Assembly (NCBI RefSeq): GCF_001468085.1 | Contig: NZ_LNZB01000015.1 | Span: 1 to 64,000 of the forward strand | Direction: 5' to 3' | DNA length: 64,000 nucleotides | Source: Legionella waltersii | Lineage (GTDB): Bacteria > Pseudomonadota > Gammaproteobacteria > Legionellales > Legionellaceae | Shown: in pieces, positions 1-64,000 of the stretch | How the letters are laid out: each line of letters begins with the position of its first letter | Numbering within the stretch: position 1 is the first letter of the stretch | Made by a program: the position numbers and the translations under genes | Notes under the pieces: model-generated | Seen by the model: only the letters and a program-made list of their open reading frames with translations | The model's database searches: none | Told to the model about the DNA's origin: nothing

Positions 1-82
1 TTCGGCAACAGTGATATTGAGGCAACGATGCAATTTACATACTTATTTTGATACTTCTTCGGCAACAGATAATTTGAGGCAA
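1..82. repeat. Pair of 25-bp direct repeats at window edge
   Basis: Two copies of TTCGGCAACAG-N6-TGAGGCAA lie at 1-25 and 58-82, 57 bp apart. The first copy touches the window edge, so more copies may lie outside. A looser relative (GGCAACA, a 7-base gap, then TTGAGGCAA) occurs at about 20185-20207. The function is unknown. Confidence 0.5.
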
Positions 83-198
83 TTCGTTGTATTACGCCTA
101 CGAGTTTAGTTAAGGATTGCTTAATCCAACTGTGTTAATATACAAACGCTTAAATTGTAATTGTTGAAAAATAGTTAATCATTGGGTAACAAGTTAGA

Positions 199-327
199 AT
201 GACCAACCACACAAAAGTTAAGATTAAACAGCATTTGGGTTTTGCTCATTCTCAGCCTATAGGTTTTATTCAAAAAGAACCAAGATATCCGAGTCATAAA
301 ATCATTCCTTCTTTATTATCCATATAA
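199..327 (+). CDS. Possible small protein (42 aa)
   Basis: This is an ATG-started 42-codon frame (MTNHTKVKIKQ...) ending just before the 393 gene. It is fairly basic, with no membrane segment and no recognisable motif. There is no convincing ribosome-binding site; GGGTAAC lies about 9 bases upstream. It could be chance coding, or a decayed leader of the downstream gene. The rest of positions 83-392 is AT-rich with nothing else recognisable. Confidence 0.2.
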   Translation: MTNHTKVKIKQHLGFAHSQPIGFIQKEPRYPSHKIIPSLLSI

Positions 328-392
328 AATCATTAAAAAATTGTTAACGAGCGCAACGTTTTTAAAAGGGTAATAAATAGGAAATCCAAATT

Positions 393-1163
393 ATGAGTTA
401 TGACAAATTATTTAAATTGAAAAATGATCATCCTAATATTGAAGAAACTTTTGAATACGATTTGTTAGAAATATTTGGTGATTATACAGGACACCAAATC
501 TATTGGTTACAGGGTTTTGGGGTTGATAAGCTCACTTTGTTTTTTAAGGGGCATTGGAATAGACATCATTTGAATACCGTTCAATCAGTGCTAGATGAGT
601 ATGACTGGTCTAAAACAGGGGCTATTAATTCAAAATATAATTGTGGCTTAATTGCGATGGAGACGGACCCAACTACACTGTCGTTTCAGTTAATAAAGCC
701 TTTATTATTTAAGGGCGCTCACGGCGGTGTTCTAGTATATAATGAAAGACTTTTTTATGCAGACACCTGGAAACAGACTGTTCAAGAGATTGTTTCTTCA
801 GAAAAAAATCAGAGTATTTTTTATCGCTTTAAGGAATTATGTCTCAACTTTTTTAAATTATTACCTGAAAAACGATACAGTTCTGAGTTCAAAACAAACT
901 TCCCTAAGGATCTCGAATTACTAACTGGCCATGGTCAGAAAGAGCTTGATAAAGAAAAGCGGTATACGACAAGAGGCTTTTTGATTCGCTTAAAAGAGAA
1001 ACTTATCGCCTCGGGCAAACCAATCAATCCCGATGGCAGTTTAAGTCGGAGAATTAAGTTCGTTCAATCAAAATTAGGACTAAGCGAAAGTCCCATAATA
1101 AACATTTCTGAAATAAATGATGAGATAAAACAAAAAATGGAAAATGTATCGGCTATGAAGTAG
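393..1163 (+). CDS. Hypothetical protein, effector-like
   Basis: This 256-aa soluble protein is not recognised. It starts MSYDKLFKLK; the gap to upstream sequence suggests its own promoter. The N-terminal 130 residues look globular and aromatic-rich, with a hydrophobic stretch near residues 95-110 (FQLIKPLLFKGAHGGVLVYN). The C-terminal half is charged and probably helical, and ends in KQKMENVSAMK. There is no signal peptide or transmembrane helix. A Glu/Lys-rich polar tail occurs in many Dot/Icm substrates, but this is only suggestive. A hairpin follows the stop codon. Real gene: likely. Function: unknown. Confidence 0.6.
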   Translation: MSYDKLFKLKNDHPNIEETFEYDLLEIFGDYTGHQIYWLQGFGVDKLTLFFKGHWNRHHLNTVQSVLDEYDWSKTGAINSKYNCGLIAMETDPTTLSFQLIKPLLFKGAHGGVLVYNERLFYADTWKQTVQEIVSSEKNQSIFYRFKELCLNFFKLLPEKRYSSEFKTNFPKDLELLTGHGQKELDKEKRYTTRGFLIRLKEKLIASGKPINPDGSLSRRIKFVQSKLGLSESPIINISEINDEIKQKMENVSAMK

Positions 1164-1171
1164 AAAATTCA

Positions 1172-1223
1172 GGGAACAATCACCTTACACAGGTATACCT
1201 ATTCTGGATATACGATTGTTCCC
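1172..1223 (+). terminator. Long-loop hairpin after the 393 gene
   Basis: A 10-bp perfect stem (GGGAACAATC at 1172-1181, GATTGTTCCC at 1214-1223) lies 8 bases past the stop codon at 1163. The loop is 32 bases and no T-tract follows directly, so it may be a weak terminator or only an RNA structure. Confidence 0.35.
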
Positions 1224-1246
1224 CATCGCCCCAATAAAAAAATATC

Positions 1247-1354
1247 CTAGCGGTTGCTCAAGAATTCATTAATTAAAAAAAGGTATAATCGAGCCACATC
1301 TTCTGGTTTTCCTACGCGACCTTGAGGAATAGCCGCATTCCTTAATAACCTCAT
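1247..1354 (-). pseudogene. C-terminal remnant of a short-chain dehydrogenase
   Basis: The minus strand encodes 35 aa beginning MRLLRNAAIPQGRVGKPEDV. The pattern IPxGRxGxPEDVA, followed by a hydrophobic stretch and a short tail, is the signature of the last 30-40 residues of SDR oxidoreductases. The Rossmann and catalytic parts are absent upstream, so this is a relic. The rest of the 1164-1504 gap holds only the hairpin above and AT-rich DNA, which presumably includes the promoter of the mntP-like gene. Confidence 0.55.
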
Positions 1355-1504
1355 TGGAGAAATTTAATCGTCAAGAAAATCAGGAAATTTAATCCTGTTT
1401 ACTTCTCTTAATAAGAAACATTTTATGAACTCGCTTTACCTGATGATACATTTACTTTACTTTATCGGATTAAATTAAAGTGCCATTTAAAATAAAAAGA
1501 CCAT

Positions 1505-2059
1505 ATGAGTTTATTAGAACCTATTATTTTAGGGCTTGTTTTGTGTGCTGACTCCTTTTCTGCAGCTGTTGCCATGGGATTTCGAGCGCATAAGTTCAAA
1601 GACTCCTTGAAGTTTGCGTTTTCCTCGGGAGGCGCAGAAACGATAGTAACATTTGCTGGAGCTTTTGCTGGTGAAAAAGTAATATCTCAGTTTGGTTTTA
1701 TTGATCACTGGATTGCATTTTTATTACTGTTTTCAGTATCAGCACACATGTTTTATGAAGGTCTTTTAGAATTTAAAAATAAAGGCACTCATATTGCAGA
1801 AGCAAAATTCCACGGATTTGCCAAAATCTTAATCGTCTCTTTTGCAACAAGTATAGATGCATTGGCTGTGGGTGTTAGTTTAGGCGTATCTGATAAACCC
1901 TTGTTACCCTACCTGATTTCAATTGGTGGCTTTGCATTCATGTCAACCATCGTTGGCATGGCTATCGCTCGAAAAATACCTAAGCACTTGTCTGCTATTT
2001 TCAATATGTTGGGGGCACTCATTCTTTTTATTCTTGCCTGTGACATGTTGTTTTTATAA
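1505..2059 (+). CDS. mntP: MntP-like manganese efflux protein
   Basis: This 184-aa integral membrane protein has six predicted helices in two repeated halves. Each half carries the acidic signature of the MntP/DUF204 family: LCADSFSAAVAMG in helix 1 and ATSIDALAVGVSLG at about residues 116-130. Family members export Mn2+ across the inner membrane, and the paired Asp residues are needed for transport. Length matches the family (about 185-190 aa). The ribosome-binding site is weak. I did not recognise a yybP-ykoY manganese riboswitch upstream. A Cd/Ca-type LysE-superfamily transporter is the main alternative. The specific metal is inferred. Confidence 0.8.
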   Translation: MSLLEPIILGLVLCADSFSAAVAMGFRAHKFKDSLKFAFSSGGAETIVTFAGAFAGEKVISQFGFIDHWIAFLLLFSVSAHMFYEGLLEFKNKGTHIAEAKFHGFAKILIVSFATSIDALAVGVSLGVSDKPLLPYLISIGGFAFMSTIVGMAIARKIPKHLSAIFNMLGALILFILACDMLFL

Positions 2060-2089
2060 TTCTATCGGACTCATCAAGAGTCGAAAGTA

Positions 2090-2200
2090 ACTTCTGAGCA
2101 AGCAAAGATCAGTCGATTGAAAGAAGAAAACAAACGCCTCTAGATGGAGAAAGAAATATTAAAAAGGGCCGGGGCCTTCTTTCCTCAAGAAACAAAGCAA
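2090..2200 (+). mobile_element. Remnant of an IS3-family OrfA C-terminus
   Basis: In one frame the DNA reads SEQAKISRLKEENKRL, a stop, then MEKEILKRAGAFFPQE. This is the leucine-zipper tail of IS3-family OrfA proteins, whose usual form is RLxxENxxLxxExxILKKAxAFFA. An in-frame TAG splits it and no OrfB follows. It is immediately abutted by the 83-bp hairpin repeat. Confidence 0.7.
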
Positions 2201-2279
2201 GTAGCCCGTTTGCTCGCAAACGGGTTTACGACTATAATGAACAAAATCCTGTTTGCAAGCAAACAGGCTACGCCAGCTG
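2197..2279 (+). repeat. 83-bp double-hairpin repeat, copy A
   Basis: The element contains two perfect hairpins, cccgtttgctcgcaaacggg and cctgtttgcaagcaaacagg, separated by about 30 bases. They are bounded by inverted gtagcc/ggctac ends. A second 83-bp copy lies at 18451-18533 in the opposite orientation with a few substitutions, mostly at the edges. This is a REP/MITE-like interspersed element with no coding capacity of its own. Confidence 0.8.
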
Positions 2280-2529
2280 CAGCACCCGAGTCTTCAGTGG
2301 AATTAATGCCGGTTTAGCTCCTTTAATTGCTCACATCAATCCCCACTTAGCCTCTAAGTTAATGATAAAAACCCAATCGATTGTTACCGCGGATATTCCT
2401 GCAATTGATAAGGAGAAAGTTCGCGATCGCATTTCGACTCAAGTTTATAATCGATGTCCTTACTTAGCTCGGCATTCAAAGCCTGCTGCAAATCATGCAG
2501 TGCCAGCTCCCCAAACCTCGGGTTTTTAG
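2275..2529 (+). pseudogene. Open fragment without a start, possible gene tail
   Basis: Past the hairpin repeat one frame stays open for about 84 codons to a TAG (for example SGINAGLAPLIAHINPHLAS near its start). Its composition resembles real protein, but there is no start codon. The frame runs back through the repeat element, so the original 5' end seems to have been replaced. The family is not recognised. Confidence 0.3.
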
Positions 2530-2686
2530 CACTTCATTCTTTCAAGTAATGAGAGAAAATAAAGATTACATAGTTGCAGGACTTATGGGAGCTGCTTATA
2601 TTAGCATAAATATGCTATTGGGTTGACAGCTGAAACCATAAAACCTCGAGGGCCTTGCATTTTCTTTTAAGATAAATAAGCAAATG

Positions 2687-2902
2687 CTAAGTCCCTCGCC
2701 CTTTACTAAAATAGATTTTGCCCGCCAACCTTAAGGTGATTTGGTATTCCTGGAACACGTCCTACAGGGTCTTGCGAATTGCTTGGTCAGGAAATATGGA
2801 GAATTGTTTGCTGACGGCTTCATTGTATGCCTCAAAGTCTTTATAACCCGACATGGTTAAAAATTCTTGATAAATGAGATGCGCCTGGTCGACCTCGACC
2901 AT
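2687..2902 (-). pseudogene. Degenerate minus-strand ORF
   Basis: A minus-strand frame opens with MVEVDQAHLIYQEFLTMSGY, runs 46 codons to a TAG at 2762-2764, and continues protein-like to a second stop at 2687. Just upstream, another minus-strand frame ends at 2938 with the basic tail LVKNQASQTQGKK. Both look like pieces of decayed genes, possibly of a mobile element. I do not recognise either family. The remaining bases of 2530-3135 show nothing else. Confidence 0.3.
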
Positions 2903-3135
2903 TGGCCTATCTTTGGTCTGTTGGGATGATTTGTTGTTTATTTTTTCCCTTGGGTTTGAGAAGCTTGGTTTTTAACCAAGTGATTTTTAGTGTCTAGGAG
3001 GCGTCCATACCGGCCAATAAATTCTTGCTCGCCTACGCACGCCCCCCTAGATTATTGGGTTAATAAATCATCTCCGGCGTTTTGAACTCTACGCAATGCG
3101 TTACTTAAGCGATGGAGATGAGTTGTCAACACACC

Positions 3136-4158
3136 CTAATAACTAAGAGCCTTGGTGACGCTTAGGCTAGGTATTGCTTGAGATATATCTAGACCAAAAT
3201 GCCTAAATAGTTCCTCTCTGTTTTCAAAAAATTGATTTCCTACGATTCCGAGATTTGAATTTCGATTAGTCCCTAAAACTTGGCCATCTTGAAAGAGAGT
3301 GATTTCTCTTGATTGGCCAGTGGAGTTTCTACCAAAAATTGTATATGAGTTGTCCTTATTTTGACGAATTCCATCTGCATAATTATTACCTTTTGGATCT
3401 AAAATAACATAAGGTTTATAGGTGATCGCCACAGGAATTTCTTTTTCTGCTAATACAGGTATTTCACGCACATGGCTGCCATAAATTTTTGCACAATGAT
3501 CTCGAAGTTCTCTAGGAATCGAATCAGCCAACATCCCTAATACTTCGCTTATCCCATGAGGATCCATCATTTTTGTAAATGGTTTCGTGCCTTTATTCAA
3601 AACAATTAGAGGTTGATCCCAGGCTGCGTCCAATTCGACTTGATAATTTGGACTAGCTATAGCATATTTACCGCTAAAATTAGATGTGCCTTGCTCAATA
3701 CCGTTCTTTCCCCCCACTATGTAGTCCCAATATCCACGTACTCCAGGCCCTGTGCCGGGTGCGTATTCGCAAAACCTCGCTGAACGTACATAGGCAAGCA
3801 TAACTGCTTTTAATTGTTCGCCAGGAGATAAGTCGTCAGCGGAGCGTATTTCTTCTTGCACACTTGAATTCTTACCAAAAGTGGGTACTGATGAATAGAT
3901 TACTTCTGCACATTGAGATAATAGAATGGATTTAATTGCACCAATCGCTTTAAAGCATTCAGTCGCTTCTTCTAGGCTTAGTGGTGGTTTTACAGTAGAA
4001 GTTGAAATTTTATCTGGATGATACATGATGGCCGTTGTGTGATAGGCAGTAGTTATTTGTTCTATTGTGGGCGAATGAGTATTAAGTCCCAATATCTTAT
4101 AGTAATCGCCATTAAAAGGAGGGGCTTGGAAGCGTCCTGGTAGTATAAGCGTTGGCAT
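3136..4158 (-). CDS. J-domain protein, candidate effector
   Basis: This 340-aa protein has an N-terminal J domain at about residues 17-85, containing DYYKILGL and the essential HPD tripeptide (residues 47-49, in YHPDKI). J domains stimulate Hsp70 ATPases. It lacks the Gly/Phe and zinc-finger regions of DnaJ, and the remaining 250 residues match no co-chaperone I know. The J domain is longer than usual because of an insert before its third helix. It has no signal peptide and sits alone, with a good ribosome-binding site (AGGAGAG) before the ATG. A lone J domain on a unique body, in a Legionella-like genome, suggests a secreted protein that recruits host or bacterial Hsp70; that role is inference. 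Confidence 0.75.
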   Translation of the reverse strand: MPTLILPGRFQAPPFNGDYYKILGLNTHSPTIEQITTAYHTTAIMYHPDKISTSTVKPPLSLEEATECFKAIGAIKSILLSQCAEVIYSSVPTFGKNSSVQEEIRSADDLSPGEQLKAVMLAYVRSARFCEYAPGTGPGVRGYWDYIVGGKNGIEQGTSNFSGKYAIASPNYQVELDAAWDQPLIVLNKGTKPFTKMMDPHGISEVLGMLADSIPRELRDHCAKIYGSHVREIPVLAEKEIPVAITYKPYVILDPKGNNYADGIRQNKDNSYTIFGRNSTGQSREITLFQDGQVLGTNRNSNLGIVGNQFFENREELFRHFGLDISQAIPSLSVTKALSY

Positions 4159-4264
4159 AAAGTCTCTCTCCTGTTATGTTGATACGTGTTTAGGTAGGCA
4201 CACAAACTATACACTATATAAACAATATGGCAAGCACAATAAGCTATAAGCTTAATTTGACCTC

Positions 4265-4474
4265 ATGTTGTTAATTAAATTTACGACCAAACTCACCCTC
4301 TCAGGACTTACGCCCCCCCCCCCAAAAATCGAGGAACAACCGCCTTACCCTGGTGCAAAGAACTATTTCCTGATGAGCCGCGATAAGTGCGAAGACAACG
4401 AGTGGTTGTCTACTTTAATCAGACTAACGAAAGAGGAGTTGCCCTTGCCTGTGAAAAAGAGCCGAAAAAAGTAG
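4265..4474 (+). CDS. Small hypothetical ORF containing an 11-C tract
   Basis: This 69-codon frame has a run of eleven C at 4313-4323, encoding a Pro stretch. It ends in a Lys/Arg-rich tail (PVKKSRKK). There is no clear ribosome-binding site, and the start lies close to the divergent J-domain gene. Polymerase slippage in the tract would shift the reading frame, so it could be phase variable, or the tract may have simply broken an older gene. The function is unknown. Confidence 0.3.
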   Translation: MLLIKFTTKLTLSGLTPPPPKIEEQPPYPGAKNYFLMSRDKCEDNEWLSTLIRLTKEELPLPVKKSRKK

Positions 4475-4518
4475 CGTATCTACTGTAGGTTTTCTTCAGT
4501 CTTCTTGCTTACATGGCT

Positions 4519-4539
4519 CGGTTAACACCTTGTTAACCG
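4519..4539. terminator. Hairpin between convergent genes
   Basis: An 8-bp stem, CGGTTAAC / GTTAACCG, with a 5-base loop lies between the small ORF ending at 4474 and the minus-strand gene ending at 4614. No clear T-tract follows on either strand. Confidence 0.35.
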
Positions 4540-4613
4540 AAGGATATTGTGCCCCTTGACGCTAAATAGGGTGGTGATTTGATAGACTATCCCATTAAGA
4601 TAACTTGCATTAT

Positions 4614-5216
4614 TTAATAGGGGGTCTCTTGATGATTATATTCCTGAGTGCTATTGGGTAATATTGTTTCGTTGATGTCATCTTGAGAATTCTGGAAGAA
4701 ATTTAATTTCAAAAATGCTGCTGAAACGGTGGCTTTGGAAGCAATGCCCAAGAGATTGCATATGAATTCGGCAAGAACTTTAACAAAGCCAGCTACTGCA
4801 ATTTTCATTTCTTGAACACTTTGAAAGTGTTCTTTATCTTTAGCACGTAGGTATGATAAATCAATATTATTAATCGTTTCTAATAACTGTTGCGGATTTT
4901 TATGATGCTTTAACACGCTTTTCGCTAAACTAGAAATTTCAAGACAAGTGTAGCCAGTGTTTTTTATGAGGGTTTCTATAAAACAAGCTACTTCATGCCT
5001 GTAGGTATCTTCATCAGAATTATTTTTTATATCTTTTAGGCGTAATATTTTATCAAGAAGTTTTGAATCTGTGCTTGTATGACTCGGATCCACCCATATA
5101 CCCGTGGTTTTTCCTGTCGAAAAATTTTTTACTCGTAGCAAATGCGTAAAGCCAGTACTATTATTTTCATTGGTATAGTACAAAACAAATTCATTATCCT
5201 GGTATATCTCAAACAT
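4614..5216 (-). CDS. Hypothetical protein
   Basis: This is an unrecognised 200-aa protein. I place the start at the internal ATG (MFEIYQDNEFVLYYTNEN), because a purine/G-rich AAAGGGCGGG precedes it, while the frame's first ATG 12 codons earlier has no binding site. The first 50 residues look beta-rich, the middle is helical, and a moderately hydrophobic segment (MKIAVAGFVKVLAEFICNLLGIA) lies near residues 137-159. The C-terminus is polar. There is no signal peptide. It could be a secreted substrate, but nothing specific supports that. Confidence 0.55.
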   Translation of the reverse strand: MFEIYQDNEFVLYYTNENNSTGFTHLLRVKNFSTGKTTGIWVDPSHTSTDSKLLDKILRLKDIKNNSDEDTYRHEVACFIETLIKNTGYTCLEISSLAKSVLKHHKNPQQLLETINNIDLSYLRAKDKEHFQSVQEMKIAVAGFVKVLAEFICNLLGIASKATVSAAFLKLNFFQNSQDDINETILPNSTQEYNHQETPY

Positions 5217-5460
5217 TAAGACCCGCCCTTTAAAAATGTTTATTATATGCACTTTTTTTGTAATAAATCAACACCAGTGGGGTACAATTTGATTCAGTTG
5301 GGCTCTTTAACTATACAAGTCTTATCGATAAGAGAGGGGCGGTTGGGGCCTGAAAGATCCTCACAAAATTTAACCATTTTGTAGGATCTCCTTCTGTGAT
5401 TGAATATAGAGCACATAAAGTAGGCTTAGCATCTTTCTGAAAATTAAGTCTGTTATCACC

Positions 5461-5706
5461 ATGCCCTTTTTCAAAGCTCTTTTACCTAGAAATACTCCAG
5501 TACTAAACCCAATCATTTGCGTTAAAACTCAAAAAAATATCAAATCTGCGTTGTCGTTGAAAATAACGTTCCAACTCAATCATAAAAACATTGAATGGCA
5601 TGAACATCCCTATCCTGAGATTATTTTTCTTGAAATAATCAACTTGGAAACTAACGAACCAATGGATTATGAACACTCGCGGTATTTTAAGAAGAAGTGG
5701 ATTTAA
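5461..5706 (+). CDS. Small hypothetical protein
   Basis: This 81-codon frame starts MPFFKALLPRNTPVLN. It is soluble and beta-prone, with several acidic/aromatic clusters (IEWHEHPYPEIIFLEIINLE). No family is recognised and the ribosome-binding site is weak. It may be the C-terminal part of a once larger protein. The flanking stretches 5253-5460 and 5707-5999 are AT-rich, and I see no further genes there. Confidence 0.35.
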   Translation: MPFFKALLPRNTPVLNPIICVKTQKNIKSALSLKITFQLNHKNIEWHEHPYPEIIFLEIINLETNEPMDYEHSRYFKKKWI

Positions 5707-5999
5707 ATCATACTAATTGAAGTGTAAAAAGTACTTTTGTCCCCTTTGTCCCAGATATATTTTATATTTCTGCACTTAACAAATAGATTGATTAATCTTT
5801 TTTATCAAAATAATAAAATGAGATGTCAAAATTTGATTTATTTTCATTAAAGGGATCTGCGATGATAAAATACTGATAAGCATTGGATGCAGTACCCGTA
5901 CTAGAAATCAAAACTCAATGTGATCTGTCAGATTAAGTCAAATCGAGTTCAATTGAGTTCAACCTTCGTAGTTCGCAGCATTTTATATCCTAATTCGGC

Positions 6000-7661
6000 T
6001 TAAGGAGTGATTTGATTATTCTCCAGGCTTTCGTCTTTGTATGTTCCATCCAATATTTGCTCCTTGTTTATCCTCCGCAAATCAACAAATTTCTTAATTT
6101 TATCAGGGTCTACCGTAATTTTCTTTTGCAGCCTAAGAAACTCTGAAAAACTAATCAAGGCAATACCCAAACTCTTTAAAAAACCAACGCTATGTTTTTG
6201 TTTGCTTTCAATTAAATCAATGGCTTGAGGAGAAAATTGATATCCATTTTTCTGTAAAGTACTAAATATCTCAACGTTTTGTCTATGTATCATGGTCAGA
6301 CTTATAGTTAAACAATTTAACTCATTTGGAGTCATTTTAAGCTTTTCAATTAATACTCTTACCATTAGTGGATCATTTTCCTTTATGGCTTTCATTATAA
6401 ATTCTAAACGTTGTTTCGGATCAACAATCCTTTTGTCTAAATCATTTAATGTTTCTGCAAGAAGTTTAACGCCTTGATAATTTCTCTCCTTAACCGAAAT
6501 AAAGATCAATTCTGAGAGAAATTCAGGATTAAAAATATCTCCTTCATTCACTTCCAACACATCGTTCAACACCTTAGCAATTAAATCTTCATTCATTCCC
6601 TCAAAAGCTCTTTTTAATAACATTTCCTGGTGATTAGATACCAGTTCTTTGTAGAGATTTTGTAGTTCAGGTATTTCCAATAGCTTTTGCAAGCATCGAT
6701 AGCTCCCTACAGAAAAGGAAAACAAAAAAATGGGTTTCAGTATATCTATTTTGTTGTCTTTTTTAAGCTTAAGTATCAGTTGCTCAAGAGAATTCGATGA
6801 GTCCCGCATAAGGGCACACAAAGCAATCTTGGTCAACTCATCCTCTGTGAACTGATACGAACTATTATTCAAAATGTATGCTGATGTTTCAGCATCATCG
6901 TATTTCATTGCGAAGTTTAATCCACCACCAGTATTAGGCTTTAGTATTTTTTGTGCTGGGGTTAAGTACTTATCAAGAAGCGCCTTCTTATTCGGAAATA
7001 CTCTATCACTTTGGCGTTCGGTACTGATAACGTCTATATGTAGATCAAGGGTCTTACTTCCAAAAGGAAATATAGAAAAATTATATGCGTCATTTGATAA
7101 CCACCTGGTCATTTTATTGACATCAGTAAATGTCTTAATCACAGCCGAATTATTGGGATCATATACTTTATAGGTACCATCTTTATCACGCGAAATGGCA
7201 ATAGTATGCTTTAAAGAAGAAACACGCATTGCTTCATTTGGCTTTAAGTTGATTTGCTTTATTATGTCAGCCCAGTTCTCTCGACTTGTCTTAAATCCTA
7301 TTTGATAAATCGAGCGCAAGCATTTACCTTTCACATGCAACTGCTCATGAGAATTTGTTTGACTGTATTTATTGCGAGTGCTGTGTGCATCACCTACTTG
7401 CAAAGCAATTATTTTTTCTACCAAGTTGAATAATTCTATATCCAGCTCGGGCGATGGATTAATTTTTTGTGCTACATAAGATAAAAGATTCTCAAACTCT
7501 TGTTCTTTTCCTTCCAATACGTATTGAATATACAAAGTAGATAATGCATGACAAATTCCTTCTTCATTAACCTTAATCGGTAAATGATGATAGTTTAAAT
7601 AATTATTTAAACTACTAATTACTGTATATTGTGCCGTGTTTACTTGCTTGTTTTTTGTCAT
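6000..7661 (-). CDS. Putative C58/papain-like protease with ankyrin-like repeats
   Basis: This 553-aa protein has no signal peptide. The N-terminal 200 residues carry three motifs in the order and context of YopT/C58-type cysteine peptidases: EEGICHALSTLY (Cys37), LKHTIAIS (His152) and YKVYDPNNS (Asp168). From about residue 235 to 480 the protein is a chain of short helix pairs with ankyrin-like spacing but poor consensus (for example GLNFAMKYDDAETSAYILNN and VGSYRCLQKLLEI). A basic helical tail follows. Protease plus degenerate ankyrin repeats is a known architecture of injected Legionella proteins. The catalytic assignment rests on motif order only. The start has no strong binding site. Confidence 0.65.
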   Translation of the reverse strand: MTKNKQVNTAQYTVISSLNNYLNYHHLPIKVNEEGICHALSTLYIQYVLEGKEQEFENLLSYVAQKINPSPELDIELFNLVEKIIALQVGDAHSTRNKYSQTNSHEQLHVKGKCLRSIYQIGFKTSRENWADIIKQINLKPNEAMRVSSLKHTIAISRDKDGTYKVYDPNNSAVIKTFTDVNKMTRWLSNDAYNFSIFPFGSKTLDLHIDVISTERQSDRVFPNKKALLDKYLTPAQKILKPNTGGGLNFAMKYDDAETSAYILNNSSYQFTEDELTKIALCALMRDSSNSLEQLILKLKKDNKIDILKPIFLFSFSVGSYRCLQKLLEIPELQNLYKELVSNHQEMLLKRAFEGMNEDLIAKVLNDVLEVNEGDIFNPEFLSELIFISVKERNYQGVKLLAETLNDLDKRIVDPKQRLEFIMKAIKENDPLMVRVLIEKLKMTPNELNCLTISLTMIHRQNVEIFSTLQKNGYQFSPQAIDLIESKQKHSVGFLKSLGIALISFSEFLRLQKKITVDPDKIKKFVDLRRINKEQILDGTYKDESLENNQITP

Positions 7662-8108
7662 ATCAAAAATTCAATAGTATTAAGATTGAAATTAATCTTT
7701 GCTGCTTGGAAGTCCAAGAGCAGGCCTGCCTTATCTTTTTATTTATTCTTCTTTATATAGATATATTAGCAAGCTAATATTAATTTAAGCTTAAATTCCC
7801 TATTAACTCTTGGCTGATTGAAAAACAACCTTTCTTGTCAATTTTTATACTCAGTGAATATCCCTCTGCAAGGTAATTTCTTCAGTACTTCTAGATAAAT
7901 TCAACACACCCTAGTTTTTGATTTAAAATTATTTCGAGGCCTTATTCATAACAATATAGTCAAGTGAGGAACCACTCCGAGTCTATAATGTCTAATTACA
8001 ATAACCTCTCTTAACTCTATAACGCTCATGCTGAATTTACATAAAAAATGTATTCTGATACGATGTTTTTCCCAATCAAATAACTACTTCTATCAACTGA
8101 AAAATGTA
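7662..8108. other. Intergenic region between divergent genes
   Basis: This AT-rich gap should hold the promoters of the minus-strand protease-like gene and the plus-strand outer-membrane gene. An in-frame ATG at 8028 would extend the latter, but I favour a later start. I see no repeat, RNA or further ORF. Confidence 0.4.
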
Positions 8109-8897
8109 ATGACCCATTCAATGATAACACCAAGACCACAGGTATTTTGCTCTAAGTTAAAGCTCTGTATTTCGATACTTGGGGTTAATCTTCTTGCGTT
8201 TAACTGCTCCACAGCAGCACAATACCATGCCAGTGTTTATTTAGGCGGTACGACTACAAAATTATCTCACGTTGGCCCGCTGTATTTTGTGGATGAAACC
8301 GATCTACTAGAACAACGCAATAATAATTTTGCTGATGTTACTTGGGGACTTGCAGCAGCAGTCCGACTTAAAGCTTCTGGATCCTTACAGCAATTAGTCG
8401 AAGAATTTTCCTTCGGGCCAGAGTTTTTCTATTTTTCTTCGGCTGGAGTTGGAGATGTATGGCAATATCGATTGCCTGAAATGAATAACTTAACCTATCG
8501 TCTCCCCATAAAAAGCTATCGACTTCTAGTAACCGATGAAATTACCTTTAAACCAATATCACAAATGGTTTTTCCATTTTTCGAGTGGGGGCTAGGAGTT
8601 GCTGCAAATCAATCGTCCTATCAAGAGTATCCCAGACCTACTTATAACGCGCCTGGTTTGACACTAACACAACATACACAATATCAGTTTGCCTACACCT
8701 TGGGAGGTGGTTTGAAAATAGATATCTCTGATTGGGCTAAACTGAAGACGAACCAACTCCAGCTCTCATTGCGATATCTATACGCGAATCTTGGTTCAGC
8801 GACTACTTCTAATAGATCGAGTGCTTTTTTAACCACACCTATTTCTGTAGATCTTTCAACTCAAACTTGGGTTGCCGGACTGACTTATTTGATTTAA
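8109..8897 (+). CDS. Outer-membrane beta-barrel protein
   Basis: This is a secreted protein of about 262 aa. I prefer the ATG at 8109 (or 8121), which places a hydrophobic signal segment (CISILGVNLLAF, cleavage near STAA-Q) close to the N-terminus; the frame opens at 8028. The mature part has alternating hydrophobic/polar strands and ends in TWVAGLTYLI, compatible with a barrel C-terminal strand. The whole resembles small 8-strand outer-membrane proteins of the OmpW/Opa type. It lies 24 bases upstream of the thaumatin-like gene on the same strand, so the two are probably cotranscribed. The ligand or function is unknown. Confidence 0.65.
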   Translation: MTHSMITPRPQVFCSKLKLCISILGVNLLAFNCSTAAQYHASVYLGGTTTKLSHVGPLYFVDETDLLEQRNNNFADVTWGLAAAVRLKASGSLQQLVEEFSFGPEFFYFSSAGVGDVWQYRLPEMNNLTYRLPIKSYRLLVTDEITFKPISQMVFPFFEWGLGVAANQSSYQEYPRPTYNAPGLTLTQHTQYQFAYTLGGGLKIDISDWAKLKTNQLQLSLRYLYANLGSATTSNRSSAFLTTPISVDLSTQTWVAGLTYLI

Positions 8898-8921
8898 ATA
8901 ATTATTCAAGGAATTAAATTC

Positions 8922-10811
8922 ATGAAGAATCCATCGTCATTAGCACTCTATATTGCTAGTTTGCTGTGGCTCCAGTTCGCCTATGCTGCGGTTAATCCTT
9001 TTTCAGTAACTCCCGGATCGCCGGTGCAAAATATGGTTGCAGGAAGTTCCCAAGGGATTCATTATGTGTTAACCAGCCCGGCTCCAATAGATTCACCAGC
9101 GGTGGTAAAATGTACTTTTACTCCTGAAAATCCTTCTCAGTTTAGTTATTCGTTTAATCAAGCTGGATGTGTCACCGGTGTTGGTTTATTTAGTGGACTT
9201 CAGGTTGATGTCTTACTAACCCTCACAGCAGCAAGTGGTGTTACAACGCCTCAAAAGGGTACTTTGACATTTCAACAAACAAATGGCAGAGGATATACGA
9301 TTAATATCCCTATTACGGTCAATGTTGCAAGCACTTCACAGCGTACCATCACCATCAACAATTATTGCACAACACCACCTGGGGCTGGGAAAGATACCTT
9401 GAATAATTTGGTCATTGGAGTTATCACTTCCTCTGTCCCTGCTAAGAATCAATATAGCGCACAAACTGCATGTACTGATGATTCAGACTGCTCTGTATTC
9501 ACTTATTCAACGTGCATTAACGCATCTGCCACAGGTCCTTGTAACGGTGGCGCGGGGTGTTATTGTGGTGGTGGTGCCTGTGTTTCAGATTCTGATTGTT
9601 CCAATTCGCAGGCAGGAACTTGTGTTAAAGGCGCTTGTACCTATTGCAATGGTGATTCGGATTGCATTCAAGGTGCGAGTTGCAACACAGCAAGTAATAT
9701 ATGCTACTTCAAAATTCCAGAGCCAGGAAAGTATCAATTGAATCCCTTTACACTAGGTGGCAATCCAGATTCAACGACGATTACTTTGCAAGATCATTCT
9801 GCTGCCAACGGCTTTACGCAGGTATTCAACGGACGGATTACCGGACGTGTGGGCTGCGACCTTGCAGGCGGCCAGTACTCAAATTGCAATGTTGGAGATT
9901 GTGGAACCTCATCAACAGCTGATCCGGGCGCTTGTAACTTCCAAACAAATGCAATTACTTCTCCTGCAACATTGGCTGAAGCGACATTTATTGCCAAGAC
10001 CCCAGACACTTACGATTTGTCCATCATTGGAGGTGTTTCAATACCGATGGATTTTCATCCTACCTCCGGTAGCGCAGCATCGCCAAACGCTTATAACAAT
10101 CCATATGTATGTGGTAATTCTGGTTCTATTACTGAAGTCAAAACCAATGGTGGACAGCAAAATATAGGCGCAAGCAATTGGGATTTTACTTTGCCGACTT
10201 ATTTAAACTATCCTGTTTATCAATTACGCTGGGTAGATGATAGTACCGCGACTGTTTGTTCAGCTGTTCAGCCCTGTGCAAATGGTTTGTATTGTGGCAT
10301 GACAAGGGCTAATGAAGGAGCCGCCGGTCAGACAACTTGCGGAAATCCACTTGGATATTGGACCTTCAATCAAATTTGTACTGACAATAATGCGTTTACA
10401 TTTAAAAATGCAAATGGTGATACCATTGCCTCTTGTAATTCATCATATAACACCAATACCTACAAAGACCTTCAATTATGTGCTGGTCCTGCTGCCGTTA
10501 GTTGTTTTAATGTCAATAAAAAAGATAACACCTGTTGTGGCTGTGTGAATTGGAACACGCTAGGGATAATTGTGCCAACTAGTCCTGAAATTGTTCAACA
10601 ATGCAGTTATCCCAATTCGTATTGGGTTGGTTCAACACGACTCAATGCTCCGGGTGCTTTGCCCTTTATCCAGTGGTTAAAAGAAGCCTGTCCAGGTTGT
10701 TATACTTATCCTTATGACGATAAAACGTCAACCTATGGTTGTCCCGGAAATAATGGACAAAGCGCAGTGAATTATACGATTGATTTTTGCCCGGAAAATA
10801 TGGAAGCTTAA
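8922..10811 (+). CDS. Secreted thaumatin-like protein with Cys-rich region
   Basis: This 629-aa exported protein has a signal peptide at residues 1-22 (cleavage near AYA-A). An Ig-like beta region (25-155) and a Cys-rich region of short CxxxxDC-type repeats (180-260) follow. A thaumatin fold then runs to the end. Thaumatin hallmarks visible: GRITGRVGC, GDCG, PATLAEATF, DTYDLSIIGGVSIPM, and near the C-terminus ACPGCYTYPYDDKTSTYGC followed by NYTIDFCP. The acidic-cleft residues (Arg, Glu and several Asp) are largely kept. Thaumatin folds are typical of plants, fungi and animals and are rare in bacteria; some bind or cleave beta-glucans. The role here is unknown. It probably forms an operon with the preceding barrel gene. 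Confidence 0.85.
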   Translation: MKNPSSLALYIASLLWLQFAYAAVNPFSVTPGSPVQNMVAGSSQGIHYVLTSPAPIDSPAVVKCTFTPENPSQFSYSFNQAGCVTGVGLFSGLQVDVLLTLTAASGVTTPQKGTLTFQQTNGRGYTINIPITVNVASTSQRTITINNYCTTPPGAGKDTLNNLVIGVITSSVPAKNQYSAQTACTDDSDCSVFTYSTCINASATGPCNGGAGCYCGGGACVSDSDCSNSQAGTCVKGACTYCNGDSDCIQGASCNTASNICYFKIPEPGKYQLNPFTLGGNPDSTTITLQDHSAANGFTQVFNGRITGRVGCDLAGGQYSNCNVGDCGTSSTADPGACNFQTNAITSPATLAEATFIAKTPDTYDLSIIGGVSIPMDFHPTSGSAASPNAYNNPYVCGNSGSITEVKTNGGQQNIGASNWDFTLPTYLNYPVYQLRWVDDSTATVCSAVQPCANGLYCGMTRANEGAAGQTTCGNPLGYWTFNQICTDNNAFTFKNANGDTIASCNSSYNTNTYKDLQLCAGPAAVSCFNVNKKDNTCCGCVNWNTLGIIVPTSPEIVQQCSYPNSYWVGSTRLNAPGALPFIQWLKEACPGCYTYPYDDKTSTYGCPGNNGQSAVNYTIDFCPENMEA

Positions 10812-11008
10812 ATCCCTTAGACAAAACGCAAAACTCCGGTCATGCCGTTATTGTGATAGGTAGCCAGGAAATTGCCAAATACGGCCAAAAACAACCATTT
10901 GTCTTCTTTCTTGATCCTAATGATGCCAGTATTCTTGGACAAGATAGAACGGTATATCGTATGAGCCATGAGGAGCTAGCACCACGCCTTATGTTAACAA
11001 ATGAATAA
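10787..11008 (+). pseudogene. C-terminal fragment of a cysteine-peptidase-like gene
   Basis: This frame overlaps the end of the thaumatin-like gene by 25 bases and encodes about 65 conserved-looking residues. They include SGHAVIVIG and FVFFLDPNDAS, a His/Asp pair in the spacing of papain-like peptidases, but no upstream Cys domain exists. The nominal start codon lies inside the previous gene. It is best read as the 3' stump of a lost gene to which the thaumatin-like gene has been joined. A real small protein is less likely. Confidence 0.55.
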
Positions 11009-11027
11009 TCTCATCATGCAGTAGAAA

Positions 11028-11984
11028 TTATGATTTATGCTTAAGCTTTTCTAGATCGTCTTTCACACGTCGAGTTGCTTCATGACCTTCTCGTATCATT
11101 TCTTGGGCACGATCGAACTCCATAAGGCCGATATAGCCAAGCTTCGGTGTGATGAGAACGTCAGGGGGATCCTCTGCCATTCGCGAGTTAGTGATACGAT
11201 CCTGCATAATGTTAATGGAGCCAGCCATCACGTCGAAGAGACCGGGTTTAGTGATTTTTTTCTTACGCAGAGAGGAGATAAATGAATCAAGCCTAATGCC
11301 GAAATCCGCTTTCAGTTTGGAGGCCCAAATAGGGATTTTTGGATCAAGCTTTTCAGCATATTCCAATTTCTTTTTGTTATATTCATTATCAGCTGCTGCA
11401 TCACTGTGTTGCAGGCAGAAATGTCTTCCGACGAGATCACTATTTAGGTTAACAGCGATGACATAATCAGCTCCCATAGCGCGTGCTAGCGAAATAGGTA
11501 CAGGATTAACAAGGCCGCCATCCAGCATAATATCGTGTTTTAAAGCAATAGGTGCAAAAATTCCAGGTAAGGCGATGGAGGATCGCACAGCATCGAGTAA
11601 GGAACCATCGCGCAACCAGTGCTCTTTACCATTCAAGAGAGATGTTGCAACACACGCAAAGGGGACTTTCAGCTCCTCGATAGTAGGATTACCAATGCAT
11701 TTTTCGATGGCAACCATAAGAGGTTTACCTTGAATAAAACCACCACCAGCCATGCGAACATCTAATAATTTTAGAATGTCCACACGCCTAAACGTGCAAA
11801 TCCATTCTTCAAATTCGTCGAGATGACCTGATGCATAAGCGCCACCAACCACAGCACCTATGGATGAACCTGTAACAAGATCTGGTTTTATGCCCATGTT
11901 TGCCAATTCACGGATCACGCCTATGTGTGCCCAGCCGCGAGCTGACCCGCTTCCAAGTACTAGCCCTATTTTGGGTCTTTCCAT
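11028..11984 (-). CDS. Patatin-like phospholipase, RssA/NTE type
   Basis: This 318-aa patatin-family serine hydrolase has an oxyanion Gly-rich loop GLVLGSGSARGWAH at residues 7-20, the nucleophile elbow GSSIG with Ser41, and the dyad Asp in DGG (Asp155). The order and spacing are those of bacterial RssA/YchK proteins (about 300 aa). The family hydrolyses acyl esters of phospholipids; the substrate is not deducible. There is no signal peptide. A strong AGGAGG sits 5 bases before the ATG, fixing the start. It is a single gene, convergent with the fragment at 10787-11008. It could act in the cell or be secreted like other Legionella patatins. Confidence 0.88.
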   Translation of the reverse strand: MERPKIGLVLGSGSARGWAHIGVIRELANMGIKPDLVTGSSIGAVVGGAYASGHLDEFEEWICTFRRVDILKLLDVRMAGGGFIQGKPLMVAIEKCIGNPTIEELKVPFACVATSLLNGKEHWLRDGSLLDAVRSSIALPGIFAPIALKHDIMLDGGLVNPVPISLARAMGADYVIAVNLNSDLVGRHFCLQHSDAAADNEYNKKKLEYAEKLDPKIPIWASKLKADFGIRLDSFISSLRKKKITKPGLFDVMAGSINIMQDRITNSRMAEDPPDVLITPKLGYIGLMEFDRAQEMIREGHEATRRVKDDLEKLKHKS

Positions 11985-12566
11985 ATTATCCCTCCTGCTT
12001 TGGCATGCATAAATCCATGAAAAGATAACCTCTATGCTTATGGTAAACTTTTGATAACCTCTTTATACCATAAGGAAACGCAATTTTGGTGTAAATGATT
12101 TAAACCGTTTTGCATATTAATGTGTTGACTATATGATTACTTAAAGATTGCAGAATTTGGCGTTGAACCAAGTATTTAGAAACTTACATGATCAATAATT
12201 CGTGATTCGCGAATAGCGAACCACTGAATTTTGATAGAAAAATCACTCCCCTCCCCAAACCTTCTCCGTAAACTTATTCAACCTAGTAGCGGTATTGAGC
12301 AGCTCAATACCGCAATAACTCTATTGCTATTTTACGATCTCTTGCTCGCCCTGTCAGAGTTTGCAGTGGTATCTCTGGACATACTATTACTTTAAAATCA
12401 GCGACTTAATTATAAATCTGGAGTCTCATAATCCGTTGGTCCCATAGTCAAACCCTAGTGGCCCACCAATTCATTTTATTCGAATGTGGGAATTCGATTG
12501 TTGTTGTGCTACAGATTTCCATGCTAATACTATAAGAGATATTCAAGCTTTGTGACGAAGAAACTG
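11985..12566. other. 580-bp gap with one perfect hairpin
   Basis: This lies between the divergent patatin and DUF2878 genes. At 12289-12313 there is a perfect 12-bp inverted repeat (GCGGTATTGAGC / GCTCAATACCGC) around a single central A, without a T-tract. It could be an operator or a relic of a hairpin repeat. I see no ORF with coding character; the flanks presumably hold two promoters. Confidence 0.4.
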
Positions 12567-13097
12567 ATGAACACATTACATTACCTCATTCACACAACTA
12601 TTTATTACGTTACTTGGTTTACGGGCATTACTCTTGCTGCTCATGGATATGCTTGGATAAGCCCTCTAATCATAGTTGCTTGTGTTGTGTTGCAAGTATA
12701 CTGGGAACATAAAAGGGGAAAAACTCTACACGGGCTATGGCTTTTATTAGCGATTGTCATCTTTATCAGTACTCTAATCGATAGTACCCTGGTTTACAAA
12801 GGAATTATAATTTATGCAGCAAACCCCTTTTCCCCCTATTTTACGTCTCTTTGGATGATAACGATATGGATAAGTTTTACGGTAACTTTATATGCCACAT
12901 TAAGCAGCTTATTTTCTCACCTGTTTTTACTCGCGCTTTTGTCAGGTGTAGGTTTTGCCTTGGCTTTTCGGATTGGCGCAAGCTTAGACGCTGCTTTTTT
13001 TCCTTATGGTAACAATGTGACCTGCATTTTCATTGGCGTTATTTGGTCTGTTTTATTACCATTTTGCGTGTACTGCTATCAAAAGATCAAAGGATGA
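12567..13097 (+). CDS. DUF2878 family membrane protein
   Basis: This inner-membrane protein of about 176 aa has five to six hydrophobic helices. The pattern TWFTGITLAAHGYAWISPL, then a short EHKRG loop, then a long run of helices matches DUF2878. A GTG 15 bases earlier could also start it. Only 6 bases separate it from the DUF1295 gene, so they are cotranscribed. DUF2878 genes often accompany DUF1295, cyclopropane synthase and photolyase genes, which suggests a role in membrane remodelling under light or oxidative stress; the biochemical function is not known. Confidence 0.75.
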   Translation: MNTLHYLIHTTIYYVTWFTGITLAAHGYAWISPLIIVACVVLQVYWEHKRGKTLHGLWLLLAIVIFISTLIDSTLVYKGIIIYAANPFSPYFTSLWMITIWISFTVTLYATLSSLFSHLFLLALLSGVGFALAFRIGASLDAAFFPYGNNVTCIFIGVIWSVLLPFCVYCYQKIKG

Positions 13098-13103
13098 TAA
13101 AGA

Positions 13104-13877
13104 ATGTATTCTATTGGCATGGTAGTGATTTATCTTTTTTTACAAATGAGTTTTATGTGGGGATTATATCGTATTCTAAAAAATCCTTCAGTTGTTGATG
13201 TTTCTTGGTCATTAGGATTAATGGTATCAGGCTTAATCTATTTACTCTTAACGCCTTTAAATGTTCGCACTCTCATTATTGGCTCTCTTCTCGCTGTATG
13301 GGCTTTACGACTTGCATTGTATCTATGGTACACAAGAATAAGGAAAGGACATGTTGACAAGAGATATATCGAACTCAGTACCAATTGGAAAATAAGCCCC
13401 TCTCTAGGTTTTTTTATTAACTTTCAACTCCAGGGTTTGCTTATTTTAATTATATCAAGTGTATTTTTTCTGATTAGCCAATCAGGGCCAACGGATATTA
13501 CTATGCTGGATATCCTTGCTATTGCCATTATTGCAATAGGAATTCTAGGAGAGACCCTAGCGGATTTGCAATTACAGCGTTTTAAAATACGACACAAAGG
13601 GGAAGTGTGTAACACTGGCTTATGGAATTACTCACGTCATCCCAATTATTTTTTCGATTGGTTAAGCTGGGTGGGATTCGCTTTATGTGCTATACAGTCG
13701 AACATAGGATATCTGTGTTTTGCTTCCCCTTTGATGCTTTATGTTATTTTTACTCGTATGACAGGTCCGTTGACAGAAAGAGGCTCAATACAATCAAAGG
13801 GGCAAAAATACATTGACTATCAAAATCAAACCTCTATGTTTTTTCCTTGGTTTAAGAAAAAAACAGGTTCTCAGTGA
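13104..13877 (+). CDS. DUF1295 / steroid 5-alpha-reductase-like membrane protein
   Basis: This 257-aa protein has about seven membrane helices. The C-terminal block NTGLWNYSRHPNYFFDWLSW is the hallmark of DUF1295 and the wider 5-alpha-reductase/ICMT fold, whose members reduce or methylate lipid substrates using NADPH or SAM. An earlier conserved patch is NPSVVDVSWSLG. AAAGGATGATAAAGA precedes the ATG. It is the second gene of a DUF2878-DUF1295 pair. Photolyase and dehydrogenase genes downstream on the same strand suggest one functional cluster, but the 230-bp gap after it may hold another promoter. Confidence 0.82.
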   Translation: MYSIGMVVIYLFLQMSFMWGLYRILKNPSVVDVSWSLGLMVSGLIYLLLTPLNVRTLIIGSLLAVWALRLALYLWYTRIRKGHVDKRYIELSTNWKISPSLGFFINFQLQGLLILIISSVFFLISQSGPTDITMLDILAIAIIAIGILGETLADLQLQRFKIRHKGEVCNTGLWNYSRHPNYFFDWLSWVGFALCAIQSNIGYLCFASPLMLYVIFTRMTGPLTERGSIQSKGQKYIDYQNQTSMFFPWFKKKTGSQ

Positions 13878-14111
13878 GGGATAAAAATAAACAAATAGAG
13901 CTGCGCAAGGCCATACAAAAGAGTTCAATAATTGGTGAAATCGTAGGTTTCATAAGTGACTGCTCCAAACATTACTCCTTAAACCAGAACTTGGCAGAGC
14001 CAAATTAACAATCCCGAAATTATTTTTAGACCACTTATTTCTTATTAATACTTGAAGTCAATAAGACTCTGATTCATAGTGGATTTTTATACTATTGAGA
14101 TACATGAATTT

Positions 14112-14810
14112 ATGGCCCGATATTTAATTATTGCAGCAAGTAGCGCGATTGGTCAGTCAGTAGTTGACCTTTTAAAGAAACAAGGGGATGAAGTACTGAC
14201 TACGGCGCAAAACAAAGCTAAAATTACACCGGACTTTATTCTTGATGCATCTGACTTCGATGCCGTTGATAAAGTGTTTGAGCAAGCAGGTTCTATAGAT
14301 GGAGTGGTGAATTGCGCGGGTTCTTTATTACTTAAGAGTGCTCATGCGACAAATTTTGATGAATTTCAAAAGACAATCAATGCATCTTTAACCACATCCT
14401 TTGCAGTTGTTCGTGCAGCTGGTAAGAGAATGACTCAGGGAGGCTCTGTGGTGCTTATTGCGTCCGCAGCAGCATTAACCGGCCTCGCTAATCATGAGGC
14501 GATTGCTGCAGCCAAAGCAGGTGTTATAGGCTTAGCCCAATCAGCAGCGGCAACTTACGCATCCTCTAACTTGCGTGTCAATGTAGTTGCGCCTGGGATG
14601 GTAAAGTCGCTTTTGACAGATGCATTACTTAAGAATCAACTGATTGCTAAAGCATCAACTGCCATGCATGCCTTGGGACGAATTGGCGAGCCAGCGGATG
14701 TGGCACAGGCTATCCTCTTTTTTCTTAATCCTAACAACAGCTGGATAACTGCACAAGTGCTTGCGGTCGATGGTGGTCTAAGCTCCGTTCGTCCTAAGCT
14801 TAAAATGTAA
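14112..14810 (+). CDS. Short-chain dehydrogenase-like protein lacking catalytic Tyr
   Basis: This 232-aa SDR-fold protein starts at the ATG of MARYLIIAAS; the frame also offers a GTG 33 bases earlier. The cofactor loop is atypical (AASSAIGQ instead of TGxxxGxG). NCAG at about residues 67-70 and IAS with Ser118 are present, and VNVVAPGMV follows. At the YxxxK site the sequence is IAAAK, so the catalytic Tyr is replaced by Ile131 while Lys135 remains. It may have lost oxidoreductase activity or use another residue. It lies 20 bases before the photolyase gene, consistent with a shared transcript. Confidence 0.75.
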   Translation: MARYLIIAASSAIGQSVVDLLKKQGDEVLTTAQNKAKITPDFILDASDFDAVDKVFEQAGSIDGVVNCAGSLLLKSAHATNFDEFQKTINASLTTSFAVVRAAGKRMTQGGSVVLIASAAALTGLANHEAIAAAKAGVIGLAQSAAATYASSNLRVNVVAPGMVKSLLTDALLKNQLIAKASTAMHALGRIGEPADVAQAILFFLNPNNSWITAQVLAVDGGLSSVRPKLKM

Positions 14811-14830
14811 ATCCATGATTGGGACGTGCT

Positions 14831-16369
14831 ATGACTAAATTGTGTTTTATTTTGGGCGACCAATTGAGTGAGTCACTGTCTTCACTCGCTGCAATCAACA
14901 AGCACGATGACATGGTGTTTCTTTGCGAAGTGACTGAAGAGGCCACATACGTTGCACATCATCCTAAAAAAATCGCTTTTTTATTTTCAGCGATGCGTCA
15001 TTTTGCACGACGATTAAAAGCGCTTGGCTATCGAGTGCGTTACACTCAATATGAGGATGCCGCCAATGCAGGTTCTTTTGAAAAAGAGTTAAAACGAGCA
15101 ATACAGGAAGATAACATTTCAGAGGTACACATCACTCACCCTGGCGAGTGGCGAGTTCTACAAAAAATGAAAACTTTAGAAAAACAATTGCGGATAGCCC
15201 TTATCATTCATGAAGACACTCGATTTTTATGCTCGATAGAGGAGTTTAACTATTGGGCAAAAGATAAAAAGCAGATGCGTATGGAGTATTTTTACCGAAT
15301 GATGCGTCAAAAGCATCACCTTCTCATGGATGGTCGAGGAAAGCCGGTAGGTGGTGCATGGAACTATGATGAGCAGAATCGAAAAAATGCGAATCACATT
15401 AAAACATTTCCTAGTCGTTTGGTACAACCTATCGATCAATTGACCTCTGAAGTTTTAAGCTTAGTGGAAAAGGAGTTTTCTAATCATTTTGGTCAATTGA
15501 GACCATTTAATTTTGCGGTGACTCGCGAGCAGGCACTTTGCGAAGCCAACTACTTTATAGAGCATTGTTTAGTGTATTTCGGCGATTACCAAGACGCGAT
15601 GCGTTCCAATGAAGTCAACTTATATCACTCAAAACTATCCTTTTATTTGAATGCAGGACTTCTGCTACCCCTAGAGTTATGCCTTATGGCAGAAGACGCT
15701 TTTAGACAGAAATTAGCCCCTTTGAATGCTGCCGAGGGTTTTATTCGTCAAATTTTAGGATGGCGTGAATACGTTCGCGGCATCTATTGGTTTTTGATGC
15801 CTGAGTACGCAAGTAGAAATTACTTTAATGCATCTAAACCTTTGCCCTCACTATTTTGGGGGAAACAGACTCAGATGTTTTGTATGAACGAAGTGGTGCG
15901 ACAAACAGAAGTTAATGCTTACTCACATCATATTCAGCGTTTAATGATTACTGGTAATTTTGCGCTCTTGGCAGGTCTAAATCCCAAAGAAGTGTGCGAG
16001 TGGTATTTGGCGGTGTATGCTGATGCCTACGAATGGGTGGAATTACCAAATACATTGGGGATGGCACTTTATGCTGATGGAGGGATGATGGCAAGTAAGC
16101 CCTATGCTGCAAGTGGGAAATACATTCAAAAAATGAGCAACTTTTGTAAATCATGCATGTATAACCCGAAAGAGGTCATCGGTGAAAAAGCCTGTCCGTT
16201 TAATTCCCTCTATTGGAACTTTATAGATCAACATCAAGACAAGCTTATCAACAACCCTCGTCTTCATTATACTTACCTGAGTTGGGATAAAATGGATCCG
16301 GAAAAGAAAAAGACCATACTTGTTAAAGCAGCTCAAGTGCTGAGTGCGTTAGACGCTGAGCAATTATAA
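14831..16369 (+). CDS. Iron-sulfur photolyase/cryptochrome (PhrB/CryB type)
   Basis: This protein of about 512 aa belongs to the deoxyribodipyrimidine photolyase-related group, also called FeS-BCP. I chose the ATG (MTKLCFILGDQLS) over a TTG four codons earlier. The four [4Fe-4S] ligands are at Cys351, Cys439, Cys442 and Cys455, one residue off the numbering of Agrobacterium PhrB (350/438/441/454). The N-terminal alpha/beta antenna domain and the C-terminal FAD-binding helical domain (GWREYVRGIYWFLMPEY) are complete. Established for the family: repair of (6-4) photoproducts or blue-light sensing. Repair is the likelier role. A second photolyase, of the CPD type, lies at 42.7 kb. Confidence 0.88.
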   Translation: MTKLCFILGDQLSESLSSLAAINKHDDMVFLCEVTEEATYVAHHPKKIAFLFSAMRHFARRLKALGYRVRYTQYEDAANAGSFEKELKRAIQEDNISEVHITHPGEWRVLQKMKTLEKQLRIALIIHEDTRFLCSIEEFNYWAKDKKQMRMEYFYRMMRQKHHLLMDGRGKPVGGAWNYDEQNRKNANHIKTFPSRLVQPIDQLTSEVLSLVEKEFSNHFGQLRPFNFAVTREQALCEANYFIEHCLVYFGDYQDAMRSNEVNLYHSKLSFYLNAGLLLPLELCLMAEDAFRQKLAPLNAAEGFIRQILGWREYVRGIYWFLMPEYASRNYFNASKPLPSLFWGKQTQMFCMNEVVRQTEVNAYSHHIQRLMITGNFALLAGLNPKEVCEWYLAVYADAYEWVELPNTLGMALYADGGMMASKPYAASGKYIQKMSNFCKSCMYNPKEVIGEKACPFNSLYWNFIDQHQDKLINNPRLHYTYLSWDKMDPEKKKTILVKAAQVLSALDAEQL

Positions 16370-16442
16370 TAAACAGTCGGCCCCTGAGGTAAGCTAAAAA
16401 AGAAGAACAACGACTAGCCAATCAGCCTGCAGTCGATAAAAA

Positions 16443-16649
16443 AAGACAAAGGACGCAGTATCCTCAATAGGCTACGAAGAGGTTCTGATTTCCTTCATTT
16501 TGCTTATTCTTGCCTATGGCATTGTTTTTGGGTTTTATCTCTATTATTTATTCAAGCTAATCGCTCATGGACCACAGACATTGACAGAAGATGAAGTTGA
16601 GCATCATGCCTTCCAGTATATGACAGACATTCCTAAGGAGAAAAAATAA
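16443..16649 (+). pseudogene. cydA: cydA 3' remnant (cytochrome bd subunit I)
   Basis: Only the last 68 codons remain. They read KTKDAVSSIGYEEVLISF, one hydrophobic helix, HGPQTL and the tail DIPKEKK. This matches the final membrane helix and tail of CydA (usual start RTxDAVS). In-frame stops lie upstream and the photolyase gene ends 74 bases before. The TAA overlaps the cydB ATG by one base, the normal coupled arrangement. All haem-binding parts are gone. Confidence 0.75.
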
Positions 16650-17638
16650 TGTTGCCACTTATTTTTGCCGTACTTCTAGGGTTTATTATCATCGTGTATG
16701 TGATTTTAGATGGATTTGATTTGGGCATTGGTATTCTGTTTCCTTTTACCGCCAATGAAAAATAGCGAGATACCATGATGAATTCCATAGCCCCTGTCTG
16801 GGATGGTAATGAAACGTGGCTCGTTTTTGGCGGAGCGATGCTTTATGGTGCATTTCCGAAAGTATATGGTTTGCTATTACCGATTCTTTACATGCCCATT
16901 ATGCTTATGTTGATTGCGTTAATATTTCGAGGCGTGAGTTTTGAGTTTCGCTTCAAGGCAAAAAAATCAAAAGCCATCTGGAATTGGACTTTTTCAATCA
17001 GCTCAGTTGCTGCTACGTTCTTTCAAGGGGTTATTCTTGGTGCCTTTGTCCAAGGTTTCTCCATCAATGAATCTTCAATGACTGTTAATAATCCCGACTG
17101 GTTAACCCCTTTTAGTCTGTGTACCGGGATTGCTTTGGTCTGCGGATATGCTCTTTTAGGCGCTACATGGATGATTATCAAAAGCACAGGCAGGCTTCAG
17201 CGTAAAATGATCCATCATGCACGAGGATTATTAGTATTAGTGAGTTTATTTTTGATTTTTGTGAGCATTTGGACCCCTTTACATAGTGATGAAATTTTTC
17301 ATCGTTGGTATAGTTTTGCTAACTTGATTTTATTAAGTCCTCTACCCTTGCTTGCTGCAGTTGCCATTTATCAAGTTTGGCAAAATCTAAATAAGGCAAG
17401 TGAATACAAGCCATTCGTTTACAGTATCGTTGCATTTTTGTGTGCTTATCTAGGAATTGGGATTAGTGTTTATCCTTATTTAATTCCCCATCAAGTCACT
17501 CTTTGGGAAGCTGCAGCCCCTGATTCAACGCTTAAGTTTATTCTGGTTGGTGTAGTGATTATGCTTCCGATACTCCTTACGTATACACTGTATGCTTACC
17601 ATCTGTTTCGAGGAAAATCGTCAGGACACTATCATTAG
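16649..17638 (+). pseudogene. cydB: cydB interrupted by a nonsense codon (bd oxidase subunit II)
   Basis: The full-length frame starts at 16649, reads LDGFDLGIGILFPF, and hits TAG at codon 39 (16763-16765). It continues unbroken as RDTMMNSIAPVWDGNETWLV through eight or so membrane helices to 17638, giving about 330 codons, the normal CydB length. CydB pairs with CydA to reduce O2 with quinol. Because cydA is reduced to a tail, the operon cannot make an oxidase. A restart at the Met of 16775 would give a 287-aa product lacking the first helix. The good condition of the rest implies recent loss, or a suppressed stop or sequencing error at one base. Confidence 0.8.
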
Positions 17639-17927
17639 AAATACCCAAATACAGTTGCATGGAGTACTTAGTAGCATGTAGTCTAAATAGACGCATTTAT
17701 GGGGCGAACCTTTCAAAAATTGCGCTTCTAATTAAAAAATCATCAAAAAATCCCCCCCTTACCCTATAAATTAGGTATATTAGTACCGCGCTAAAAGTGA
17801 AGACCTTTTACAATCGCATAAAAGAACCAAAACAATGGAATTTTGTCAGGCAATCTATTGTTGATTAATGGAGCCTAGAGAGTTTCTTATATCAGGCTGT
17901 TATGTCTTAAACGGAAGGAGTTAATTG
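17639..17927. other. Intergenic region
   Basis: These 289 AT-rich bases include a run of seven C at about 17752-17758. They must contain the promoter of the next gene. No repeat or hairpin of note was seen. Confidence 0.3.
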
Positions 17928-18308
17928 ATGTTTGGATGGTTTAATCAGAAAAGCACGTATAAAAAAGCGTTGCAGATATACAATTTAGCAGCATTGGGAT
18001 TGGCCACTTATGATTTTTTCTTTAATCCGGAATCCCAATACAGTGAAGTAGGTTTAGATATTGCTGTGCATGCGATGTCCTTTTTAAGCTTACAAGAAAA
18101 CTCCAACGCCGTTCTACAGTTCTTCTCTTCCTGGGCAAATATGTACAGGGGAGGAGCAATTTATGCAGGAGTTACTTCTGGATGTACTAGGGTACCGGGA
18201 GTGCTCAATGGATTGGATGCTCTGGGTCATGCGGCCAATGGATTTAGCATTGTTTGCTCTGATGTGGAAGAAGAATCGAATGAATCCGTTGCTAAGTTAA
18301 AGAATTGA
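17928..18308 (+). CDS. Hypothetical protein (126 aa)
   Basis: The start is the ATG at 17928, with AAGGAG placed 8 bases upstream. The 126-aa product is not recognised. It begins MFGWFNQKSTYKKALQIYN and has amphipathic, weakly hydrophobic helices in the middle (LGLATYDFFF, AVHAMSFLSL). A Gly-rich stretch (GGAIYAGVTSGC) and an acidic C-terminus follow. No signal peptide is evident. A strong hairpin follows the stop, so this is probably a monocistronic gene. Such small proteins of unknown role are common in Legionella. Confidence 0.6.
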   Translation: MFGWFNQKSTYKKALQIYNLAALGLATYDFFFNPESQYSEVGLDIAVHAMSFLSLQENSNAVLQFFSSWANMYRGGAIYAGVTSGCTRVPGVLNGLDALGHAANGFSIVCSDVEEESNESVAKLKN

Positions 18309-18325
18309 TTCTGATGTACGCATAT

Positions 18326-18355
18326 GTCCTTGTTCAGCGGAAGCTGAACAAGGAC
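18326..18355 (+). terminator. Strong 13-bp hairpin
   Basis: A perfect 13-bp stem (GTCCTTGTTCAGC / GCTGAACAAGGAC) with a GGAA tetraloop lies 18 bases after the stop codon of the preceding gene. A T-tract is lacking, so it may act as a terminator with help, or protect the mRNA 3' end. Confidence 0.6.
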
Positions 18356-18450
18356 CTTGCTAATCAAGTACTCTTCGTTCATAAATCCTGTGTGTAAGCT
18401 TACCTTAATGAAGTACAAAATGGTCTGGTTGTAGCATTTTAATTCTTCTT

Positions 18451-18533
18451 CAGCTAGCGTAGCCTATTTGCTTGCAAACAGGATTTTGTTCATTAGAGTT
18501 GTAAACCCGTTTGCGAGCAAACGAGCCACTTGC
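18451..18533 (-). repeat. 83-bp double-hairpin repeat, copy B
   Basis: This is the inverted copy of the element at 2197-2279. It keeps both stem-loops and the gtagcc end. It differs by a few bases, including cgtttgctcgcaaacggg retained on the minus strand but with one mismatch beside the stem. Length is identical at 83 bp. Confidence 0.8.
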
Positions 18534-18583
18534 GGTTGACGTGGTCTAATGAGTTTTGACAACCCAGTTAAGAGATAATGCAC

Positions 18584-18703
18584 TTAAATGACGAACGTTT
18601 TTGTTCCTTCAGGTAGGCTTGATGAGCGCACCAATGAAATGGTCTGCTCCACTTCTTCTTGGGATTTTTCAATAGCAATAGGTAATTCTTTTGCTGGTGT
18701 CAT
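18584..18703 (-). pseudogene. Short ORF, possible transposase N-terminal remnant
   Basis: The minus strand has ATG, 39 codons and a TAA (MTPAKELPIAIEKSQEEVEQ...LPEGTKTFVI), preceded by AGGAG at about 11 bases. The EE-rich helix and SLPEG-TFV pattern remind me of N-terminal pieces of IS66-type transposases, but I am not certain. It sits between two repeat elements, a location typical of mobile-element debris. Confidence 0.3.
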
Positions 18704-18964
18704 GTAACAACCTGGCTCCTCTTAAGGGCAGCAAGGTTAGCTAGCAGTCCTATTAAAATCAATCGGTTGGTGTGAAAATAATAAATCATTACCTTTTTGA
18801 TGAAAGCTCACGAAAAAAATAATGCGGGTACATGACATTTTCATCAAATCATCTCCGAAGTAATATTACAGAACAATGCGGGCCATTTTTGATCAATATT
18901 ATGGATCAATGGAGCCTGACCCTGAGGGATCGACTCATTTTTAAAACAGGGGCATTTATACCAA

Positions 18965-19358
18965 AGGTCAGGTGCTTCGCCGAATGGCGTTGCCTTAAGC
19001 GGTGGTATTAGGTTCATCTATCTGGCCCTCATCGGACCGCTTGCTGACGCGCGCGGCTCGGTTCCTTCTTTGCTGTCTGAATCTAATCCTAGTCACAGTA
19101 GGGAGTGAATCGGTCCGCTTGCTGACGCGCGCGGCTCGGTTTCTTCTTTGCTGTCTGAATCTAATCCTAGTCACAGCAGGGAGTGAATCGGTCCGCTTGC
19201 TGACGCGCGCGGCTCGGTTTCTTCTTTGCTGTCTGAATCAACTCTTAGTCACAGCAGGGAGTGAACCGAGCCGCGCGCGTCAGCAAGCGGATACGGAACT
19301 ATCCGCTTTCACGAATGACCCTACTCAAGGCAGCGCCATTTGGCGAAGCGCCGAACCT
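18965..19358. mobile_element. MITE-like palindromic element, long copy (three 78-bp units)
   Basis: Imperfect terminal inverted repeats of about 36 bp (18965-19000 and 19323-19358, inner core ending GCCTTAAGC) enclose three tandem 78-bp units. The motif GCTTGCTGACGCGCGCGG recurs at 19039, 19117 and 19195. An inverted copy of that motif follows at about 19269-19290, so the right part folds back on the units. The same element with one unit is at 40659-40864. Core-to-core lengths are 362 and 206 bp, a difference of exactly 2 x 78. Frames that cross it are artefacts of the repeat. Confidence 0.85.
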
Positions 19359-19450
19359 ACGCTTACTGACCACCAAAGAAGAGATTAGTTGGGGTACTAT
19401 AGTAGGTGTCGATTCCTCAGAACCTGACCCCATTGATTTAGGAAATTAAC

Positions 19451-20116
19451 TCATCCTTGAATTGATGTTTGAGGTGTATCATAATCGTAATGCTCCTCAT
19501 TTAAATTCTTTCCCTTTGGTTTAGTAAAAAAAGAAGGCTTTTTATTGGTTGCTCGGTTATAGTCATCAACATAATAATCATAATGGCCATTATTCTTGAC
19601 GTAAGATAAATAAGATTCGTCATCTGCTAACATTCTTAATTGATCTAATTCAATAGCACTTGGCATTAACAAGGATTTGGGATTTTTGAGAAATACATCC
19701 ATATATAAAAAAATTGCTTTTTTAAATGATTTATGTTCGGATGCTTCTAGATACAAAGCATATTCATCGGGAGTGTTAAAGTTTGAATAGTTGGTTTTCT
19801 TTTTTATTAAATCAGGATTATTCGCATTACATAACTCAAAAATAAACGTTTGCAACATCTTTTCAAGTACTAAATTACTTTTAACTCGAATTTCCTTTTC
19901 TTGTGCTGACCAACGACCCTGAAATCTCCATTTATCTCTAGTAAAGTCAATCTTAATACCTGGTGTAATTGATAAGAAAGATAGTTCTTTATTGCATTTC
20001 GGTGAAGATGTGAAAAGGTTAATCAATTTATTGACTTGATTAACATTTTCTTCTGTGCAAATAATAACTATTGGATTAATTAATTTACCCCCTGAGAGAA
20101 TGACCCTCACCTTCAC
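19451..20116 (-). CDS. Hypothetical protein, effector-like
   Basis: This 221-aa soluble protein starts at a GTG (MKVRVILSGGK) with AGGAG about 10 bases upstream. The N-terminal 70 residues look like an alpha/beta domain (PIVIICTEENVNQVNKLINL). The rest is helical, and the tail is Tyr/Asp-rich and polar (EEHYDYDTPQTSIQG). No family is recognised. Its 3' end lies about 90 bases from the palindromic element. A polar tail and low hydrophobicity fit a secreted substrate, without proof. Confidence 0.55.
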   Translation of the reverse strand: MKVRVILSGGKLINPIVIICTEENVNQVNKLINLFTSSPKCNKELSFLSITPGIKIDFTRDKWRFQGRWSAQEKEIRVKSNLVLEKMLQTFIFELCNANNPDLIKKKTNYSNFNTPDEYALYLEASEHKSFKKAIFLYMDVFLKNPKSLLMPSAIELDQLRMLADDESYLSYVKNNGHYDYYVDDYNRATNKKPSFFTKPKGKNLNEEHYDYDTPQTSIQG

Positions 20117-20356
20117 TTAACCAAAACTCCTATATACCGACTTAATTTTCGTCATTATACCAATGCATTATTAAGGGATTATTAGGCAACACCTTTCATT
20201 GAGGCAATAGGCAATAGGGGACTTGCGACGCGCTTATCGATATATTCCACCGGGATATTGGGTTTTGAACATCCCGGATTGCATGTCATCAGGGCTGCTT
20301 GATTTGATATGATTGGTGTATGCTAGCATTTACCTAAATTACGTAGCCCACATCAC

Positions 20357-21622
20357 ATGAACAACACCCGATTAAATTCCATTGAAAAAAGCGATAATGC
20401 TTTATGGAAAATAAATACCTTCCTGATGCTTTTGATTGCTCCGGGTTGCATTATTGTTATTTATTTTCTGCTTGGCTTTAATCAAAGAGTAGAAAGACTG
20501 GGGGTTAATTATTTAAGTGTATTTTTTAATTCAGCTATTGGCGCTTCCTTCTTGATATATGCTGAATTTATCTTGCAAAAATACAAAGCGATTGCGTATT
20601 ACAATCTAGTTATAGCCGCTGTTTTTATAATTAGCGCATTAGCGGCGTCTAAATTAATTATTATTTTATGGTCATTCGGACTTCTTCATTTGATGTATCT
20701 GATGTTGTATTCTGAAGAAAATAAAGCACGGATCACTTATCATCTATTTCTCTTCTTATTAATCCCTTTGTATTGTGGTATCTCATCCTATTTTCTTATC
20801 TTTACTGGCTTTGATTATCCGCTTGTGTACGATGAGTATTTGCTGGCAATCGATGGAACTCTTGGATTTTATCCAAGCTTCATATTGGGAAAAATAAATT
20901 TGGAACTTCCTGAGCAGCTGGTTTATCTATTCAACTGCATGTATGACGCCTTACCACTATTTCTTATTATCCTATTTAAAAAACGTGAACTCAGGGAGAA
21001 GAGCCCCCCCATTGAATTATTGGTTGAGGCCTTGGTTATAGGCATAGTAGGTTACGCCCTCTATTCAATCCTGCCTGTCTGCGGCTCAACGAATGCCTTC
21101 CAGTCAAGTTGGCCGAATTTTTTTCCTGTTGGCTTAGCAGAAAATGGACCGCATTTAGTGAGTTGCTCTCGCTTAATTCCAAGAAATTCAATGCCATCTT
21201 TACACACCGCCTGGATCGTTTGCTTCATAAGAAATTCGTTTTATTGTGGACGAATAATGCAATTGTTTATTGGAATTATTGTTATAGGGAATCTGATTTC
21301 CATATTTGGTATTGGTGCGCATTATTTAATCGATGTTATTGTTGGTTTCTCATTCGCCACCGCTATTGGCGGGATATTTTCATTAAAAATCCCATTGAGC
21401 AATCCAGCTCGTTGGCAAGCGATTGTCATAGGATCTGGAGTAACGATAGCTTGGTACTTCATTATCTTTTATGGCTTGAATGTTCTGCAATTATCTAAAA
21501 TAGTTGCTTGGTCGTTTTTTCTTGGAAGCGTTTTAATCGGTATTTGTTTGGAGTATCGGCTTATAAATAGGTATCGAATTGAAATGGATAAAATTCAGGT
21601 GAGCACGCTATCGCTTACCTAA
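20357..21622 (+). CDS. PAP2/Aur1-like membrane phosphotransferase
   Basis: This 421-aa protein has about ten to eleven membrane helices. The C-terminal half has the two catalytic motifs of the PAP2 superfamily in the inositol-phosphorylceramide-synthase-like branch: MPSLHTAW with His283, and GAHYLIDVIVG with His322 and Asp326. Such enzymes transfer or remove phospho-head groups on lipids at the periplasmic or lumenal face. The first motif (KxxxxxxRP) of classical phosphatases is not evident, which fits the Aur1-like branch. The gene stands alone, convergent with the nucleotidyltransferase-like gene. The lipid substrate cannot be told. Confidence 0.78.
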   Translation: MNNTRLNSIEKSDNALWKINTFLMLLIAPGCIIVIYFLLGFNQRVERLGVNYLSVFFNSAIGASFLIYAEFILQKYKAIAYYNLVIAAVFIISALAASKLIIILWSFGLLHLMYLMLYSEENKARITYHLFLFLLIPLYCGISSYFLIFTGFDYPLVYDEYLLAIDGTLGFYPSFILGKINLELPEQLVYLFNCMYDALPLFLIILFKKRELREKSPPIELLVEALVIGIVGYALYSILPVCGSTNAFQSSWPNFFPVGLAENGPHLVSCSRLIPRNSMPSLHTAWIVCFIRNSFYCGRIMQLFIGIIVIGNLISIFGIGAHYLIDVIVGFSFATAIGGIFSLKIPLSNPARWQAIVIGSGVTIAWYFIIFYGLNVLQLSKIVAWSFFLGSVLIGICLEYRLINRYRIEMDKIQVSTLSLT

Positions 21623-21654
21623 TCCTTGTTTACAGAGCGTGAAAACAAATCAAA

Positions 21655-23370
21655 CTACTTAGGTCTCCAAATAGCCTCTTTATCGGGGTCTAGATGAAAC
21701 GAGCTTATTAGCTCCAGTATGCTAGGTGTGTAGACATGCAATCTAGGGGGCTTTTGCAAAATATGCGCGTTCGTGAATGAAAACAAAGCGTTTTCTGATT
21801 GATTGAAGGCCAGCAATGGTTTCATGGGGATTAGTTGTCGGCTTTTTGTATTTTCAGCATGCTGCAGTGAGTTTGCTAATATCCAATAGACAAATTTATG
21901 TTCCAGTGACACTTTCGGAATTTTTTTGCATGCCTGTTGAGCAGCGGACAAACTGTTGTTGGTCAGCAATTTTAATAATCCTAATTTCTCCAAACCTTCA
22001 TTAATCTCTTCATAGGAATAACGATTGAATACCTTTCTTATACACTGATTGAGACGGCCACGATTACCTGGATCTTGCTCTACATAAAGAGTGAATAGAT
22101 TCATCATCAATGATGAACCATTTAAGGCAGGTGTTCCTAAATGTATTAGCGTATTTTCTATCTCGGCAGATAACTTGTATCGAGGATTTTCTAGCATTGA
22201 TTTTAATAAACGAAACAATCGCGACGGGTCTATGGAAAAACTAAAATAAGGATGAGCAATGGTTTGTATAATTTTTTGTTGCTTTAATGTTAATGACCGT
22301 ATAAAACTAAACACACTGAATTGCCCTCCTTCAGTGAACTCCAGATAAAGAGCATTCAGATTCAAATCCCTACGCATATAATCACGCATGAGCACAATAT
22401 TTATGGGATCCCGTTGCAAGTTCTCATTCACGCTGAAGTCTATGCTTACCTCCTCGTCCACTTTAGCAAAGACAACAGGGTATTTTATACCTCGTAATTC
22501 AGCTTGGAATTGCTGCTTTCTTAAATATTGCAATAAATCCTTGCTATTTGCGCCAATAATCAGGATGTCATAGTCATTAGGTTTAATATGATCAATCAGA
22601 TTAGCTGGTGCAGCACCCGTTAAAAATAGCCTTGCATCTGGAAATTCTTCTCGAATATTATCCACTGTCTCTAATAGACTTGGAGGAAACCTGAATCGTT
22701 CTATTGAACAATCACCGTTATTCACTGGTAAGTTATATTGTGGAGCAAACAGACCTTGTAATCCTTGAGAGGGAAGCACTTGTGAAGAAAGATCCTGGGG
22801 TACTTGAACCTCTGTTGCATCATCTGTTGTGTCTACCCTCGCTGTAAGCTTCTCCTTTGCTATTATTTCGGAGGGTTTTGTTCTTTGGCCCACTGCCTTC
22901 TCTACTTGTACTTTTAATTCAATGTGACTGCTTTCTGTAGGCTTATCTTCTGATTGCTCAGGAGTTATATGCGCTATTGATTCAATTTTTTGAGATGCAT
23001 TGACTGGCGTTTCTATAGCAATCAAAGTACCAGAAGCAGTTTCTAAAGAGGTATGCTCTTCTTGATCCGGACTTACTTGTTGCATCGTTTCCTTTTTTTG
23101 AGATTGACTTTTATTGATCTGTTTCGATTTTTTGTTTTTCGATCTGCGTTTTTTTCGGTGCTTTTTGCCTGATGCAGGAAGTTTCTCAGACGGCTCGCTT
23201 ATTGATTCATCTAAATTGTCCGTTTTTTGGTGCAAATTTTCAGCAGCTACTTCTGTGGAGCAATCTTCTTCTGTAACGGCAGTAGTCTGATTCGATTGGG
23301 AATACCAATTGTAGATATACTTAAATAGATTAACAACAAATTGCTTGCCAGCCAGGAAATAGTTATACAT
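21655..23370 (-). CDS. Poly(A)-polymerase-like nucleotidyltransferase, candidate effector
   Basis: This is a protein of about 571 aa. The ATG at 23370 is used; a GTG lies three codons earlier, and residue numbers here count from that GTG. Residues 65-200 are polar and disordered, with a strongly basic run KKHRKKRRSKNKKSK (72-86) that resembles a nuclear localisation signal. From 230 a tRNA-nucleotidyltransferase/poly(A)-polymerase head domain is seen: LTGAAPANLI (253), NDYDILI with Asp269 and Asp271, VSIDFS with Asp314, and RRDLNLNALY (336-345). The usual GGxVRD loop is altered to TGAAPAN. The C-terminal helical part matches the RNA-binding body of the family. It lacks the tRNA-specific features of CCA enzymes. 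A secreted, host-nucleus-directed enzyme is a reasonable guess. Confidence 0.7.
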   Translation of the reverse strand: MYNYFLAGKQFVVNLFKYIYNWYSQSNQTTAVTEEDCSTEVAAENLHQKTDNLDESISEPSEKLPASGKKHRKKRRSKNKKSKQINKSQSQKKETMQQVSPDQEEHTSLETASGTLIAIETPVNASQKIESIAHITPEQSEDKPTESSHIELKVQVEKAVGQRTKPSEIIAKEKLTARVDTTDDATEVQVPQDLSSQVLPSQGLQGLFAPQYNLPVNNGDCSIERFRFPPSLLETVDNIREEFPDARLFLTGAAPANLIDHIKPNDYDILIIGANSKDLLQYLRKQQFQAELRGIKYPVVFAKVDEEVSIDFSVNENLQRDPINIVLMRDYMRRDLNLNALYLEFTEGGQFSVFSFIRSLTLKQQKIIQTIAHPYFSFSIDPSRLFRLLKSMLENPRYKLSAEIENTLIHLGTPALNGSSLMMNLFTLYVEQDPGNRGRLNQCIRKVFNRYSYEEINEGLEKLGLLKLLTNNSLSAAQQACKKIPKVSLEHKFVYWILANSLQHAENTKSRQLIPMKPLLAFNQSENALFSFTNAHILQKPPRLHVYTPSILELISSFHLDPDKEAIWRPK

Positions 23371-23491
23371 GGGACTCACTTAACAAAATTTTATTACAAT
23401 CGTCCCTTAAAGAATTTCATTTCCCTTCGCTGTATTAATGACTTTAAAATGTCCACATTATATCAATTTAGGGAGCTATGTATATGGCTTA

Positions 23492-23620
23492 TCAACAATA
23501 TGACTGAAGTTCTGATGCAGGATTTCGAGAACAATGATCCGTAACCAATTCAATTCCGAGGAATACCCCCCGGCCTCGGATATCGCCAATCCTTGGAAAT
23601 GCTGCTTTCGGCTTGCTGAA
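23492..23620 (-). pseudogene. Fragment of a class III aminotransferase
   Basis: A minus-strand frame encodes FPRIGDIRGRGVFLGIELVT followed by about a dozen residues and a stop. The string GDIRGRGxFLGIELV is the conserved C-terminal small-domain signature of class III (ornithine/acetylornithine-type) aminotransferases. No large PLP domain remains. The rest of 23380-23759 shows no other coding signal. Confidence 0.55.
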
Positions 23621-23759
23621 CCTGTATTTAAGGTAAATATCTGTTTCATTTTCATGCAAGTGCAACAGCAATTGCTTTTGTTCAATCACAACTAAAATCG
23701 CTATGTCATACGACTTTTTCCAAGCATTAAGTATTATCTATTAGCAGGGTCCTGCTGGA

Positions 23760-24191
23760 TTAATGATTGCAATCAGAGCACAGCCCTTTAATTTCTAAAG
23801 TGCAGTTTAAAATTGAAAATTGAATGTTATTTGCAGCCTCAGTTACCGAAGTTAAATCAACCATGCACTCTAATTCTTTCACAAAATCACAGTTGTTGCA
23901 GATGAGAAACTGGGCTTGTCCCATATGATGTCCATGCAAACAGGCGACATACGATTTTAAACTGTCGATGCAATGAATGAATCCCTCTTGATGCCAAAAC
24001 TGAATAGCACGATAGACCGTAGGTGGTTTAGGATTGTCAACTTCGTAGGATAATCGGTGTAATATATCATAAGCCCCAAGAGGCTTTCTCTCAGCTATTA
24101 ATATTTTGAGGACGCGCTCTCTTGGCTCTGTAAATCGATAACCATGGCTGATGCAATGCTGATACGCCCTATCCAACAAATTATGTTTCAT
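23760..24191 (-). CDS. zur: Zinc uptake regulator (Fur family)
   Basis: This 143-aa winged-helix repressor of the Fur family has a DNA-binding helix region YRFTEPRERVLKIL, PPTVYRAIQFW as the recognition helix, and then the metal-sensing domain with HGHHMGQAQFLIC. Two CxxC pairs, CNNC and CSDC, form the structural zinc site. The lack of the HHDH pattern of Fur and the weak C-terminus match Zur. It is divergent from a metal P-type ATPase whose promoter has a Zur-box core, which strongly supports zinc rather than iron sensing. The expected action is repression when zinc is replete. AAGG precedes the ATG. Confidence 0.85.
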   Translation of the reverse strand: MKHNLLDRAYQHCISHGYRFTEPRERVLKILIAERKPLGAYDILHRLSYEVDNPKPPTVYRAIQFWHQEGFIHCIDSLKSYVACLHGHHMGQAQFLICNNCDFVKELECMVDLTSVTEAANNIQFSILNCTLEIKGLCSDCNH

Positions 24192-24324
24192 TAGCCTTCT
24201 TTAAAGTGAAATAGGAAGATCAGCCTACTTTATCATAACCACTATTTCAAGAATAAATAATCCAATAACTGGTATGGATTAACGCATGGAGATCATTTAT
24301 TGTCTAAAAATTACGAAAATAGTC

Positions 24325-24352
24325 TTGCCCTTCAATAATCATGCGTTATATT
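24325..24352 (+). promoter_or_regulatory. Likely sigma-70 promoter of the P-type ATPase gene
   Basis: TTGCCC (24325-24330), 16 bases, then TATATT (24347-24352) give a plausible -35/-10 pair about 85 bases upstream of the ATG. The -10 element lies inside the Zur palindrome, so Zur binding would block it. Confidence 0.45.
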
Positions 24353-24357
24353 ATAAC
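24345..24357. promoter_or_regulatory. Zur operator (perfect palindrome)
   Basis: GTTATATTATAAC is a perfect 6-1-6 palindrome and equals the core GTTATA-N-TATAAC of the gammaproteobacterial Zur box. It lies between zur and the ATPase gene, 83 bases before the latter's ATG and overlapping a likely -10 element. Bases outside the core (TGC / ACT) match the extended consensus less well. Confidence 0.8.
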
Positions 24358-24439
24358 ACTTTATTTTATTTACCAGAAGTTTCAAAACATACTTTGCCCT
24401 CTCTGCAGCATTTGTATCATCATTAAATAGAGGTATCCA

Positions 24440-26770
24440 ATGAGTTATACTAAGTCTCAAACCCAATTATCAGAAGATGCCAAGCCCCATTCAACTATAA
24501 AAAAGCAGAATAAAAGCAAAAAAAAATCCCATTCCCATAAGCACCCTCATCAACATGAGCACAGTCACAATCATGATCATCAACCTCATCATGGACATAG
24601 TCATGATCACGAACATGATGAAAATCATTGGATTAAAGCAGCCTTAGGTGTTCTATGGGGAGTCGCTTTGATCGTTCTTTCTATTGCGAGTTTTAATCTC
24701 CCTCTTATCGCCTATATTGTCATAACAGGACTTACTGCTTTGATGACATTCTATTTAGGAAGTACTGTATATAAATCAGCCTGGGAGGCATTAAAAGAAA
24801 AAACCTGGGACACCTCAACATTGTATGCGATAAGCACGCTAACCATTGTTGGGGTTTCTATTCTTAGTTTGTTTGTTCCTGGTTTGCCCATGATGTTTGA
24901 AGCGGCGCCTCTGGTGTTAGGCTTTTGGCATTTAGGGGAAGGAATTGAGCATACCTTAATTGGTAAAATCAATAAAAAATTGGATGTACGTGATTGTGTA
25001 CCTCCCCTAGCCATGAGAAAAGGGAATCCGAATAAAGAAGTTTCTGTCAAAAAACTGATTCCTGACGATATTATTATCATCAAAACGGGAGATGTTATTC
25101 CTGTCGATGGAGTGTTAACTCAACAAGGCCAGCTGTATACTACACGAATCGATGGTTCCCCTGAACTTAAAGTATTTAAACCCGGTGATGCCGTAAAATC
25201 AGGGATGCGTTTAGCGGATCATCTTCCCTCATTGGAAATGCGGGTTACAAAGACTTATGAACACTCTTACCTCTCCGTAATAGCAAAAAACATCAATAAA
25301 GCACATGATGAAAAAGCGCCAATTGAAGAGTTTGCCGATAGAGTATTGAAGTATTTTATTCCCGGTTTACTCGCTGTAGCCCTGATATCAGGAATTGTCA
25401 TCGCTTCGGTCTTTAGTCCAGCACTTGCCATTCAATGCGTTATATCTGTTCTTGTTAGTGCCTGTCCCTGTGCTTTGAGCTTGATAACACCCATGGCCGT
25501 TAAGATCGGTATGAAAAAGGCAGCTGAACATGGAATTCAATTTAATAATGGAAAGGCATTACAAGCCGCTGCAGATATCGATACTGTTGTTTTTGATTTA
25601 AACGGGACCCTTACTAAAGGAACTATTTCAGTTCAAAAAGTTCAGATTGCAAATAAACAGTTTTTGAGTCAGGTTGCACTATTAGAGAGCCAATCAGAAC
25701 ACCCAGTAGCAAAAATAATTAAAACCTATATCGATGAGCATGGCATAGCTGCCAGTGAGCGTTCCGATTTAACTTCTGTTGATAAAAGTCATCACTCAGG
25801 CATAAAAGGGGCTATTAAGGGTGAAACATTCATCATCGGCACAAAAGATATGCTTTTAGCAAATAACATCAACTTCATCGATGAACCCTATAATAACCCT
25901 GATAACGGTTCCATATATATCGTGCGTGGCTCAGCTGTCATTGGACAAATTGCCTTAATGGATCCTTTGCGTGACGATGCTGTTGCAACAGTGAACCAAT
26001 TAAAGCGTCTTGGTAAAACAGTACATCTATGCACGGGAGCAGATCATGTAACGGCTGAGAAATATGCTGCCTTATTAGGTATTGCAAAAGAAAATATTGC
26101 TGCAAATGCAGTAGGTGCTGAAACCCAATCCGGCGAAATTTCTAAAACAAGTTACATCCAGGAGTTACGGCGCAAAGGGTATAAAGTGGCTATGGTTGGT
26201 GACGCGGCCAACGATGTTACCGCCATTGCCTATTCGGATATTGGGATTGCTGTTAAATCAAGTATTGGCGATGAGGTTACTGAGCAACATGCAGGGATAG
26301 TCGTGCAACAAGGTTTGTTATTTCCTATTGCAACAGCATTTGATGTCGCAAAAAAAACCAAAAGCAATATTTTCCAGAATTTATTTATAAGCTTAACCTA
26401 TAATACAGTGATTACATTAGTAGCTGCAGGAATATTTGTTGCCCTCGGTTTTGCCCTTAATCCTGCCCTTGGCGTTGCCTTGATGGTGCTTGAATCTACC
26501 ATTGTTTTAGCCAATTTATACCGTTTTAAACAAGAGGAAATTGTTTCTGCAGCATCAGGCGATAAAGAGATAAAAGAAGAGAACGATGTCAGTGCCTTTT
26601 CAAAACTGTTTGATGATCTGGGCTTCCATGCACAACCTCAGGCAAGTTTAACAAGGGCACCAGAACCTGAACCAGTGAATCCAAAAACTGAAACTTTATT
26701 TGCTCCTGTGAATTCTCCTAGCCTCCAACACACAAAAGAGGTAACTGGTTCACAACTTCTTTTCAGGTAA
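24440..26770 (+). CDS. His-rich P1B-type metal ATPase with altered catalytic motifs
   Basis: This 776-aa inner-membrane ion pump has an N-terminal segment (about residues 30-65) with roughly twenty His in HxH patterns, a likely Zn/Ni/Co-binding arm. About eight helices follow, including the transport motif CPC (Cys342-Pro-Cys344). Catalytic motifs are modified: the invariant DKTGT is DLNGT (Asp386), the actuator TGES is DGSPE, and GDGxND is GDAAND; HP (SEHPVAKI) is kept. The C-terminal 70 residues form a polar tail. The Zur-box promoter links it to zinc. Phosphorylatable Asp remains, so it may still work; exporter direction is the family norm, yet Zur control would suit zinc supply. Metal and direction are open. 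Confidence 0.85.
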   Translation: MSYTKSQTQLSEDAKPHSTIKKQNKSKKKSHSHKHPHQHEHSHNHDHQPHHGHSHDHEHDENHWIKAALGVLWGVALIVLSIASFNLPLIAYIVITGLTALMTFYLGSTVYKSAWEALKEKTWDTSTLYAISTLTIVGVSILSLFVPGLPMMFEAAPLVLGFWHLGEGIEHTLIGKINKKLDVRDCVPPLAMRKGNPNKEVSVKKLIPDDIIIIKTGDVIPVDGVLTQQGQLYTTRIDGSPELKVFKPGDAVKSGMRLADHLPSLEMRVTKTYEHSYLSVIAKNINKAHDEKAPIEEFADRVLKYFIPGLLAVALISGIVIASVFSPALAIQCVISVLVSACPCALSLITPMAVKIGMKKAAEHGIQFNNGKALQAAADIDTVVFDLNGTLTKGTISVQKVQIANKQFLSQVALLESQSEHPVAKIIKTYIDEHGIAASERSDLTSVDKSHHSGIKGAIKGETFIIGTKDMLLANNINFIDEPYNNPDNGSIYIVRGSAVIGQIALMDPLRDDAVATVNQLKRLGKTVHLCTGADHVTAEKYAALLGIAKENIAANAVGAETQSGEISKTSYIQELRRKGYKVAMVGDAANDVTAIAYSDIGIAVKSSIGDEVTEQHAGIVVQQGLLFPIATAFDVAKKTKSNIFQNLFISLTYNTVITLVAAGIFVALGFALNPALGVALMVLESTIVLANLYRFKQEEIVSAASGDKEIKEENDVSAFSKLFDDLGFHAQPQASLTRAPEPEPVNPKTETLFAPVNSPSLQHTKEVTGSQLLFR

Positions 26771-26964
26771 ATCATAACCAGCCGTTACTGGATTCTGGGC
26801 TGAAAGCCTGAGGGATCCCCACCTTCTGTGTCATAGGGGGCTCCCCAAAGTTCTCCATTCATTTCCTCAAAGAAAATAGGCATCTGAATATTTTTTTGAT
26901 AATCTGACACCTAGATAAAACTTGGGCAAGGGTGAAATCATTTATTGAACTGACGCCACTTGCA

Positions 26965-27378
26965 TTATTTTAAATACCCACCCAAATAAACAGTCAATAA
27001 GGAACTCCAAGAGCATAAAAAGATTCCCCAAAACCAATCCAAGAGCCCCATACCTATGGGAAAATCCTTAAAAATAGCAAGGCAGGTAAAATCATAGACT
27101 CCATAAATGACTCCCCCTAGAGCGGCTCCATAAAAAGCAGCCCAATAAAGAGAATGATGGGCTAAAGGAATAACGAATACGATTACGCTTAAAGCAAACA
27201 ACAGATACACCAGGAGTGTCGCCCACCAAAGGGGTTTTAATTGTCCGTCGACAAGGTTTAACCATGGCCCGTAGTGTTGAAAATAGAGATTCTTGGCAAT
27301 AAAACCCAACCAAATCATGTCTGTAATAATAAATACTACGAAGGCGATTAAAAACAGTTTTAATGATAATCCATTCAT
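26965..27378 (-). CDS. DUF2177 family membrane protein
   Basis: This 137-aa protein with four membrane helices matches DUF2177: DMIWLGFIAKNLY, then GGVIYGVYDFTCLAIFKDF and a Trp-rich last helix. AAGGA lies 7 bases before the ATG. It is the last gene of a three-gene operon with TspO and a TIGR01777 epimerase (14-bp gap). In other proteobacteria DUF2177 genes are found with photolyase and light-regulated genes. The biochemical role is unknown. Confidence 0.8.
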   Translation of the reverse strand: MNGLSLKLFLIAFVVFIITDMIWLGFIAKNLYFQHYGPWLNLVDGQLKPLWWATLLVYLLFALSVIVFVIPLAHHSLYWAAFYGAALGGVIYGVYDFTCLAIFKDFPIGMGLLDWFWGIFLCSWSSLLTVYLGGYLK

Positions 27379-27392
27379 GCTTTGTCCTTGTT

Positions 27393-28313
27393 TTAGTTGG
27401 TTTTTTTAAACTCTTCTGCAAATACAGATTCTATCTTAGGGTAAGTAAATTTAAAACCGAGTTCATTCAAGCGACCAGGGAGTACTTTTTGGCCTTTAAG
27501 GAGCAAATAGTCACCCATTTCACCAAAAAGAATCTTAATAACCAATCCTGGTGTTTTAAGAAACAGTGGTCGCTTTAAGGCCTTTGCAAACTGTTGTGCA
27601 AACTCTTTTTGTGTCACTGGATAAGGACTTGTGATATTCACTGGACCAGTGACTTCCTGATGTTCTATCAAAAAATCAATCGCATTGATTAAATCCTTGT
27701 AATAAATCCATGATAGTGTCTGATTACCACCACCCAAAATGCTCCCCATTCCCAAGCGAAAAGGCAGCTCCAATTGTTTAAGCATGCCTTCACCTTGCTT
27801 GAAAACAACACCAAATCTTAATGTGGTTACAGGTATGCCTGCATCGATAGCATTTTTAAGAGATTGCTCCCAGACAAGTCCTACGTGCTGTAAAAAATCA
27901 TCAGATGACTGAGGAAGAGGAGACTTTTCATCAAAGATTCCAGTACTCATTTCCTGGGCACCATAGATTCCTATCGCATTGGCACAAAAAAATCGAGGTT
28001 TGGCATCATGATTGATACACCATTGAATCAGTTGCTGATTGGTTCTAGTACGTGATTCAATAAGCTCATTTTTTACCTTTGGGCTCCAGCGTTTAGCACC
28101 AATACTCGATCCCGATAAATTGATGATGAGTTCGTATTGCTTTACATCGTCAAGTTTTAAGCTATCCCAAGTTAATAAGCGAATGTCTGTAGAAAAAATT
28201 GACTCTAGTTTTTCTAATTGACGTCCTAGCACTGTAATCTTGTGACTTTGTGAGAGGTGATTGACCAACACCGTCCCAATAAATCCAGAGGCTCCTGCGA
28301 TGAGAATATTCAT
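27393..28313 (-). CDS. TIGR01777 family NAD(P)-binding epimerase (YfcH type)
   Basis: This 306-aa extended SDR starts at MNILIAGASGFIG with AAGGA upstream; the frame runs 29 codons further without support. It contains the cofactor loop GASGFIG, a sequence around NLSGSSIGAKRW typical of TIGR01777 proteins, and the YfcH-type tail KGQKVLPGRLNELGFKFTYP. It is middle gene of the tspO operon (11-bp gap). The substrate is unknown in all members I know. Confidence 0.85.
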   Translation of the reverse strand: MNILIAGASGFIGTVLVNHLSQSHKITVLGRQLEKLESIFSTDIRLLTWDSLKLDDVKQYELIINLSGSSIGAKRWSPKVKNELIESRTRTNQQLIQWCINHDAKPRFFCANAIGIYGAQEMSTGIFDEKSPLPQSSDDFLQHVGLVWEQSLKNAIDAGIPVTTLRFGVVFKQGEGMLKQLELPFRLGMGSILGGGNQTLSWIYYKDLINAIDFLIEHQEVTGPVNITSPYPVTQKEFAQQFAKALKRPLFLKTPGLVIKILFGEMGDYLLLKGQKVLPGRLNELGFKFTYPKIESVFAEEFKKTN

Positions 28314-28324
28314 ACCTAGTTCCT

Positions 28325-28795
28325 TTAATTCATTAATGCTATATACAGATTGAGATAGGAGGCAAACACAAGCCAAAGTAGGTAAGGAATTAATAACCAA
28401 GCAATGGTTGTGTTCGTTTTTTTTGCCTCAATGATTAAGAAAAAAGTCAGACCGGTTAAGCTAACAAGCCAAACAGCACTTGACCTAAACCAGTGTAGCC
28501 CAAAAAAAAGTGGCGTCCAGGACCAATTCATCAGCATTTGCAATGCAAAAAGCACAATGATTTTGTGAGAAGACGATTTGTTAAGGCTTGATAAAATCCA
28601 GGCAATTACAGCAAGAAGCCCATATAATAAGGTCCAAACAACCGAAAAAACAAACCCTGGAGGGGTTAAGGAGGATTTATTAAGACTTTCGTACCAGGGA
28701 TTTATATTTGCCTGAGTTAGTAAACCTAATACAAAACCTATACTTTCAAAAAGAACAATCCAGAATATCAATTTAATTGGCTTATTGAGGCGCAA
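28325..28795 (-). CDS. tspO: TspO/MBR family tryptophan-rich sensory protein
   Basis: This 156-aa protein has five membrane helices. Family marks are NPWYESLNKSSLTPPGFVFSVVW (shown as WY...L.PPG.VF), LYGLLAVIAW, and MNWSWTPLFFG in helix 3. TspO binds tetrapyrroles and links porphyrin, oxygen or light stress to gene control. The start is a TTG (MRLNKP) with GGAG 8 bases upstream. It leads an operon with the epimerase and DUF2177 genes. Eukaryote-like TspO genes are known in Legionella. Together with two photolyases in the window it hints at a light/tetrapyrrole stress theme. Confidence 0.88.
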   Translation of the reverse strand: MRLNKPIKLIFWIVLFESIGFVLGLLTQANINPWYESLNKSSLTPPGFVFSVVWTLLYGLLAVIAWILSSLNKSSSHKIIVLFALQMLMNWSWTPLFFGLHWFRSSAVWLVSLTGLTFFLIIEAKKTNTTIAWLLIPYLLWLVFASYLNLYIALMN

Positions 28796-28945
28796 AATCT
28801 GTTCTCCAAATTGGGTTTAATCCTTCTTAATATTGGATATTGTCACAGTCTTCAGTGGGTCTAAAATAATGCCTAAAGGGCAGCAGGATTATCCCCTAAT
28901 CACAAATCCTGTCTAAATCAAACGAATACCCTACTCATGTAATCC

Positions 28946-30376
28946 TTATTTACTGCGTTGTTTAAAGTCACTTGGTCCGTGAGTTGACGCGAAATAGCGG
29001 GCTCTAGCCTTTAATTCCTCTAATTGGACTTGAGCATGCAGGGTGTTAAGTTGCACTTGGGTGGTCATTTGCTCACGTTGATTAACCAAAAATAAAGTAC
29101 TGTCGCCTTGATAAAACTTTTTTGTTTCGCCTTGCTGCACCTTTTGGGCCAAACGTAATTCTTTTTTTAACAAGCCTACTTGTTGTCGACTTCTCTTGAT
29201 GCCAATCAGCATGTTTGTGAATTCATTGTTAAGTTGCTCGTACAAAAATCGCGTCTCAACACGAACTTGACGTAACTCGCTTTCTGCCTGGATTAGATTA
29301 CCTTTAGCTTGTCTTTGCAACAAAGGAAATTTAAATGAAACACCGACCATGGCTGCTTGTGGAATTAATAAGGGGTAGCCACCTGTTCCATTTTGTTTAA
29401 ACGTGTAAGCGGTTGCATCTAACTGCGGTAGTAGTTCATTACGGGCCTGATTGCGTTTGAGCTTCATCATATTGGCGTAATGGTTAAGCTTTTTAATCCC
29501 AGGGTGTTCTCTGACTGACAGTTGGATTCCTGCAATCTTATTTGAGGCGCTGGTTAGAGAAGGCAAGGATTGTTCTACTGGAACCAGCGGCTTGCCCTTG
29601 GGGTCGCGAAAATAAAGCGATAAATTAACCCCGGCTTGCTCAAATATCATTCGACCTTGATTGAGTAATTGTTGTCGTTGAATGATTTGTTGTAAATTTT
29701 CACTGATCGCAAGTTTTGGCAAATCGCCAAGATTCGCCTGTTTTTCAATGGCGTTTTGACGTTCTTCGGCCAGGCTCAGGAGTTGTTTAAAGGTGTTTAA
29801 TTGCAGCCCTGCTTCTACCCATTGCCAATAGGCTTTAATTGCTTCTTGGTAAATTTTTATTTTGATTGCCTCAGCATCTTGTTCCTTCATGAGCATTAAT
29901 TGAGAAGAAGACAATAATCCTGTTCGCTCTTTATCAATTAAGCGATCGCGAAGTAAGGGAAGGGATAATCCGGCTCGATATTCCCCACCGGAGTTTGTTA
30001 AATAGTTTTGATAGTAAATGGGCCAGTTACCCTCGCCATTGCGATAGCCGGCAAAAAGCTTCACGCCATTATAAAGCGTTGGAATAGTAAGTTGCGTATC
30101 GCCGTAATTATTAATATAACCACCGGCGGGTTGTGAGCGAGTAGTGGCCTCTAATGATGGGTCAAACTGCCCTTTTGCATTGACAAAAGCGCCACTGGCT
30201 TTGATCACTTCAAGGCGTGCTATTTTCACTTGAGGGTAATGAGCGTCGATGCTTTGCAGTACCTTCATCAAGCTTAATTTTTGTGTTTTTGGGGTTGCAT
30301 GGGAGTTTGAATACCCCAATAAGGCATTTAGTCCGATAAGTAGAATGACTAACCCATGTAGCTTTTCCATCCTCAT
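28946..30376 (-). CDS. TolC-family outer-membrane efflux channel
   Basis: This 476-aa protein has a signal peptide (residues 3-28, ending SHA). Two repeated coiled-coil/strand halves typical of OEP/TolC proteins follow; heptad-rich helices are near 180-240 and 360-450. The start overlaps the HlyD gene stop (ATGA). It is the last gene of a LysR-ABC-HlyD-TolC operon, so it should form the outer-membrane exit of that system. Sequence around LPLLRDRLIDKERTGLL resembles channels found with type I-like exporters. The cargo is unknown. Confidence 0.85.
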   Translation of the reverse strand: MRMEKLHGLVILLIGLNALLGYSNSHATPKTQKLSLMKVLQSIDAHYPQVKIARLEVIKASGAFVNAKGQFDPSLEATTRSQPAGGYINNYGDTQLTIPTLYNGVKLFAGYRNGEGNWPIYYQNYLTNSGGEYRAGLSLPLLRDRLIDKERTGLLSSSQLMLMKEQDAEAIKIKIYQEAIKAYWQWVEAGLQLNTFKQLLSLAEERQNAIEKQANLGDLPKLAISENLQQIIQRQQLLNQGRMIFEQAGVNLSLYFRDPKGKPLVPVEQSLPSLTSASNKIAGIQLSVREHPGIKKLNHYANMMKLKRNQARNELLPQLDATAYTFKQNGTGGYPLLIPQAAMVGVSFKFPLLQRQAKGNLIQAESELRQVRVETRFLYEQLNNEFTNMLIGIKRSRQQVGLLKKELRLAQKVQQGETKKFYQGDSTLFLVNQREQMTTQVQLNTLHAQVQLEELKARARYFASTHGPSDFKQRSK

Positions 30377-31359
30377 GAGCTCGCCTTTTCTGCTAAGCTT
30401 TCCGGCGGAAAGCCATTAAACTGACGCCATAATTCATACCATAAGGGCACTTCCCCTAATTGTACCCAACCATGTACACGCACTCCCTGTCTTAAAAAAG
30501 CAGGCTCAGGCCAGGGCTCATCAGGGACAATCACCGCACGAAACATCCCCATGCCGTTATCGGTGGGATCAATAAAAGCCACTTTTCCACCAAAGGTCCC
30601 TACGGCGATTTGCGGCCAACCCCTAAATTGAATGGCGGGCCATCCTTCAAATTGAAGGCGCGCTTTTTGATTGAGATGAACAAATGGAATGTCATTGCCA
30701 TCAATCCAAAGCGCTACCGCTCTTGATTCGGTTACAGGTATAATCTCCGCTAAAATCTCCCCCTCTTTAACCACCACGCTTTCTTGTCCGGCCAGGCGCT
30801 TAAAGATGATTCCTGGGACATGTGCTTTGATGAGCTGGGTCTGCTGTCTTGCGATGCGAACATCAATGCTGACCTTATCAATATTGGCTTGTGCTAATTC
30901 ATTTTGGTATTTGGCGTATTCAATTTGAGCCAATTCGTATTGACGTTTTGAGTTGATGCCTTGTTCGTATAAGTTTTTTTGTCGTTCTACATTGGCTTTT
31001 CCGGCGGTTAGTGATTGTTGTGCCGCTTCGATACGAAGCATAATGGCTTTCTTTTCCAGCTCCAATCGTTTGAGTAAGTCAGGGTCATTGTCGGTAATCT
31101 CTACGATAGGATCGCCTGCCTTGACACGCATCCCTTCATCAACATACCACTTTTTAATTCTGCCATAAATGGGTGAATTCACGGTATGCAATCGCTCAGT
31201 GGGTGAAAACGCAATCACTTTCCCACTCCCCAAGGCAAATTGTTGCCAAGGGGTAAAACACAAAAACACAATTAAAACCAAGAGTACTAAAAAAATAATC
31301 TTAGCAATTTTGCGCGGATTGGGTAATTTGCCAATCATTTGATAGGCGTGTAGCTTCAT
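30373..31359 (-). CDS. HlyD-family membrane fusion protein
   Basis: This 328-aa periplasmic adaptor has a single membrane helix at about residues 20-40 (IIFLVLLVLIVFLCF). A lipoyl/barrel-sandwich half-motif (YGRIKKWYVDEGMRVKAGDPIVEI) is followed by an alpha-hairpin (80-160) and the second lipoyl half (VPGIIFKRLAGQESVVVKEGEIL). It overlaps the genes on both sides by 4 bases, so translation is coupled. It should bridge the inner-membrane ABC protein to the TolC-like channel. It is shorter than classical HlyD (about 480 aa) because the hairpin is short. Confidence 0.87.
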   Translation of the reverse strand: MKLHAYQMIGKLPNPRKIAKIIFLVLLVLIVFLCFTPWQQFALGSGKVIAFSPTERLHTVNSPIYGRIKKWYVDEGMRVKAGDPIVEITDNDPDLLKRLELEKKAIMLRIEAAQQSLTAGKANVERQKNLYEQGINSKRQYELAQIEYAKYQNELAQANIDKVSIDVRIARQQTQLIKAHVPGIIFKRLAGQESVVVKEGEILAEIIPVTESRAVALWIDGNDIPFVHLNQKARLQFEGWPAIQFRGWPQIAVGTFGGKVAFIDPTDNGMGMFRAVIVPDEPWPEPAFLRQGVRVHGWVQLGEVPLWYELWRQFNGFPPESLAEKASS

Positions 31360-32948
31360 GAGAGCACCAAACAGTTAGACAGTGGAATGAAATTTGGATA
31401 TTGAGTAATTACAATCAAAAGAGTCTCTTTGAGTGTTGCTAAATGGCCGAGCAGCAATTCGATGTCCTTTGTAGTCAATCGATCAAAGACGCGATCGATA
31501 ATAATGAGCTGGGGTTTTGCAAGTATCGCACGAACCACCATGAGTTGAAGCAGCTCAAGCTCAGTAAACACCTGCTCCCAATCATAAATAATGCTTTTTA
31601 AGCCATTAGGTTGGCTCATTATTTTATCCATCAGCCCTAAAGATTTTAAAAGCTCTTTTAATTGTTGTATTGAAAAAGACGGTTGATTGAGGCGTAAATT
31701 GTCATAAATGCTGCCGGCAAACCATTCTTTATCTCTAAGTAACAGGGTGTGGTCACGAAGGCAGCGCCTGTATTGATCATGACAGAGGGTCTCGTTGATA
31801 TACACTGTGAGGTCAGTATTGTTTTTAAAACCCAAAATAAAATCGGTCAATGACTCTTGTTTTTGGGTTTCATTCACGCAAATAACGAGCGGATTTTCTG
31901 GACTTCCCGATGCTTTTTCTTGATTTTCAGTGACTAGCGTGATGCTTTTTATGGGAATAATCAGTTCGCTTAGCTCAGTATTAATCGGTTCCGTTGGGAG
32001 ATTTAATACCACGTCAATTTTATGCTCGGAAGCCACTAAATCGTAATAATTTTCCAAAAGAACAACAAAACGTTTAAACGCATAGATTAATGCACCAAGC
32101 ACAATCTCTGCCGCAACGAGCTGACCTAAACTTAATTGGTTGTTAATCACGAGATAACCCCCTAAGCCGAGTAAGAGGCTACTGGCGATTGCTGAGAGGA
32201 GATAAAAACCAATCTGATGTTTAATAAGTTGTTTAAAATGCATGTTGCGCGCTTTTAAAAAGGAAACCAAACGCTTGTCCGTTTGCTGAGTCGCATAGTG
32301 ATGATAACGATTAAAGCGAAATAAAAAACGACTGGTCAGCAGCTCTTCTAGCCAAGCACCTATTTGATGCTTTTCAGCGCATTCGTTTTCAGCACTTTCG
32401 AGGCCCTTACGGTAAGGCAGAAAAACAATCAAAAGTAGACTTAATACAATAAATCCATCAAATACAAGAAAGAGAGGATGATAAAAAAGAAGCAAGAGTA
32501 AACCAAAAAGGAGCTGCAAACTTAAGTTTACGCCATAGAGCAATAGACTTGATAGCGCTTTTTTGATGGTCACCACTTCGAAAAAACGATTAACGAGCTC
32601 TGGGCCATGATGTGAGGAGAAGTTATCTAGAGATAAATGAGTAAATTGACGGGTTAAATTAAGACTTATTCTCACCATTAATTTTTGTTGAATCACTTCA
32701 ATGATAATGGCTTGCCAAACATTTAAAGCTCCTAGAGCAATCATTAATACAAGCACCATGATGCTTAGGGTTAACACAGGTTGTAGTAATTTACCAAAGG
32801 CAATCAAATTCACTAAGGTTTGGGCAGCTATAGGAATACTTAAGGTAAGTAGGCTCACGATGACGCTTATCATGACGATTGAAGCGATGGTGGCCTTATC
32901 CAGAACCTCAACAATTGAATTCATTTCTTGTCTCATCATAAGACTCAT
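31356..32948 (-). CDS. ABC transporter with degenerate ATPase domain
   Basis: This 530-aa protein has an N-terminal six-helix type-1 exporter membrane domain (20-300) of the HlyB/PrtD type, without a peptidase domain. A C-terminal nucleotide-binding fold follows that lacks every catalytic motif. Walker A GxxGxGKS reads NETQKQES (residues 359-366, Lys replaced by Glu365); the signature LSGGQ is FTELE; Walker B LIIIDR has Arg486 where Glu is needed; the H-loop His is Gln516. The fold is still readable, for example WFAGSIYDNLRL after the Q-loop position. The ORF is intact, so loss of ATPase activity seems tolerated or selected. It may pair with another ABC protein, use another energy source, or have a structural role. 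Confidence 0.8.
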   Translation of the reverse strand: MSLMMRQEMNSIVEVLDKATIASIVMISVIVSLLTLSIPIAAQTLVNLIAFGKLLQPVLTLSIMVLVLMIALGALNVWQAIIIEVIQQKLMVRISLNLTRQFTHLSLDNFSSHHGPELVNRFFEVVTIKKALSSLLLYGVNLSLQLLFGLLLLLFYHPLFLVFDGFIVLSLLLIVFLPYRKGLESAENECAEKHQIGAWLEELLTSRFLFRFNRYHHYATQQTDKRLVSFLKARNMHFKQLIKHQIGFYLLSAIASSLLLGLGGYLVINNQLSLGQLVAAEIVLGALIYAFKRFVVLLENYYDLVASEHKIDVVLNLPTEPINTELSELIIPIKSITLVTENQEKASGSPENPLVICVNETQKQESLTDFILGFKNNTDLTVYINETLCHDQYRRCLRDHTLLLRDKEWFAGSIYDNLRLNQPSFSIQQLKELLKSLGLMDKIMSQPNGLKSIIYDWEQVFTELELLQLMVVRAILAKPQLIIIDRVFDRLTTKDIELLLGHLATLKETLLIVITQYPNFIPLSNCLVLS

Positions 32949-32957
32949 GTCCTTTGT

Positions 32958-33809
32958 TTAGTGTTTTAATTTATCCATGATAAAAAATTCGAGAGAGTCA
33001 ATTGCATTATTTGCACCGTCCTTTTTAATTAAGGACACGTGGATGTCCCTTAAAGGAGGTAGGAAATAATCATTCAGCCTATCTAAATAGTTTGGAATCA
33101 TACTGCGTTGTATTGCAGTAATCCCAAGGCCTGCTCGAACAGCTGCCATTTTACCAGCATAACTTGGACTACTAAATGCTAAGCGCCATTTTAGGTGATG
33201 TTGATCGAGTGATTCAATGACGTTGCCGCGATAGACGCAGGGGTTGGGGGAGAGAATCAATGGAATGATTGTATTTTGATTAAGGGCTGGTAGTAATTCT
33301 TTTTTGCCCACCCACTCCACAGGCTCATTCCATACATTGATGCCTTCGGTGATTGGATGTTTTTCATTGGTTTTTATCAAAATTAAATCAAATTCGTCCT
33401 TATGAAATCGCTCAATTAAATTGAGGGTTAGATCACACTCCACATTAAGCATGACTCGGGGGTGAAGCCTTGAAAATTCAACCAAGATATCCGAGAGCAT
33501 CATCGAGGCAAAGTCCTCTGGCAGGCCAAAACGAAGTTCTCCCTGAAGTTCTGGGGTTTTAAATCGATCTAACGATTCGCGGTGCAATTCATAGATTCGC
33601 TTCGCATAGCTTAAAAAAATCTCCCCATCTGGGGTTAAGGATAATTCTCGTCCGCGAGTAATTAATTGTTTTTCAAATAAATTCTCAAGTTTAGCAATTT
33701 GCTGACTAATGGCAGATTGAGTTCGGCCCACACGAGAGGCTGCTTTAGTAAAGCTTAGCGTTTCTGCAACTGCTAAAAAGCATTGCAACGTGATTGTATC
33801 CAGTGACAT
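32958..33809 (-). CDS. LysR-family transcriptional regulator
   Basis: This 283-aa regulator starts at MSLDTITLQCFLAV, with AGGA 7 bases upstream; the ORF extends six codons further. The N-terminal winged HTH is clear (LSFTKAASRVGRTQSAISQQ), followed by a LysR effector-binding domain. It reads into the ABC-HlyD-TolC genes with a 9-bp gap and is divergent from the dabB operon (88-bp gap). LysR proteins of the CbbR/CcmR kind often control carbon-fixation or DAB genes beside them, so control of both operons from the shared 88-bp region is likely. The effector is unknown. Confidence 0.85.
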   Translation of the reverse strand: MSLDTITLQCFLAVAETLSFTKAASRVGRTQSAISQQIAKLENLFEKQLITRGRELSLTPDGEIFLSYAKRIYELHRESLDRFKTPELQGELRFGLPEDFASMMLSDILVEFSRLHPRVMLNVECDLTLNLIERFHKDEFDLILIKTNEKHPITEGINVWNEPVEWVGKKELLPALNQNTIIPLILSPNPCVYRGNVIESLDQHHLKWRLAFSSPSYAGKMAAVRAGLGITAIQRSMIPNYLDRLNDYFLPPLRDIHVSLIKKDGANNAIDSLEFFIMDKLKH

Positions 33810-33897
33810 TAGAATTCCTAATAGCAAATATGAATATTTTTAATTTCACTTATATCAGCAGATCTAATATATTACCATTGTAGCAAAACAATTTCTA

Positions 33898-35427
33898 ATG
33901 GGGAATGGTGTGAATACAATAGTTCTAATTCTTTTATGTCTCATGTTAGCCTGTCCAATTGGTGCGCTTGTCTTTAACTGCGTTTTAATTTCTAGACCAA
34001 TCCTTGCTGCGCGCCTGGCAGGTTATTGTATTGGGGTAGGGTTTTTGACTGGGCTAGGCTTGCTCTCCTATTTATCCTTATCGCAGAATCTTACAGTCTA
34101 CTTATTGATTAGCCTTAATACTCTCAGCTTATTGTTATGTAGTCTAGTCTTATTGGTAAGTTTTATCGTGCATCGCTTTTCATTAAGGTATATGCATGGC
34201 GACAGACTTTACAGGCGCTTTTTTCTTCTTTTATCGGCACTAACCTTAGCAGCCACGCTTATGGTTTTTGCGGATAATCTATTTTTATTCTGGAGTGCCT
34301 GGTCTGCTTCTAATCTATTGCTAGTGCTTTTGATGGTGCATAAAAAAGAATGGGCAGCTGCAAAAAATTCTGGGCTCTTGGCTTTTTATACTCTGTCAAT
34401 TGGTAGCCTGTGTTTATTAATCGCGTTTATTATTTTAAGTGTGACCTATTCAACAAGCTCTATTTCAAGCTTGACTCAACTCTCTAGCCCTGACAACTTA
34501 TCATCACTAACGTTTTCAATGGGCCTTATCTTAGTTGGAGCGCTCGCTCAATCTGGCCTACTTCCTTTTCATCGGTGGCTTATCAGTTCTTTAAATTCGC
34601 CAACCCCTGTTTCTGCGCTAATGCACGCAGGCCTTGTTAACGGAGGGGGGATATTACTCGTTAAATTTGCCCCACTGATGATGCTTTATCCTGGATTGCT
34701 CAATGTACTTTTTATAATCGGTTCCATCTCTGCCTTGGTGGGTACTATTTGGAAGCTGATGCAACATGATATTAAAAAAATGTTGGCTTGCTCAACCATG
34801 GCGCAAATGGGTTTTATGATGATGCAGTGTGGTGTTGGTTTATTTGCTGCAGCCATTGCTCATCTTTGTTGGCACGGATTATTTAAAGCTTATCTGTTTT
34901 TAAGTTCGGGCTCTGCAGTGAAACAAAAAAAATCAGAGACTAACTCTTCTAAGGTCTCTCCTATCATGCTCCTTAGCTCTCTTTCAGGTGGGGTGGTTGC
35001 GCTGAGTTCCTTTGCGTTCGTGACTCATAAGACCATCTCTTTATACGACCCCAGCGCTTTTGTCTTGTTCTTTGCCTTAATTGCCGGGGCTCAACTCATG
35101 CTCACTTGGATTCGTGTACACCAAACGATTTTAAGTATCGTCTCTGGGCTTGTTCTTGCACTACTTTCAGGGTTTATGTATGGCGCGAGCATCCAGCTGA
35201 TTCAGTGGTTAATTCCAAGTATATCGATTCTGAAGGGAGGTCAACTATCGATCATTCATTGGGCCATCATGGTTTTATTTGGCGCGTTGTGGGCTTTCTT
35301 TAATTTGGGGTTGCATCAAAAAATCGGTCAATCAAAGTTGGGCTGCTGGCTTTATATGAGCTTGCTTAATTCAAGTCAGCCATCAAGAAAAACCGTGACT
35401 GCATTACGAAATGATTACAACTATTAA
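33898..35427 (+). CDS. dabB: DabB, proton-channel-like subunit of the DAB carbon pump
   Basis: This 509-aa membrane protein has 13-14 helices and is homologous to NuoL/MrpA-type proton channels; LPFHRWLISSLNSPTPVSALMHAG is the family core around residues 220-245. In DAB systems this subunit lets cations in to energise DabA. It lies 18 bases before dabA. The ATG at 33898 is used; a GTG 12 bases later with GGGG upstream is an alternative. A stand-alone NuoL-like gene next to a DUF2309 gene is the defining DAB arrangement. The carboxy-terminal long lateral helix of NuoL is missing, as expected. Confidence 0.9.
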   Translation: MGNGVNTIVLILLCLMLACPIGALVFNCVLISRPILAARLAGYCIGVGFLTGLGLLSYLSLSQNLTVYLLISLNTLSLLLCSLVLLVSFIVHRFSLRYMHGDRLYRRFFLLLSALTLAATLMVFADNLFLFWSAWSASNLLLVLLMVHKKEWAAAKNSGLLAFYTLSIGSLCLLIAFIILSVTYSTSSISSLTQLSSPDNLSSLTFSMGLILVGALAQSGLLPFHRWLISSLNSPTPVSALMHAGLVNGGGILLVKFAPLMMLYPGLLNVLFIIGSISALVGTIWKLMQHDIKKMLACSTMAQMGFMMMQCGVGLFAAAIAHLCWHGLFKAYLFLSSGSAVKQKKSETNSSKVSPIMLLSSLSGGVVALSSFAFVTHKTISLYDPSAFVLFFALIAGAQLMLTWIRVHQTILSIVSGLVLALLSGFMYGASIQLIQWLIPSISILKGGQLSIIHWAIMVLFGALWAFFNLGLHQKIGQSKLGCWLYMSLLNSSQPSRKTVTALRNDYNY

Positions 35428-35445
35428 TAGTCCTAAGGAGTATTT

Positions 35446-37740
35446 ATGACTACTGCAAAAGTATTATCGAAACAAGATTTGATAAATTCAGGAACTAAAA
35501 ATGAAGGCATGACTTATCATGGCGGAAAAAAGAAAGGGCTTGAAATTCAGGCCTTAGTTCACAATGCCGCAAAATGCATAGCGCCTGTTTGGCCAATCGA
35601 AACGTTTATTGCGTGTAACCCCTTGCAAGGGTTTGAGGGACAAACCTTTGAAGAAGCATTGGCTCGAGGTGGCTTCAGGCGTCATAGAGCCGAGCGTAAT
35701 CTCCAACTCGAGGAAGTCAATCTGCAAATGATTAAATGGTGCGGTGGCATTTTTGATGCTGGGCAAGGCACTATTGACATGCCCCATCGTGAAAAGGGTT
35801 TTTATTATGGGTTCTTGAAGTTAGTTTGTTTTGATAAGCAGGTGCACCAGAATAACAAAGAAGCAAAAGCATTTCTGGAGCAATTACCTGAATCAGCAGA
35901 AGAGGCAATTGAAACTTGTCTGCTAAGACTTCACGTTCCAGAGGGACAAGAAGAAGCGTTTCTTGCAAAGACACTGTCTTATTTACCCGGATGGGCAGGA
36001 TTTGTGAAATGGAAGACCGATTGGCAGAACACAAAGAAATCAGGAGAGCCGACAGTCACCCTTACCGATTTTCTGGCTGTGCGTTTGGTGCTAACCTGCG
36101 TCCTCTGGCCTGATGCAGCCACAGAAAAAAAAAGCGTCGACGATGGCTCTTTGGTTAAAAAAGTGCTGGCGACATTAAAGAATAATGAAGACCGCTATCG
36201 CAACAAGCTATTGAGTGAGCTTGTACCAGAGGCTAAGCAGGAGGTGGCTCCTATCCCGCGAAGAAATGCGCAATTGGTTTTTTGCATAGATGTACGTTCC
36301 GAGCCTTTTCGTCGCGCAATTGAGTCTTTAGGAGCCTATGAAACCTTTGGTTTTGCTGGATTTTTTGGACTTCCAGTGCGTATCGATGAGTTTGATACCA
36401 ATAAAAACAAAGAGTGTTGCCCAGTCTTATTGAAACCTAAATATGCCATTAAAGAAATGCCAGCTGCTGCTAATAAAGACGATTTTGAACGTTATCAACG
36501 AGGAAAGGCTTTCATTAACGGCTGTAAAAGTCTTTATACTCACCTCAAACAAAATGTGTCGACACCCTTTGCCTTAGTTGAGTCCTTAGGGCTTTGGTGC
36601 GGTCTGAATATGACCTTAAAATCCTTAGCACCGGAATTAAGTAACCGTTCCATATCAGCCATCAAGGGTTGGTTGAAACCGTCCATACCGACCAAAGTGT
36701 CTTATGAATTAAGTGAAACTGATGCGGAGCAAGGTTTGTCTTTGCATGAGCAGATAAAATATGCTGAAACGGTATTGCGTCTTATGGGGCTTAGTTCAGG
36801 TTTTGCGAAACTCATTATTCTTTGTGGGCATGGAAGTACTACTGAAAATAATCCTTATGCTTCTGCTCTGGATTGCGGTGCCTGTGGTGGTAATCATGGA
36901 GGAATTAATGCTCGCTTATTGGCCTCCATTCTTAATAAACGTGAGGTTCGACAAGGATTAGAAGAATGTGGCATACACATCCCCCTGGATACGGTATTTT
37001 ACGGAGCGCTGCATAATACAACCACAGATTGCGTTGAACTTTATACTCAGGATGTAGAGAAAACGATTTATCCAAAGCTTTTAAGTCAACTCCAAAGCGA
37101 TTTGAAACAAGCAAAGCTTATAACGAATCAGGAACGAGGAATCAAATTGGAAAGTTGCAGTCCTCATAAAGACATTACCAGAAGAAGCATAGACTGGTCT
37201 GAAACACGACCTGAATGGGGCTTGGCACGAAATGCTGCTTTTATTGTTGGCCCTAGGCATCTAACCAAAAACATCTCTCTTGATGGTCGTTGTTTCTTGC
37301 ATTCCTATTGCTACGACCAAGATCACGACGGGGCTTTGCTCGAGACGATTTTGACCGCGCCTATGGTAGTTGCTGAATGGATAAATACCCAATATTTGTT
37401 TTCAACCTTGGATAACGTTGCCTTTGGAAGTGGAAGCAAAATCACTCACAATGTGGTTGGAACTATTGGGGTAATGCAGGGTAATGGAAGCGATCTGATG
37501 CATGGACTTCCCCAGCAATCGGTCATGAGTTCCGATGAGAACGCTTATCATGAGCCACAGCGATTATTGACCGTTGTTTATGCCCCCAAAGAGATGGTTT
37601 CTCAAGTGATTGAAAAACACTCTATTTTAAAAACCTTATTTTTTAATCAATGGGTTCACCTAGTTGTTATCGATCCCATCAATCAAATTCCTTTTCATTT
37701 AAATCAATTCGGTATATGGAATTCAGTAGCCTATGAGTAA
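35446..37740 (+). CDS. dabA: DabA, inorganic-carbon-uptake carbonic-anhydrase-like subunit (DUF2309)
   Basis: This 764-aa DUF2309 protein has zinc ligands of the beta-carbonic-anhydrase-like site: FCIDVRSE (Cys280, Asp282) and CGHG...DCGACGG (His462, Cys477). The 15-residue spacing of the last two is the same as in Halothiobacillus DabA. Conserved N-terminal text such as IETFIACNPLQGFEGQTFEE is present. DabA and DabB together hydrate and trap CO2 as bicarbonate at the inner membrane. AAGGAG lies 7 bases before the ATG. The next gene's likely SD overlaps its stop. In a heterotroph the role is bicarbonate supply for carboxylases at low CO2. Confidence 0.93.
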   Translation: MTTAKVLSKQDLINSGTKNEGMTYHGGKKKGLEIQALVHNAAKCIAPVWPIETFIACNPLQGFEGQTFEEALARGGFRRHRAERNLQLEEVNLQMIKWCGGIFDAGQGTIDMPHREKGFYYGFLKLVCFDKQVHQNNKEAKAFLEQLPESAEEAIETCLLRLHVPEGQEEAFLAKTLSYLPGWAGFVKWKTDWQNTKKSGEPTVTLTDFLAVRLVLTCVLWPDAATEKKSVDDGSLVKKVLATLKNNEDRYRNKLLSELVPEAKQEVAPIPRRNAQLVFCIDVRSEPFRRAIESLGAYETFGFAGFFGLPVRIDEFDTNKNKECCPVLLKPKYAIKEMPAAANKDDFERYQRGKAFINGCKSLYTHLKQNVSTPFALVESLGLWCGLNMTLKSLAPELSNRSISAIKGWLKPSIPTKVSYELSETDAEQGLSLHEQIKYAETVLRLMGLSSGFAKLIILCGHGSTTENNPYASALDCGACGGNHGGINARLLASILNKREVRQGLEECGIHIPLDTVFYGALHNTTTDCVELYTQDVEKTIYPKLLSQLQSDLKQAKLITNQERGIKLESCSPHKDITRRSIDWSETRPEWGLARNAAFIVGPRHLTKNISLDGRCFLHSYCYDQDHDGALLETILTAPMVVAEWINTQYLFSTLDNVAFGSGSKITHNVVGTIGVMQGNGSDLMHGLPQQSVMSSDENAYHEPQRLLTVVYAPKEMVSQVIEKHSILKTLFFNQWVHLVVIDPINQIPFHLNQFGIWNSVAYE

Positions 37741-37750
37741 GGGGACAAAA

Positions 37751-38116
37751 ATGAATGTTGTTAAAGTACAAGAGAGAAAAGACGTTGGTATTAATTTACA
37801 TCCAATGAAAAAAATTGAGATTATCGTTGCAGGAGAGCATGAACACTTCATTTCATCGATGATGGACGAGGCGTCAGTGACAGGATACACCTTGATTAGA
37901 AACGTTTCTGGAAAAGGTCATCATGGCTTTCATGAGGGAAAAATGCTGTTTAATGAGAAATCCTCATTAGTCTTATTTATCGCAGTCGCACCTGAGGATG
38001 TGATCGTAACCTTAGCTTTAGGCATGAAAACTCTGTTTCAAAACGAGTCTGGGGTCATGTTTGTTTCCGATGTTTCGGTGGCAAGGCTTGATTATTTTCA
38101 CACTATGGACACCTAA
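37751..38116 (+). CDS. PII-like signalling protein of the DAB operon
   Basis: This 121-aa protein of the PII/GlnB-like fold (SbtB/DUF190-like) has KKIEIIVAGEHEHFISSMMD as the first strand and helix. A loop NVSGKGHHGF sits in the T-loop position, and a C-terminal VSDVSVARLDYF follows. I start at the ATG preceded by AAGGGG; an earlier ATG overlaps dabA. Fused or adjacent PII-like proteins are common with DAB pumps and probably gate transport by binding nucleotides or bicarbonate. The T-loop Tyr used for uridylylation is absent. Confidence 0.78.
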   Translation: MNVVKVQERKDVGINLHPMKKIEIIVAGEHEHFISSMMDEASVTGYTLIRNVSGKGHHGFHEGKMLFNEKSSLVLFIAVAPEDVIVTLALGMKTLFQNESGVMFVSDVSVARLDYFHTMDT

Positions 38117-38120
38117 AATC

Positions 38121-38954
38121 ATGTATTATAAAAATCAGACTGTCTTATTGGCGTCCAAGCACGAAAAGGAGCAAGTGATTGCTCCTCCGTTTATGAGTAG
38201 GCTATCGTGCAGTCTGGAAGTGCATGATTTTGATACTGATCAGTTTGGTACCTTTACTGGAGAAATTGCGCGAACTCTTAGCCCTTATGAAACCTGTCTT
38301 TTGAAAGCTCAAACAGCAGCAAAACGCTTTAACTATTCTCTTGCTGTTGCCTCTGAGGGAAGTTTTGGGCCTCATCCCGCATTTCCTTTTGTACCAAGCG
38401 CCCACGAGCTGATGGTGTTTGTTGATGGTTTTCGGGATTGGATCATTGCAGAGCAACTAGTCAGTCAAAAAACAAATTATGAGACGATAACAATTAACAA
38501 GAATACAGAGCTGGATGCTTTTCTTAAACGAGTCGGATTTCCATCTCATGCGCTTATTCTACAAGAGGCAATGACTCAACGAGTTTTAGCTAAGGGAATT
38601 AACAACGTGGAATGCCTGAATGATAATCTCAAACTTGGTTTTAAAACTGAAAAAGAATTACTTTTAACAACAGACATGCGAGCGATGATGAATCCGACTC
38701 GAATGGAGGTGATTGGTGAGTTGGCCGATAAGTTAACACAACGTATTGCTAGCCTTTGTGCTCGATGTGAACGCCCAGGCTTTGGATTCAAGGCGACTCG
38801 AGGCGCACTGCTTTGTTCTCTTTGTGGCTCTCCAACCTCATTTTATGAGGAGGAAGTATGGGGTTGTATAGCATGTGAACATCAAGAGTATAAAATGCGA
38901 CGAGATGGTTTGTTAAAAGCAGATCCCACCCACTGTGATTATTGCAACCCTTAA
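38121..38954 (+). CDS. DUF6671-like protein with C-terminal zinc ribbon
   Basis: This 277-aa soluble protein starts at MYYKNQTVLLASKHEKE, 4 bases after the PII stop. The N-terminal half contains a conserved block (EGSFGPHPAFPFVPSAHELM). The C-terminus has three CxxC pairs (CARC, CSLC, CIAC) and a final CDYC, as expected for zinc-ribbon modules. Proteins of this kind are widespread, and the domain name is my best recollection. It is the fourth gene of the DAB operon and could be a regulatory or metal-delivery factor; no activity is known. Confidence 0.65.
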   Translation: MYYKNQTVLLASKHEKEQVIAPPFMSRLSCSLEVHDFDTDQFGTFTGEIARTLSPYETCLLKAQTAAKRFNYSLAVASEGSFGPHPAFPFVPSAHELMVFVDGFRDWIIAEQLVSQKTNYETITINKNTELDAFLKRVGFPSHALILQEAMTQRVLAKGINNVECLNDNLKLGFKTEKELLLTTDMRAMMNPTRMEVIGELADKLTQRIASLCARCERPGFGFKATRGALLCSLCGSPTSFYEEEVWGCIACEHQEYKMRRDGLLKADPTHCDYCNP

Positions 38955-39019
38955 TCATCATGGTGTGCGATTTCTTAATCGACTGTTATTGGAGGTAAAC
39001 ATTAGCAAGCAATGCAAGG

Positions 39020-39046
39020 ATTGGGATAAACACAATTTATCCCAAT
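39020..39046. terminator. Bidirectional terminator hairpin
   Basis: An 11-bp stem ATTGGGATAAA / TTTATCCCAAT with loop CACAA sits between the DAB operon (ends 38954) and the convergent carboxypeptidase gene (ends 39101). A/T-rich tracts flank it on both sides. Confidence 0.65.
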
Positions 39047-39100
39047 AATTAAGATCATTTTGCGACCGCGCTCTTATTAACTCAACCTTCTATTCGTCCA

Positions 39101-40561
39101 TTAAATTTCAATATTACCTAAATCAACCATCTTATCGCCTACTTCAACACCGAGTGTCTTGATCAGTTGATTACCTAAGTAGAAAGTAATTTCATAAGAA
39201 CCTGGTTCGGTTAATTGGTACAAAAGTCCGCTGCTAGAACGCAAGGCAAAGGTACGATTTGGAGCATCGCCATCAAATGCAAGCTTATTTAAACCCTCAA
39301 TTTTTTTCAGGGAATAACGCACTTCATTTGGATTAGAGGTTTGAACATGGGCACGAAAACCGCTTTGTGATAGCCGGGTAAGCAGCGCTCGCCAACCACC
39401 TTCCTGACGGACAACCGTTACATCGCGCCATTCATTATAATCAGGAAGGAAACTGAAAGCATTCACCTCAATACAAAAGGCAAACACACCATGTTCTCTC
39501 CACTGCCAATCCAAATCAGAACCATCCGCTTCATAAATGACTTCAGCAACAGGACCTACTTCGTAGGCATGTGTTTGATTGGCATCATTACGAATCTTGG
39601 CATTCATACTTTCACCAATAGATTGAAACAGATCTTTGGCAGGATTATTGACGCTTAGACAGCCATTTGGATAAAGGATTAATTCGCTGTAGGAGTGATA
39701 ACTGATATCAACCACAGGTTTTAATGTTTCAACCAAATGCATCATTGCTTGGGTTTCTGGCTCGCTACCAGCAGCTGGTCCTCGGTAGGTTTCGTTGTAT
39801 GGATCGCCACTTGAACCATCACAATAATTCCAATAACTGGGATAATTACGATTGAGGTCTACTCCAACGATATCTCCATCAAATTTATAGGTGTTTTTAC
39901 GCCACATCAGATGACCATCAGCGACTAGCGCATTCCCATCAGGATTTACCTGAGGAACAAGCACCACCCTAAAATGATCCAACCAGTACGTTATCTCTGC
40001 ATCATTACCGTATTGTTCAGTGAGCACTTTGGCAATATGCATGATTACTTCAGGCGTCATCACTTCTCGCGCATGATGCATGCCATTAAAAAGAGCGACT
40101 GGTTTATTCGTGTCTCCTGGGTTCGCTGAAATTTCCAATGCCATGATCGGACGGTCTTGGTGGGTTTTTCCTGCTTCAAATAATTTCGTAATGGTTGGGT
40201 AGCGAGCATTCACGTCCGTCAATGCTTGACGTACCTGAGTAGGAGTCATATAGCCCTGTATCGATTCAGCCAGCTTTTGAAGAGTATAATTTGCTTTTCG
40301 AATGTGAAGATTCTGTTTCTGCAATTGCAAAAGCTCTGCTGGTGTTACAAAAACTTCTGCCCAGTGTTCTTTTACATTCATGCCAAGCACGTCCATCTTT
40401 TTCAATAATTGCAATTGTGCATGTGCTACATCTGCTTGATCATCAAAATCAACATAGATGATTTGCTTTTTTTCTGTTTGGACTGCAAAGACATTGCTTG
40501 TGAACACTATTGCAATAAGCATGACGCAGAATTTTAACTTAAATTGGATGGACTTTCGCAT
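39101..40561 (-). CDS. Secreted M14 zinc carboxypeptidase
   Basis: This 486-aa exported protein has a signal peptide at residues 1-27 (ending VFA). An N-terminal prodomain-like segment precedes the M14 domain: HHAREVMTPE supplies the first zinc His and Glu, VDLNRNYPSYW provides the conserved Asn-Arg patch, and DISYHSYSE the third zinc ligand. The catalytic Glu lies in FCIEVNAFSF. A beta C-terminal domain of about 100 aa ends the protein. It should release C-terminal residues from peptides outside the cell or in the periplasm. I use the ATG two codons inside the frame's TTG. It is a single gene. Confidence 0.88.
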   Translation of the reverse strand: MRKSIQFKLKFCVMLIAIVFTSNVFAVQTEKKQIIYVDFDDQADVAHAQLQLLKKMDVLGMNVKEHWAEVFVTPAELLQLQKQNLHIRKANYTLQKLAESIQGYMTPTQVRQALTDVNARYPTITKLFEAGKTHQDRPIMALEISANPGDTNKPVALFNGMHHAREVMTPEVIMHIAKVLTEQYGNDAEITYWLDHFRVVLVPQVNPDGNALVADGHLMWRKNTYKFDGDIVGVDLNRNYPSYWNYCDGSSGDPYNETYRGPAAGSEPETQAMMHLVETLKPVVDISYHSYSELILYPNGCLSVNNPAKDLFQSIGESMNAKIRNDANQTHAYEVGPVAEVIYEADGSDLDWQWREHGVFAFCIEVNAFSFLPDYNEWRDVTVVRQEGGWRALLTRLSQSGFRAHVQTSNPNEVRYSLKKIEGLNKLAFDGDAPNRTFALRSSSGLLYQLTEPGSYEITFYLGNQLIKTLGVEVGDKMVDLGNIEI

Positions 40562-40658
40562 AGACAATATTCCCTTATCCTATTGATGAAGGAAGAAATA
40601 ATATCGATTTAATGGATAAATTCAAGATTTGCATTAGAAAAGTAGGTCGGAACATGAC

Positions 40659-40864
40659 CTAATGGCGCTGCCTTAAGCAGGGTCATTCGTGAAAGCGGAT
40701 AGTTCCGTACCCGCTTGCTGACGCGCGTGTCTCGGCTCACTCCCTGCCGTGACTAGGATTTGATTCAGATAGCAAAGAAGAAACCGAGCCGCGCGCGTCA
40801 GCAAGCGGACCTATGCTGGCCGGATAGAGGAACCTAATGACACCGCTTAAGGCAGCGTCATTAG
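40659..40864. mobile_element. MITE-like palindromic element, short copy (one 78-bp unit)
   Basis: Twenty-bp terminal inverted repeats (CTAATGGCGCTGCCTTAAGC and its near-complement, one mismatch) bound 206 bp that match the reverse complement of the 18965-19358 element with one internal 78-bp unit in place of three. AACATGAC flanks both ends directly (40651-40658 and 40865-40872), a likely 8-bp target duplication. It has no ORF of its own. Confidence 0.85.
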
Positions 40865-40984
40865 AACATGACCCAACCATGAATGGTTGTTTTCATAGTG
40901 TTCTATTATTAGGTCGCGACTCAACCTGCTTGCTCATTGGGTCAATGACAACAATTTATAAGAGAGGACACCGTGATTTAAACA

Positions 40985-41173
40985 CTAGCTACCTGACTGT
41001 TTGAAAGGTAAACTTGTTTCGCCAGAAAGTTCGCTCTGATAGGGCAATGTAGCAGGATCCACATCAGCCAGTTTAATAAAAATTTGTCTTGGATCGGATG
41101 GTTCTGGACTATTGTTTGAGCCAACAATTTTAATTTCAAAAAACTTTGAGGCACCCATAGTCATGTGTTTCAA
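40985..41173 (-). CDS. Small hypothetical protein
   Basis: This 62-codon minus-strand frame begins MKHMTMGASKFFEIKIVG. It is soluble and beta-prone, with a Pro/Ser-rich middle. It has no recognised family and no good ribosome-binding site; the Met at position 4 or 6 could also be the start. Codon use looks reasonable, and it sits between a repeat element and the cyclic-nucleotide gene. Confidence 0.35.
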   Translation of the reverse strand: MKHMTMGASKFFEIKIVGSNNSPEPSDPRQIFIKLADVDPATLPYQSELSGETSLPFKQSGS

Positions 41174-41288
41174 AATAGACTAACTTAATTTAAGCATAGT
41201 ACCTATTTTTTTATTTATTTTCGACTTTTATACAGAGAGCTTACTGGTGTGAAAATGAATTCGGGACCGGATTAGGAATGGACTTATC

Positions 41289-42491
41289 ATGAATAATAAT
41301 GACACTCTAAAAAAAATGTGTGATGGCTTTGATCAATCTGATGATGAAATCATTGGAAACTATCAATCCATAAAAGTTGATCTCTCAAAATCGGACCTTG
41401 ACGATTTTTTAAAAATTGGTCAATCAGAAACTTATCCCGCAGGAACTATTATTTTTAATGAAGGTGATCCCGCTGACTCCTTTTTTATTATTATCGAGGG
41501 CGTTGCTGAAATCTATAAAAAAGCGGTGGATGAGTATGGTGAGCAGAGCATCCATGTTCTAGCTTCTTTATCAAAAGACGCCATTGTCGGGGAGATGGCC
41601 CTCATTGAAAACGCTAACCGCTCAGCTTATGTTCGAGCTAAAACCGATCTCACTGTCATCAAATACAAGTTGGAAAGCATAGGTGCGAAACCAAAACTTA
41701 ACGTGCTGTTAATTAAAAATATTGCTCACATCTTGTCGGAGAGACTCCGTTTTACTACGGATATAACCGTTAAAAATATGCAGATTGTTTTAAAGGAATC
41801 TTTAGGGCGTAATGCATTAGGTGTGTTTATTATAGCCTTGCTTTGGATTATATGCCTTTATACGTTGTCTTTACATTACCTGGTTTGGATAATCCACAAA
41901 GAGAAAATCACTACGACATTGTCCGTCTGTTTAATCTCAATCTATGCGATTGCAACACTCATAGCAATGCATTTTACAGGTCTCCCCTATTCCCGGTTTG
42001 GAATTACCCTCAATAATTGGGCAAAAAATACTCTGGAAGCAGTGGCACTTACCATTCCACCGATGTTAATCGTATTATTGATCAAGGTATTTATCGTAGA
42101 GTTCAATCCTCTGGAGAAAACCCAACTATTTACAGGAACAAAACTCTTCTATGTTAATCAGCAAGTGGATTGGGAATATTATTTAACCACCCTATTTTTA
42201 TACAGTCTTTTTGCACCGATTCAAGAATTAATTGCACGATGTGCTCTTCAATCAACCTTTTTCAATTTTTTACCTGGAAAACAATCGTTTCGAAAATGGA
42301 ACGCAATCATTCTCTCAAATCTACTCTTTTCGACCATGCATACTCATTTTGGAGTTAGATTTACTTTCTTAACTTTTATAGCAGGACTTTATTGGGGATG
42401 GCTGTATCATAGACAAAGGTCGTTTCTTGGAGTATCAGTTTCTCATGCTCTTTTAGGCAGTTGGGCCTTATTAGTGGTTGGATTACGTTAA
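41289..42491 (+). CDS. Cyclic-nucleotide-binding domain fused to CPBP protease-like domain
   Basis: This 400-aa protein has a complete cyclic-nucleotide-binding domain at residues 35-145. Its phosphate cassette GEMALIENANRSAYVRA (101-117) keeps the Glu and Arg that bind cAMP/cGMP. A linker and six or so membrane helices (175-400) follow. They carry a CPBP/CAAX-protease core: QELIARC where EExxxR is usual, then MHTHFG and SHALLGS. The first Glu of the EE pair is Gln, so protease activity is uncertain. An intramembrane protease-like module under direct cAMP control would be unusual. Note the class II cAMP phosphodiesterase at 57.3 kb. Confidence 0.8.
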   Translation: MNNNDTLKKMCDGFDQSDDEIIGNYQSIKVDLSKSDLDDFLKIGQSETYPAGTIIFNEGDPADSFFIIIEGVAEIYKKAVDEYGEQSIHVLASLSKDAIVGEMALIENANRSAYVRAKTDLTVIKYKLESIGAKPKLNVLLIKNIAHILSERLRFTTDITVKNMQIVLKESLGRNALGVFIIALLWIICLYTLSLHYLVWIIHKEKITTTLSVCLISIYAIATLIAMHFTGLPYSRFGITLNNWAKNTLEAVALTIPPMLIVLLIKVFIVEFNPLEKTQLFTGTKLFYVNQQVDWEYYLTTLFLYSLFAPIQELIARCALQSTFFNFLPGKQSFRKWNAIILSNLLFSTMHTHFGVRFTFLTFIAGLYWGWLYHRQRSFLGVSVSHALLGSWALLVVGLR

Positions 42492-42707
42492 ACCTAAGCA
42501 ATACAAACTGGGTTAATCCTTTTTCAATACTTGATATTTGATCTCAAAAAAATCATCATTAAAAACGAACAAGCGAAGATACATTCCTTCAGTATACTTC
42601 GTTAATATGGGCTACGTGTTGTTATACACACTTTTACAGCGGAATAGAGATGAAATGTCTGGCCAGGTCCTCGACCTATGGTATGAAAATCAGTGAATAA
42701 GGATAAG

Positions 42708-44129
42708 ATGAGTACAGCTCTAGTTTGGTTTAGACAGGATTTGCGAATAGCTGATAATCCTGCACTTTTTGAAGCATGCATGAATCATGAAACGATCCTA
42801 CCAATCTATATCTTAGAAGAAAAACACAGTGTTCTGGGTGAAGCACAAGCATGGTGGCTCCATCATAGCCTTCTCAGTTTAAATAACTCGCTCAAACAAC
42901 AACTGGGATTAACACTCCTGCTGCGCAAAGGCCACCCTCTCGACATTATTTTAGAGTTAGTCAACACAGGATTGATAGATTCTGTTTATTGGAATCGATG
43001 TTATGAACCCATGAGTATCGAACGGGATAAAAAAATCAAAACAACACTTCAAGAAAGAAGCGTTAATGTCTTTAGTTTTAATGGAAGCTTATTGAATGAA
43101 CCCTGGACAATCAGCAATAAAAACGGTGAGTTTTTTAAAGTCTTTACTCCTTATTGGAAATCCTGCCGACAAGGCCTTATTTCTCAACCTGAAAAATGGA
43201 TAACCTCTAATCCTGCTTCCGTTGATTTAGGTAGTGATGAACTTCAAGAATGGAAACTTTTACCTCGACTCAATTGGGCGTCTCGATTTTCTGAATTTTG
43301 GACGCCAGGTGAAGCCGGTGCTCAACAAAAGCTGGATAAATTTATCGCCCATCATCTCCAAGGTTATAAAATTAATCGTGATATTCCCGAAAAACAAGCA
43401 ACTTCACACCTTTCACCGCATTTACACTTTGGTGAAATCAGTCCATGGACCATTTTGAGAGCCGTTGAATTCGCTAAGCTCGATCCATACTGTGATTTAG
43501 CAGGAGCAGAGCATTTTTTATCAGAACTCGGATGGCGTGAGTTTTCTTATTACTTGCTCTACCATGTACCATCCCTGCCGTACAAAAACTTCAAAAGTGA
43601 GTTTGATGCATTTCCTTGGCATAACGATGAGTCATCATTAAAACAATGGCAACAAGGAATGACCGGATATCCCATCATTGATGCAGGCATGCGCGAGCTC
43701 TGGGCAACAGGGTATATGCATAATCGGGTACGCATGATTGCAGCCTCATTTCTTACTAAAGGTTTATTTATTGACTGGAGATTAGGTGCTGATTGGTTTT
43801 TAGATACTTTGGTTGATGCCGATTTAGCAAATAATAGTGCCAGTTGGCAATGGGTCGCAGGTTCTGGTGCTGATGCAGCGCCCTACTTCCGAATATTTAA
43901 CCCAGTTCTCCAAAGCCAAAAATTTGATCCTAATGGAGCCTATATTCGTCGTTGGATTCCAGAGCTTACTTCCTTAAATAATGATGCAATTCATGCCCCA
44001 TGGGAATCAGCTGGTGCAACTTTGATTTACAACAAAACCAATTACCCTAAACCCATCATCAATCATAGCGAAGCTCGCTCCAAAGCGTTAGGGTATTACA
44101 ATCAACTAAAGAATAGGACAATCACATGA
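42708..44129 (+). CDS. phrB: Class I CPD DNA photolyase
   Basis: This 473-aa photolyase has the N-terminal alpha/beta antenna domain ALVWFRQDLRIADNPAL. The C-terminal FAD domain contains GWREFSYYLLYH, GYPIIDAGMRELWATGYMHNR and NNSASWQWVAGSGADAAPYF. The Trp electron-transfer chain and substrate-binding residues appear intact. It repairs cyclobutane pyrimidine dimers with blue light. The ATG at 42708 has AAGGAT upstream; a GTG five codons earlier is also open. The stop overlaps the next gene's start (ATGA). Confidence 0.93.
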   Translation: MSTALVWFRQDLRIADNPALFEACMNHETILPIYILEEKHSVLGEAQAWWLHHSLLSLNNSLKQQLGLTLLLRKGHPLDIILELVNTGLIDSVYWNRCYEPMSIERDKKIKTTLQERSVNVFSFNGSLLNEPWTISNKNGEFFKVFTPYWKSCRQGLISQPEKWITSNPASVDLGSDELQEWKLLPRLNWASRFSEFWTPGEAGAQQKLDKFIAHHLQGYKINRDIPEKQATSHLSPHLHFGEISPWTILRAVEFAKLDPYCDLAGAEHFLSELGWREFSYYLLYHVPSLPYKNFKSEFDAFPWHNDESSLKQWQQGMTGYPIIDAGMRELWATGYMHNRVRMIAASFLTKGLFIDWRLGADWFLDTLVDADLANNSASWQWVAGSGADAAPYFRIFNPVLQSQKFDPNGAYIRRWIPELTSLNNDAIHAPWESAGATLIYNKTNYPKPIINHSEARSKALGYYNQLKNRTIT

Positions 44130-44998
44130 TTCCTTGTTTTTTCATCTTTGGTTTTGGTTATACAGCCAAAGCTCTTACCAATAAACTACTCTCACAAGAT
44201 TTTAGAATCATCGGAACATCCCGCACCACCAATGAACAGCAGAAGAATAATGTAAGCATCCAATTGATTGATTTCGACTGTCCGAGCCTAGAAGACTACT
44301 TAAGTCGCGCAACTCATCTCTTAATTTGTATTCCTCCCTCAAGCACCCTTGATGATTTAGTACTCAATAAATACAGCGACATCATTAAAAAACAATCCTC
44401 TCATCTTCAATGGCTTGGTTATCTTTCTTCCACAGGAGTTTATGGAGACTATCAGGGAAAGTGGGTGGATGAAGAGAGTAAGTGCATCCCTCATACAAAG
44501 ACCGGTGTTGCCCGTCTAAAAGCGGAGCAAGCTTGGATATCCTTCGCTACGGATAATCACTTGCCACTCCATGTTTTTAGGCTATCCGGTATTTATGGGC
44601 CAGGGAGAAACGCACTTGCGCGGTTGATACATGGGAAAACATACAGCATAGTCAAACAAGAACAGGTATTTTGTCGCGTGCATGTTGAAGACATTGTTTC
44701 AACGCTTATCGCATCGATTCAATCACCAAACCCCCTTTCTATTTATAATGTATCTGATGATGAACCAGCGCCAGCTCATGTGGTTGACAGCTATGCTGCC
44801 AAACTCTTGAATCGAGAACCACCTACTTTGCTCCCTTTCTCAGAAGCAAATTTATCGCCCATGGAGCAAGAGTTTTACGCCAATAATCGTCGAGTTTCTA
44901 ATTTAAAAATCAAGAAAGAATTGAAGGTAACTTTGAAGTATCCCACTTATAAAGAGGGACTCACTGAAATTTGGAGAAATGAGTTTGCTCGTGAATAA
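44126..44998 (+). CDS. YeeZ-like NAD(P)-binding epimerase
   Basis: This 290-aa extended SDR of the YeeZ type has a cofactor motif FGFGYTAKALTNKLL (Gly-x-Gly-x-x-Ala form), YLSSTGVYGDYQGKWVDE at about residues 104-122, and FRLSGIYGPGRNAL. The catalytic Tyr-x-x-x-Lys appears replaced (VARLK). It overlaps phrB by 4 bases, so it is translationally coupled to the photolyase. The role of YeeZ proteins is unknown; the linkage suggests a place in the light-damage response. Confidence 0.82.
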   Translation: MIPCFFIFGFGYTAKALTNKLLSQDFRIIGTSRTTNEQQKNNVSIQLIDFDCPSLEDYLSRATHLLICIPPSSTLDDLVLNKYSDIIKKQSSHLQWLGYLSSTGVYGDYQGKWVDEESKCIPHTKTGVARLKAEQAWISFATDNHLPLHVFRLSGIYGPGRNALARLIHGKTYSIVKQEQVFCRVHVEDIVSTLIASIQSPNPLSIYNVSDDEPAPAHVVDSYAAKLLNREPPTLLPFSEANLSPMEQEFYANNRRVSNLKIKKELKVTLKYPTYKEGLTEIWRNEFARE

Positions 44999-45071
44999 AC
45001 TTAAATCACACTACTCGGTGAAGTGAGCTATTCGATTCAACGATCTGTACGTGAGTTTAGAATATCGTAAG

Positions 45072-45197
45072 GCAGGTATAGCCTAAGCCCTTTTGGATCG
45101 AGTCAGGGACTATGCCCAAACATAAGGTATTGCTGAGATCACTCTTCAAACAGCACTCACTGATACTCAAGCAGATGAGGTGATGGATGTTGCCTAA
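45072..45197 (+). pseudogene. Remnant of a GNAT acetyltransferase
   Basis: In one plus frame the region reads AGIA, stop, ALLDRVRDYAQT, stop, GIAEITLQTALTDTQADEV. The sequence G-I-ALLDRV-DYAQ-GIAEITLQTA resembles motif A and following helix of GNAT N-acetyltransferases. Two in-frame stops show it is dead. It fills part of the 45.0-45.3 kb gap; the rest is featureless. Confidence 0.5.
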
Positions 45198-45289
45198 GTC
45201 CCGTCAGGTCCTGCCCTTATTACTCTTTGCTAATACTGGCTTGTATCTTTAAACGGTAAGCAAAAAGGGAAGACATCTACCCCCTTATT

Positions 45290-47503
45290 TTATTGTGGTT
45301 GATTTTGTTGTTGGTCATTGGGTTGCTGTTGTTGAATTTGTGGTGGTTGCTCAACAGGTTGTTGTTCTTGAATTTGCGGCTGTTGCTCAACAGGTTGTGG
45401 TTCTTGAATTTGCGGTGGTTGCTCAACAGGTTGTTGTTCTTGAATTTGCGGTGGTTGCTCAACAGGTTGTTGTTCTTGAATTTGCGGTTGTTGCTCAACA
45501 GGTTGTTGTTCTTGAATTTGCGGTGGTTGCTCAACAGGTTGTTGTTCTTGAATTTGCGGTGGTTGCTCAACAGGTTGTTGTTCTTGAGTTTGTGGTTGTT
45601 GCTCAACAGGTTGTTGTTCTTGAGTTTGTGGTTGTTGCTCAACAGGTTGTTGTTCTTGAATTTGTGGTTGTTGCTCAACAGGTTGTTGTTCTTGAATTTG
45701 AGGTTGTTGCTCAACAGGTTGTTGCTCTTGAATTTGTGGTTGTTGCTCAACAGGTTGTTGTTCTTGAATTTGTGGTTGTTGCTCAACAGGTTGTTGTTCT
45801 TTCTGTTCAACAGGCTGTTGCTGTTGATCCTGATTCTGCGGTTGTTCGACTGGCTGCTGTTGTTCTTGATTTTGTGGTTGCTCTTCAGAGGGTTTTTGCT
45901 CATGAATTTGCTGTTGAACATCAGGCTTTTGCTCAGTTGATGGCTGTTCATTGGACTTGATTTCAACGGGTTGGGGAATCGTTTGTGGATCAACTAGTTT
46001 TAATTGTTCTTGCTCCTCCGGTTTAGTAACTTGTATTTCTTTGACTTCTTCTGAGGTGAGTGGTTTCCCTGGATTCTTTTCTAATAATTTTTGTTCCTCG
46101 GTAAATGGCACTTGTGGAGTAGGTGGTTCAGTGATAACAACAGTTGGTTTGGTCATGATCTCTGCTGCAGGTTTAGACTCAGCAGCTTGCTGGCCTCCCA
46201 GAAAACTGGACTGATCTGGTGTAATGGTTGCCGTAGGTGTCTTAGGTGCTTTAACAATGATTTCGTCAGAGACTTGCACCTGTGCATTATTCACTGGTTG
46301 GGACTGGACAAATGTGTTTAATGGAACGGCGGTAATTCCTTGCTGTACAGTAACATTTTGGTAATTGAGTGTCGTGTTTTGATTATTATAAACAGTTGTT
46401 ACGTAGGTGTTATTAATCACTGTGTTGTTGACATTAATTTGTTGAAAATAATTACGACTGACTTGATAGGGGGGAATATAAATATCTCCTGGACCTAGAG
46501 GAAACCAGGCAATACTTGGCCTATTCGCTACAGAAAGCTGGTAATTTCTGCCACCAACAAAAGCGACAAGAGCCGGAGCATACATCGGTTCTGCTTCGAT
46601 TGGGCCAGGTATCCAAGCCCATCTTCTTTCAATAAAAATCCATCGCCCATAATGAAAGGGTGCAAAGCCCCATGGTTGTTCATCGACCCATGTCCAACCC
46701 CAATGACGTACCCATACCCATTGTCCCGTTCTATAAGGAGCCCAGTTATTGCCAACATTGTTTGGAGACCATACGTAACCGTATTTTTTTACTTTCCGCC
46801 AAGTTCCATGAGTATCCAAATCTTCATAACCAATAACAGCCGTATTTACGTATCTGGGTTTGTTTATTTTTTGTGGCTGATCTCGGTCCATAGACCAACG
46901 ATCAAAACCATCAATAGGGCCAACTGCTGAACATTGATAACCTTGCAACTTAGTTCCTTTAAATTGGCAGGTTTGGCCTTGATTGATTGTATAAGCCGAT
47001 TTTTCGCCATACACATCCGTTTGCCCTTTGCGAACGGTGACCGTTGTGGAGGCATTATTTACATCGATTCGATAATAACCGTTTTTTTTGATAATCACTG
47101 CCAAATTTGGCGTATCAATTTCATAGACTTGATTAGGTTTTAATTGAACGACGTTTAAAGCAAATGTTCCATCACTCAACTTAAACTGTGCAATTTGATT
47201 GTTTAAATTTAGAATTTGCACGCTCGTCCTGCTTCCTAAACGTGTCGTTGCTAGTCCAAGTTGTAACTCAACTTTAGAGTCTGTATCAGACCACAGGCTA
47301 TCCCCTAATACCAAAGGACGATTAAGATTTGTTTTTATCCATTTCGTTTCAGAAGCAGGTAGATAACTGACCACCCCAGAGATAAGACTGATTCGAGCCA
47401 CACGTGTTGATGGATCGGCACTGGCAATGCTTGAAGTAACAATCAAAGGAAGTGAAAATAGAACATAAAATAACGTGCAAGTTTTGCCAGCCAAGCTCTT
47501 CAT
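45290..47503 (-). CDS. Secreted FecR-domain protein with Gln/Pro/Glu repeat tail
   Basis: This is an exported protein of about 737 aa. The start at MKSLAGK is set by AAGGA upstream and by the signal peptide (ending ASA). A FecR-type domain lies at about residues 30-200 (RVARISLISGVVSYLP, TTRLGSRTSVQILNL, KNGYYRIDV). A Trp-rich DUF6600-like region follows (TGQWVWVRHWGWTW). A disordered tail (from about 430) ends in thirteen 12-residue repeats of EQQPVEQQPQIQ. Proteins of this plan are predicted envelope or outer-membrane-associated factors. The repeat tail may bind or span the cell wall. The gene is single. Confidence 0.8.
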   Translation of the reverse strand: MKSLAGKTCTLFYVLFSLPLIVTSSIASADPSTRVARISLISGVVSYLPASETKWIKTNLNRPLVLGDSLWSDTDSKVELQLGLATTRLGSRTSVQILNLNNQIAQFKLSDGTFALNVVQLKPNQVYEIDTPNLAVIIKKNGYYRIDVNNASTTVTVRKGQTDVYGEKSAYTINQGQTCQFKGTKLQGYQCSAVGPIDGFDRWSMDRDQPQKINKPRYVNTAVIGYEDLDTHGTWRKVKKYGYVWSPNNVGNNWAPYRTGQWVWVRHWGWTWVDEQPWGFAPFHYGRWIFIERRWAWIPGPIEAEPMYAPALVAFVGGRNYQLSVANRPSIAWFPLGPGDIYIPPYQVSRNYFQQINVNNTVINNTYVTTVYNNQNTTLNYQNVTVQQGITAVPLNTFVQSQPVNNAQVQVSDEIIVKAPKTPTATITPDQSSFLGGQQAAESKPAAEIMTKPTVVITEPPTPQVPFTEEQKLLEKNPGKPLTSEEVKEIQVTKPEEQEQLKLVDPQTIPQPVEIKSNEQPSTEQKPDVQQQIHEQKPSEEQPQNQEQQQPVEQPQNQDQQQQPVEQKEQQPVEQQPQIQEQQPVEQQPQIQEQQPVEQQPQIQEQQPVEQQPQIQEQQPVEQQPQTQEQQPVEQQPQTQEQQPVEQPPQIQEQQPVEQPPQIQEQQPVEQQPQIQEQQPVEQPPQIQEQQPVEQPPQIQEPQPVEQQPQIQEQQPVEQPPQIQQQQPNDQQQNQPQ
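45332..45799 (-). repeat. Thirteen 36-bp repeats inside the FecR-domain gene
   Basis: The repeat region is exactly 13 x 36 bp, encoding EQQPVEQQPQIQ with few changes (QQ/PP, I/T, EQQ/EPQ). Because the unit is a multiple of three and lacks stops on other frames, long open frames appear on both strands; those are artefacts. Copy number probably varies between strains. Confidence 0.9.
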
Positions 47504-47650
47504 AGAAACAATCCTTGTTCGAAACAGTAGTGAACCATGACGTTGTAATACAAAATGTAACATGTTCAGAACTAGACTTGCTATAAGGCGTTCATTTTTT
47601 GGTGAATGAAGCCCCAAAGAAATACAGGGAATAAATAAAGCCGGTGAACG

Positions 47651-47675
47651 AAGGTTGAGTCATTGACTCAACCTT
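47651..47675 (-). terminator. Perfect hairpin after the 47700 gene
   Basis: A 12-bp perfect stem AAGGTTGAGTCA / TGACTCAACCTT around one central T lies 25 bases past the stop of the minus-strand gene ending at 47700. There is no strong T-tract. Confidence 0.55.
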
Positions 47676-47699
47676 ATGGGCCCATGTAGCAAACTAGGC

Positions 47700-48692
47700 T
47701 TATGAAAATAGTGAACCTTTAAAATTTTGTGGTTTCAATGCATCTTCCGCATTATGTTGTTGTTCAAGTTTTTCTCGAACAATGACTGCTAAATCGAGTA
47801 ATTTCGTCTTAATACTTTGTGACTGCATCACATCGAAATCATTTGCTACAGAAATCAGGGCTCCCGCATAGACTTTAAATGTAAAGCGTTCTGTTAAACT
47901 CTGTAATCCTGCACTAAGGGTTGCGTTGTCTCGATCTCTCAACGCCTTTTGTAGTTTATCCCATAAATGGAAATAACCTCGGGGTAGTGTAATTTGCTCC
48001 TGGGCCTCTGGTTCTAGTATAGGTTCTATCTCTAGACCTTGTACCATTCTTATAATCTCGTCCACTGCATTTTCTAGAACATCAGCAACAGGTTCTGCTT
48101 CAGGTTCTGGTGTAGGCTCTGGTTGAACGTTGTTCTCTATTGCAGGTGGTATAAATTCACTGAATGCCCCCCCGAGCTCTCTCATAATTGCAATGTCTTC
48201 CTCACTTGGAATCATACCCTTTTCACGAATTAATACACGAATGATTTCAATGAGTTTGGCAGTATAAGCGTCATTGGCCTCTTGGCTGTCACCAAGCACG
48301 TTGGCAAATCCAGCTTGTTCGATTTTAAGAATCGCCGTGAGAATAGTCATGTTGTAATTAAAAACTGGCCTAAATCGTTCAGGAATTAAACGTTGGTGAA
48401 CGCCAAGGACCTCGATCACATTAATTGGCAAATTTATGCTGGTCTCTGATACGTCTCTTACAGCATCCACCGTTTCTCTTTTATGGGACAACCCTACCAT
48501 CTTGACCGTGGATGCTCCAACCAAATACACGGCGTTCACAAAACCCGTTTTATTTGAAGTGTTCCAGGTTTGTACCTGCTTCTCAAAAGATCCATCCAGA
48601 ATGCTTATCAATAATCGTTGTGCTCTATTATCTTCTAAAAAATTCTTATCCGCTTTTTTTCCATGACCAGTTCTACCAAACAGAGAATACAT
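47700..48692 (-). CDS. Hypothetical protein with acidic central linker
   Basis: This 330-aa soluble protein is not recognised. It has two helical parts (residues 1-175 and 225-330) joined by a Pro/Glu linker (EPTPEPEAEP). The N-terminus MYSLFGRTGHGKKADKNF is basic, and the C-terminal EEDALKP-like tail (AEDALKPQNFKGSLFS) is polar. There is no signal peptide or membrane segment. AGAGGTG lies upstream of the ATG. It could be a Dot/Icm-type substrate or a cytoplasmic structural protein; no motif decides. Confidence 0.6.
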   Translation of the reverse strand: MYSLFGRTGHGKKADKNFLEDNRAQRLLISILDGSFEKQVQTWNTSNKTGFVNAVYLVGASTVKMVGLSHKRETVDAVRDVSETSINLPINVIEVLGVHQRLIPERFRPVFNYNMTILTAILKIEQAGFANVLGDSQEANDAYTAKLIEIIRVLIREKGMIPSEEDIAIMRELGGAFSEFIPPAIENNVQPEPTPEPEAEPVADVLENAVDEIIRMVQGLEIEPILEPEAQEQITLPRGYFHLWDKLQKALRDRDNATLSAGLQSLTERFTFKVYAGALISVANDFDVMQSQSIKTKLLDLAVIVREKLEQQHNAEDALKPQNFKGSLFS

Positions 48693-48934
48693 CTATAAAT
48701 CACCTCTTATAAAATTAATGTGGCCGCATTTTATCACCTTTGTCGCAAAATGATATACTTAGGCCAAATAAAAACACATTAAATGCGATAGAAGGAGAAA
48801 TAAACATGGGGTTTAGGTCAAACGAACCAAACTAATTGACTGGGGTATTCTTGTATTAATCGAATGAGTGCTCCTAGCTCGCATTGATAATATATAGTAG
48901 AGTGATCAATCTAATTAATCATGATTTGATCTAA

Positions 48935-50455
48935 ATGCGAACCTTTGTACCTGGTTATTACATAATTGAAGGACCTAAGCGAAAGTCATGGTCTGAATTT
49001 ACTAACTACTCATTCTTACTGTTTAATTGGGCCCTAACTTTTATTGCAAGACGTGCCATCATCAATGTAGCACTAGGGCCCGATGAAATCAGGCTTCAAA
49101 AACCCGTTCATGTGATTTTTTTTTCAGATGATAGATCTGAAAAAGGCTCCGTCATTGTTAATCTTCTTCCTGGAAAATCGTCTAAAGCACCAACGAGTTA
49201 CTACGATAAATTACCTCGATTTTCAAATACGGCGAAAAGACAGCTATCCAATACTAAACCAAGTAATCAACGTTACATTGATTCCATAATCAATGAAATT
49301 GGGCTTCTTCTTGAGGGAAGATCCACTCAGGAAAAATGCAGAAATAAACAATTTTCAATTGAAGACATCCATATTAAAGGAATTGAAAGACTTGATGATC
49401 ACTTAGCGAACTATTTCAAAGAGCAGATGCATCAAAAATACGGTAAAGCGTTTTTTGAGCGTCCTCGTAAAGTTCAATTGAATTTTTATACCTTAGAAAC
49501 TGCTGATCATGCCGTTCTTGAGTCTGTGGAAATTCCAAACACAGACGAAGAATTGAAGCCTATGTCCGAACGAAAATTTGTCATTTCCTGCATGGCTAGA
49601 AACCAAAACTACATGTATTGGCTCAAAGATTTATACACTTCGGCTAAACACATAGGTTGTACTGTGATTGGCTTTAATTATCGTGGACTTGACTACAGTA
49701 AAGGCATGATCTGGACTTATAAAAATCTGGTTGATGATGCTCTTTCACAAGCACGACGCTTAATTGAATCAGGTGTTAAACCTGAGAATATCGCCTTTGA
49801 AGGGATGAGTATGGGAGCAGCTGTTGCTACTATTACCGCAGCAAAAATGCACGAGAATGGTCTTAGAGTAAAATTATATAATGAACGTTCCTATCGATCG
49901 CTTCTCCGTTTAATGATTGGTTATATAATGCCGGACAGTACGAGCAACCCATGGAACCCATTAACTTGGTTAAACTATGTTGCTGTGGGATGTGCTTACC
50001 TTTTTCTTACTCCTGCCATTTGTCTTCTAGGATGGCATTTAGATGCCGCAAACGCATGGGATAGAATTCCTTTTGCCTACAAAATTTATTCTGTAGCGAG
50101 AAATCACCAAAATCCAGCACAACCGGATGACGATGATCTTGTTCATGATAGTTTTTCATCCATAGCTTCTCTTATGGCTCAACACTTAGAAGAGATAAAA
50201 TACACGCATCAAAATGGCGGATCCCTTTCAATAGAAGAACAGCAAATGTTGGCTGATAAACCCGAATCTCATGAGTTTACATTGGACAGAAATAATGCGA
50301 TGAACACGAACCCATCAAACCACTCTGCACCACGTCGTTTCCTAGTTGATACTCAGAGTCATCAACAAACAATGCACACTTATATGATAGAGCATGTCCG
50401 TGAAATGCTAGAAATCACGCCCCCAGGATTAGAAGCCCATATTAACAAAGCGTAA
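48935..50455 (+). CDS. Alpha/beta-hydrolase-like protein, candidate effector
   Basis: This 506-aa protein has a central alpha/beta-hydrolase core: a strand-turn VIGFNYRGLDYSKG, then the nucleophile elbow GMSMGAA in FEGMSMGAAVATITAAKMH (residues 289-307 region). A hydrophobic helix pair follows (LNYVAVGCAYLFLTPAICLLGWHLD), and an Asp/His-bearing C-terminal region includes HDSF. The arrangement resembles lipase-like Legionella substrates of the SidB/SdbA family, a similarity I judge by eye only. There is no signal peptide. The C-terminus is polar (PGLEAHINKA). The gene has no close partners; the substrate is unknown. Confidence 0.65.
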   Translation: MRTFVPGYYIIEGPKRKSWSEFTNYSFLLFNWALTFIARRAIINVALGPDEIRLQKPVHVIFFSDDRSEKGSVIVNLLPGKSSKAPTSYYDKLPRFSNTAKRQLSNTKPSNQRYIDSIINEIGLLLEGRSTQEKCRNKQFSIEDIHIKGIERLDDHLANYFKEQMHQKYGKAFFERPRKVQLNFYTLETADHAVLESVEIPNTDEELKPMSERKFVISCMARNQNYMYWLKDLYTSAKHIGCTVIGFNYRGLDYSKGMIWTYKNLVDDALSQARRLIESGVKPENIAFEGMSMGAAVATITAAKMHENGLRVKLYNERSYRSLLRLMIGYIMPDSTSNPWNPLTWLNYVAVGCAYLFLTPAICLLGWHLDAANAWDRIPFAYKIYSVARNHQNPAQPDDDDLVHDSFSSIASLMAQHLEEIKYTHQNGGSLSIEEQQMLADKPESHEFTLDRNNAMNTNPSNHSAPRRFLVDTQSHQQTMHTYMIEHVREMLEITPPGLEAHINKA

Positions 50456-50565
50456 TACGGGCTTGATATCTACACCCCTTTTCGGTATAACTCGTCATTT
50501 CTAGATCCTGTGAGCAACTCACCGGACATAGTTTCAACAGCTCCCAAGATTACTCAAGGAAAACC

Positions 50566-51066
50566 ATGGACCAATCTATATCGATGTACAGTGCTTCTGT
50601 GCCAGTATTTACTCAATTACTCACTGCATTAAATGCCATTTTGGAAAAAGCAAAGCATCACCGGACCAATCCTGATGCACTTCTACTAGCTAGTCTTTAC
50701 CCAGACATGTTCAACTTAACCCGTCAGGTACAAATTGCATCTGATTTCGCAAAAGGAGTCTGTGCGAGACTAGCAGGGATAGAGGTCCCAGCGTATGAGG
50801 ACAATGAAACAACGTTTGATGCACTTAAAGAACGAATTGAAAAGACCTTGCGCTTTATCGCTAACATTAAACCGGAAGAAATCAACGGTAGCGAAGAAAA
50901 AGAGATCATCACTCGACCAGGAACCCCAAAAGAACGAGTATTTTCAGGACAACAATATCTCCTGCATTATGGTCTTCCACAGTTTTTCTTTCATGTGACC
51001 ACGGCTTATGACATTTTAAGAAATCAGGGGCTTGAAATAGGTAAAAAAGATTACATGGGTGCATAA
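50566..51066 (+). CDS. DUF1993 family protein
   Basis: This 166-aa DinB-like four-helix protein of DUF1993 has MYSASVPVFTQLLTALNAIL, then ASLYPDMFNLTRQVQIASDF, and HYGLPQFFFHVTTAYDILRN near the C-terminus, the three most conserved blocks of the family. AAGGAAAA precedes the ATG. The fold often binds a metal with three His, though here not all are evident. The function is unknown; it may be an oxidative-stress protein, given the convergent ohr gene. Confidence 0.85.
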   Translation: MDQSISMYSASVPVFTQLLTALNAILEKAKHHRTNPDALLLASLYPDMFNLTRQVQIASDFAKGVCARLAGIEVPAYEDNETTFDALKERIEKTLRFIANIKPEEINGSEEKEIITRPGTPKERVFSGQQYLLHYGLPQFFFHVTTAYDILRNQGLEIGKKDYMGA

Positions 51067-51075
51067 ACAAATCAT

Positions 51076-51099
51076 TGGTTGGGTCGTCTGACCCAACCA
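51076..51099. terminator. Bidirectional terminator hairpin
   Basis: A 10-bp stem TGGTTGGGTC / GACCCAACCA with loop GTCT lies between the convergent DUF1993 and ohr genes. Confidence 0.65.
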
Positions 51100-51104
51100 T
51101 CAAT

Positions 51105-51548
51105 CTACATTCCTTCAACTTCCATCACAAAATCGATATTACCGCGTGTGGCATGGCTATAGGGGCAAACTTTTTCGTGTGCTTCGTGTACCAGCTCTTT
51201 TACTTCAGCAGTAGAAAGAGACGGAACTTTAACGTTCATCTTAACTGCAATGCCAAATCCACCCCCTTCACGAGGACCTACAGAGACATGGCATGTCACA
51301 ATTGCACCGGTGACTTTTTTCTTATGCTGACTGGCCACAAACTCTAATGCTCCACCAAAGCATGCTGCATAACCCGCTGCAAAAAGATGTTCGGGTGTTG
51401 TGGTATTGGGTAATCCTGAACCACCCATGTCTTTGGGGACGGATAAATTAACGCTAACGGAATGATCGGTGGTTTCCGAGTGACCGTTTCTTCCCCCCGT
51501 ATTAATTGCGGTAGCAGTTACAAGAGGTTTGATGGTATAAGCTGGCAT
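51105..51548 (-). CDS. ohr: Organic hydroperoxide resistance protein (Ohr/OsmC)
   Basis: This 147-aa Ohr-type peroxidase has redox Cys in YAACFGGAL and in KVCPYSHATRGNI, the second motif being the marker of the Ohr (not OsmC) subgroup. The start MPAYTIK has AAGGAG at 9 bases; the frame's earlier codons are not used. Ohr reduces organic and lipid hydroperoxides with lipoylated partners. It is a single gene, with no OhrR regulator nearby. Confidence 0.93.
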   Translation of the reverse strand: MPAYTIKPLVTATAINTGGRNGHSETTDHSVSVNLSVPKDMGGSGLPNTTTPEHLFAAGYAACFGGALEFVASQHKKKVTGAIVTCHVSVGPREGGGFGIAVKMNVKVPSLSTAEVKELVHEAHEKVCPYSHATRGNIDFVMEVEGM

Positions 51549-51743
51549 TGTACTCTCCTTAAAAATTTCATTTAGACAGGATGATATCTCCCTATGGAGG
51601 TTAACACATGATGCCATAAGCAAGTATTCTTTCTTTTATCCAAATAAAAAGCCAGTGAAAGATAACCAGATGAATGCGTGACTTGGATGACATAGTGAGT
51701 CCGGATTGGATGAATCCGGGCTTGTTGTATAATGGTTATGCAT

Positions 51744-53003
51744 TTACTTTTTTACAGCGCGCTTACCAAATCGCTTTTCTTCCGTTTTTTTACCGACTGC
51801 ACTCGTTGTTTTTCTGTTTTTCGAAACATGTTTTCTAGCTGGTGTCGGAGCTACGCCAGTGGGCAAATTGTGATTAGGCTCAAAATCTTCGATTTCAATA
51901 CGATCTATTTTACGTTTTATCAATCTCTCAATGGCATTTAATTGCCCTATTTCATCTGCGCTGACTAATGAAACCGCCAATCCAGAAGCACCAGCCCTCC
52001 CTGTTCGTCCTATACGATGCACATAGTCTTCAGCCACCTGTGGCAGATCAAAATTGACCACGCAAGGAAGTTGATCAATATCAATACCCCTGGCTGCAAT
52101 ATCAGTAGCCACTAAAATATGCAATTCACCCGATTTAAACTCAGATAGAACTTTAGTGCGCTGAGATTGCGACTTGTTCCCATGAATGGCTGCAGCATGA
52201 ATATGATTATCTGCCAGCAGTTTAACTAGTTTATTCGCACCATGTTTGGTTCTAGAAAATACAAGTGTTTGTCCCCATTTATTTTTATGGATTAAGTGGC
52301 TAAGTAAAGCAGGCTTTCTGCTTTTATCAACTGGATGAACGGTTTGCTTCACTGCAACAGCTGTAGTATTACGCGGTGCGACATCAATTTCTACCGGTTG
52401 ATTTAATATACTTTTAACTAAGGTTCGAATCTCATCGGAAAAAGTCGCTGAGAACAATAAATTTTGTCGTGACCTAGGCAATAGTTTAATAATACGCTTG
52501 ATGTCATGAATAAAACCCATGTCTAACATCCGGTCCGCTTCATCTAAGACTAAAGTCTCAATCTCATCTAACTGAATGGCTCCTTGTTGGTGTAAATCCA
52601 ACAAACGTCCTGGAGTTGCAACCAATATCTCAACACCTGCTCGTAACTTCATCATTTGTGGATTAATTTTTACTCCACCAAAAACCACTAGTGAGCGAAG
52701 AGAAAGGTGACTACCATATTCTCTGATGCTTTGGTGAACTTGAGCTGCTAACTCTCGAGTTGGAGTAACGATTAGAACTTTTGCTCGGTTGCTTTTAGCT
52801 CGGGGTTTATCGTGTATTCTTTGCAAAATCGGTAATACAAAACTTGCTGTTTTACCAGTACCCGTTTGTGCAGAAGCCAATACATCTCTGCCACGAAGAA
52901 TAGCAGGAATTGCTTGAAGCTGAATTGGAGAGGGTTCTAGATATCCCAACTCATCTACAGCACGAAGAATGGGCTCAATGAAGCCCAATGATTTAAAACT
53001 CAT
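51744..53003 (-). CDS. rhlE: DEAD-box RNA helicase RhlE
   Basis: This 419-aa DEAD-box protein shows motifs in order: Q motif [10 protein letters not shown]...[10 protein letters not shown], Walker [25 protein letters not shown] in [17 protein letters not shown], and the C-terminal [12 protein letters not shown] and HRIGRTGR. The basic Lys/Arg-rich tail (after residue 370) replaces the longer RhlE tails of other bacteria. AAGGAAAC precedes the ATG. It unwinds short RNA duplexes in ribosome assembly and decay, often in the cold. Confidence 0.93.
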
Positions 53004-53843
53004 TTTGTTTCCTTATAATCGGTGGATAACTGTCATTCGTATGACCCACCCAACTCAATATGTCTATTTTTGGCGCAATTTTACCATAGATTACCTGCAA
53101 TAAGTGGATTTTAGTTAAATTTAACTCGTAGCCTGGAATACGACTTCGTCCACACTGGGTTACACATGCTTCTTGCAATTAATAGGTTATGCTAGAATGA
53201 ATACAATCTAGCAAAGTCGCTTGATGATAACAGTCTTTGTTATGAAACATCGATAAGCATTTGCAAAATTGATCGTGTTTGAAGGTGGATTTTTAAGAAA
53301 CCCCTGTTTAGGGTTAAAGTGTATTAAATACTGAAACATGACCCTATCAACCTGGTGAACGTAAACTTTGTACAAAAGGAAAATTCACAATGGTCGCCGT
53401 AGATACAATTATGAAACCGATTTCTATTGTTGAATAATCGCTGTGCAGGTGTGAATAAAGGTTGTTTGTATTTAGGAGCAAAATTTAGTAAAGGGAACTC
53501 CTACAAGGAGAAAACCATTTTCCTCATTAAGGAGATTGCAAAACAAAACTTTCTGTTTATTTATGGCGAGTCACTTTATGTCTCTAAAGATCAATTACTA
53601 TAGTTTGCCAGCCAACAGCAAATAATCGAGCAAAAAAATGGAAATGTATTGCATTTGTCGCCATGAAATGGTACTCGTTATAAAAATGACTTATGTAAAA
53701 ACCCAATCTCTTCGTTAAAAAATGTTTTGACTGAGGGGGGGGGTAAATAAAGTAAGCAACTGAATTCAAAATATTTTTTACCGAAAAGATTGGGATTTTT
53801 AAGTAAGTCCTGTTATAAATTCAATTTATAGGGAAATGATGAT
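53004..53843. other. 840-bp gap with a possible small ORF and a G9 tract
   Basis: The gap contains a short ATG frame after AAAAGGAAAATTC (MVAVDTIMKPISIVE, 53390-53437). A 51-codon GTG frame follows (VNKGCLYLGAKFSKGNSYKE..., 53451-53603). Both look like scraps of a decayed gene or genes. A run of nine G lies at 53735-53743. No RNA gene or repeat was recognised. The promoter of the FadL-type gene should lie near its end. Confidence 0.35.
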
Positions 53844-55070
53844 ATGACAAAAAAAATTATAGGTTTATCCTTCCTTTTGGCGTCAAGCACTTTGATGGCT
53901 GAAGGTGGTCGCTTTGACAACGAATTCTCGTGGGTTAACCCAGCTGATATGGCTAAAACAAAAAAATACGATGTTACTGCAGGGCTAATCTATCCGATTG
54001 TTCGTATCCCACTTTCGGGAACTCAAAACTTTCCTAGAGTTGCAACAGCTGGTGCCTTCACACCACTAAGCCAAACAGTTGGCGGCACTATCAGGGAGAC
54101 TTATACTTTACCCAGTGGAAAGATTACCTATCGTTTAAATGACAAGCTCCTTATCGGTGTTGTTGCTGGTCAAAGCTTTCTTAATGATCTGACCTATGAC
54201 GTGAACTCACCACTGCGCTACTCAATCTGGCGTTCAAAATTAAACGGTTACGACGTAGCCCCTAATTTAGCCTACCAGTTTAATGACAAATACACGTTTG
54301 GTTTTGGTTTGGATATTCTCAAAACCAGCGCAGAATTAAATACTAACTTTGGATTCCCGAATTCTCTTGTACCTGCGGCCCGTTCTATCCCTTTTACTCT
54401 TAAGGCCGATGGTTGGCAACTTGGCTGGCACGCTGGCATCGTAGCCAAGCCTTGGCTTGGAAGCTATTTATCATTGAGTTACTTTTCCGACCAAAATGCG
54501 CACTTGAAAGGACCTGTAACTGTCATTGGCACATCAGGAGTAACCGGCACAGGGGAAGGTACCGGATCAGTAATACGACCTGCTATGGTTCGCATGGGAG
54601 TGTTCCAAGCATTGAATAAAGATTTTGGTCTGGTTGGTCAATTAAGTTATGTTCAGTGGTCTAAATTCAAGACCATTGTAGCCAACTTGCCTACCGCGGT
54701 TAGCGCCCAGCTTAATGGTGTAACTCAACTTACAGTTCCTCTGTATTATAGAAACGTATGGGTTACTGAATTTGGCGCAAGAAAAGTGATTAAGAAAGCT
54801 ACTCTTTTAGGAATGCTTAGATATGCTCAAACCCCTGTTAACAACATATTTAAAGATATCTCCTTGCCTGAAAGCAATGCTTGGTCATCCACTATTCGCG
54901 GTGAATATGACTTTACAGACAATATCAGTGTATTTGGTAGATGGTCACATGTGTTTCAATTTAATGCATCACTTACAGCTCCCCCAAATACTCCAACACG
55001 ACCATCATTAGTTGCTATTGCAACGCCTTCTGTTGATACGTTGGCTATTGGTCTAACTTATAAAGGATAA
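53844..55070 (+). CDS. FadL/OmpP1-type outer-membrane transport protein
   Basis: This 408-aa outer-membrane protein has a signal peptide (residues 1-19, ending LMA). An N-terminal plug-like segment contains NEFSWVNPADMAKTKKYDVTAGL, the NPA motif being the mark of the FadL/TodX family. Fourteen or so amphipathic strands follow, ending SVDTLAIGLTYKG. Such channels import long-chain fatty acids or other hydrophobic compounds. A GGGAAATG binding site precedes the ATG, and a clear terminator follows. The substrate may be host-derived lipid; that is inference. Confidence 0.83.
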   Translation: MTKKIIGLSFLLASSTLMAEGGRFDNEFSWVNPADMAKTKKYDVTAGLIYPIVRIPLSGTQNFPRVATAGAFTPLSQTVGGTIRETYTLPSGKITYRLNDKLLIGVVAGQSFLNDLTYDVNSPLRYSIWRSKLNGYDVAPNLAYQFNDKYTFGFGLDILKTSAELNTNFGFPNSLVPAARSIPFTLKADGWQLGWHAGIVAKPWLGSYLSLSYFSDQNAHLKGPVTVIGTSGVTGTGEGTGSVIRPAMVRMGVFQALNKDFGLVGQLSYVQWSKFKTIVANLPTAVSAQLNGVTQLTVPLYYRNVWVTEFGARKVIKKATLLGMLRYAQTPVNNIFKDISLPESNAWSSTIRGEYDFTDNISVFGRWSHVFQFNASLTAPPNTPTRPSLVAIATPSVDTLAIGLTYKG

Positions 55071-55100
55071 CCAAAATTTTGTGACCTATTCAGTAACTAG

Positions 55101-55129
55101 GCGCCGGGGTTCCGGCGCTGAGATTTTTT
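55101..55129 (+). terminator. Rho-independent terminator
   Basis: Stem GCGCCGG / CCGGCGC with loop GGTT, then TTTTTT at 55124-55129, 30 bases after the FadL-type gene. The following 55130-55391 stretch has no recognisable gene. Confidence 0.88.
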
Positions 55130-55391
55130 CATAAAGTCTTGGATTAGGTACTGCGAAATTATGTCACGCTGCATCTAATGAAAGAAGCCTTGAGTTTCTG
55201 CCGACCGGTTATTTAACTCCAGATGAGGTAGAAATTAATATAGCCCAGTTTAAAAAGAGTACGAACAATCTCTTGCTAAAATGCCAATCAATACTTTTCA
55301 TCTGGATGAATAATAGATTAAGAATATTGGATTTTGTTTTCCAATGTCTTGTTAGATCATTCCCCCTTCTCCCTATTATTGATTATTTCAA

Positions 55392-55709
55392 TTAATTACA
55401 GTCCGTGCTTTCAATGCAATTTCCATCAGAATCACATGTTTGGCAACTGTTATAACCATCCGTATTAATAATAACTGTTGGCGCCCCCCAACCCGCACCT
55501 GGACGATAATTGCCAACGTTGACATCATTGTTGTAATGATAGGCATTAACTCCATTATGAAATCCGCCAATCCCTCCTACACCGCCGACACCCCCAACAC
55601 CTCCTACCCCACCAAAGCCATGATTAGCAAAACAGGTCGCTGTAAAAAGTACGCTAAAAGAGAATACATAGATAGGTGAATAGAGGTTAACCAACTTGGA
55701 TAAATTCAT
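55392..55709 (-). CDS. Small secreted glycine-rich protein
   Basis: This protein of about 105 aa starts at MNLSKLV, since AAGGAG lies 6 bases before this Met (the previous ATG is too close). A signal peptide ending CFA is followed by a Gly-rich run of GGV repeats, an Asn/Tyr-rich part, and a Cys-containing tail (CQTCDSDGNC). It is exported and probably disordered before Cys pairing. The function is unknown. The DNA of the GGV run is itself a short tandem repeat. Confidence 0.6.
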   Translation of the reverse strand: MNLSKLVNLYSPIYVFSFSVLFTATCFANHGFGGVGGVGGVGGVGGIGGFHNGVNAYHYNNDVNVGNYRPGAGWGAPTVIINTDGYNSCQTCDSDGNCIESTDCN

Positions 55710-55880
55710 AACCATCTCCTTATCAACAATTTATCTCATAAAAGGGCTAAGATTCTTGAAGTATAGTTCTTTATAAACGATTTGTTTTCAATTTTACGTC
55801 CAATTGCCTCAAAACAAACCTATACTAAACTTATCCACACAGGGTTACAAGATATCTAACTGGTTATTTTGGGGTCAACT

Positions 55881-56312
55881 ATGAAATCGGTGAAAAATTC
55901 TCGTGAGCGTTCTAGTCTTAAATCGCCGCAATGCCTTAGCTTTAATGAAGTACTTGAAATTATGAAAAAATTGGGGGGGTTAGATAGCATAAAAGAAGAA
56001 CGATTTAAGGGGAATCTCAAGCCCACTGAAATAGCTATAGCTGTATTGCAGAAATACATCAGTGACTCTCCTTCAACGCTTGTCGTGGATAGTGTTCGTG
56101 AGGTTAAATTGCTTTTAGGTGAAGAAGATTGTAATGTTGAGTTATTAGAAGGGGTAGAGAAAGCGATTAGGGCTTGCGAAACAAGAGAACTTGCCTTGAA
56201 CAATACCAAAGTTGCGAAGCAGTTATGCAGTCTATCGCTTCAAGTACTGATTAAGGATTCTAAAGAGCTTAATGAATCGATACAAGGTCCCACCAGCTCC
56301 CCAAATGTTTAA
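55881..56312 (+). CDS. Hypothetical protein
   Basis: This 143-aa soluble, mostly helical protein (MKSVKNSRERSSLKSPQ...) is not recognised. The ATG at 55881 is used; an upstream TTG is also open. A run of seven G at 55973-55979 encodes GG near residue 33 and could be a slippage site. The C-terminus is polar (GPTSSPNV). The bestrophin gene follows after 44 bases and may be cotranscribed. Confidence 0.5.
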   Translation: MKSVKNSRERSSLKSPQCLSFNEVLEIMKKLGGLDSIKEERFKGNLKPTEIAIAVLQKYISDSPSTLVVDSVREVKLLLGEEDCNVELLEGVEKAIRACETRELALNNTKVAKQLCSLSLQVLIKDSKELNESIQGPTSSPNV

Positions 56313-56356
56313 AATCAGACACCTTGCCGTGTATTAAGTTGAATTGAGAATGAACA

Positions 56357-57208
56357 ATGAGTCGAAGATCGCATAATCTTTTAACCTGGATACCGCATCT
56401 TTTTTTATTCTATAAAGAGAAAGTATTTCGTAAGCTAATGCCCATTTCGATTATCCTAATCATTTATGCTGCAATCATCGCTGAATTTTTTGAAAACGCT
56501 ACCCGTTATAATCTAGGCCAATTTCATCTCATTTTTAGCTTTATTTTAACCATTATTATTAGCTTCCGAGTCAATACCAGTTACGCTCGTTGGTGGGAAG
56601 GAAGAATACTTTGGGGATCAATTGTCAATAATTGCCGTAATTTAGGATTGAAATTTGAGGCTTTTGTTGGTTTGAAGAATCATCCTGATTTTTATGAGCT
56701 ATTAAAGGCTTTACCCATTATTATCAAAGCCCATTTACGCAAGGAAAAAGCTGAAATTCAAACAGTGCTTCTTTCATTATGCATCCATGAGTCGGAGGGT
56801 CTACATCCTGTGCTTCTTGTCACCCAACGAATGTATCAACTGCTAAATGAATTACGTCAGACCAATAAACTGCAATTAGAACAGTATCTTGTTTTAGATA
56901 CAAACCTCTCTAATTTGATGGATATGGTAGGTGGCTGTGAGCGCATTCTCAATACCGAAGTTCCACCAGCGTTTGCCTTTTTTGTCAAACAAGCCCTGCT
57001 CTTTTATGCCATTATGTTTCCCTTCGGTTGGATAGATACCTTTGGGTTTTTGATCATTCCAATGATGGTGATGATTGTCTATATTTTATTAGGTTTGGAA
57101 ATATTATCCGAAGAATTGGAGTGCCCCTTTGGAAAGGATGATAATGATTTGCCAATCAACACCATTGCTAAAAATATTGTTCGCAATTTGGAACAAATAG
57201 CAGAATAA
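56357..57208 (+). CDS. Bestrophin-family anion channel (RFP-TM/UPF0187)
   Basis: This 283-aa protein has four membrane helices in the bestrophin pattern: an N-terminal SHNLLTWIPHLFLFYKEKVF, then SFRVNTSYARWWEGRILWG (family signature residues 70-88), and a C-terminal FGKDDNDLPINTIAKNI, which matches the bestrophin C-terminal block. Bacterial members form pentameric channels conducting anions or cations across the inner membrane. The start is the ATG in MSRRSHN. A bidirectional terminator follows. Confidence 0.88.
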   Translation: MSRRSHNLLTWIPHLFLFYKEKVFRKLMPISIILIIYAAIIAEFFENATRYNLGQFHLIFSFILTIIISFRVNTSYARWWEGRILWGSIVNNCRNLGLKFEAFVGLKNHPDFYELLKALPIIIKAHLRKEKAEIQTVLLSLCIHESEGLHPVLLVTQRMYQLLNELRQTNKLQLEQYLVLDTNLSNLMDMVGGCERILNTEVPPAFAFFVKQALLFYAIMFPFGWIDTFGFLIIPMMVMIVYILLGLEILSEELECPFGKDDNDLPINTIAKNIVRNLEQIAE

Positions 57209-57211
57209 GTA

Positions 57212-57263
57212 ACCTACTTGCTATACTCTATTGGATTAAAATCATGAGTATAGCGAGTAGGTT
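57212..57263. terminator. Bidirectional long-stem hairpin
   Basis: An 18-bp stem (57212-57229 with 57246-57263, one G-T type mismatch) and 16-base loop lie between the convergent bestrophin and phosphodiesterase genes. Confidence 0.7.
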
Positions 57264-57308
57264 CCTCAAGTCAAACTGCCCAACCTATTTTGTCGTGAAA
57301 TTGTGCTT

Positions 57309-58292
57309 TTATAAAGTGAGCAAAACACCCTGCTCGGGTTTAACTAATTCTACCCCAATATCATTTTCCTGGGACAGTTCGTTTATAATCTGGCTGACTG
57401 TATCGTCCTTAGCGTTTGAAAAATCATCTGGCCTAGGTTTGACGTGAGTAACAACGACTGGCAATCCTCTTAGTGCGTTTCTTATATCTAAAGGATCAAC
57501 AATCGAAGCCAGATGCCTCAACTCAGACATGTATAACGTTGGTTTTAAATGCCCAAATAATTTGTTATCTGGCTGTGAGTTTAAAAACGAACACTCAAGC
57601 ATAATGGCATGGAGCTTCTTTTTTCGGATTAGCGGTGCAATTTCTTTCCAAATAGTTTCCATGTTTGTCGATTTTTCAATACTATCTGCACCAGTATCAC
57701 CAAAATACAACATATAATCACTCTTGGTCCGAATTAAAAAAGCGCTTGATGCCATTCCACCATGACTCAAAGGGAACACTTTTACATGGAGATCAGTATT
57801 TGGAATTGAAAGCCATTGTAATAATGGCATCGTTTGATAATGCTGAAAATTCAGGTGTGGAATTTCTCCGCTATCTCCAAAATTGCCCCAAACAGACCAA
57901 TTAAAAATATTTTTTTGCAATGCCTGCATGGTTTCTTCCCGCGCCATAATGGTTTGTTGCTCGCGCAGTTCGGGCTGTGCCATAACAAGCCCCATAAGAT
58001 GATCAAGATGAGCGTGAGAAATGAGGTAAGCTGGAATATGTTTTTGCAGCAACTCTTCAACATTTTTATGACGCAGTGATGGCTTAGCGACTGCTACTTC
58101 AAGCCCATTGACTAAAGTACCTCCATCAAGTGACGTATAATTTTCGCTCTCGGTAGTCTTCAACAGATAAGCAGATAAATTTCCATCTTTTAAACCGCCA
58201 TAGACTCCAAGAGGAAGAATTTCGAACGTAGGTGCGCTGTAGGTTGTAGTGGACAACAAACAAATTAAAACGGTAATCAATAACTGAAGCAT
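57309..58292 (-). CDS. Class II 3',5'-cyclic-nucleotide phosphodiesterase
   Basis: This 327-aa MBL-fold protein has the class II cAMP phosphodiesterase signature SHAHLDHLMGLV (about residues 92-103), LPLGVYGGLKDGNLSAYLL near the start, YFGDTGAD, and HVKPRPD near the end. A signal peptide (1-19, ending TYS-A) places it in the periplasm, as in Vibrio CpdP. It would hydrolyse external or periplasmic cAMP. The next gene upstream encodes a PAS-LuxR regulator, and a perfect 16-bp palindrome lies between them. Confidence 0.87.
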   Translation of the reverse strand: MLQLLITVLICLLSTTTYSAPTFEILPLGVYGGLKDGNLSAYLLKTTESENYTSLDGGTLVNGLEVAVAKPSLRHKNVEELLQKHIPAYLISHAHLDHLMGLVMAQPELREQQTIMAREETMQALQKNIFNWSVWGNFGDSGEIPHLNFQHYQTMPLLQWLSIPNTDLHVKVFPLSHGGMASSAFLIRTKSDYMLYFGDTGADSIEKSTNMETIWKEIAPLIRKKKLHAIMLECSFLNSQPDNKLFGHLKPTLYMSELRHLASIVDPLDIRNALRGLPVVVTHVKPRPDDFSNAKDDTVSQIINELSQENDIGVELVKPEQGVLLTL

Positions 58293-58359
58293 GCCAATTT
58301 CCTTAAACTGTTTTTAGTTAATTCAGCAAAATAATACACAATTCAAACCCTCTCCAATC

Positions 58360-58375
58360 ACCGTATTTATACGGT
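58360..58375. promoter_or_regulatory. 16-bp perfect palindrome, possible operator
   Basis: ACCGTATTTATACGGT, two 7-base arms around TT, lies 68 bases upstream of the phosphodiesterase gene and 20 bases past the LuxR-type gene. The size fits a dimeric LuxR/FixJ-type operator; it could also be a short terminator, but the stem is A/T-rich. Confidence 0.4.
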
Positions 58376-58394
58376 AAAAATCAGCCTCTCCTTC

Positions 58395-59069
58395 TTACAG
58401 TGACTTTATTATAGCCGCTTGATTAAGTCTTGTGGGGATGTGATTGTGATAGCCATTGAGCACTGCTTTTACCAGTATTTCCGCTTTATTCTTACAATCC
58501 ATTTTATTTTTAATGTTTTCGATGTACGACTCTATGGTTCGTTTTGAGAGCGAAAGCAATTCCCCTATTTCTTTCGCCGATTTACCTCTTGTGAGTAAAA
58601 AAACACATTCACACTCACGTTGAGTTAATTCGTAAGTATTTTCATTGTCGCTCAGAGTGTAATGATGAGAATTTAAAAGCAACTGTTCGTCAAATTGTCT
58701 TAACGCATTATAAATCCCACTCTTATGGCGACAAGGACGACAACTATAAATCAATCCTTTCACACTGTTGTTTGGGTCTGTTAAAGGGATTTTCTCCAAT
58801 AAGAAAACTTCACTAGACTTTGAATCCAAATGCACTGTTGTGATTTTTTCGCCATTAAATACTCGCAAATCTTGCTGCTGATAAATTTTGTTTTCTTCAA
58901 TGGACCCAGGTGACAGCTCCTCATCGGTTTTACCAGCGAGTTCTTCTAGATCACCAAATCCTTTAAACTTCAGCAAAGCTTTGTTTGCACCTATGTATTG
59001 GCGGTTTAAATTCTTCCAACCAATATAGCCTGGAAGATGATCAAGTAAAGAGAGTTCAGGAACCAACAT
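58395..59069 (-). CDS. PAS-domain LuxR-family regulator
   Basis: This protein of about 224 aa has an N-terminal PAS fold (residues 10-115; YIGANKALLKFKGF...DEELSP). A C-terminal LuxR HTH follows: LTQRECECVFLLTRGKSAKEIGELLSLSKRTIESYIENIKNK (quoted in part; residues 145-190). AGGAGG lies 7 bases before a TTG and 10 before the ATG chosen. There is no acyl-homoserine-lactone domain. It is likely a PAS-sensing activator that may control the phosphodiesterase gene downstream. The ligand is unknown. Confidence 0.85.
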   Translation of the reverse strand: MLVPELSLLDHLPGYIGWKNLNRQYIGANKALLKFKGFGDLEELAGKTDEELSPGSIEENKIYQQQDLRVFNGEKITTVHLDSKSSEVFLLEKIPLTDPNNSVKGLIYSCRPCRHKSGIYNALRQFDEQLLLNSHHYTLSDNENTYELTQRECECVFLLTRGKSAKEIGELLSLSKRTIESYIENIKNKMDCKNKAEILVKAVLNGYHNHIPTRLNQAAIIKSL

Positions 59070-59192
59070 CAAGTCATCGCCTCCTTTGGGTTATTAAATG
59101 GTTTCTCAATTAGATGAAATCATGGCTATGCTATTATAAAAGATACATCGTATTGAATTATACGCACAAAAGGAAAGAGGAGTTATCGAAAA

Positions 59193-60248
59193 ATGCGTCT
59201 TCTCTTTATTTCTACTCCGGTAGGTCCAATTGGTTCTGGAATAGGCGGTGGCGTTGAACTAATAGTCTCTTCACTGGCAAGATCATTCAAAAAACAAACC
59301 CATGACGTGGAGGTGGTTGCCCCAACAGGATCAACCATTGATGGCATAGCAGTCCATCAATTTGAAGGAAGATTGCATATTCCCATGCAGCGATTAAAGC
59401 GTAATGACGCTATATCCACTCCAATGGATTCTGTATTGATCAATATGTGGAAATTTGCCATTGAGCATTCCGATCGATTTGATTGCATCGTTAATTTCGC
59501 CTATGACAAGCTTCCATTTGAGCAACACCCTACTTGCAATACTCCAATTGGACATGTCATCAGTATGAGTTCACTCAATGATGACATGGATTCTATCTTT
59601 GAAAAGGTTGCCACACAGTTTCCTAACTCGTTAGTCATGCATAGTCGTGCTCAAGCAGCTACTTTTAACTCAACCATACGAAAAGGCACAAAAATCATTG
59701 AATGCGGGATTGATGATTCATTGTATGCATACAACTCCAATCCTCAAAAGCATCTTGCCTTTGTAGGACGGATTTCGAGGGAAAAAGGGGTAGCTGACGT
59801 ATTCAAGCTTGCTGAAAAAACAAACTACTTGATAAAAATATGGGGATATATGGAGGATGAGGCTTATTGGATGGAAGCACAAAATAATTACCCAAAGGCA
59901 AAGGTGGTGTATTGCGGATTTTTACCAAGTACAAAACTACAATGGGAGCTAGGTCAAGCACGCGCTCAATTAATGACACCCAAATCGGTAGAAGCTTTTG
60001 GTCTTGTCGTGGTTGAAGCCCTAGCCTGCGGAACCCCAACAATCGCTTACAACCGTGGTGCACCAGCCGAAATCATTCAGGATGGGCGCACAGGGTTCGT
60101 TGTACCGGCTGATGATATCGATAAAATGATTTCATCAATTCATCTCATTGATCAAATCAAACGCTCAGATTGCCGTAAACATTTTGAAGAAAAATACACC
60201 CTTGAGGTATTTTCCAAGAGTATTGAGCGATGGATCATGAAGTTGTAA
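59193..60248 (+). CDS. GT4-type glycosyltransferase
   Basis: This 351-aa GT-B fold enzyme has an N-terminal acceptor domain with the Gly-rich loop GSGIGGGVELIVSSLA. The C-terminal donor domain has HLAFVGRISREKG and EAFGLVVVEALACGTPTIAY, the EX7E motif of family 4. It transfers sugar from a nucleotide donor, often UDP- or GDP-linked. GAGGAG lies 12 bases before the ATG. It is divergent from the PAS-LuxR gene and convergent with the toxin-type glucosyltransferase gene. The acceptor is unknown. Confidence 0.87.
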   Translation: MRLLFISTPVGPIGSGIGGGVELIVSSLARSFKKQTHDVEVVAPTGSTIDGIAVHQFEGRLHIPMQRLKRNDAISTPMDSVLINMWKFAIEHSDRFDCIVNFAYDKLPFEQHPTCNTPIGHVISMSSLNDDMDSIFEKVATQFPNSLVMHSRAQAATFNSTIRKGTKIIECGIDDSLYAYNSNPQKHLAFVGRISREKGVADVFKLAEKTNYLIKIWGYMEDEAYWMEAQNNYPKAKVVYCGFLPSTKLQWELGQARAQLMTPKSVEAFGLVVVEALACGTPTIAYNRGAPAEIIQDGRTGFVVPADDIDKMISSIHLIDQIKRSDCRKHFEEKYTLEVFSKSIERWIMKL

Positions 60249-60291
60249 TGGTGTTTGTAAAAATGCTTGGGCTAGACGTTGCTCAACATTG

Positions 60292-61704
60292 CTAGAATGG
60301 TGTATCGCCCAGTTCATCACTGACAATATAGTCTCTGTACAGTAAATCTTCATATTTTTCGACTATCTTACCTAAACGAGAACTTGTTAGTGCTGAATAG
60401 TCACTAGCAGTCAGTAGTAATGCCTGATCGTCTTCCTGGAGTAATTTTATCAGCTTTTCTACAGCAGCAATTTTCTGTTCTACAGAAAACCCTTTTGTTA
60501 CTTCAATGCTACGCGTTTTAAAATGCTTACTGAGGGCTTTCTCTTTAGAGTCATGCTCCTCCTCTTTTTCTTTAACGTCCAAAGCCTGTCTTAACTCTTC
60601 TTTTTTTGTCGTCATGTACTCTTTTAATTCTTGAATAAACTGCTCCTTGCGGACACTGTTTTGGAGTTCACTTTCTTCTCTTAATGCTTCTCCAGACTCC
60701 CTCGATAGCGCAGGCTCTATCGCAATTGAATCGGTATCAAAGGCTTTTTGTTGAGCTTTTCTTTTGTGCATTAACCAGGTTTTGTCACACTTGCTAATAA
60801 TTTCAACACCCATAATTGGTTTTTTACTTTCACTGACTACGGATGATCTTGAATCTCCAACTTTTAATGTATTGAGTGTTGAGAAATCGTCAGCACTAAT
60901 GGATGTAACATACGTCTGCATAGCATCCCGCAATGCACCGGGACCTGCTTGAATAGTTTGAGCCCTTCTCAAATTTATAGGCTCTCCGGATTGATAAGGT
61001 ATACGTTTAGCATCCATGATATTGCTGTATGCTCCAAATTTTTTACGAAAATTTCCTTGCATAGGTGTGGTGTCATACATTTCATGTTGTTCCATGGCAA
61101 ATTGGATTGCCCCTTCCATGACTTCATGATAAGGCACTGCAGCAATAATATCGTTGTTAACATCCCCAATTGCGCTGACAACACAAGATGACTCATATAC
61201 CCCTGTGTGTAAATCCACGTGTGCTTTGACACCAAAAGGAATTTCATCTGCTACAAATCGAGAGTTTTCATCCAAACAAAATACAATATCCGTATCAAAA
61301 TAATAACCGCCTTCTTGCCTTAGGATTTCAAAACGAAAAAAATCCGCTGCAGCCGCAAGATTTCTAAAACCCACTCGTTCCCTATTAACGTATTCCCAAA
61401 ATTTTTTGTACCTATCTCCCTCATAAAAGGGATCATTTTGCATTTGAACCTCTAATTCATGAACATTTCTTATGCGTAGATTTGGGATGTCAATTCCCTC
61501 TTGGGCTGATGTTTTAACGTAATTCATGTCATTATCAACCCATAGATTAATCTCAAACCCACTTCGTTTAGCAACCATGGCCACATCCATAATAGTACGT
61601 AGATATTTTTCACGAATAGGACCTCCAACCCAAACAAAATGTATTTTTGGGGGGACTGTAAGTGCATGCGGTGTATCATGCTCTTCATATTCAAAATTGT
61701 GCAC
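60292..61704 (-). CDS. Toxin-type (GT44-like) glucosyltransferase, candidate effector
   Basis: This 470-aa protein has a GT-A domain at residues 18-250: KIHFVWVGGPI, then FRNLAAAADFFRFEIL and the metal-binding DXD (Asp137-Thr-Asp139) in GGYYFDTDIVF. This is the pattern shared by clostridial TcdA/TcdB and Legionella SetA-type glucosyltransferases. The C-terminal half is charged and coiled-coil-like (for example EKEEEHDSKEKALSKHFK). It lacks a signal peptide. It probably modifies host proteins after injection, which is inference; a bacterial acceptor cannot be excluded. Confidence 0.8.
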   Translation of the reverse strand: MHNFEYEEHDTPHALTVPPKIHFVWVGGPIREKYLRTIMDVAMVAKRSGFEINLWVDNDMNYVKTSAQEGIDIPNLRIRNVHELEVQMQNDPFYEGDRYKKFWEYVNRERVGFRNLAAAADFFRFEILRQEGGYYFDTDIVFCLDENSRFVADEIPFGVKAHVDLHTGVYESSCVVSAIGDVNNDIIAAVPYHEVMEGAIQFAMEQHEMYDTTPMQGNFRKKFGAYSNIMDAKRIPYQSGEPINLRRAQTIQAGPGALRDAMQTYVTSISADDFSTLNTLKVGDSRSSVVSESKKPIMGVEIISKCDKTWLMHKRKAQQKAFDTDSIAIEPALSRESGEALREESELQNSVRKEQFIQELKEYMTTKKEELRQALDVKEKEEEHDSKEKALSKHFKTRSIEVTKGFSVEQKIAAVEKLIKLLQEDDQALLLTASDYSALTSSRLGKIVEKYEDLLYRDYIVSDELGDTPF

Positions 61705-61861
61705 GGCACTCTCCTGAAATGATTCAAACCTGTTTAATTATAGTAAAAAAATCATAAGGTGATTGTCTCATTGGCTCTTCCTCCGTTGACCCAAACCTTG
61801 AGATTTTGGTAGATTGCTTATTGGATCAAACGACCTAATCTGCATGAACAACGGAACTAAA

Positions 61862-62362
61862 ATGAATCATGAAATCCAATTTCTGCCTCTTCATGAAGGT
61901 CATATTCCCCTTTTACGTCAGTGGCTAAATGAGCCCCATGTCGCTGAGTTCTGGCAAGAAACAGGAAATGAAGAAGAGCTCAGGCAAAAATTTTTAGAGA
62001 AAATACCAGAGAGAGGAGTTAGTCCGTTTATTATCTCTTTTGATCAGAGACCCATCGGATACATTCAATATTATGAGGCTAATAAAATCGGCGGAGGTTG
62101 GTGGCCTGATGCCAAAGAGGGCACTTTTGGAATCGACCAACTTATTGGTGATCCGATGTACATCAATAGAGGTTATGGCACTAAAATCATTAGTCAGTTT
62201 GTTGATTTACTTTTTAATAACCCTCAAGTAAAGGAAATTATTACCGATCCAGATCCGAAAAATCATAGGGCTGTTCGTGTGTATGAGAAAGTTGGATTTA
62301 ATAGGATAGGAGTGATACAAACCCCTGGAGGAGAGGCACTACTTCTTCGGATGGAAAGATAG
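61862..62362 (+). CDS. AAC(6')-like GNAT acetyltransferase
   Basis: This 166-aa GNAT protein resembles the AAC(6')-Ib / IucB-type group: FLPLHEGHIPLLRQWLNEPHVAEFW, then FGIDQLIGDPMYINRGYGTK (acetyl-CoA loop) and DPDPKNHRAVRVYEKVGF. I use the ATG at 61862 (MNHEIQFL), which has GGA upstream; earlier starts at 61844 and 61814 are open. It could acetylate aminoglycosides, or be a siderophore or other N-acetyltransferase; resistance is not shown. Confidence 0.8.
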   Translation: MNHEIQFLPLHEGHIPLLRQWLNEPHVAEFWQETGNEEELRQKFLEKIPERGVSPFIISFDQRPIGYIQYYEANKIGGGWWPDAKEGTFGIDQLIGDPMYINRGYGTKIISQFVDLLFNNPQVKEIITDPDPKNHRAVRVYEKVGFNRIGVIQTPGGEALLLRMER

Positions 62363-62474
62363 GTTGCGTCAGACAGCCTAGCGTGTCCTTTCTACACCTC
62401 AAAACTGTTCAATAAATTGACAAAAACACCCCTTTATTAGTACCATATGTTCTTTTTCGCTAAGCAGAATCTTA

Positions 62475-63971
62475 ATGTTCAATACTAGGTGCAATAAGCA
62501 ATTTTTCATTCCAAAGCGCTTTCTGATTCCATTCCTGTTGTTCCAATTCGCGACAGGCTATGCAATTGAAGTGCCCATTTATGATTTCCCCATCACAGCT
62601 TATTCTCAAAATGCTAATGATTATTTGTCTTCAGATGGAGAGGATTATTCCAAAGCATTAGTAAGTCCAGATTATCAAAATGAGCAGTTGCAGCAATTTT
62701 ATAATCATTATTACTCAAGTGATCCCCATGGTTTATCACCCTGGAGTGAACAAATGGTTAACTCTGCATTGCCTTTGATGAAAAAAATTGAGCCTGAAAT
62801 ACTGGAAGACTTTAATAATCAAAACAAATCACCTGAAAACAAACATTATGCGGAAAACTTTAAGGAACAAGATCAAGCTTGGTGGAATACAATTAGAGAC
62901 AACATGGATCTTCAGGCATTAGCATCGAGCGAGTTCGATGAGGAAAATAGAGCGATTGCTGTTGCAAATACGAATGCCAGAGCACTACCAAATCTAGCTC
63001 CTGATTATTTTCATGCCAGCTTACCTGGACAAGGATTCCCTTTTGATAATTTACAAGAGTCATCGATTTGGGTGGGAACTCCACTCTATGTTTTGAGTGT
63101 ATCAAAGGACAAAGCATGGTCTTTAGTATTAACACCGGATGGTTATTTTGCCTGGGTTAATAGCAATCATATCGCCTATGTTTCCTCTGGATTTATAAAC
63201 CAATGGCAAGAGGCTGCTCAACATGGCCTGATTGCTGTGACACAAACAGAAGCAAGTATTATTGATGCTCAGCAACACTTTCAATTTACAGGTTATATTG
63301 GCGCTGTATTTCCGATGGTGGAACAAAACAATCAACAAAACTCCATCTTAATACCTGTAAAAAACAACAATAATCAAGCAGTTATTAAAACTGGTCTTAT
63401 TGAAACGCAGGCATCGAGTAAAATGCCTCTAGCCGCATCCCCCAAAAACCTTGTTAAAATCATTAATCAATTAAAAAATCGTCCTTATGGCTGGGGCGGG
63501 ACTTTTTTCTTGAATGATTGCTCACAAGAACTGAAAAGCATGTTCACCCCATTTGGTATTTGGCTACCCAGAAATTCGGCTCAACAAGCTCAGCTCGCTT
63601 CAAACTTAGATTTATCAACAAACAATGTTGATGAACGTTTAACTCTTTTAAAAGAAAAAGGACACCCGCTCATGACCATTGTTTATATTGGTGGCCATGT
63701 CATGCTTTATGTTGGCAACAAAAAATCAGATGCAATTACTTATCAAAATATATGGGGCCTTTCACCTGAAAGTCGTGACAAACGCTATGTTATCGGTCAA
63801 TCCCTGTTTTTACCTCTTCTGAAGTATTATCCAGAAAATCCTGATGTTACGTCGCTTGCCGGTAAATCCAAGTTCAAACTCGTTTATCTTGATGAACTCA
63901 CTGTAAAATCAGAATTACCTCAGAGATTTGCAAATAAGTTCTATGTAAAAGATTATTTAATTGCCAATTAA
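62475..63971 (+). CDS. Exported SH3/NlpC-P60 cell-wall hydrolase
   Basis: This 498-aa protein has a signal peptide at residues 1-30 (ending GYA). An N-terminal stabilising region is followed by two SH3-like domains (about 170-310). The NlpC/P60 catalytic domain then shows RPYGWGGTFFLNDCSQELKS (active Cys), LPRNSAQQ, and GGHVMLYVG (active His). This order is known from YgiM/EcgA-like hydrolases that cut peptidoglycan stem peptides. It likely acts in the periplasm. There is no strong ribosome-binding site. It ends 29 bases before the window edge. Confidence 0.88.
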   Translation: MFNTRCNKQFFIPKRFLIPFLLFQFATGYAIEVPIYDFPITAYSQNANDYLSSDGEDYSKALVSPDYQNEQLQQFYNHYYSSDPHGLSPWSEQMVNSALPLMKKIEPEILEDFNNQNKSPENKHYAENFKEQDQAWWNTIRDNMDLQALASSEFDEENRAIAVANTNARALPNLAPDYFHASLPGQGFPFDNLQESSIWVGTPLYVLSVSKDKAWSLVLTPDGYFAWVNSNHIAYVSSGFINQWQEAAQHGLIAVTQTEASIIDAQQHFQFTGYIGAVFPMVEQNNQQNSILIPVKNNNNQAVIKTGLIETQASSKMPLAASPKNLVKIINQLKNRPYGWGGTFFLNDCSQELKSMFTPFGIWLPRNSAQQAQLASNLDLSTNNVDERLTLLKEKGHPLMTIVYIGGHVMLYVGNKKSDAITYQNIWGLSPESRDKRYVIGQSLFLPLLKYYPENPDVTSLAGKSKFKLVYLDELTVKSELPQRFANKFYVKDYLIAN

Positions 63972-64000
63972 GAAACAAGGTTTACAATCAGGACGCCGTT

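What the first reader, a model, noticed from the sequence alone, without database searches (positions are those of the whole stretch)
24325..26770. Zur-controlled His-rich P-type ATPase with rewritten catalytic motifs
The promoter holds a perfect GTTATA-N-TATAAC Zur core over the -10 element, beside zur. The pump keeps the phosphorylated Asp386 and CPC, but DKTGT has become DLNGT, TGES has become DGSPE, and GDGxND has become GDAAND. A P1B exporter repressed by zinc excess would be backwards for detoxification, so it may supply zinc to an envelope compartment or have a regulatory role. The combination looks undescribed.
Basis: partly seen in the sequence, partly recalled or inferred. Interest (0 to 1): 0.8.

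Follow-up and report, generated by a model that had tools for sequence, protein, structure and literature searches.

The report
Zinc-starvation pump with rebuilt engine
Most Legionella species examined carry, usually next to their zinc-sensing repressor, a metal pump whose normally invariant ATP-splitting motifs have been replaced in the same way everywhere, and which probably helps bring zinc in rather than push it out.

Summary
The window is Legionella. The gene at 24440-26770 is a P1B-like P-type ATPase with CPC and the phosphorylatable Asp386. In all 72 genus sequences examined (40 orthologues "A", 32 paralogues "B") Lys and Thr of DKTGT are Leu/Ile and Asn, GDGxND is GDAxND, the D of TGDN is Ala/Ser, and none has Glu at the TGE position. 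Ten pairs tested show purifying selection. A Zur core lies upstream of all 40 A genes (39 perfect, 1 with one mismatch) and, within one mismatch, of none of the 32 B genes. Where zur has moved away (3 genomes) the box stays with the pump. Zur and pump A are both present in 40 of 45 genus genomes and both absent in 5. ZnuB-type permeases are missing in 44 of 45, though a ZIP gene is in all 45. The genome keeps four canonical CopA/ZntA-like pumps. Best reading: a Zur-repressed zinc-uptake protein made from an exporter with an altered ATP cycle. Direction, metal and mechanism are inferred. Closest functional precedent: HmtA of Pseudomonas. Bench tests are referred.

The parts
24440..26770 (+). 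Zur-associated P1B-like P-type ATPase with altered catalytic motifs (group A), 776 aa
   Evidence: ORF; PF00122 and PF00702; TIGR01494 over cut-off, TIGR01525 343.5 against 346.25; AF2 model
24345..24357 (.). Zur core palindrome GTTATATTATAAC, 82 bp between it and the pump start codon
   Evidence: conserved upstream of 40 of 40 A orthologues
24325..24352 (+). possible sigma-70 promoter whose -10 hexamer lies in the Zur core (weak; hardly above shuffles)
23760..24191 (-). zur-like Fur-family repressor, divergent from the pump, 143 aa
24527..24625 (+). His-rich N-terminal stretch (about residues 30-62)
   Evidence: sequence; His counts per orthologue; residues 1-60 below pLDDT 50 in the model
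25151..25162 (+). A-domain loop DGSP (residues 238-241) in the place of TGES; catalytic Glu absent
25463..25471 (+). CPC metal-binding motif of M4 (residues 342-344), invariant
25595..25609 (+). DLNGT (residues 386-390) in the place of DKTGT; Asp386 kept
26033..26044 (+). TGAD (residues 532-535) in the place of TGDN
26198..26215 (+). GDAAND (residues 587-592) in the place of GDGxND; both Asp and Asn kept
26492..26494 (+). Glu685 in M6, where the two aligned CopA-like pumps of this genome have Ser; Glu in 40 of 40 A, Gln in 32 of 32 B

Best explanation
It is a zinc-starvation protein: an inner-membrane zinc uptake protein made from a P1B-type exporter and switched on when Zur loses zinc. Shown: gene, motifs, conservation, Zur box, co-occurrence with zur, near absence of ZnuB-type permeases. 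Inferred: under zinc sufficiency Zur sits on the box and shuts the promoter. Under starvation the pump is made. Zinc reaches the CPC/Asn655/Met682/Glu685 site in the membrane and is released to the cytosol, with the His-rich N-terminus as a cytosolic acceptor or gate sensor. ATP and Mg binding, and perhaps transfer of phosphate to Asp386, are kept as a gate or slow cycle, while the glutamate that normally drives hydrolysis of the phosphoenzyme is gone. The usual ATP-driven export cycle is therefore not expected to run, and zinc would move down its own gradient into the zinc-poor, negatively charged cytosol.
For: Zur box within 1 mismatch in 40 of 40 A orthologues and 0 of 32 B; 0 of 19,849 random 460-base stretches of the window reach 1 mismatch. 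In G013, G020 and G023 zur lies elsewhere with no box near it (best 3-4 mismatches), while the pump keeps a perfect core. In G006, G010 and G025 zur is on the same contig but 1.4-1.9 kb from the core, which sits beside the pump. Zur and pump A: both in 40 of 45 genus genomes, neither in 5; in the order, 49 of 49 genomes with this zur (at least 167 bits) have pump A. Among 44 loci zur is the only widely shared neighbour. ZnuB-type ABC-3 permease in 1 of 45 genus genomes and 5 of 143 in the order; control positive in 13 of 14 genomes. Own ZIP gene has no box (best 4 mismatches). Export is covered by canonical ZntA-like L003, L005 and CopA-like L001, L002. Motif changes fixed in 72 of 72; dN/dS 0.13-0.26 in 10 pairs. 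M6 Glu in 40 of 40 A. The P1B literature calls DKTGT invariant and TGE omnipresent and responsible for dephosphorylation (PMC10973460, passages).
Against: No experiment shows Zur binding, metal, direction or ATPase state. Asp386, Lys569, the GDxxND Asp/Asn, the His of HP and Asp508 are kept in 72 of 72, which would be odd for a plain channel. A ZIP-family gene is present in 45 of 45 genus genomes, so pump A need not be the only uptake route. The core pattern is not enriched genome-wide (over the reversed control in 9 of 45 genomes). Five of 54 A-bearing genomes in the order lack the high-scoring zur, and A-type loci L118, L119 and L125 show no box and no zur nearby. Co-occurrence counts are not independent, since species share descent. 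Only the permease of ZnuABC was searched, not ZnuA or ZnuC. The AF2 model resembles an E1 structure (7r0g), but AlphaFold models of two relatives also lie nearer E1 (PMC10973460, passages), so this says nothing on mechanism.
Confidence: 0.45

Rival explanations
1. An ATP-driven importer like HmtA of Pseudomonas aeruginosa: the altered motifs still give a full phosphorylation cycle with other residues doing the work, coupled to inward zinc (or copper) transport.
For: Asp386, Lys569, GDxxND Asp/Asn, the His of HP and CPC are present in 72 of 72 (Pro of HP in 68). HmtA is described as a P-type uptake pump for Zn and Cu and listed as Zur-regulated (PMC8456098, passages), and Zur shifts the promoter of its operon in gels (PMC8531726, passages).
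Against: The TGE Glu is missing in 72 of 72 (one B member has Asp in that column). No HmtA sequence was compared here. hmtA mRNA stayed low and did not respond to zinc in PMC8531726.
Confidence: 0.2
2. A pseudo-pump that senses or stores zinc: the His-rich tail and CPC site bind zinc and the protein acts as reservoir or regulator, not as transporter.
For: 12-58 His in the N-terminal part of the 40 A orthologues; several catalytic motifs changed together; no widely shared neighbour other than zur.
Against: Membrane positions CPC, Asn655, Glu685 and Glu170 are invariant in 40 of 40 A (Met682 in 35, Val in 5), more than a scaffold needs; a zinc store would normally be made in excess, not in starvation (general knowledge).
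Confidence: 0.2
3. One reading: an exporter that supplies zinc to an envelope compartment during starvation.
For: P1B ancestry points outward; closest structures and profiles are Cu and Zn exporters.
Against: Exporting zinc while the cytosol is starved is costly; the residues that power export are among those changed; no neighbour other than zur is in more than 10 of 44 loci.
Confidence: 0.12
4. Zur acts on zur itself and the pump is a decaying passenger.
For: The box lies between two divergent genes in most species, 67-260 bp (mostly 110-160) from the called zur start in the 34 A loci where zur was found in the stretch.
Against: Box stays with the pump and not with zur in the 3 unlinked genomes; dN/dS 0.13-0.26; motifs fixed, not drifting.
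Confidence: 0.03

Closest known systems
HmtA (PA2435), P-type ATPase zinc/copper importer of Pseudomonas aeruginosa
   Same: P-type ATPase placed in zinc uptake and tied to Zur (PMC8456098; PMC8531726; passages only; the 2009 primary paper was not held)
   Different: P. aeruginosa also has ZnuABC; the HmtA sequence was not compared here, and I recall no report of altered catalytic motifs in it
P1B-1 copper pumps (CopA; LpCopA 3rfu, AfCopA 7r0g)
   Different: DKTGT, TGE, TGDN, GDGxND all changed; first Ser of M6 is Glu; 27-29% identity to 7r0g, 3rfu and 4bbj
P1B-2 zinc pumps (ZntA, 4umw)
   Different: Expected regulation opposite; TIGR01512 236.2 against cut-off 313.5; Asn where the two aligned ZntA-like pumps of this genome have Lys in M5
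ZnuABC, the usual Zur-controlled zinc uptake system
   Same: Position in the regulatory circuit
   Different: Unrelated ABC transporter, its permease family absent from 44 of 45 genus genomes
CFTR (recalled), an ABC exporter relative turned into a gated channel with a degenerate ATPase site
   Same: Idea of an exporter whose engine was altered to let ions flow downhill
   Different: Another protein family; analogy only

Membership tests
P-type ATPase superfamily | Actuator plus HAD P-domain architecture | tested here: met
   PF00122 114 bits, PF00702 85 bits; TIGR01494 153.2 against 62.3; fold
P-type ATPase superfamily | DKTGT phosphorylation motif | tested here: not met
   DLNGT; Asp kept, Lys and Thr replaced in 72 of 72
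P-type ATPase superfamily | TGE dephosphorylation motif | tested here: not met
   Glu column: Ser in 40 of 40 A; Ala 27, Ser 3, Asp 1, Lys 1 in 32 B
P-type ATPase superfamily | Aspartyl-phosphate intermediate | not testable with these tools
   needs biochemistry
P1B heavy-metal ATPases | CPx motif in M4 and extra N-terminal helices MA/MB | tested here: met
   CPC in 72 of 72; eight long helices in the membrane part of the model (assignment is mine)
P1B heavy-metal ATPases | NCBIfam TIGR01525 score over cut-off | tested here: not met
   343.5 against 346.25, just below; four canonical pumps of this genome score 605-635
P1B-1 copper exporters | YN in M5 and M-x2-SS in M6 (signature recalled); TIGR01511 over cut-off | tested here: not met
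   YN kept (Tyr 39 of 40, Asn 40 of 40 A) but first Ser is Glu in 40 of 40; 324.5 against 397
P1B-2 zinc exporters (ZntA) | TIGR01512 over cut-off; Lys in M5, Asp in M6 (ligands recalled) | tested here: not met
   236.2 against 313.5; Asn and Glu instead
HmtA-type P-type importers | Sequence kinship with PA2435 | not tested
   no HmtA sequence fetched
HmtA-type P-type importers | Inward metal transport | not testable with these tools
   needs transport data
Zur regulon | Conserved Zur palindrome at the promoter | tested here: met
   39 of 40 perfect, 1 with one mismatch
Zur regulon | Zinc-dependent Zur binding and repression | not testable with these tools
   needs experiment or published data
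Zur (for 23760-24191) | NF008646 Zur equivalog over cut-off | tested here: not met
   89.6 against 167; best-scoring model all the same; PF01475 met
Zur (for 23760-24191) | Paired CxxC structural zinc site | tested here: met
   CNNC 98-101, CSDC 138-141; role of these motifs recalled

The most novel reading that the evidence does not exclude
Legionellaceae have turned a P-type ATPase exporter into a zinc entry gate: by losing the TGE glutamate and rewriting DKTGT, TGDN and GDGxND they stopped the ATP-driven export cycle, so that ATP or a long-lived aspartyl-phosphate only opens or shuts a downhill zinc path. Zur switches it on in starvation, and it has taken the place of ZnuABC in the genus.
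Probability: 0.3. Interest if true: 0.9.

Novelty: new variant of a known kind. Interest (0 to 1): 0.68.

Why it matters
DKTGT and TGE are described as invariant and omnipresent in these pumps (PMC10973460), yet one bacterial family keeps two paralogous P-type ATPases without them, under purifying selection. That gives a natural case for asking which residues the P-type cycle really needs, and whether an exporter can become an importer or channel. It may also bear on how Legionella, where a ZnuB-type permease is nearly absent, gets zinc when it is scarce.

Tried and rejected
Sequencing error: rejected, since the same changes are in 72 of 72 genus sequences and, with variations, in the family members.

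Pseudogene: rejected by frames without stops in the genus matches listed and dN/dS.

Chance box: for the window alone it could not be excluded (control 3 against 1; 16 of 100 shuffles reach 1 mismatch); conservation settles it.

A wider Zur regulon: the core in 45 genus genomes gave a match in 42, zero to three places each, more than the reversed control in only 9 of 45. I read 17 stretches with 20 of the places outside the pump locus. Three genomes (L150-L152) share a second pair of boxes before tandem genes and three (L156, L157, L159) share one at glnE; none of these recurs genus-wide.

Family outside the order: in a draw of 369 genomes of the class, 214 have a match at E <= 1e-70, presumably mostly ordinary pumps; I read only three outside the order: G307 (L172, 528 bits) has DLNGT and GDAKND, while L174 and L175 (the next two outside the order, 325 and 324 bits) are canonical. 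In a draw of 398 genomes of the phylum, 150 match at E <= 1e-100; none outside the own genome scores over 397 bits, and the five outsiders that I read (L181-L185) have DKTGT, TGE and GDGxND. The rest were not read.

Rows dropped before counts: L007, L008, L024, L038 are duplicates of L009, L070, L049, L050. A was defined as blastp over 600 bits to the window pump, B as 400-600. G012's partial B (480 aa) was not fetched. The tree used 16 A and 15 B rows only.

Full report
WHAT IS THERE. The ORF 24440-26770 (+) encodes 776 aa with an actuator domain and a HAD P-domain. Its best NCBIfam models are the heavy-metal P-type ATPases, just below the curated cut-off of TIGR01525 (343.5 against 346.25). 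The best solved structures by sequence are copper pumps. A divergent Fur-family gene, best model Zur, lies at 23760-24191. The core GTTATATTATAAC lies between them at 24345-24357.

THE MOTIFS ARE FIXED IN A WHOLE GENUS. A search of 45 genomes of the genus found a relative at E <= 1e-100 in 41. Fetched loci fall into orthologues A (40, including the window) and a paralogue B (32, 38-45% identical to the window protein) (thresholds in Tried and rejected). Column counts over all 72: Asp386 72 of 72; Lys of DKTGT is Leu in 71 and Ile in 1; Thr is Asn in 72; the TGE Glu is Ser in 40 of 40 A and Ala 27, Ser 3, Asp 1, Lys 1 in B; the D of TGDN is Ala in 70 and Ser in 2; the third residue of GDG is Ala in 72. 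Kept: CPC 72, Lys569 72, the aspartates and Asn of GDxxND 72, His of HP 72 (Pro 68), Asp508 72. The four canonical P1B pumps of the same genome aligned beside them have DKTGT, TGE, TGD and GDGxND. Eight genes with an E1-E2 domain were found in this genome: six have DKTGT and GDGxND, two are A and B. More distant family members vary further: DIHGTV and DVHGTL in L133 and L135, GDHIND in L121, GDGAND in L136.

ZUR CONTROL. Upstream of A (-400 to +60 of the called start) the best match to GTTAYANTRTAAC has 0 mismatches in 39 of 40 and 1 in 1 of 40. For B it is 2 in 1, 3 in 19 and 4 in 12 of 32. Of 19,849 random 460-base stretches of the window none reached 1 mismatch (overlapping draws from one genome). 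Against this, the core is not enriched genome-wide: it is commoner than the reversed control in 9 of 45 genomes. In G013, G020 and G023 zur lies far from the pump. There the core stays with the pump, at +20 of the called start, so the real start is probably further in, while the best match near zur has 3-4 mismatches. In G006, G010 and G025 zur is 1.4-1.9 kb from the core and the core is again beside the pump. The pump, then, is the likely target. In the window 82 bp lie between box and pump ATG, and a weak promoter-like pair has its -10 in the box, hardly above shuffles. Zur and pump A: both in 40 of 45, neither in 5 (G027, G029, G030, G036, G037; those give only a 27-29% Fur-family match). 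In the order (143 genomes) 54 have pump A at 911 bits or more, the next score being 717; 49 have this zur at 167 bits or more, the next being 83. All 49 have A; 5 A genomes (G055, G079, G080, G087, G139) lack it, G087 having a weak zur-like gene beside A. The cut-offs were set at the gaps after the search, and these counts share descent, so they are not independent. Outside the genus L118, L119 and L125 have A without box or nearby zur. Among 44 loci with up to 6 kb of flank (39 A-type, 5 B-type), zur is in 32; the next shared family is in 10.

WHAT ELSE HANDLES ZINC. ABC-3 (ZnuB-type) permeases: 1 of 45 genus genomes, 5 of 143 in the order; 13 of 14 control genomes ring. ZnuA and ZnuC were not searched. 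A ZIP-family gene: 45 of 45. Nine ZIP upstream stretches were checked (own plus eight): best 4 mismatches in the own genome, 2-4 in the others. Export: two ZntA-like and two CopA-like canonical pumps in the own genome, below the equivalog cut-offs of those names but far over the P1B cut-off.

HOW IT MOST LIKELY WORKS. From papers: Zur with zinc represses uptake genes, in P. aeruginosa from boxes that overlap the -10 (PMC8531726, passages); TGE is responsible for dephosphorylation and the Asp of DKTGT is phosphorylated (PMC10973460, passages). A protein made only in zinc starvation, in a genus nearly without ZnuB and with separate canonical exporters, is most economically an uptake protein. Its path keeps CPC, Asn655, Met682 (35 of 40 A; Val in 5) and Glu170, and has Glu685 where the CopA-like pumps have Ser (40 of 40 A); an acidic M6 residue suits a divalent ion. 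Since the hydrolysis glutamate is gone but the nucleotide, Mg and Asp386 positions stay, I favour a gate or slow cycle over either a full pump or a dead scaffold. Direction, metal and gating are inference.

COMPARISON. HmtA of P. aeruginosa is described as a P-type zinc and copper importer and listed as Zur-regulated (PMC8456098, passages); Zur shifts the promoter of its operon, although hmtA mRNA stayed low and did not respond to zinc (PMC8531726, passages). So 'Zur plus P-type uptake' has a precedent. For the rewritten catalytic core, fixed in two paralogues, with one of them tied to zur across a genus, I found none in ten searches of the held library (search listings; plus passages of six papers and one abstract). 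The Zur-regulon review does not contain the word Legionella (PMC6103462, passages). Francisella gives a parallel for a non-Znu, Zur-controlled uptake gene, zupT (PMC5786701, abstract).

VERDICT. Observation confirmed and extended; Zur control strongly supported by comparison; the envelope-supply idea less likely than uptake; mechanism open. New variant of a known kind.

Noticed in passing
L150 (3661, 6746), L151 (3645, 6721), L152 (3735, 6814): In three genus genomes (G005, G033, G025) two further Zur-like cores lie about 40 bp before each of two tandem genes of about 900 aa; the one scanned (L151:3698-6484) has a protein-kinase-like domain.
   Followed up: partly
L070 / L008 and 31 other B loci: Paralogue B has the same kind of catalytic changes, an N-terminal GMTCxSC consensus, Gln in M6 and no Zur box within one mismatch; its regulation and role are unknown.
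   Followed up: partly
L133, L135, L121, L136: More distant family members have DIHGTV, DVHGTL, GDHIND and GDGAND, so the motifs keep changing while the nucleophile Asp stays.
   Followed up: no
order search: Many other genomes of the order carry a more distant Zur-like protein (29-37% identity to this one, 52-83 bits), and six carry both kinds.
   Followed up: no
L128, zur ORF: The zur ORF of this MAG (220 aa as called) begins with a His-rich stretch before the usual start; it may be real or a start-codon miscall.
   Followed up: no
L156, L157, L159: A Zur-like core lies at the start of the glnE ORF in three genus genomes (Pfam scan of L157 only).
   Followed up: no
window 24440-26770 against orthologues: The window protein has 62 residues before the first membrane helix; 34 of the 40 A proteins have 108 or more there, so the window lacks an N-terminal part that most orthologues have.
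   Followed up: no
window 28946-32948 (-): A TolC-like, a HlyD/RND adaptor-like and an ABC permease/ATPase gene in a row, like a small type I export set.
   Followed up: no
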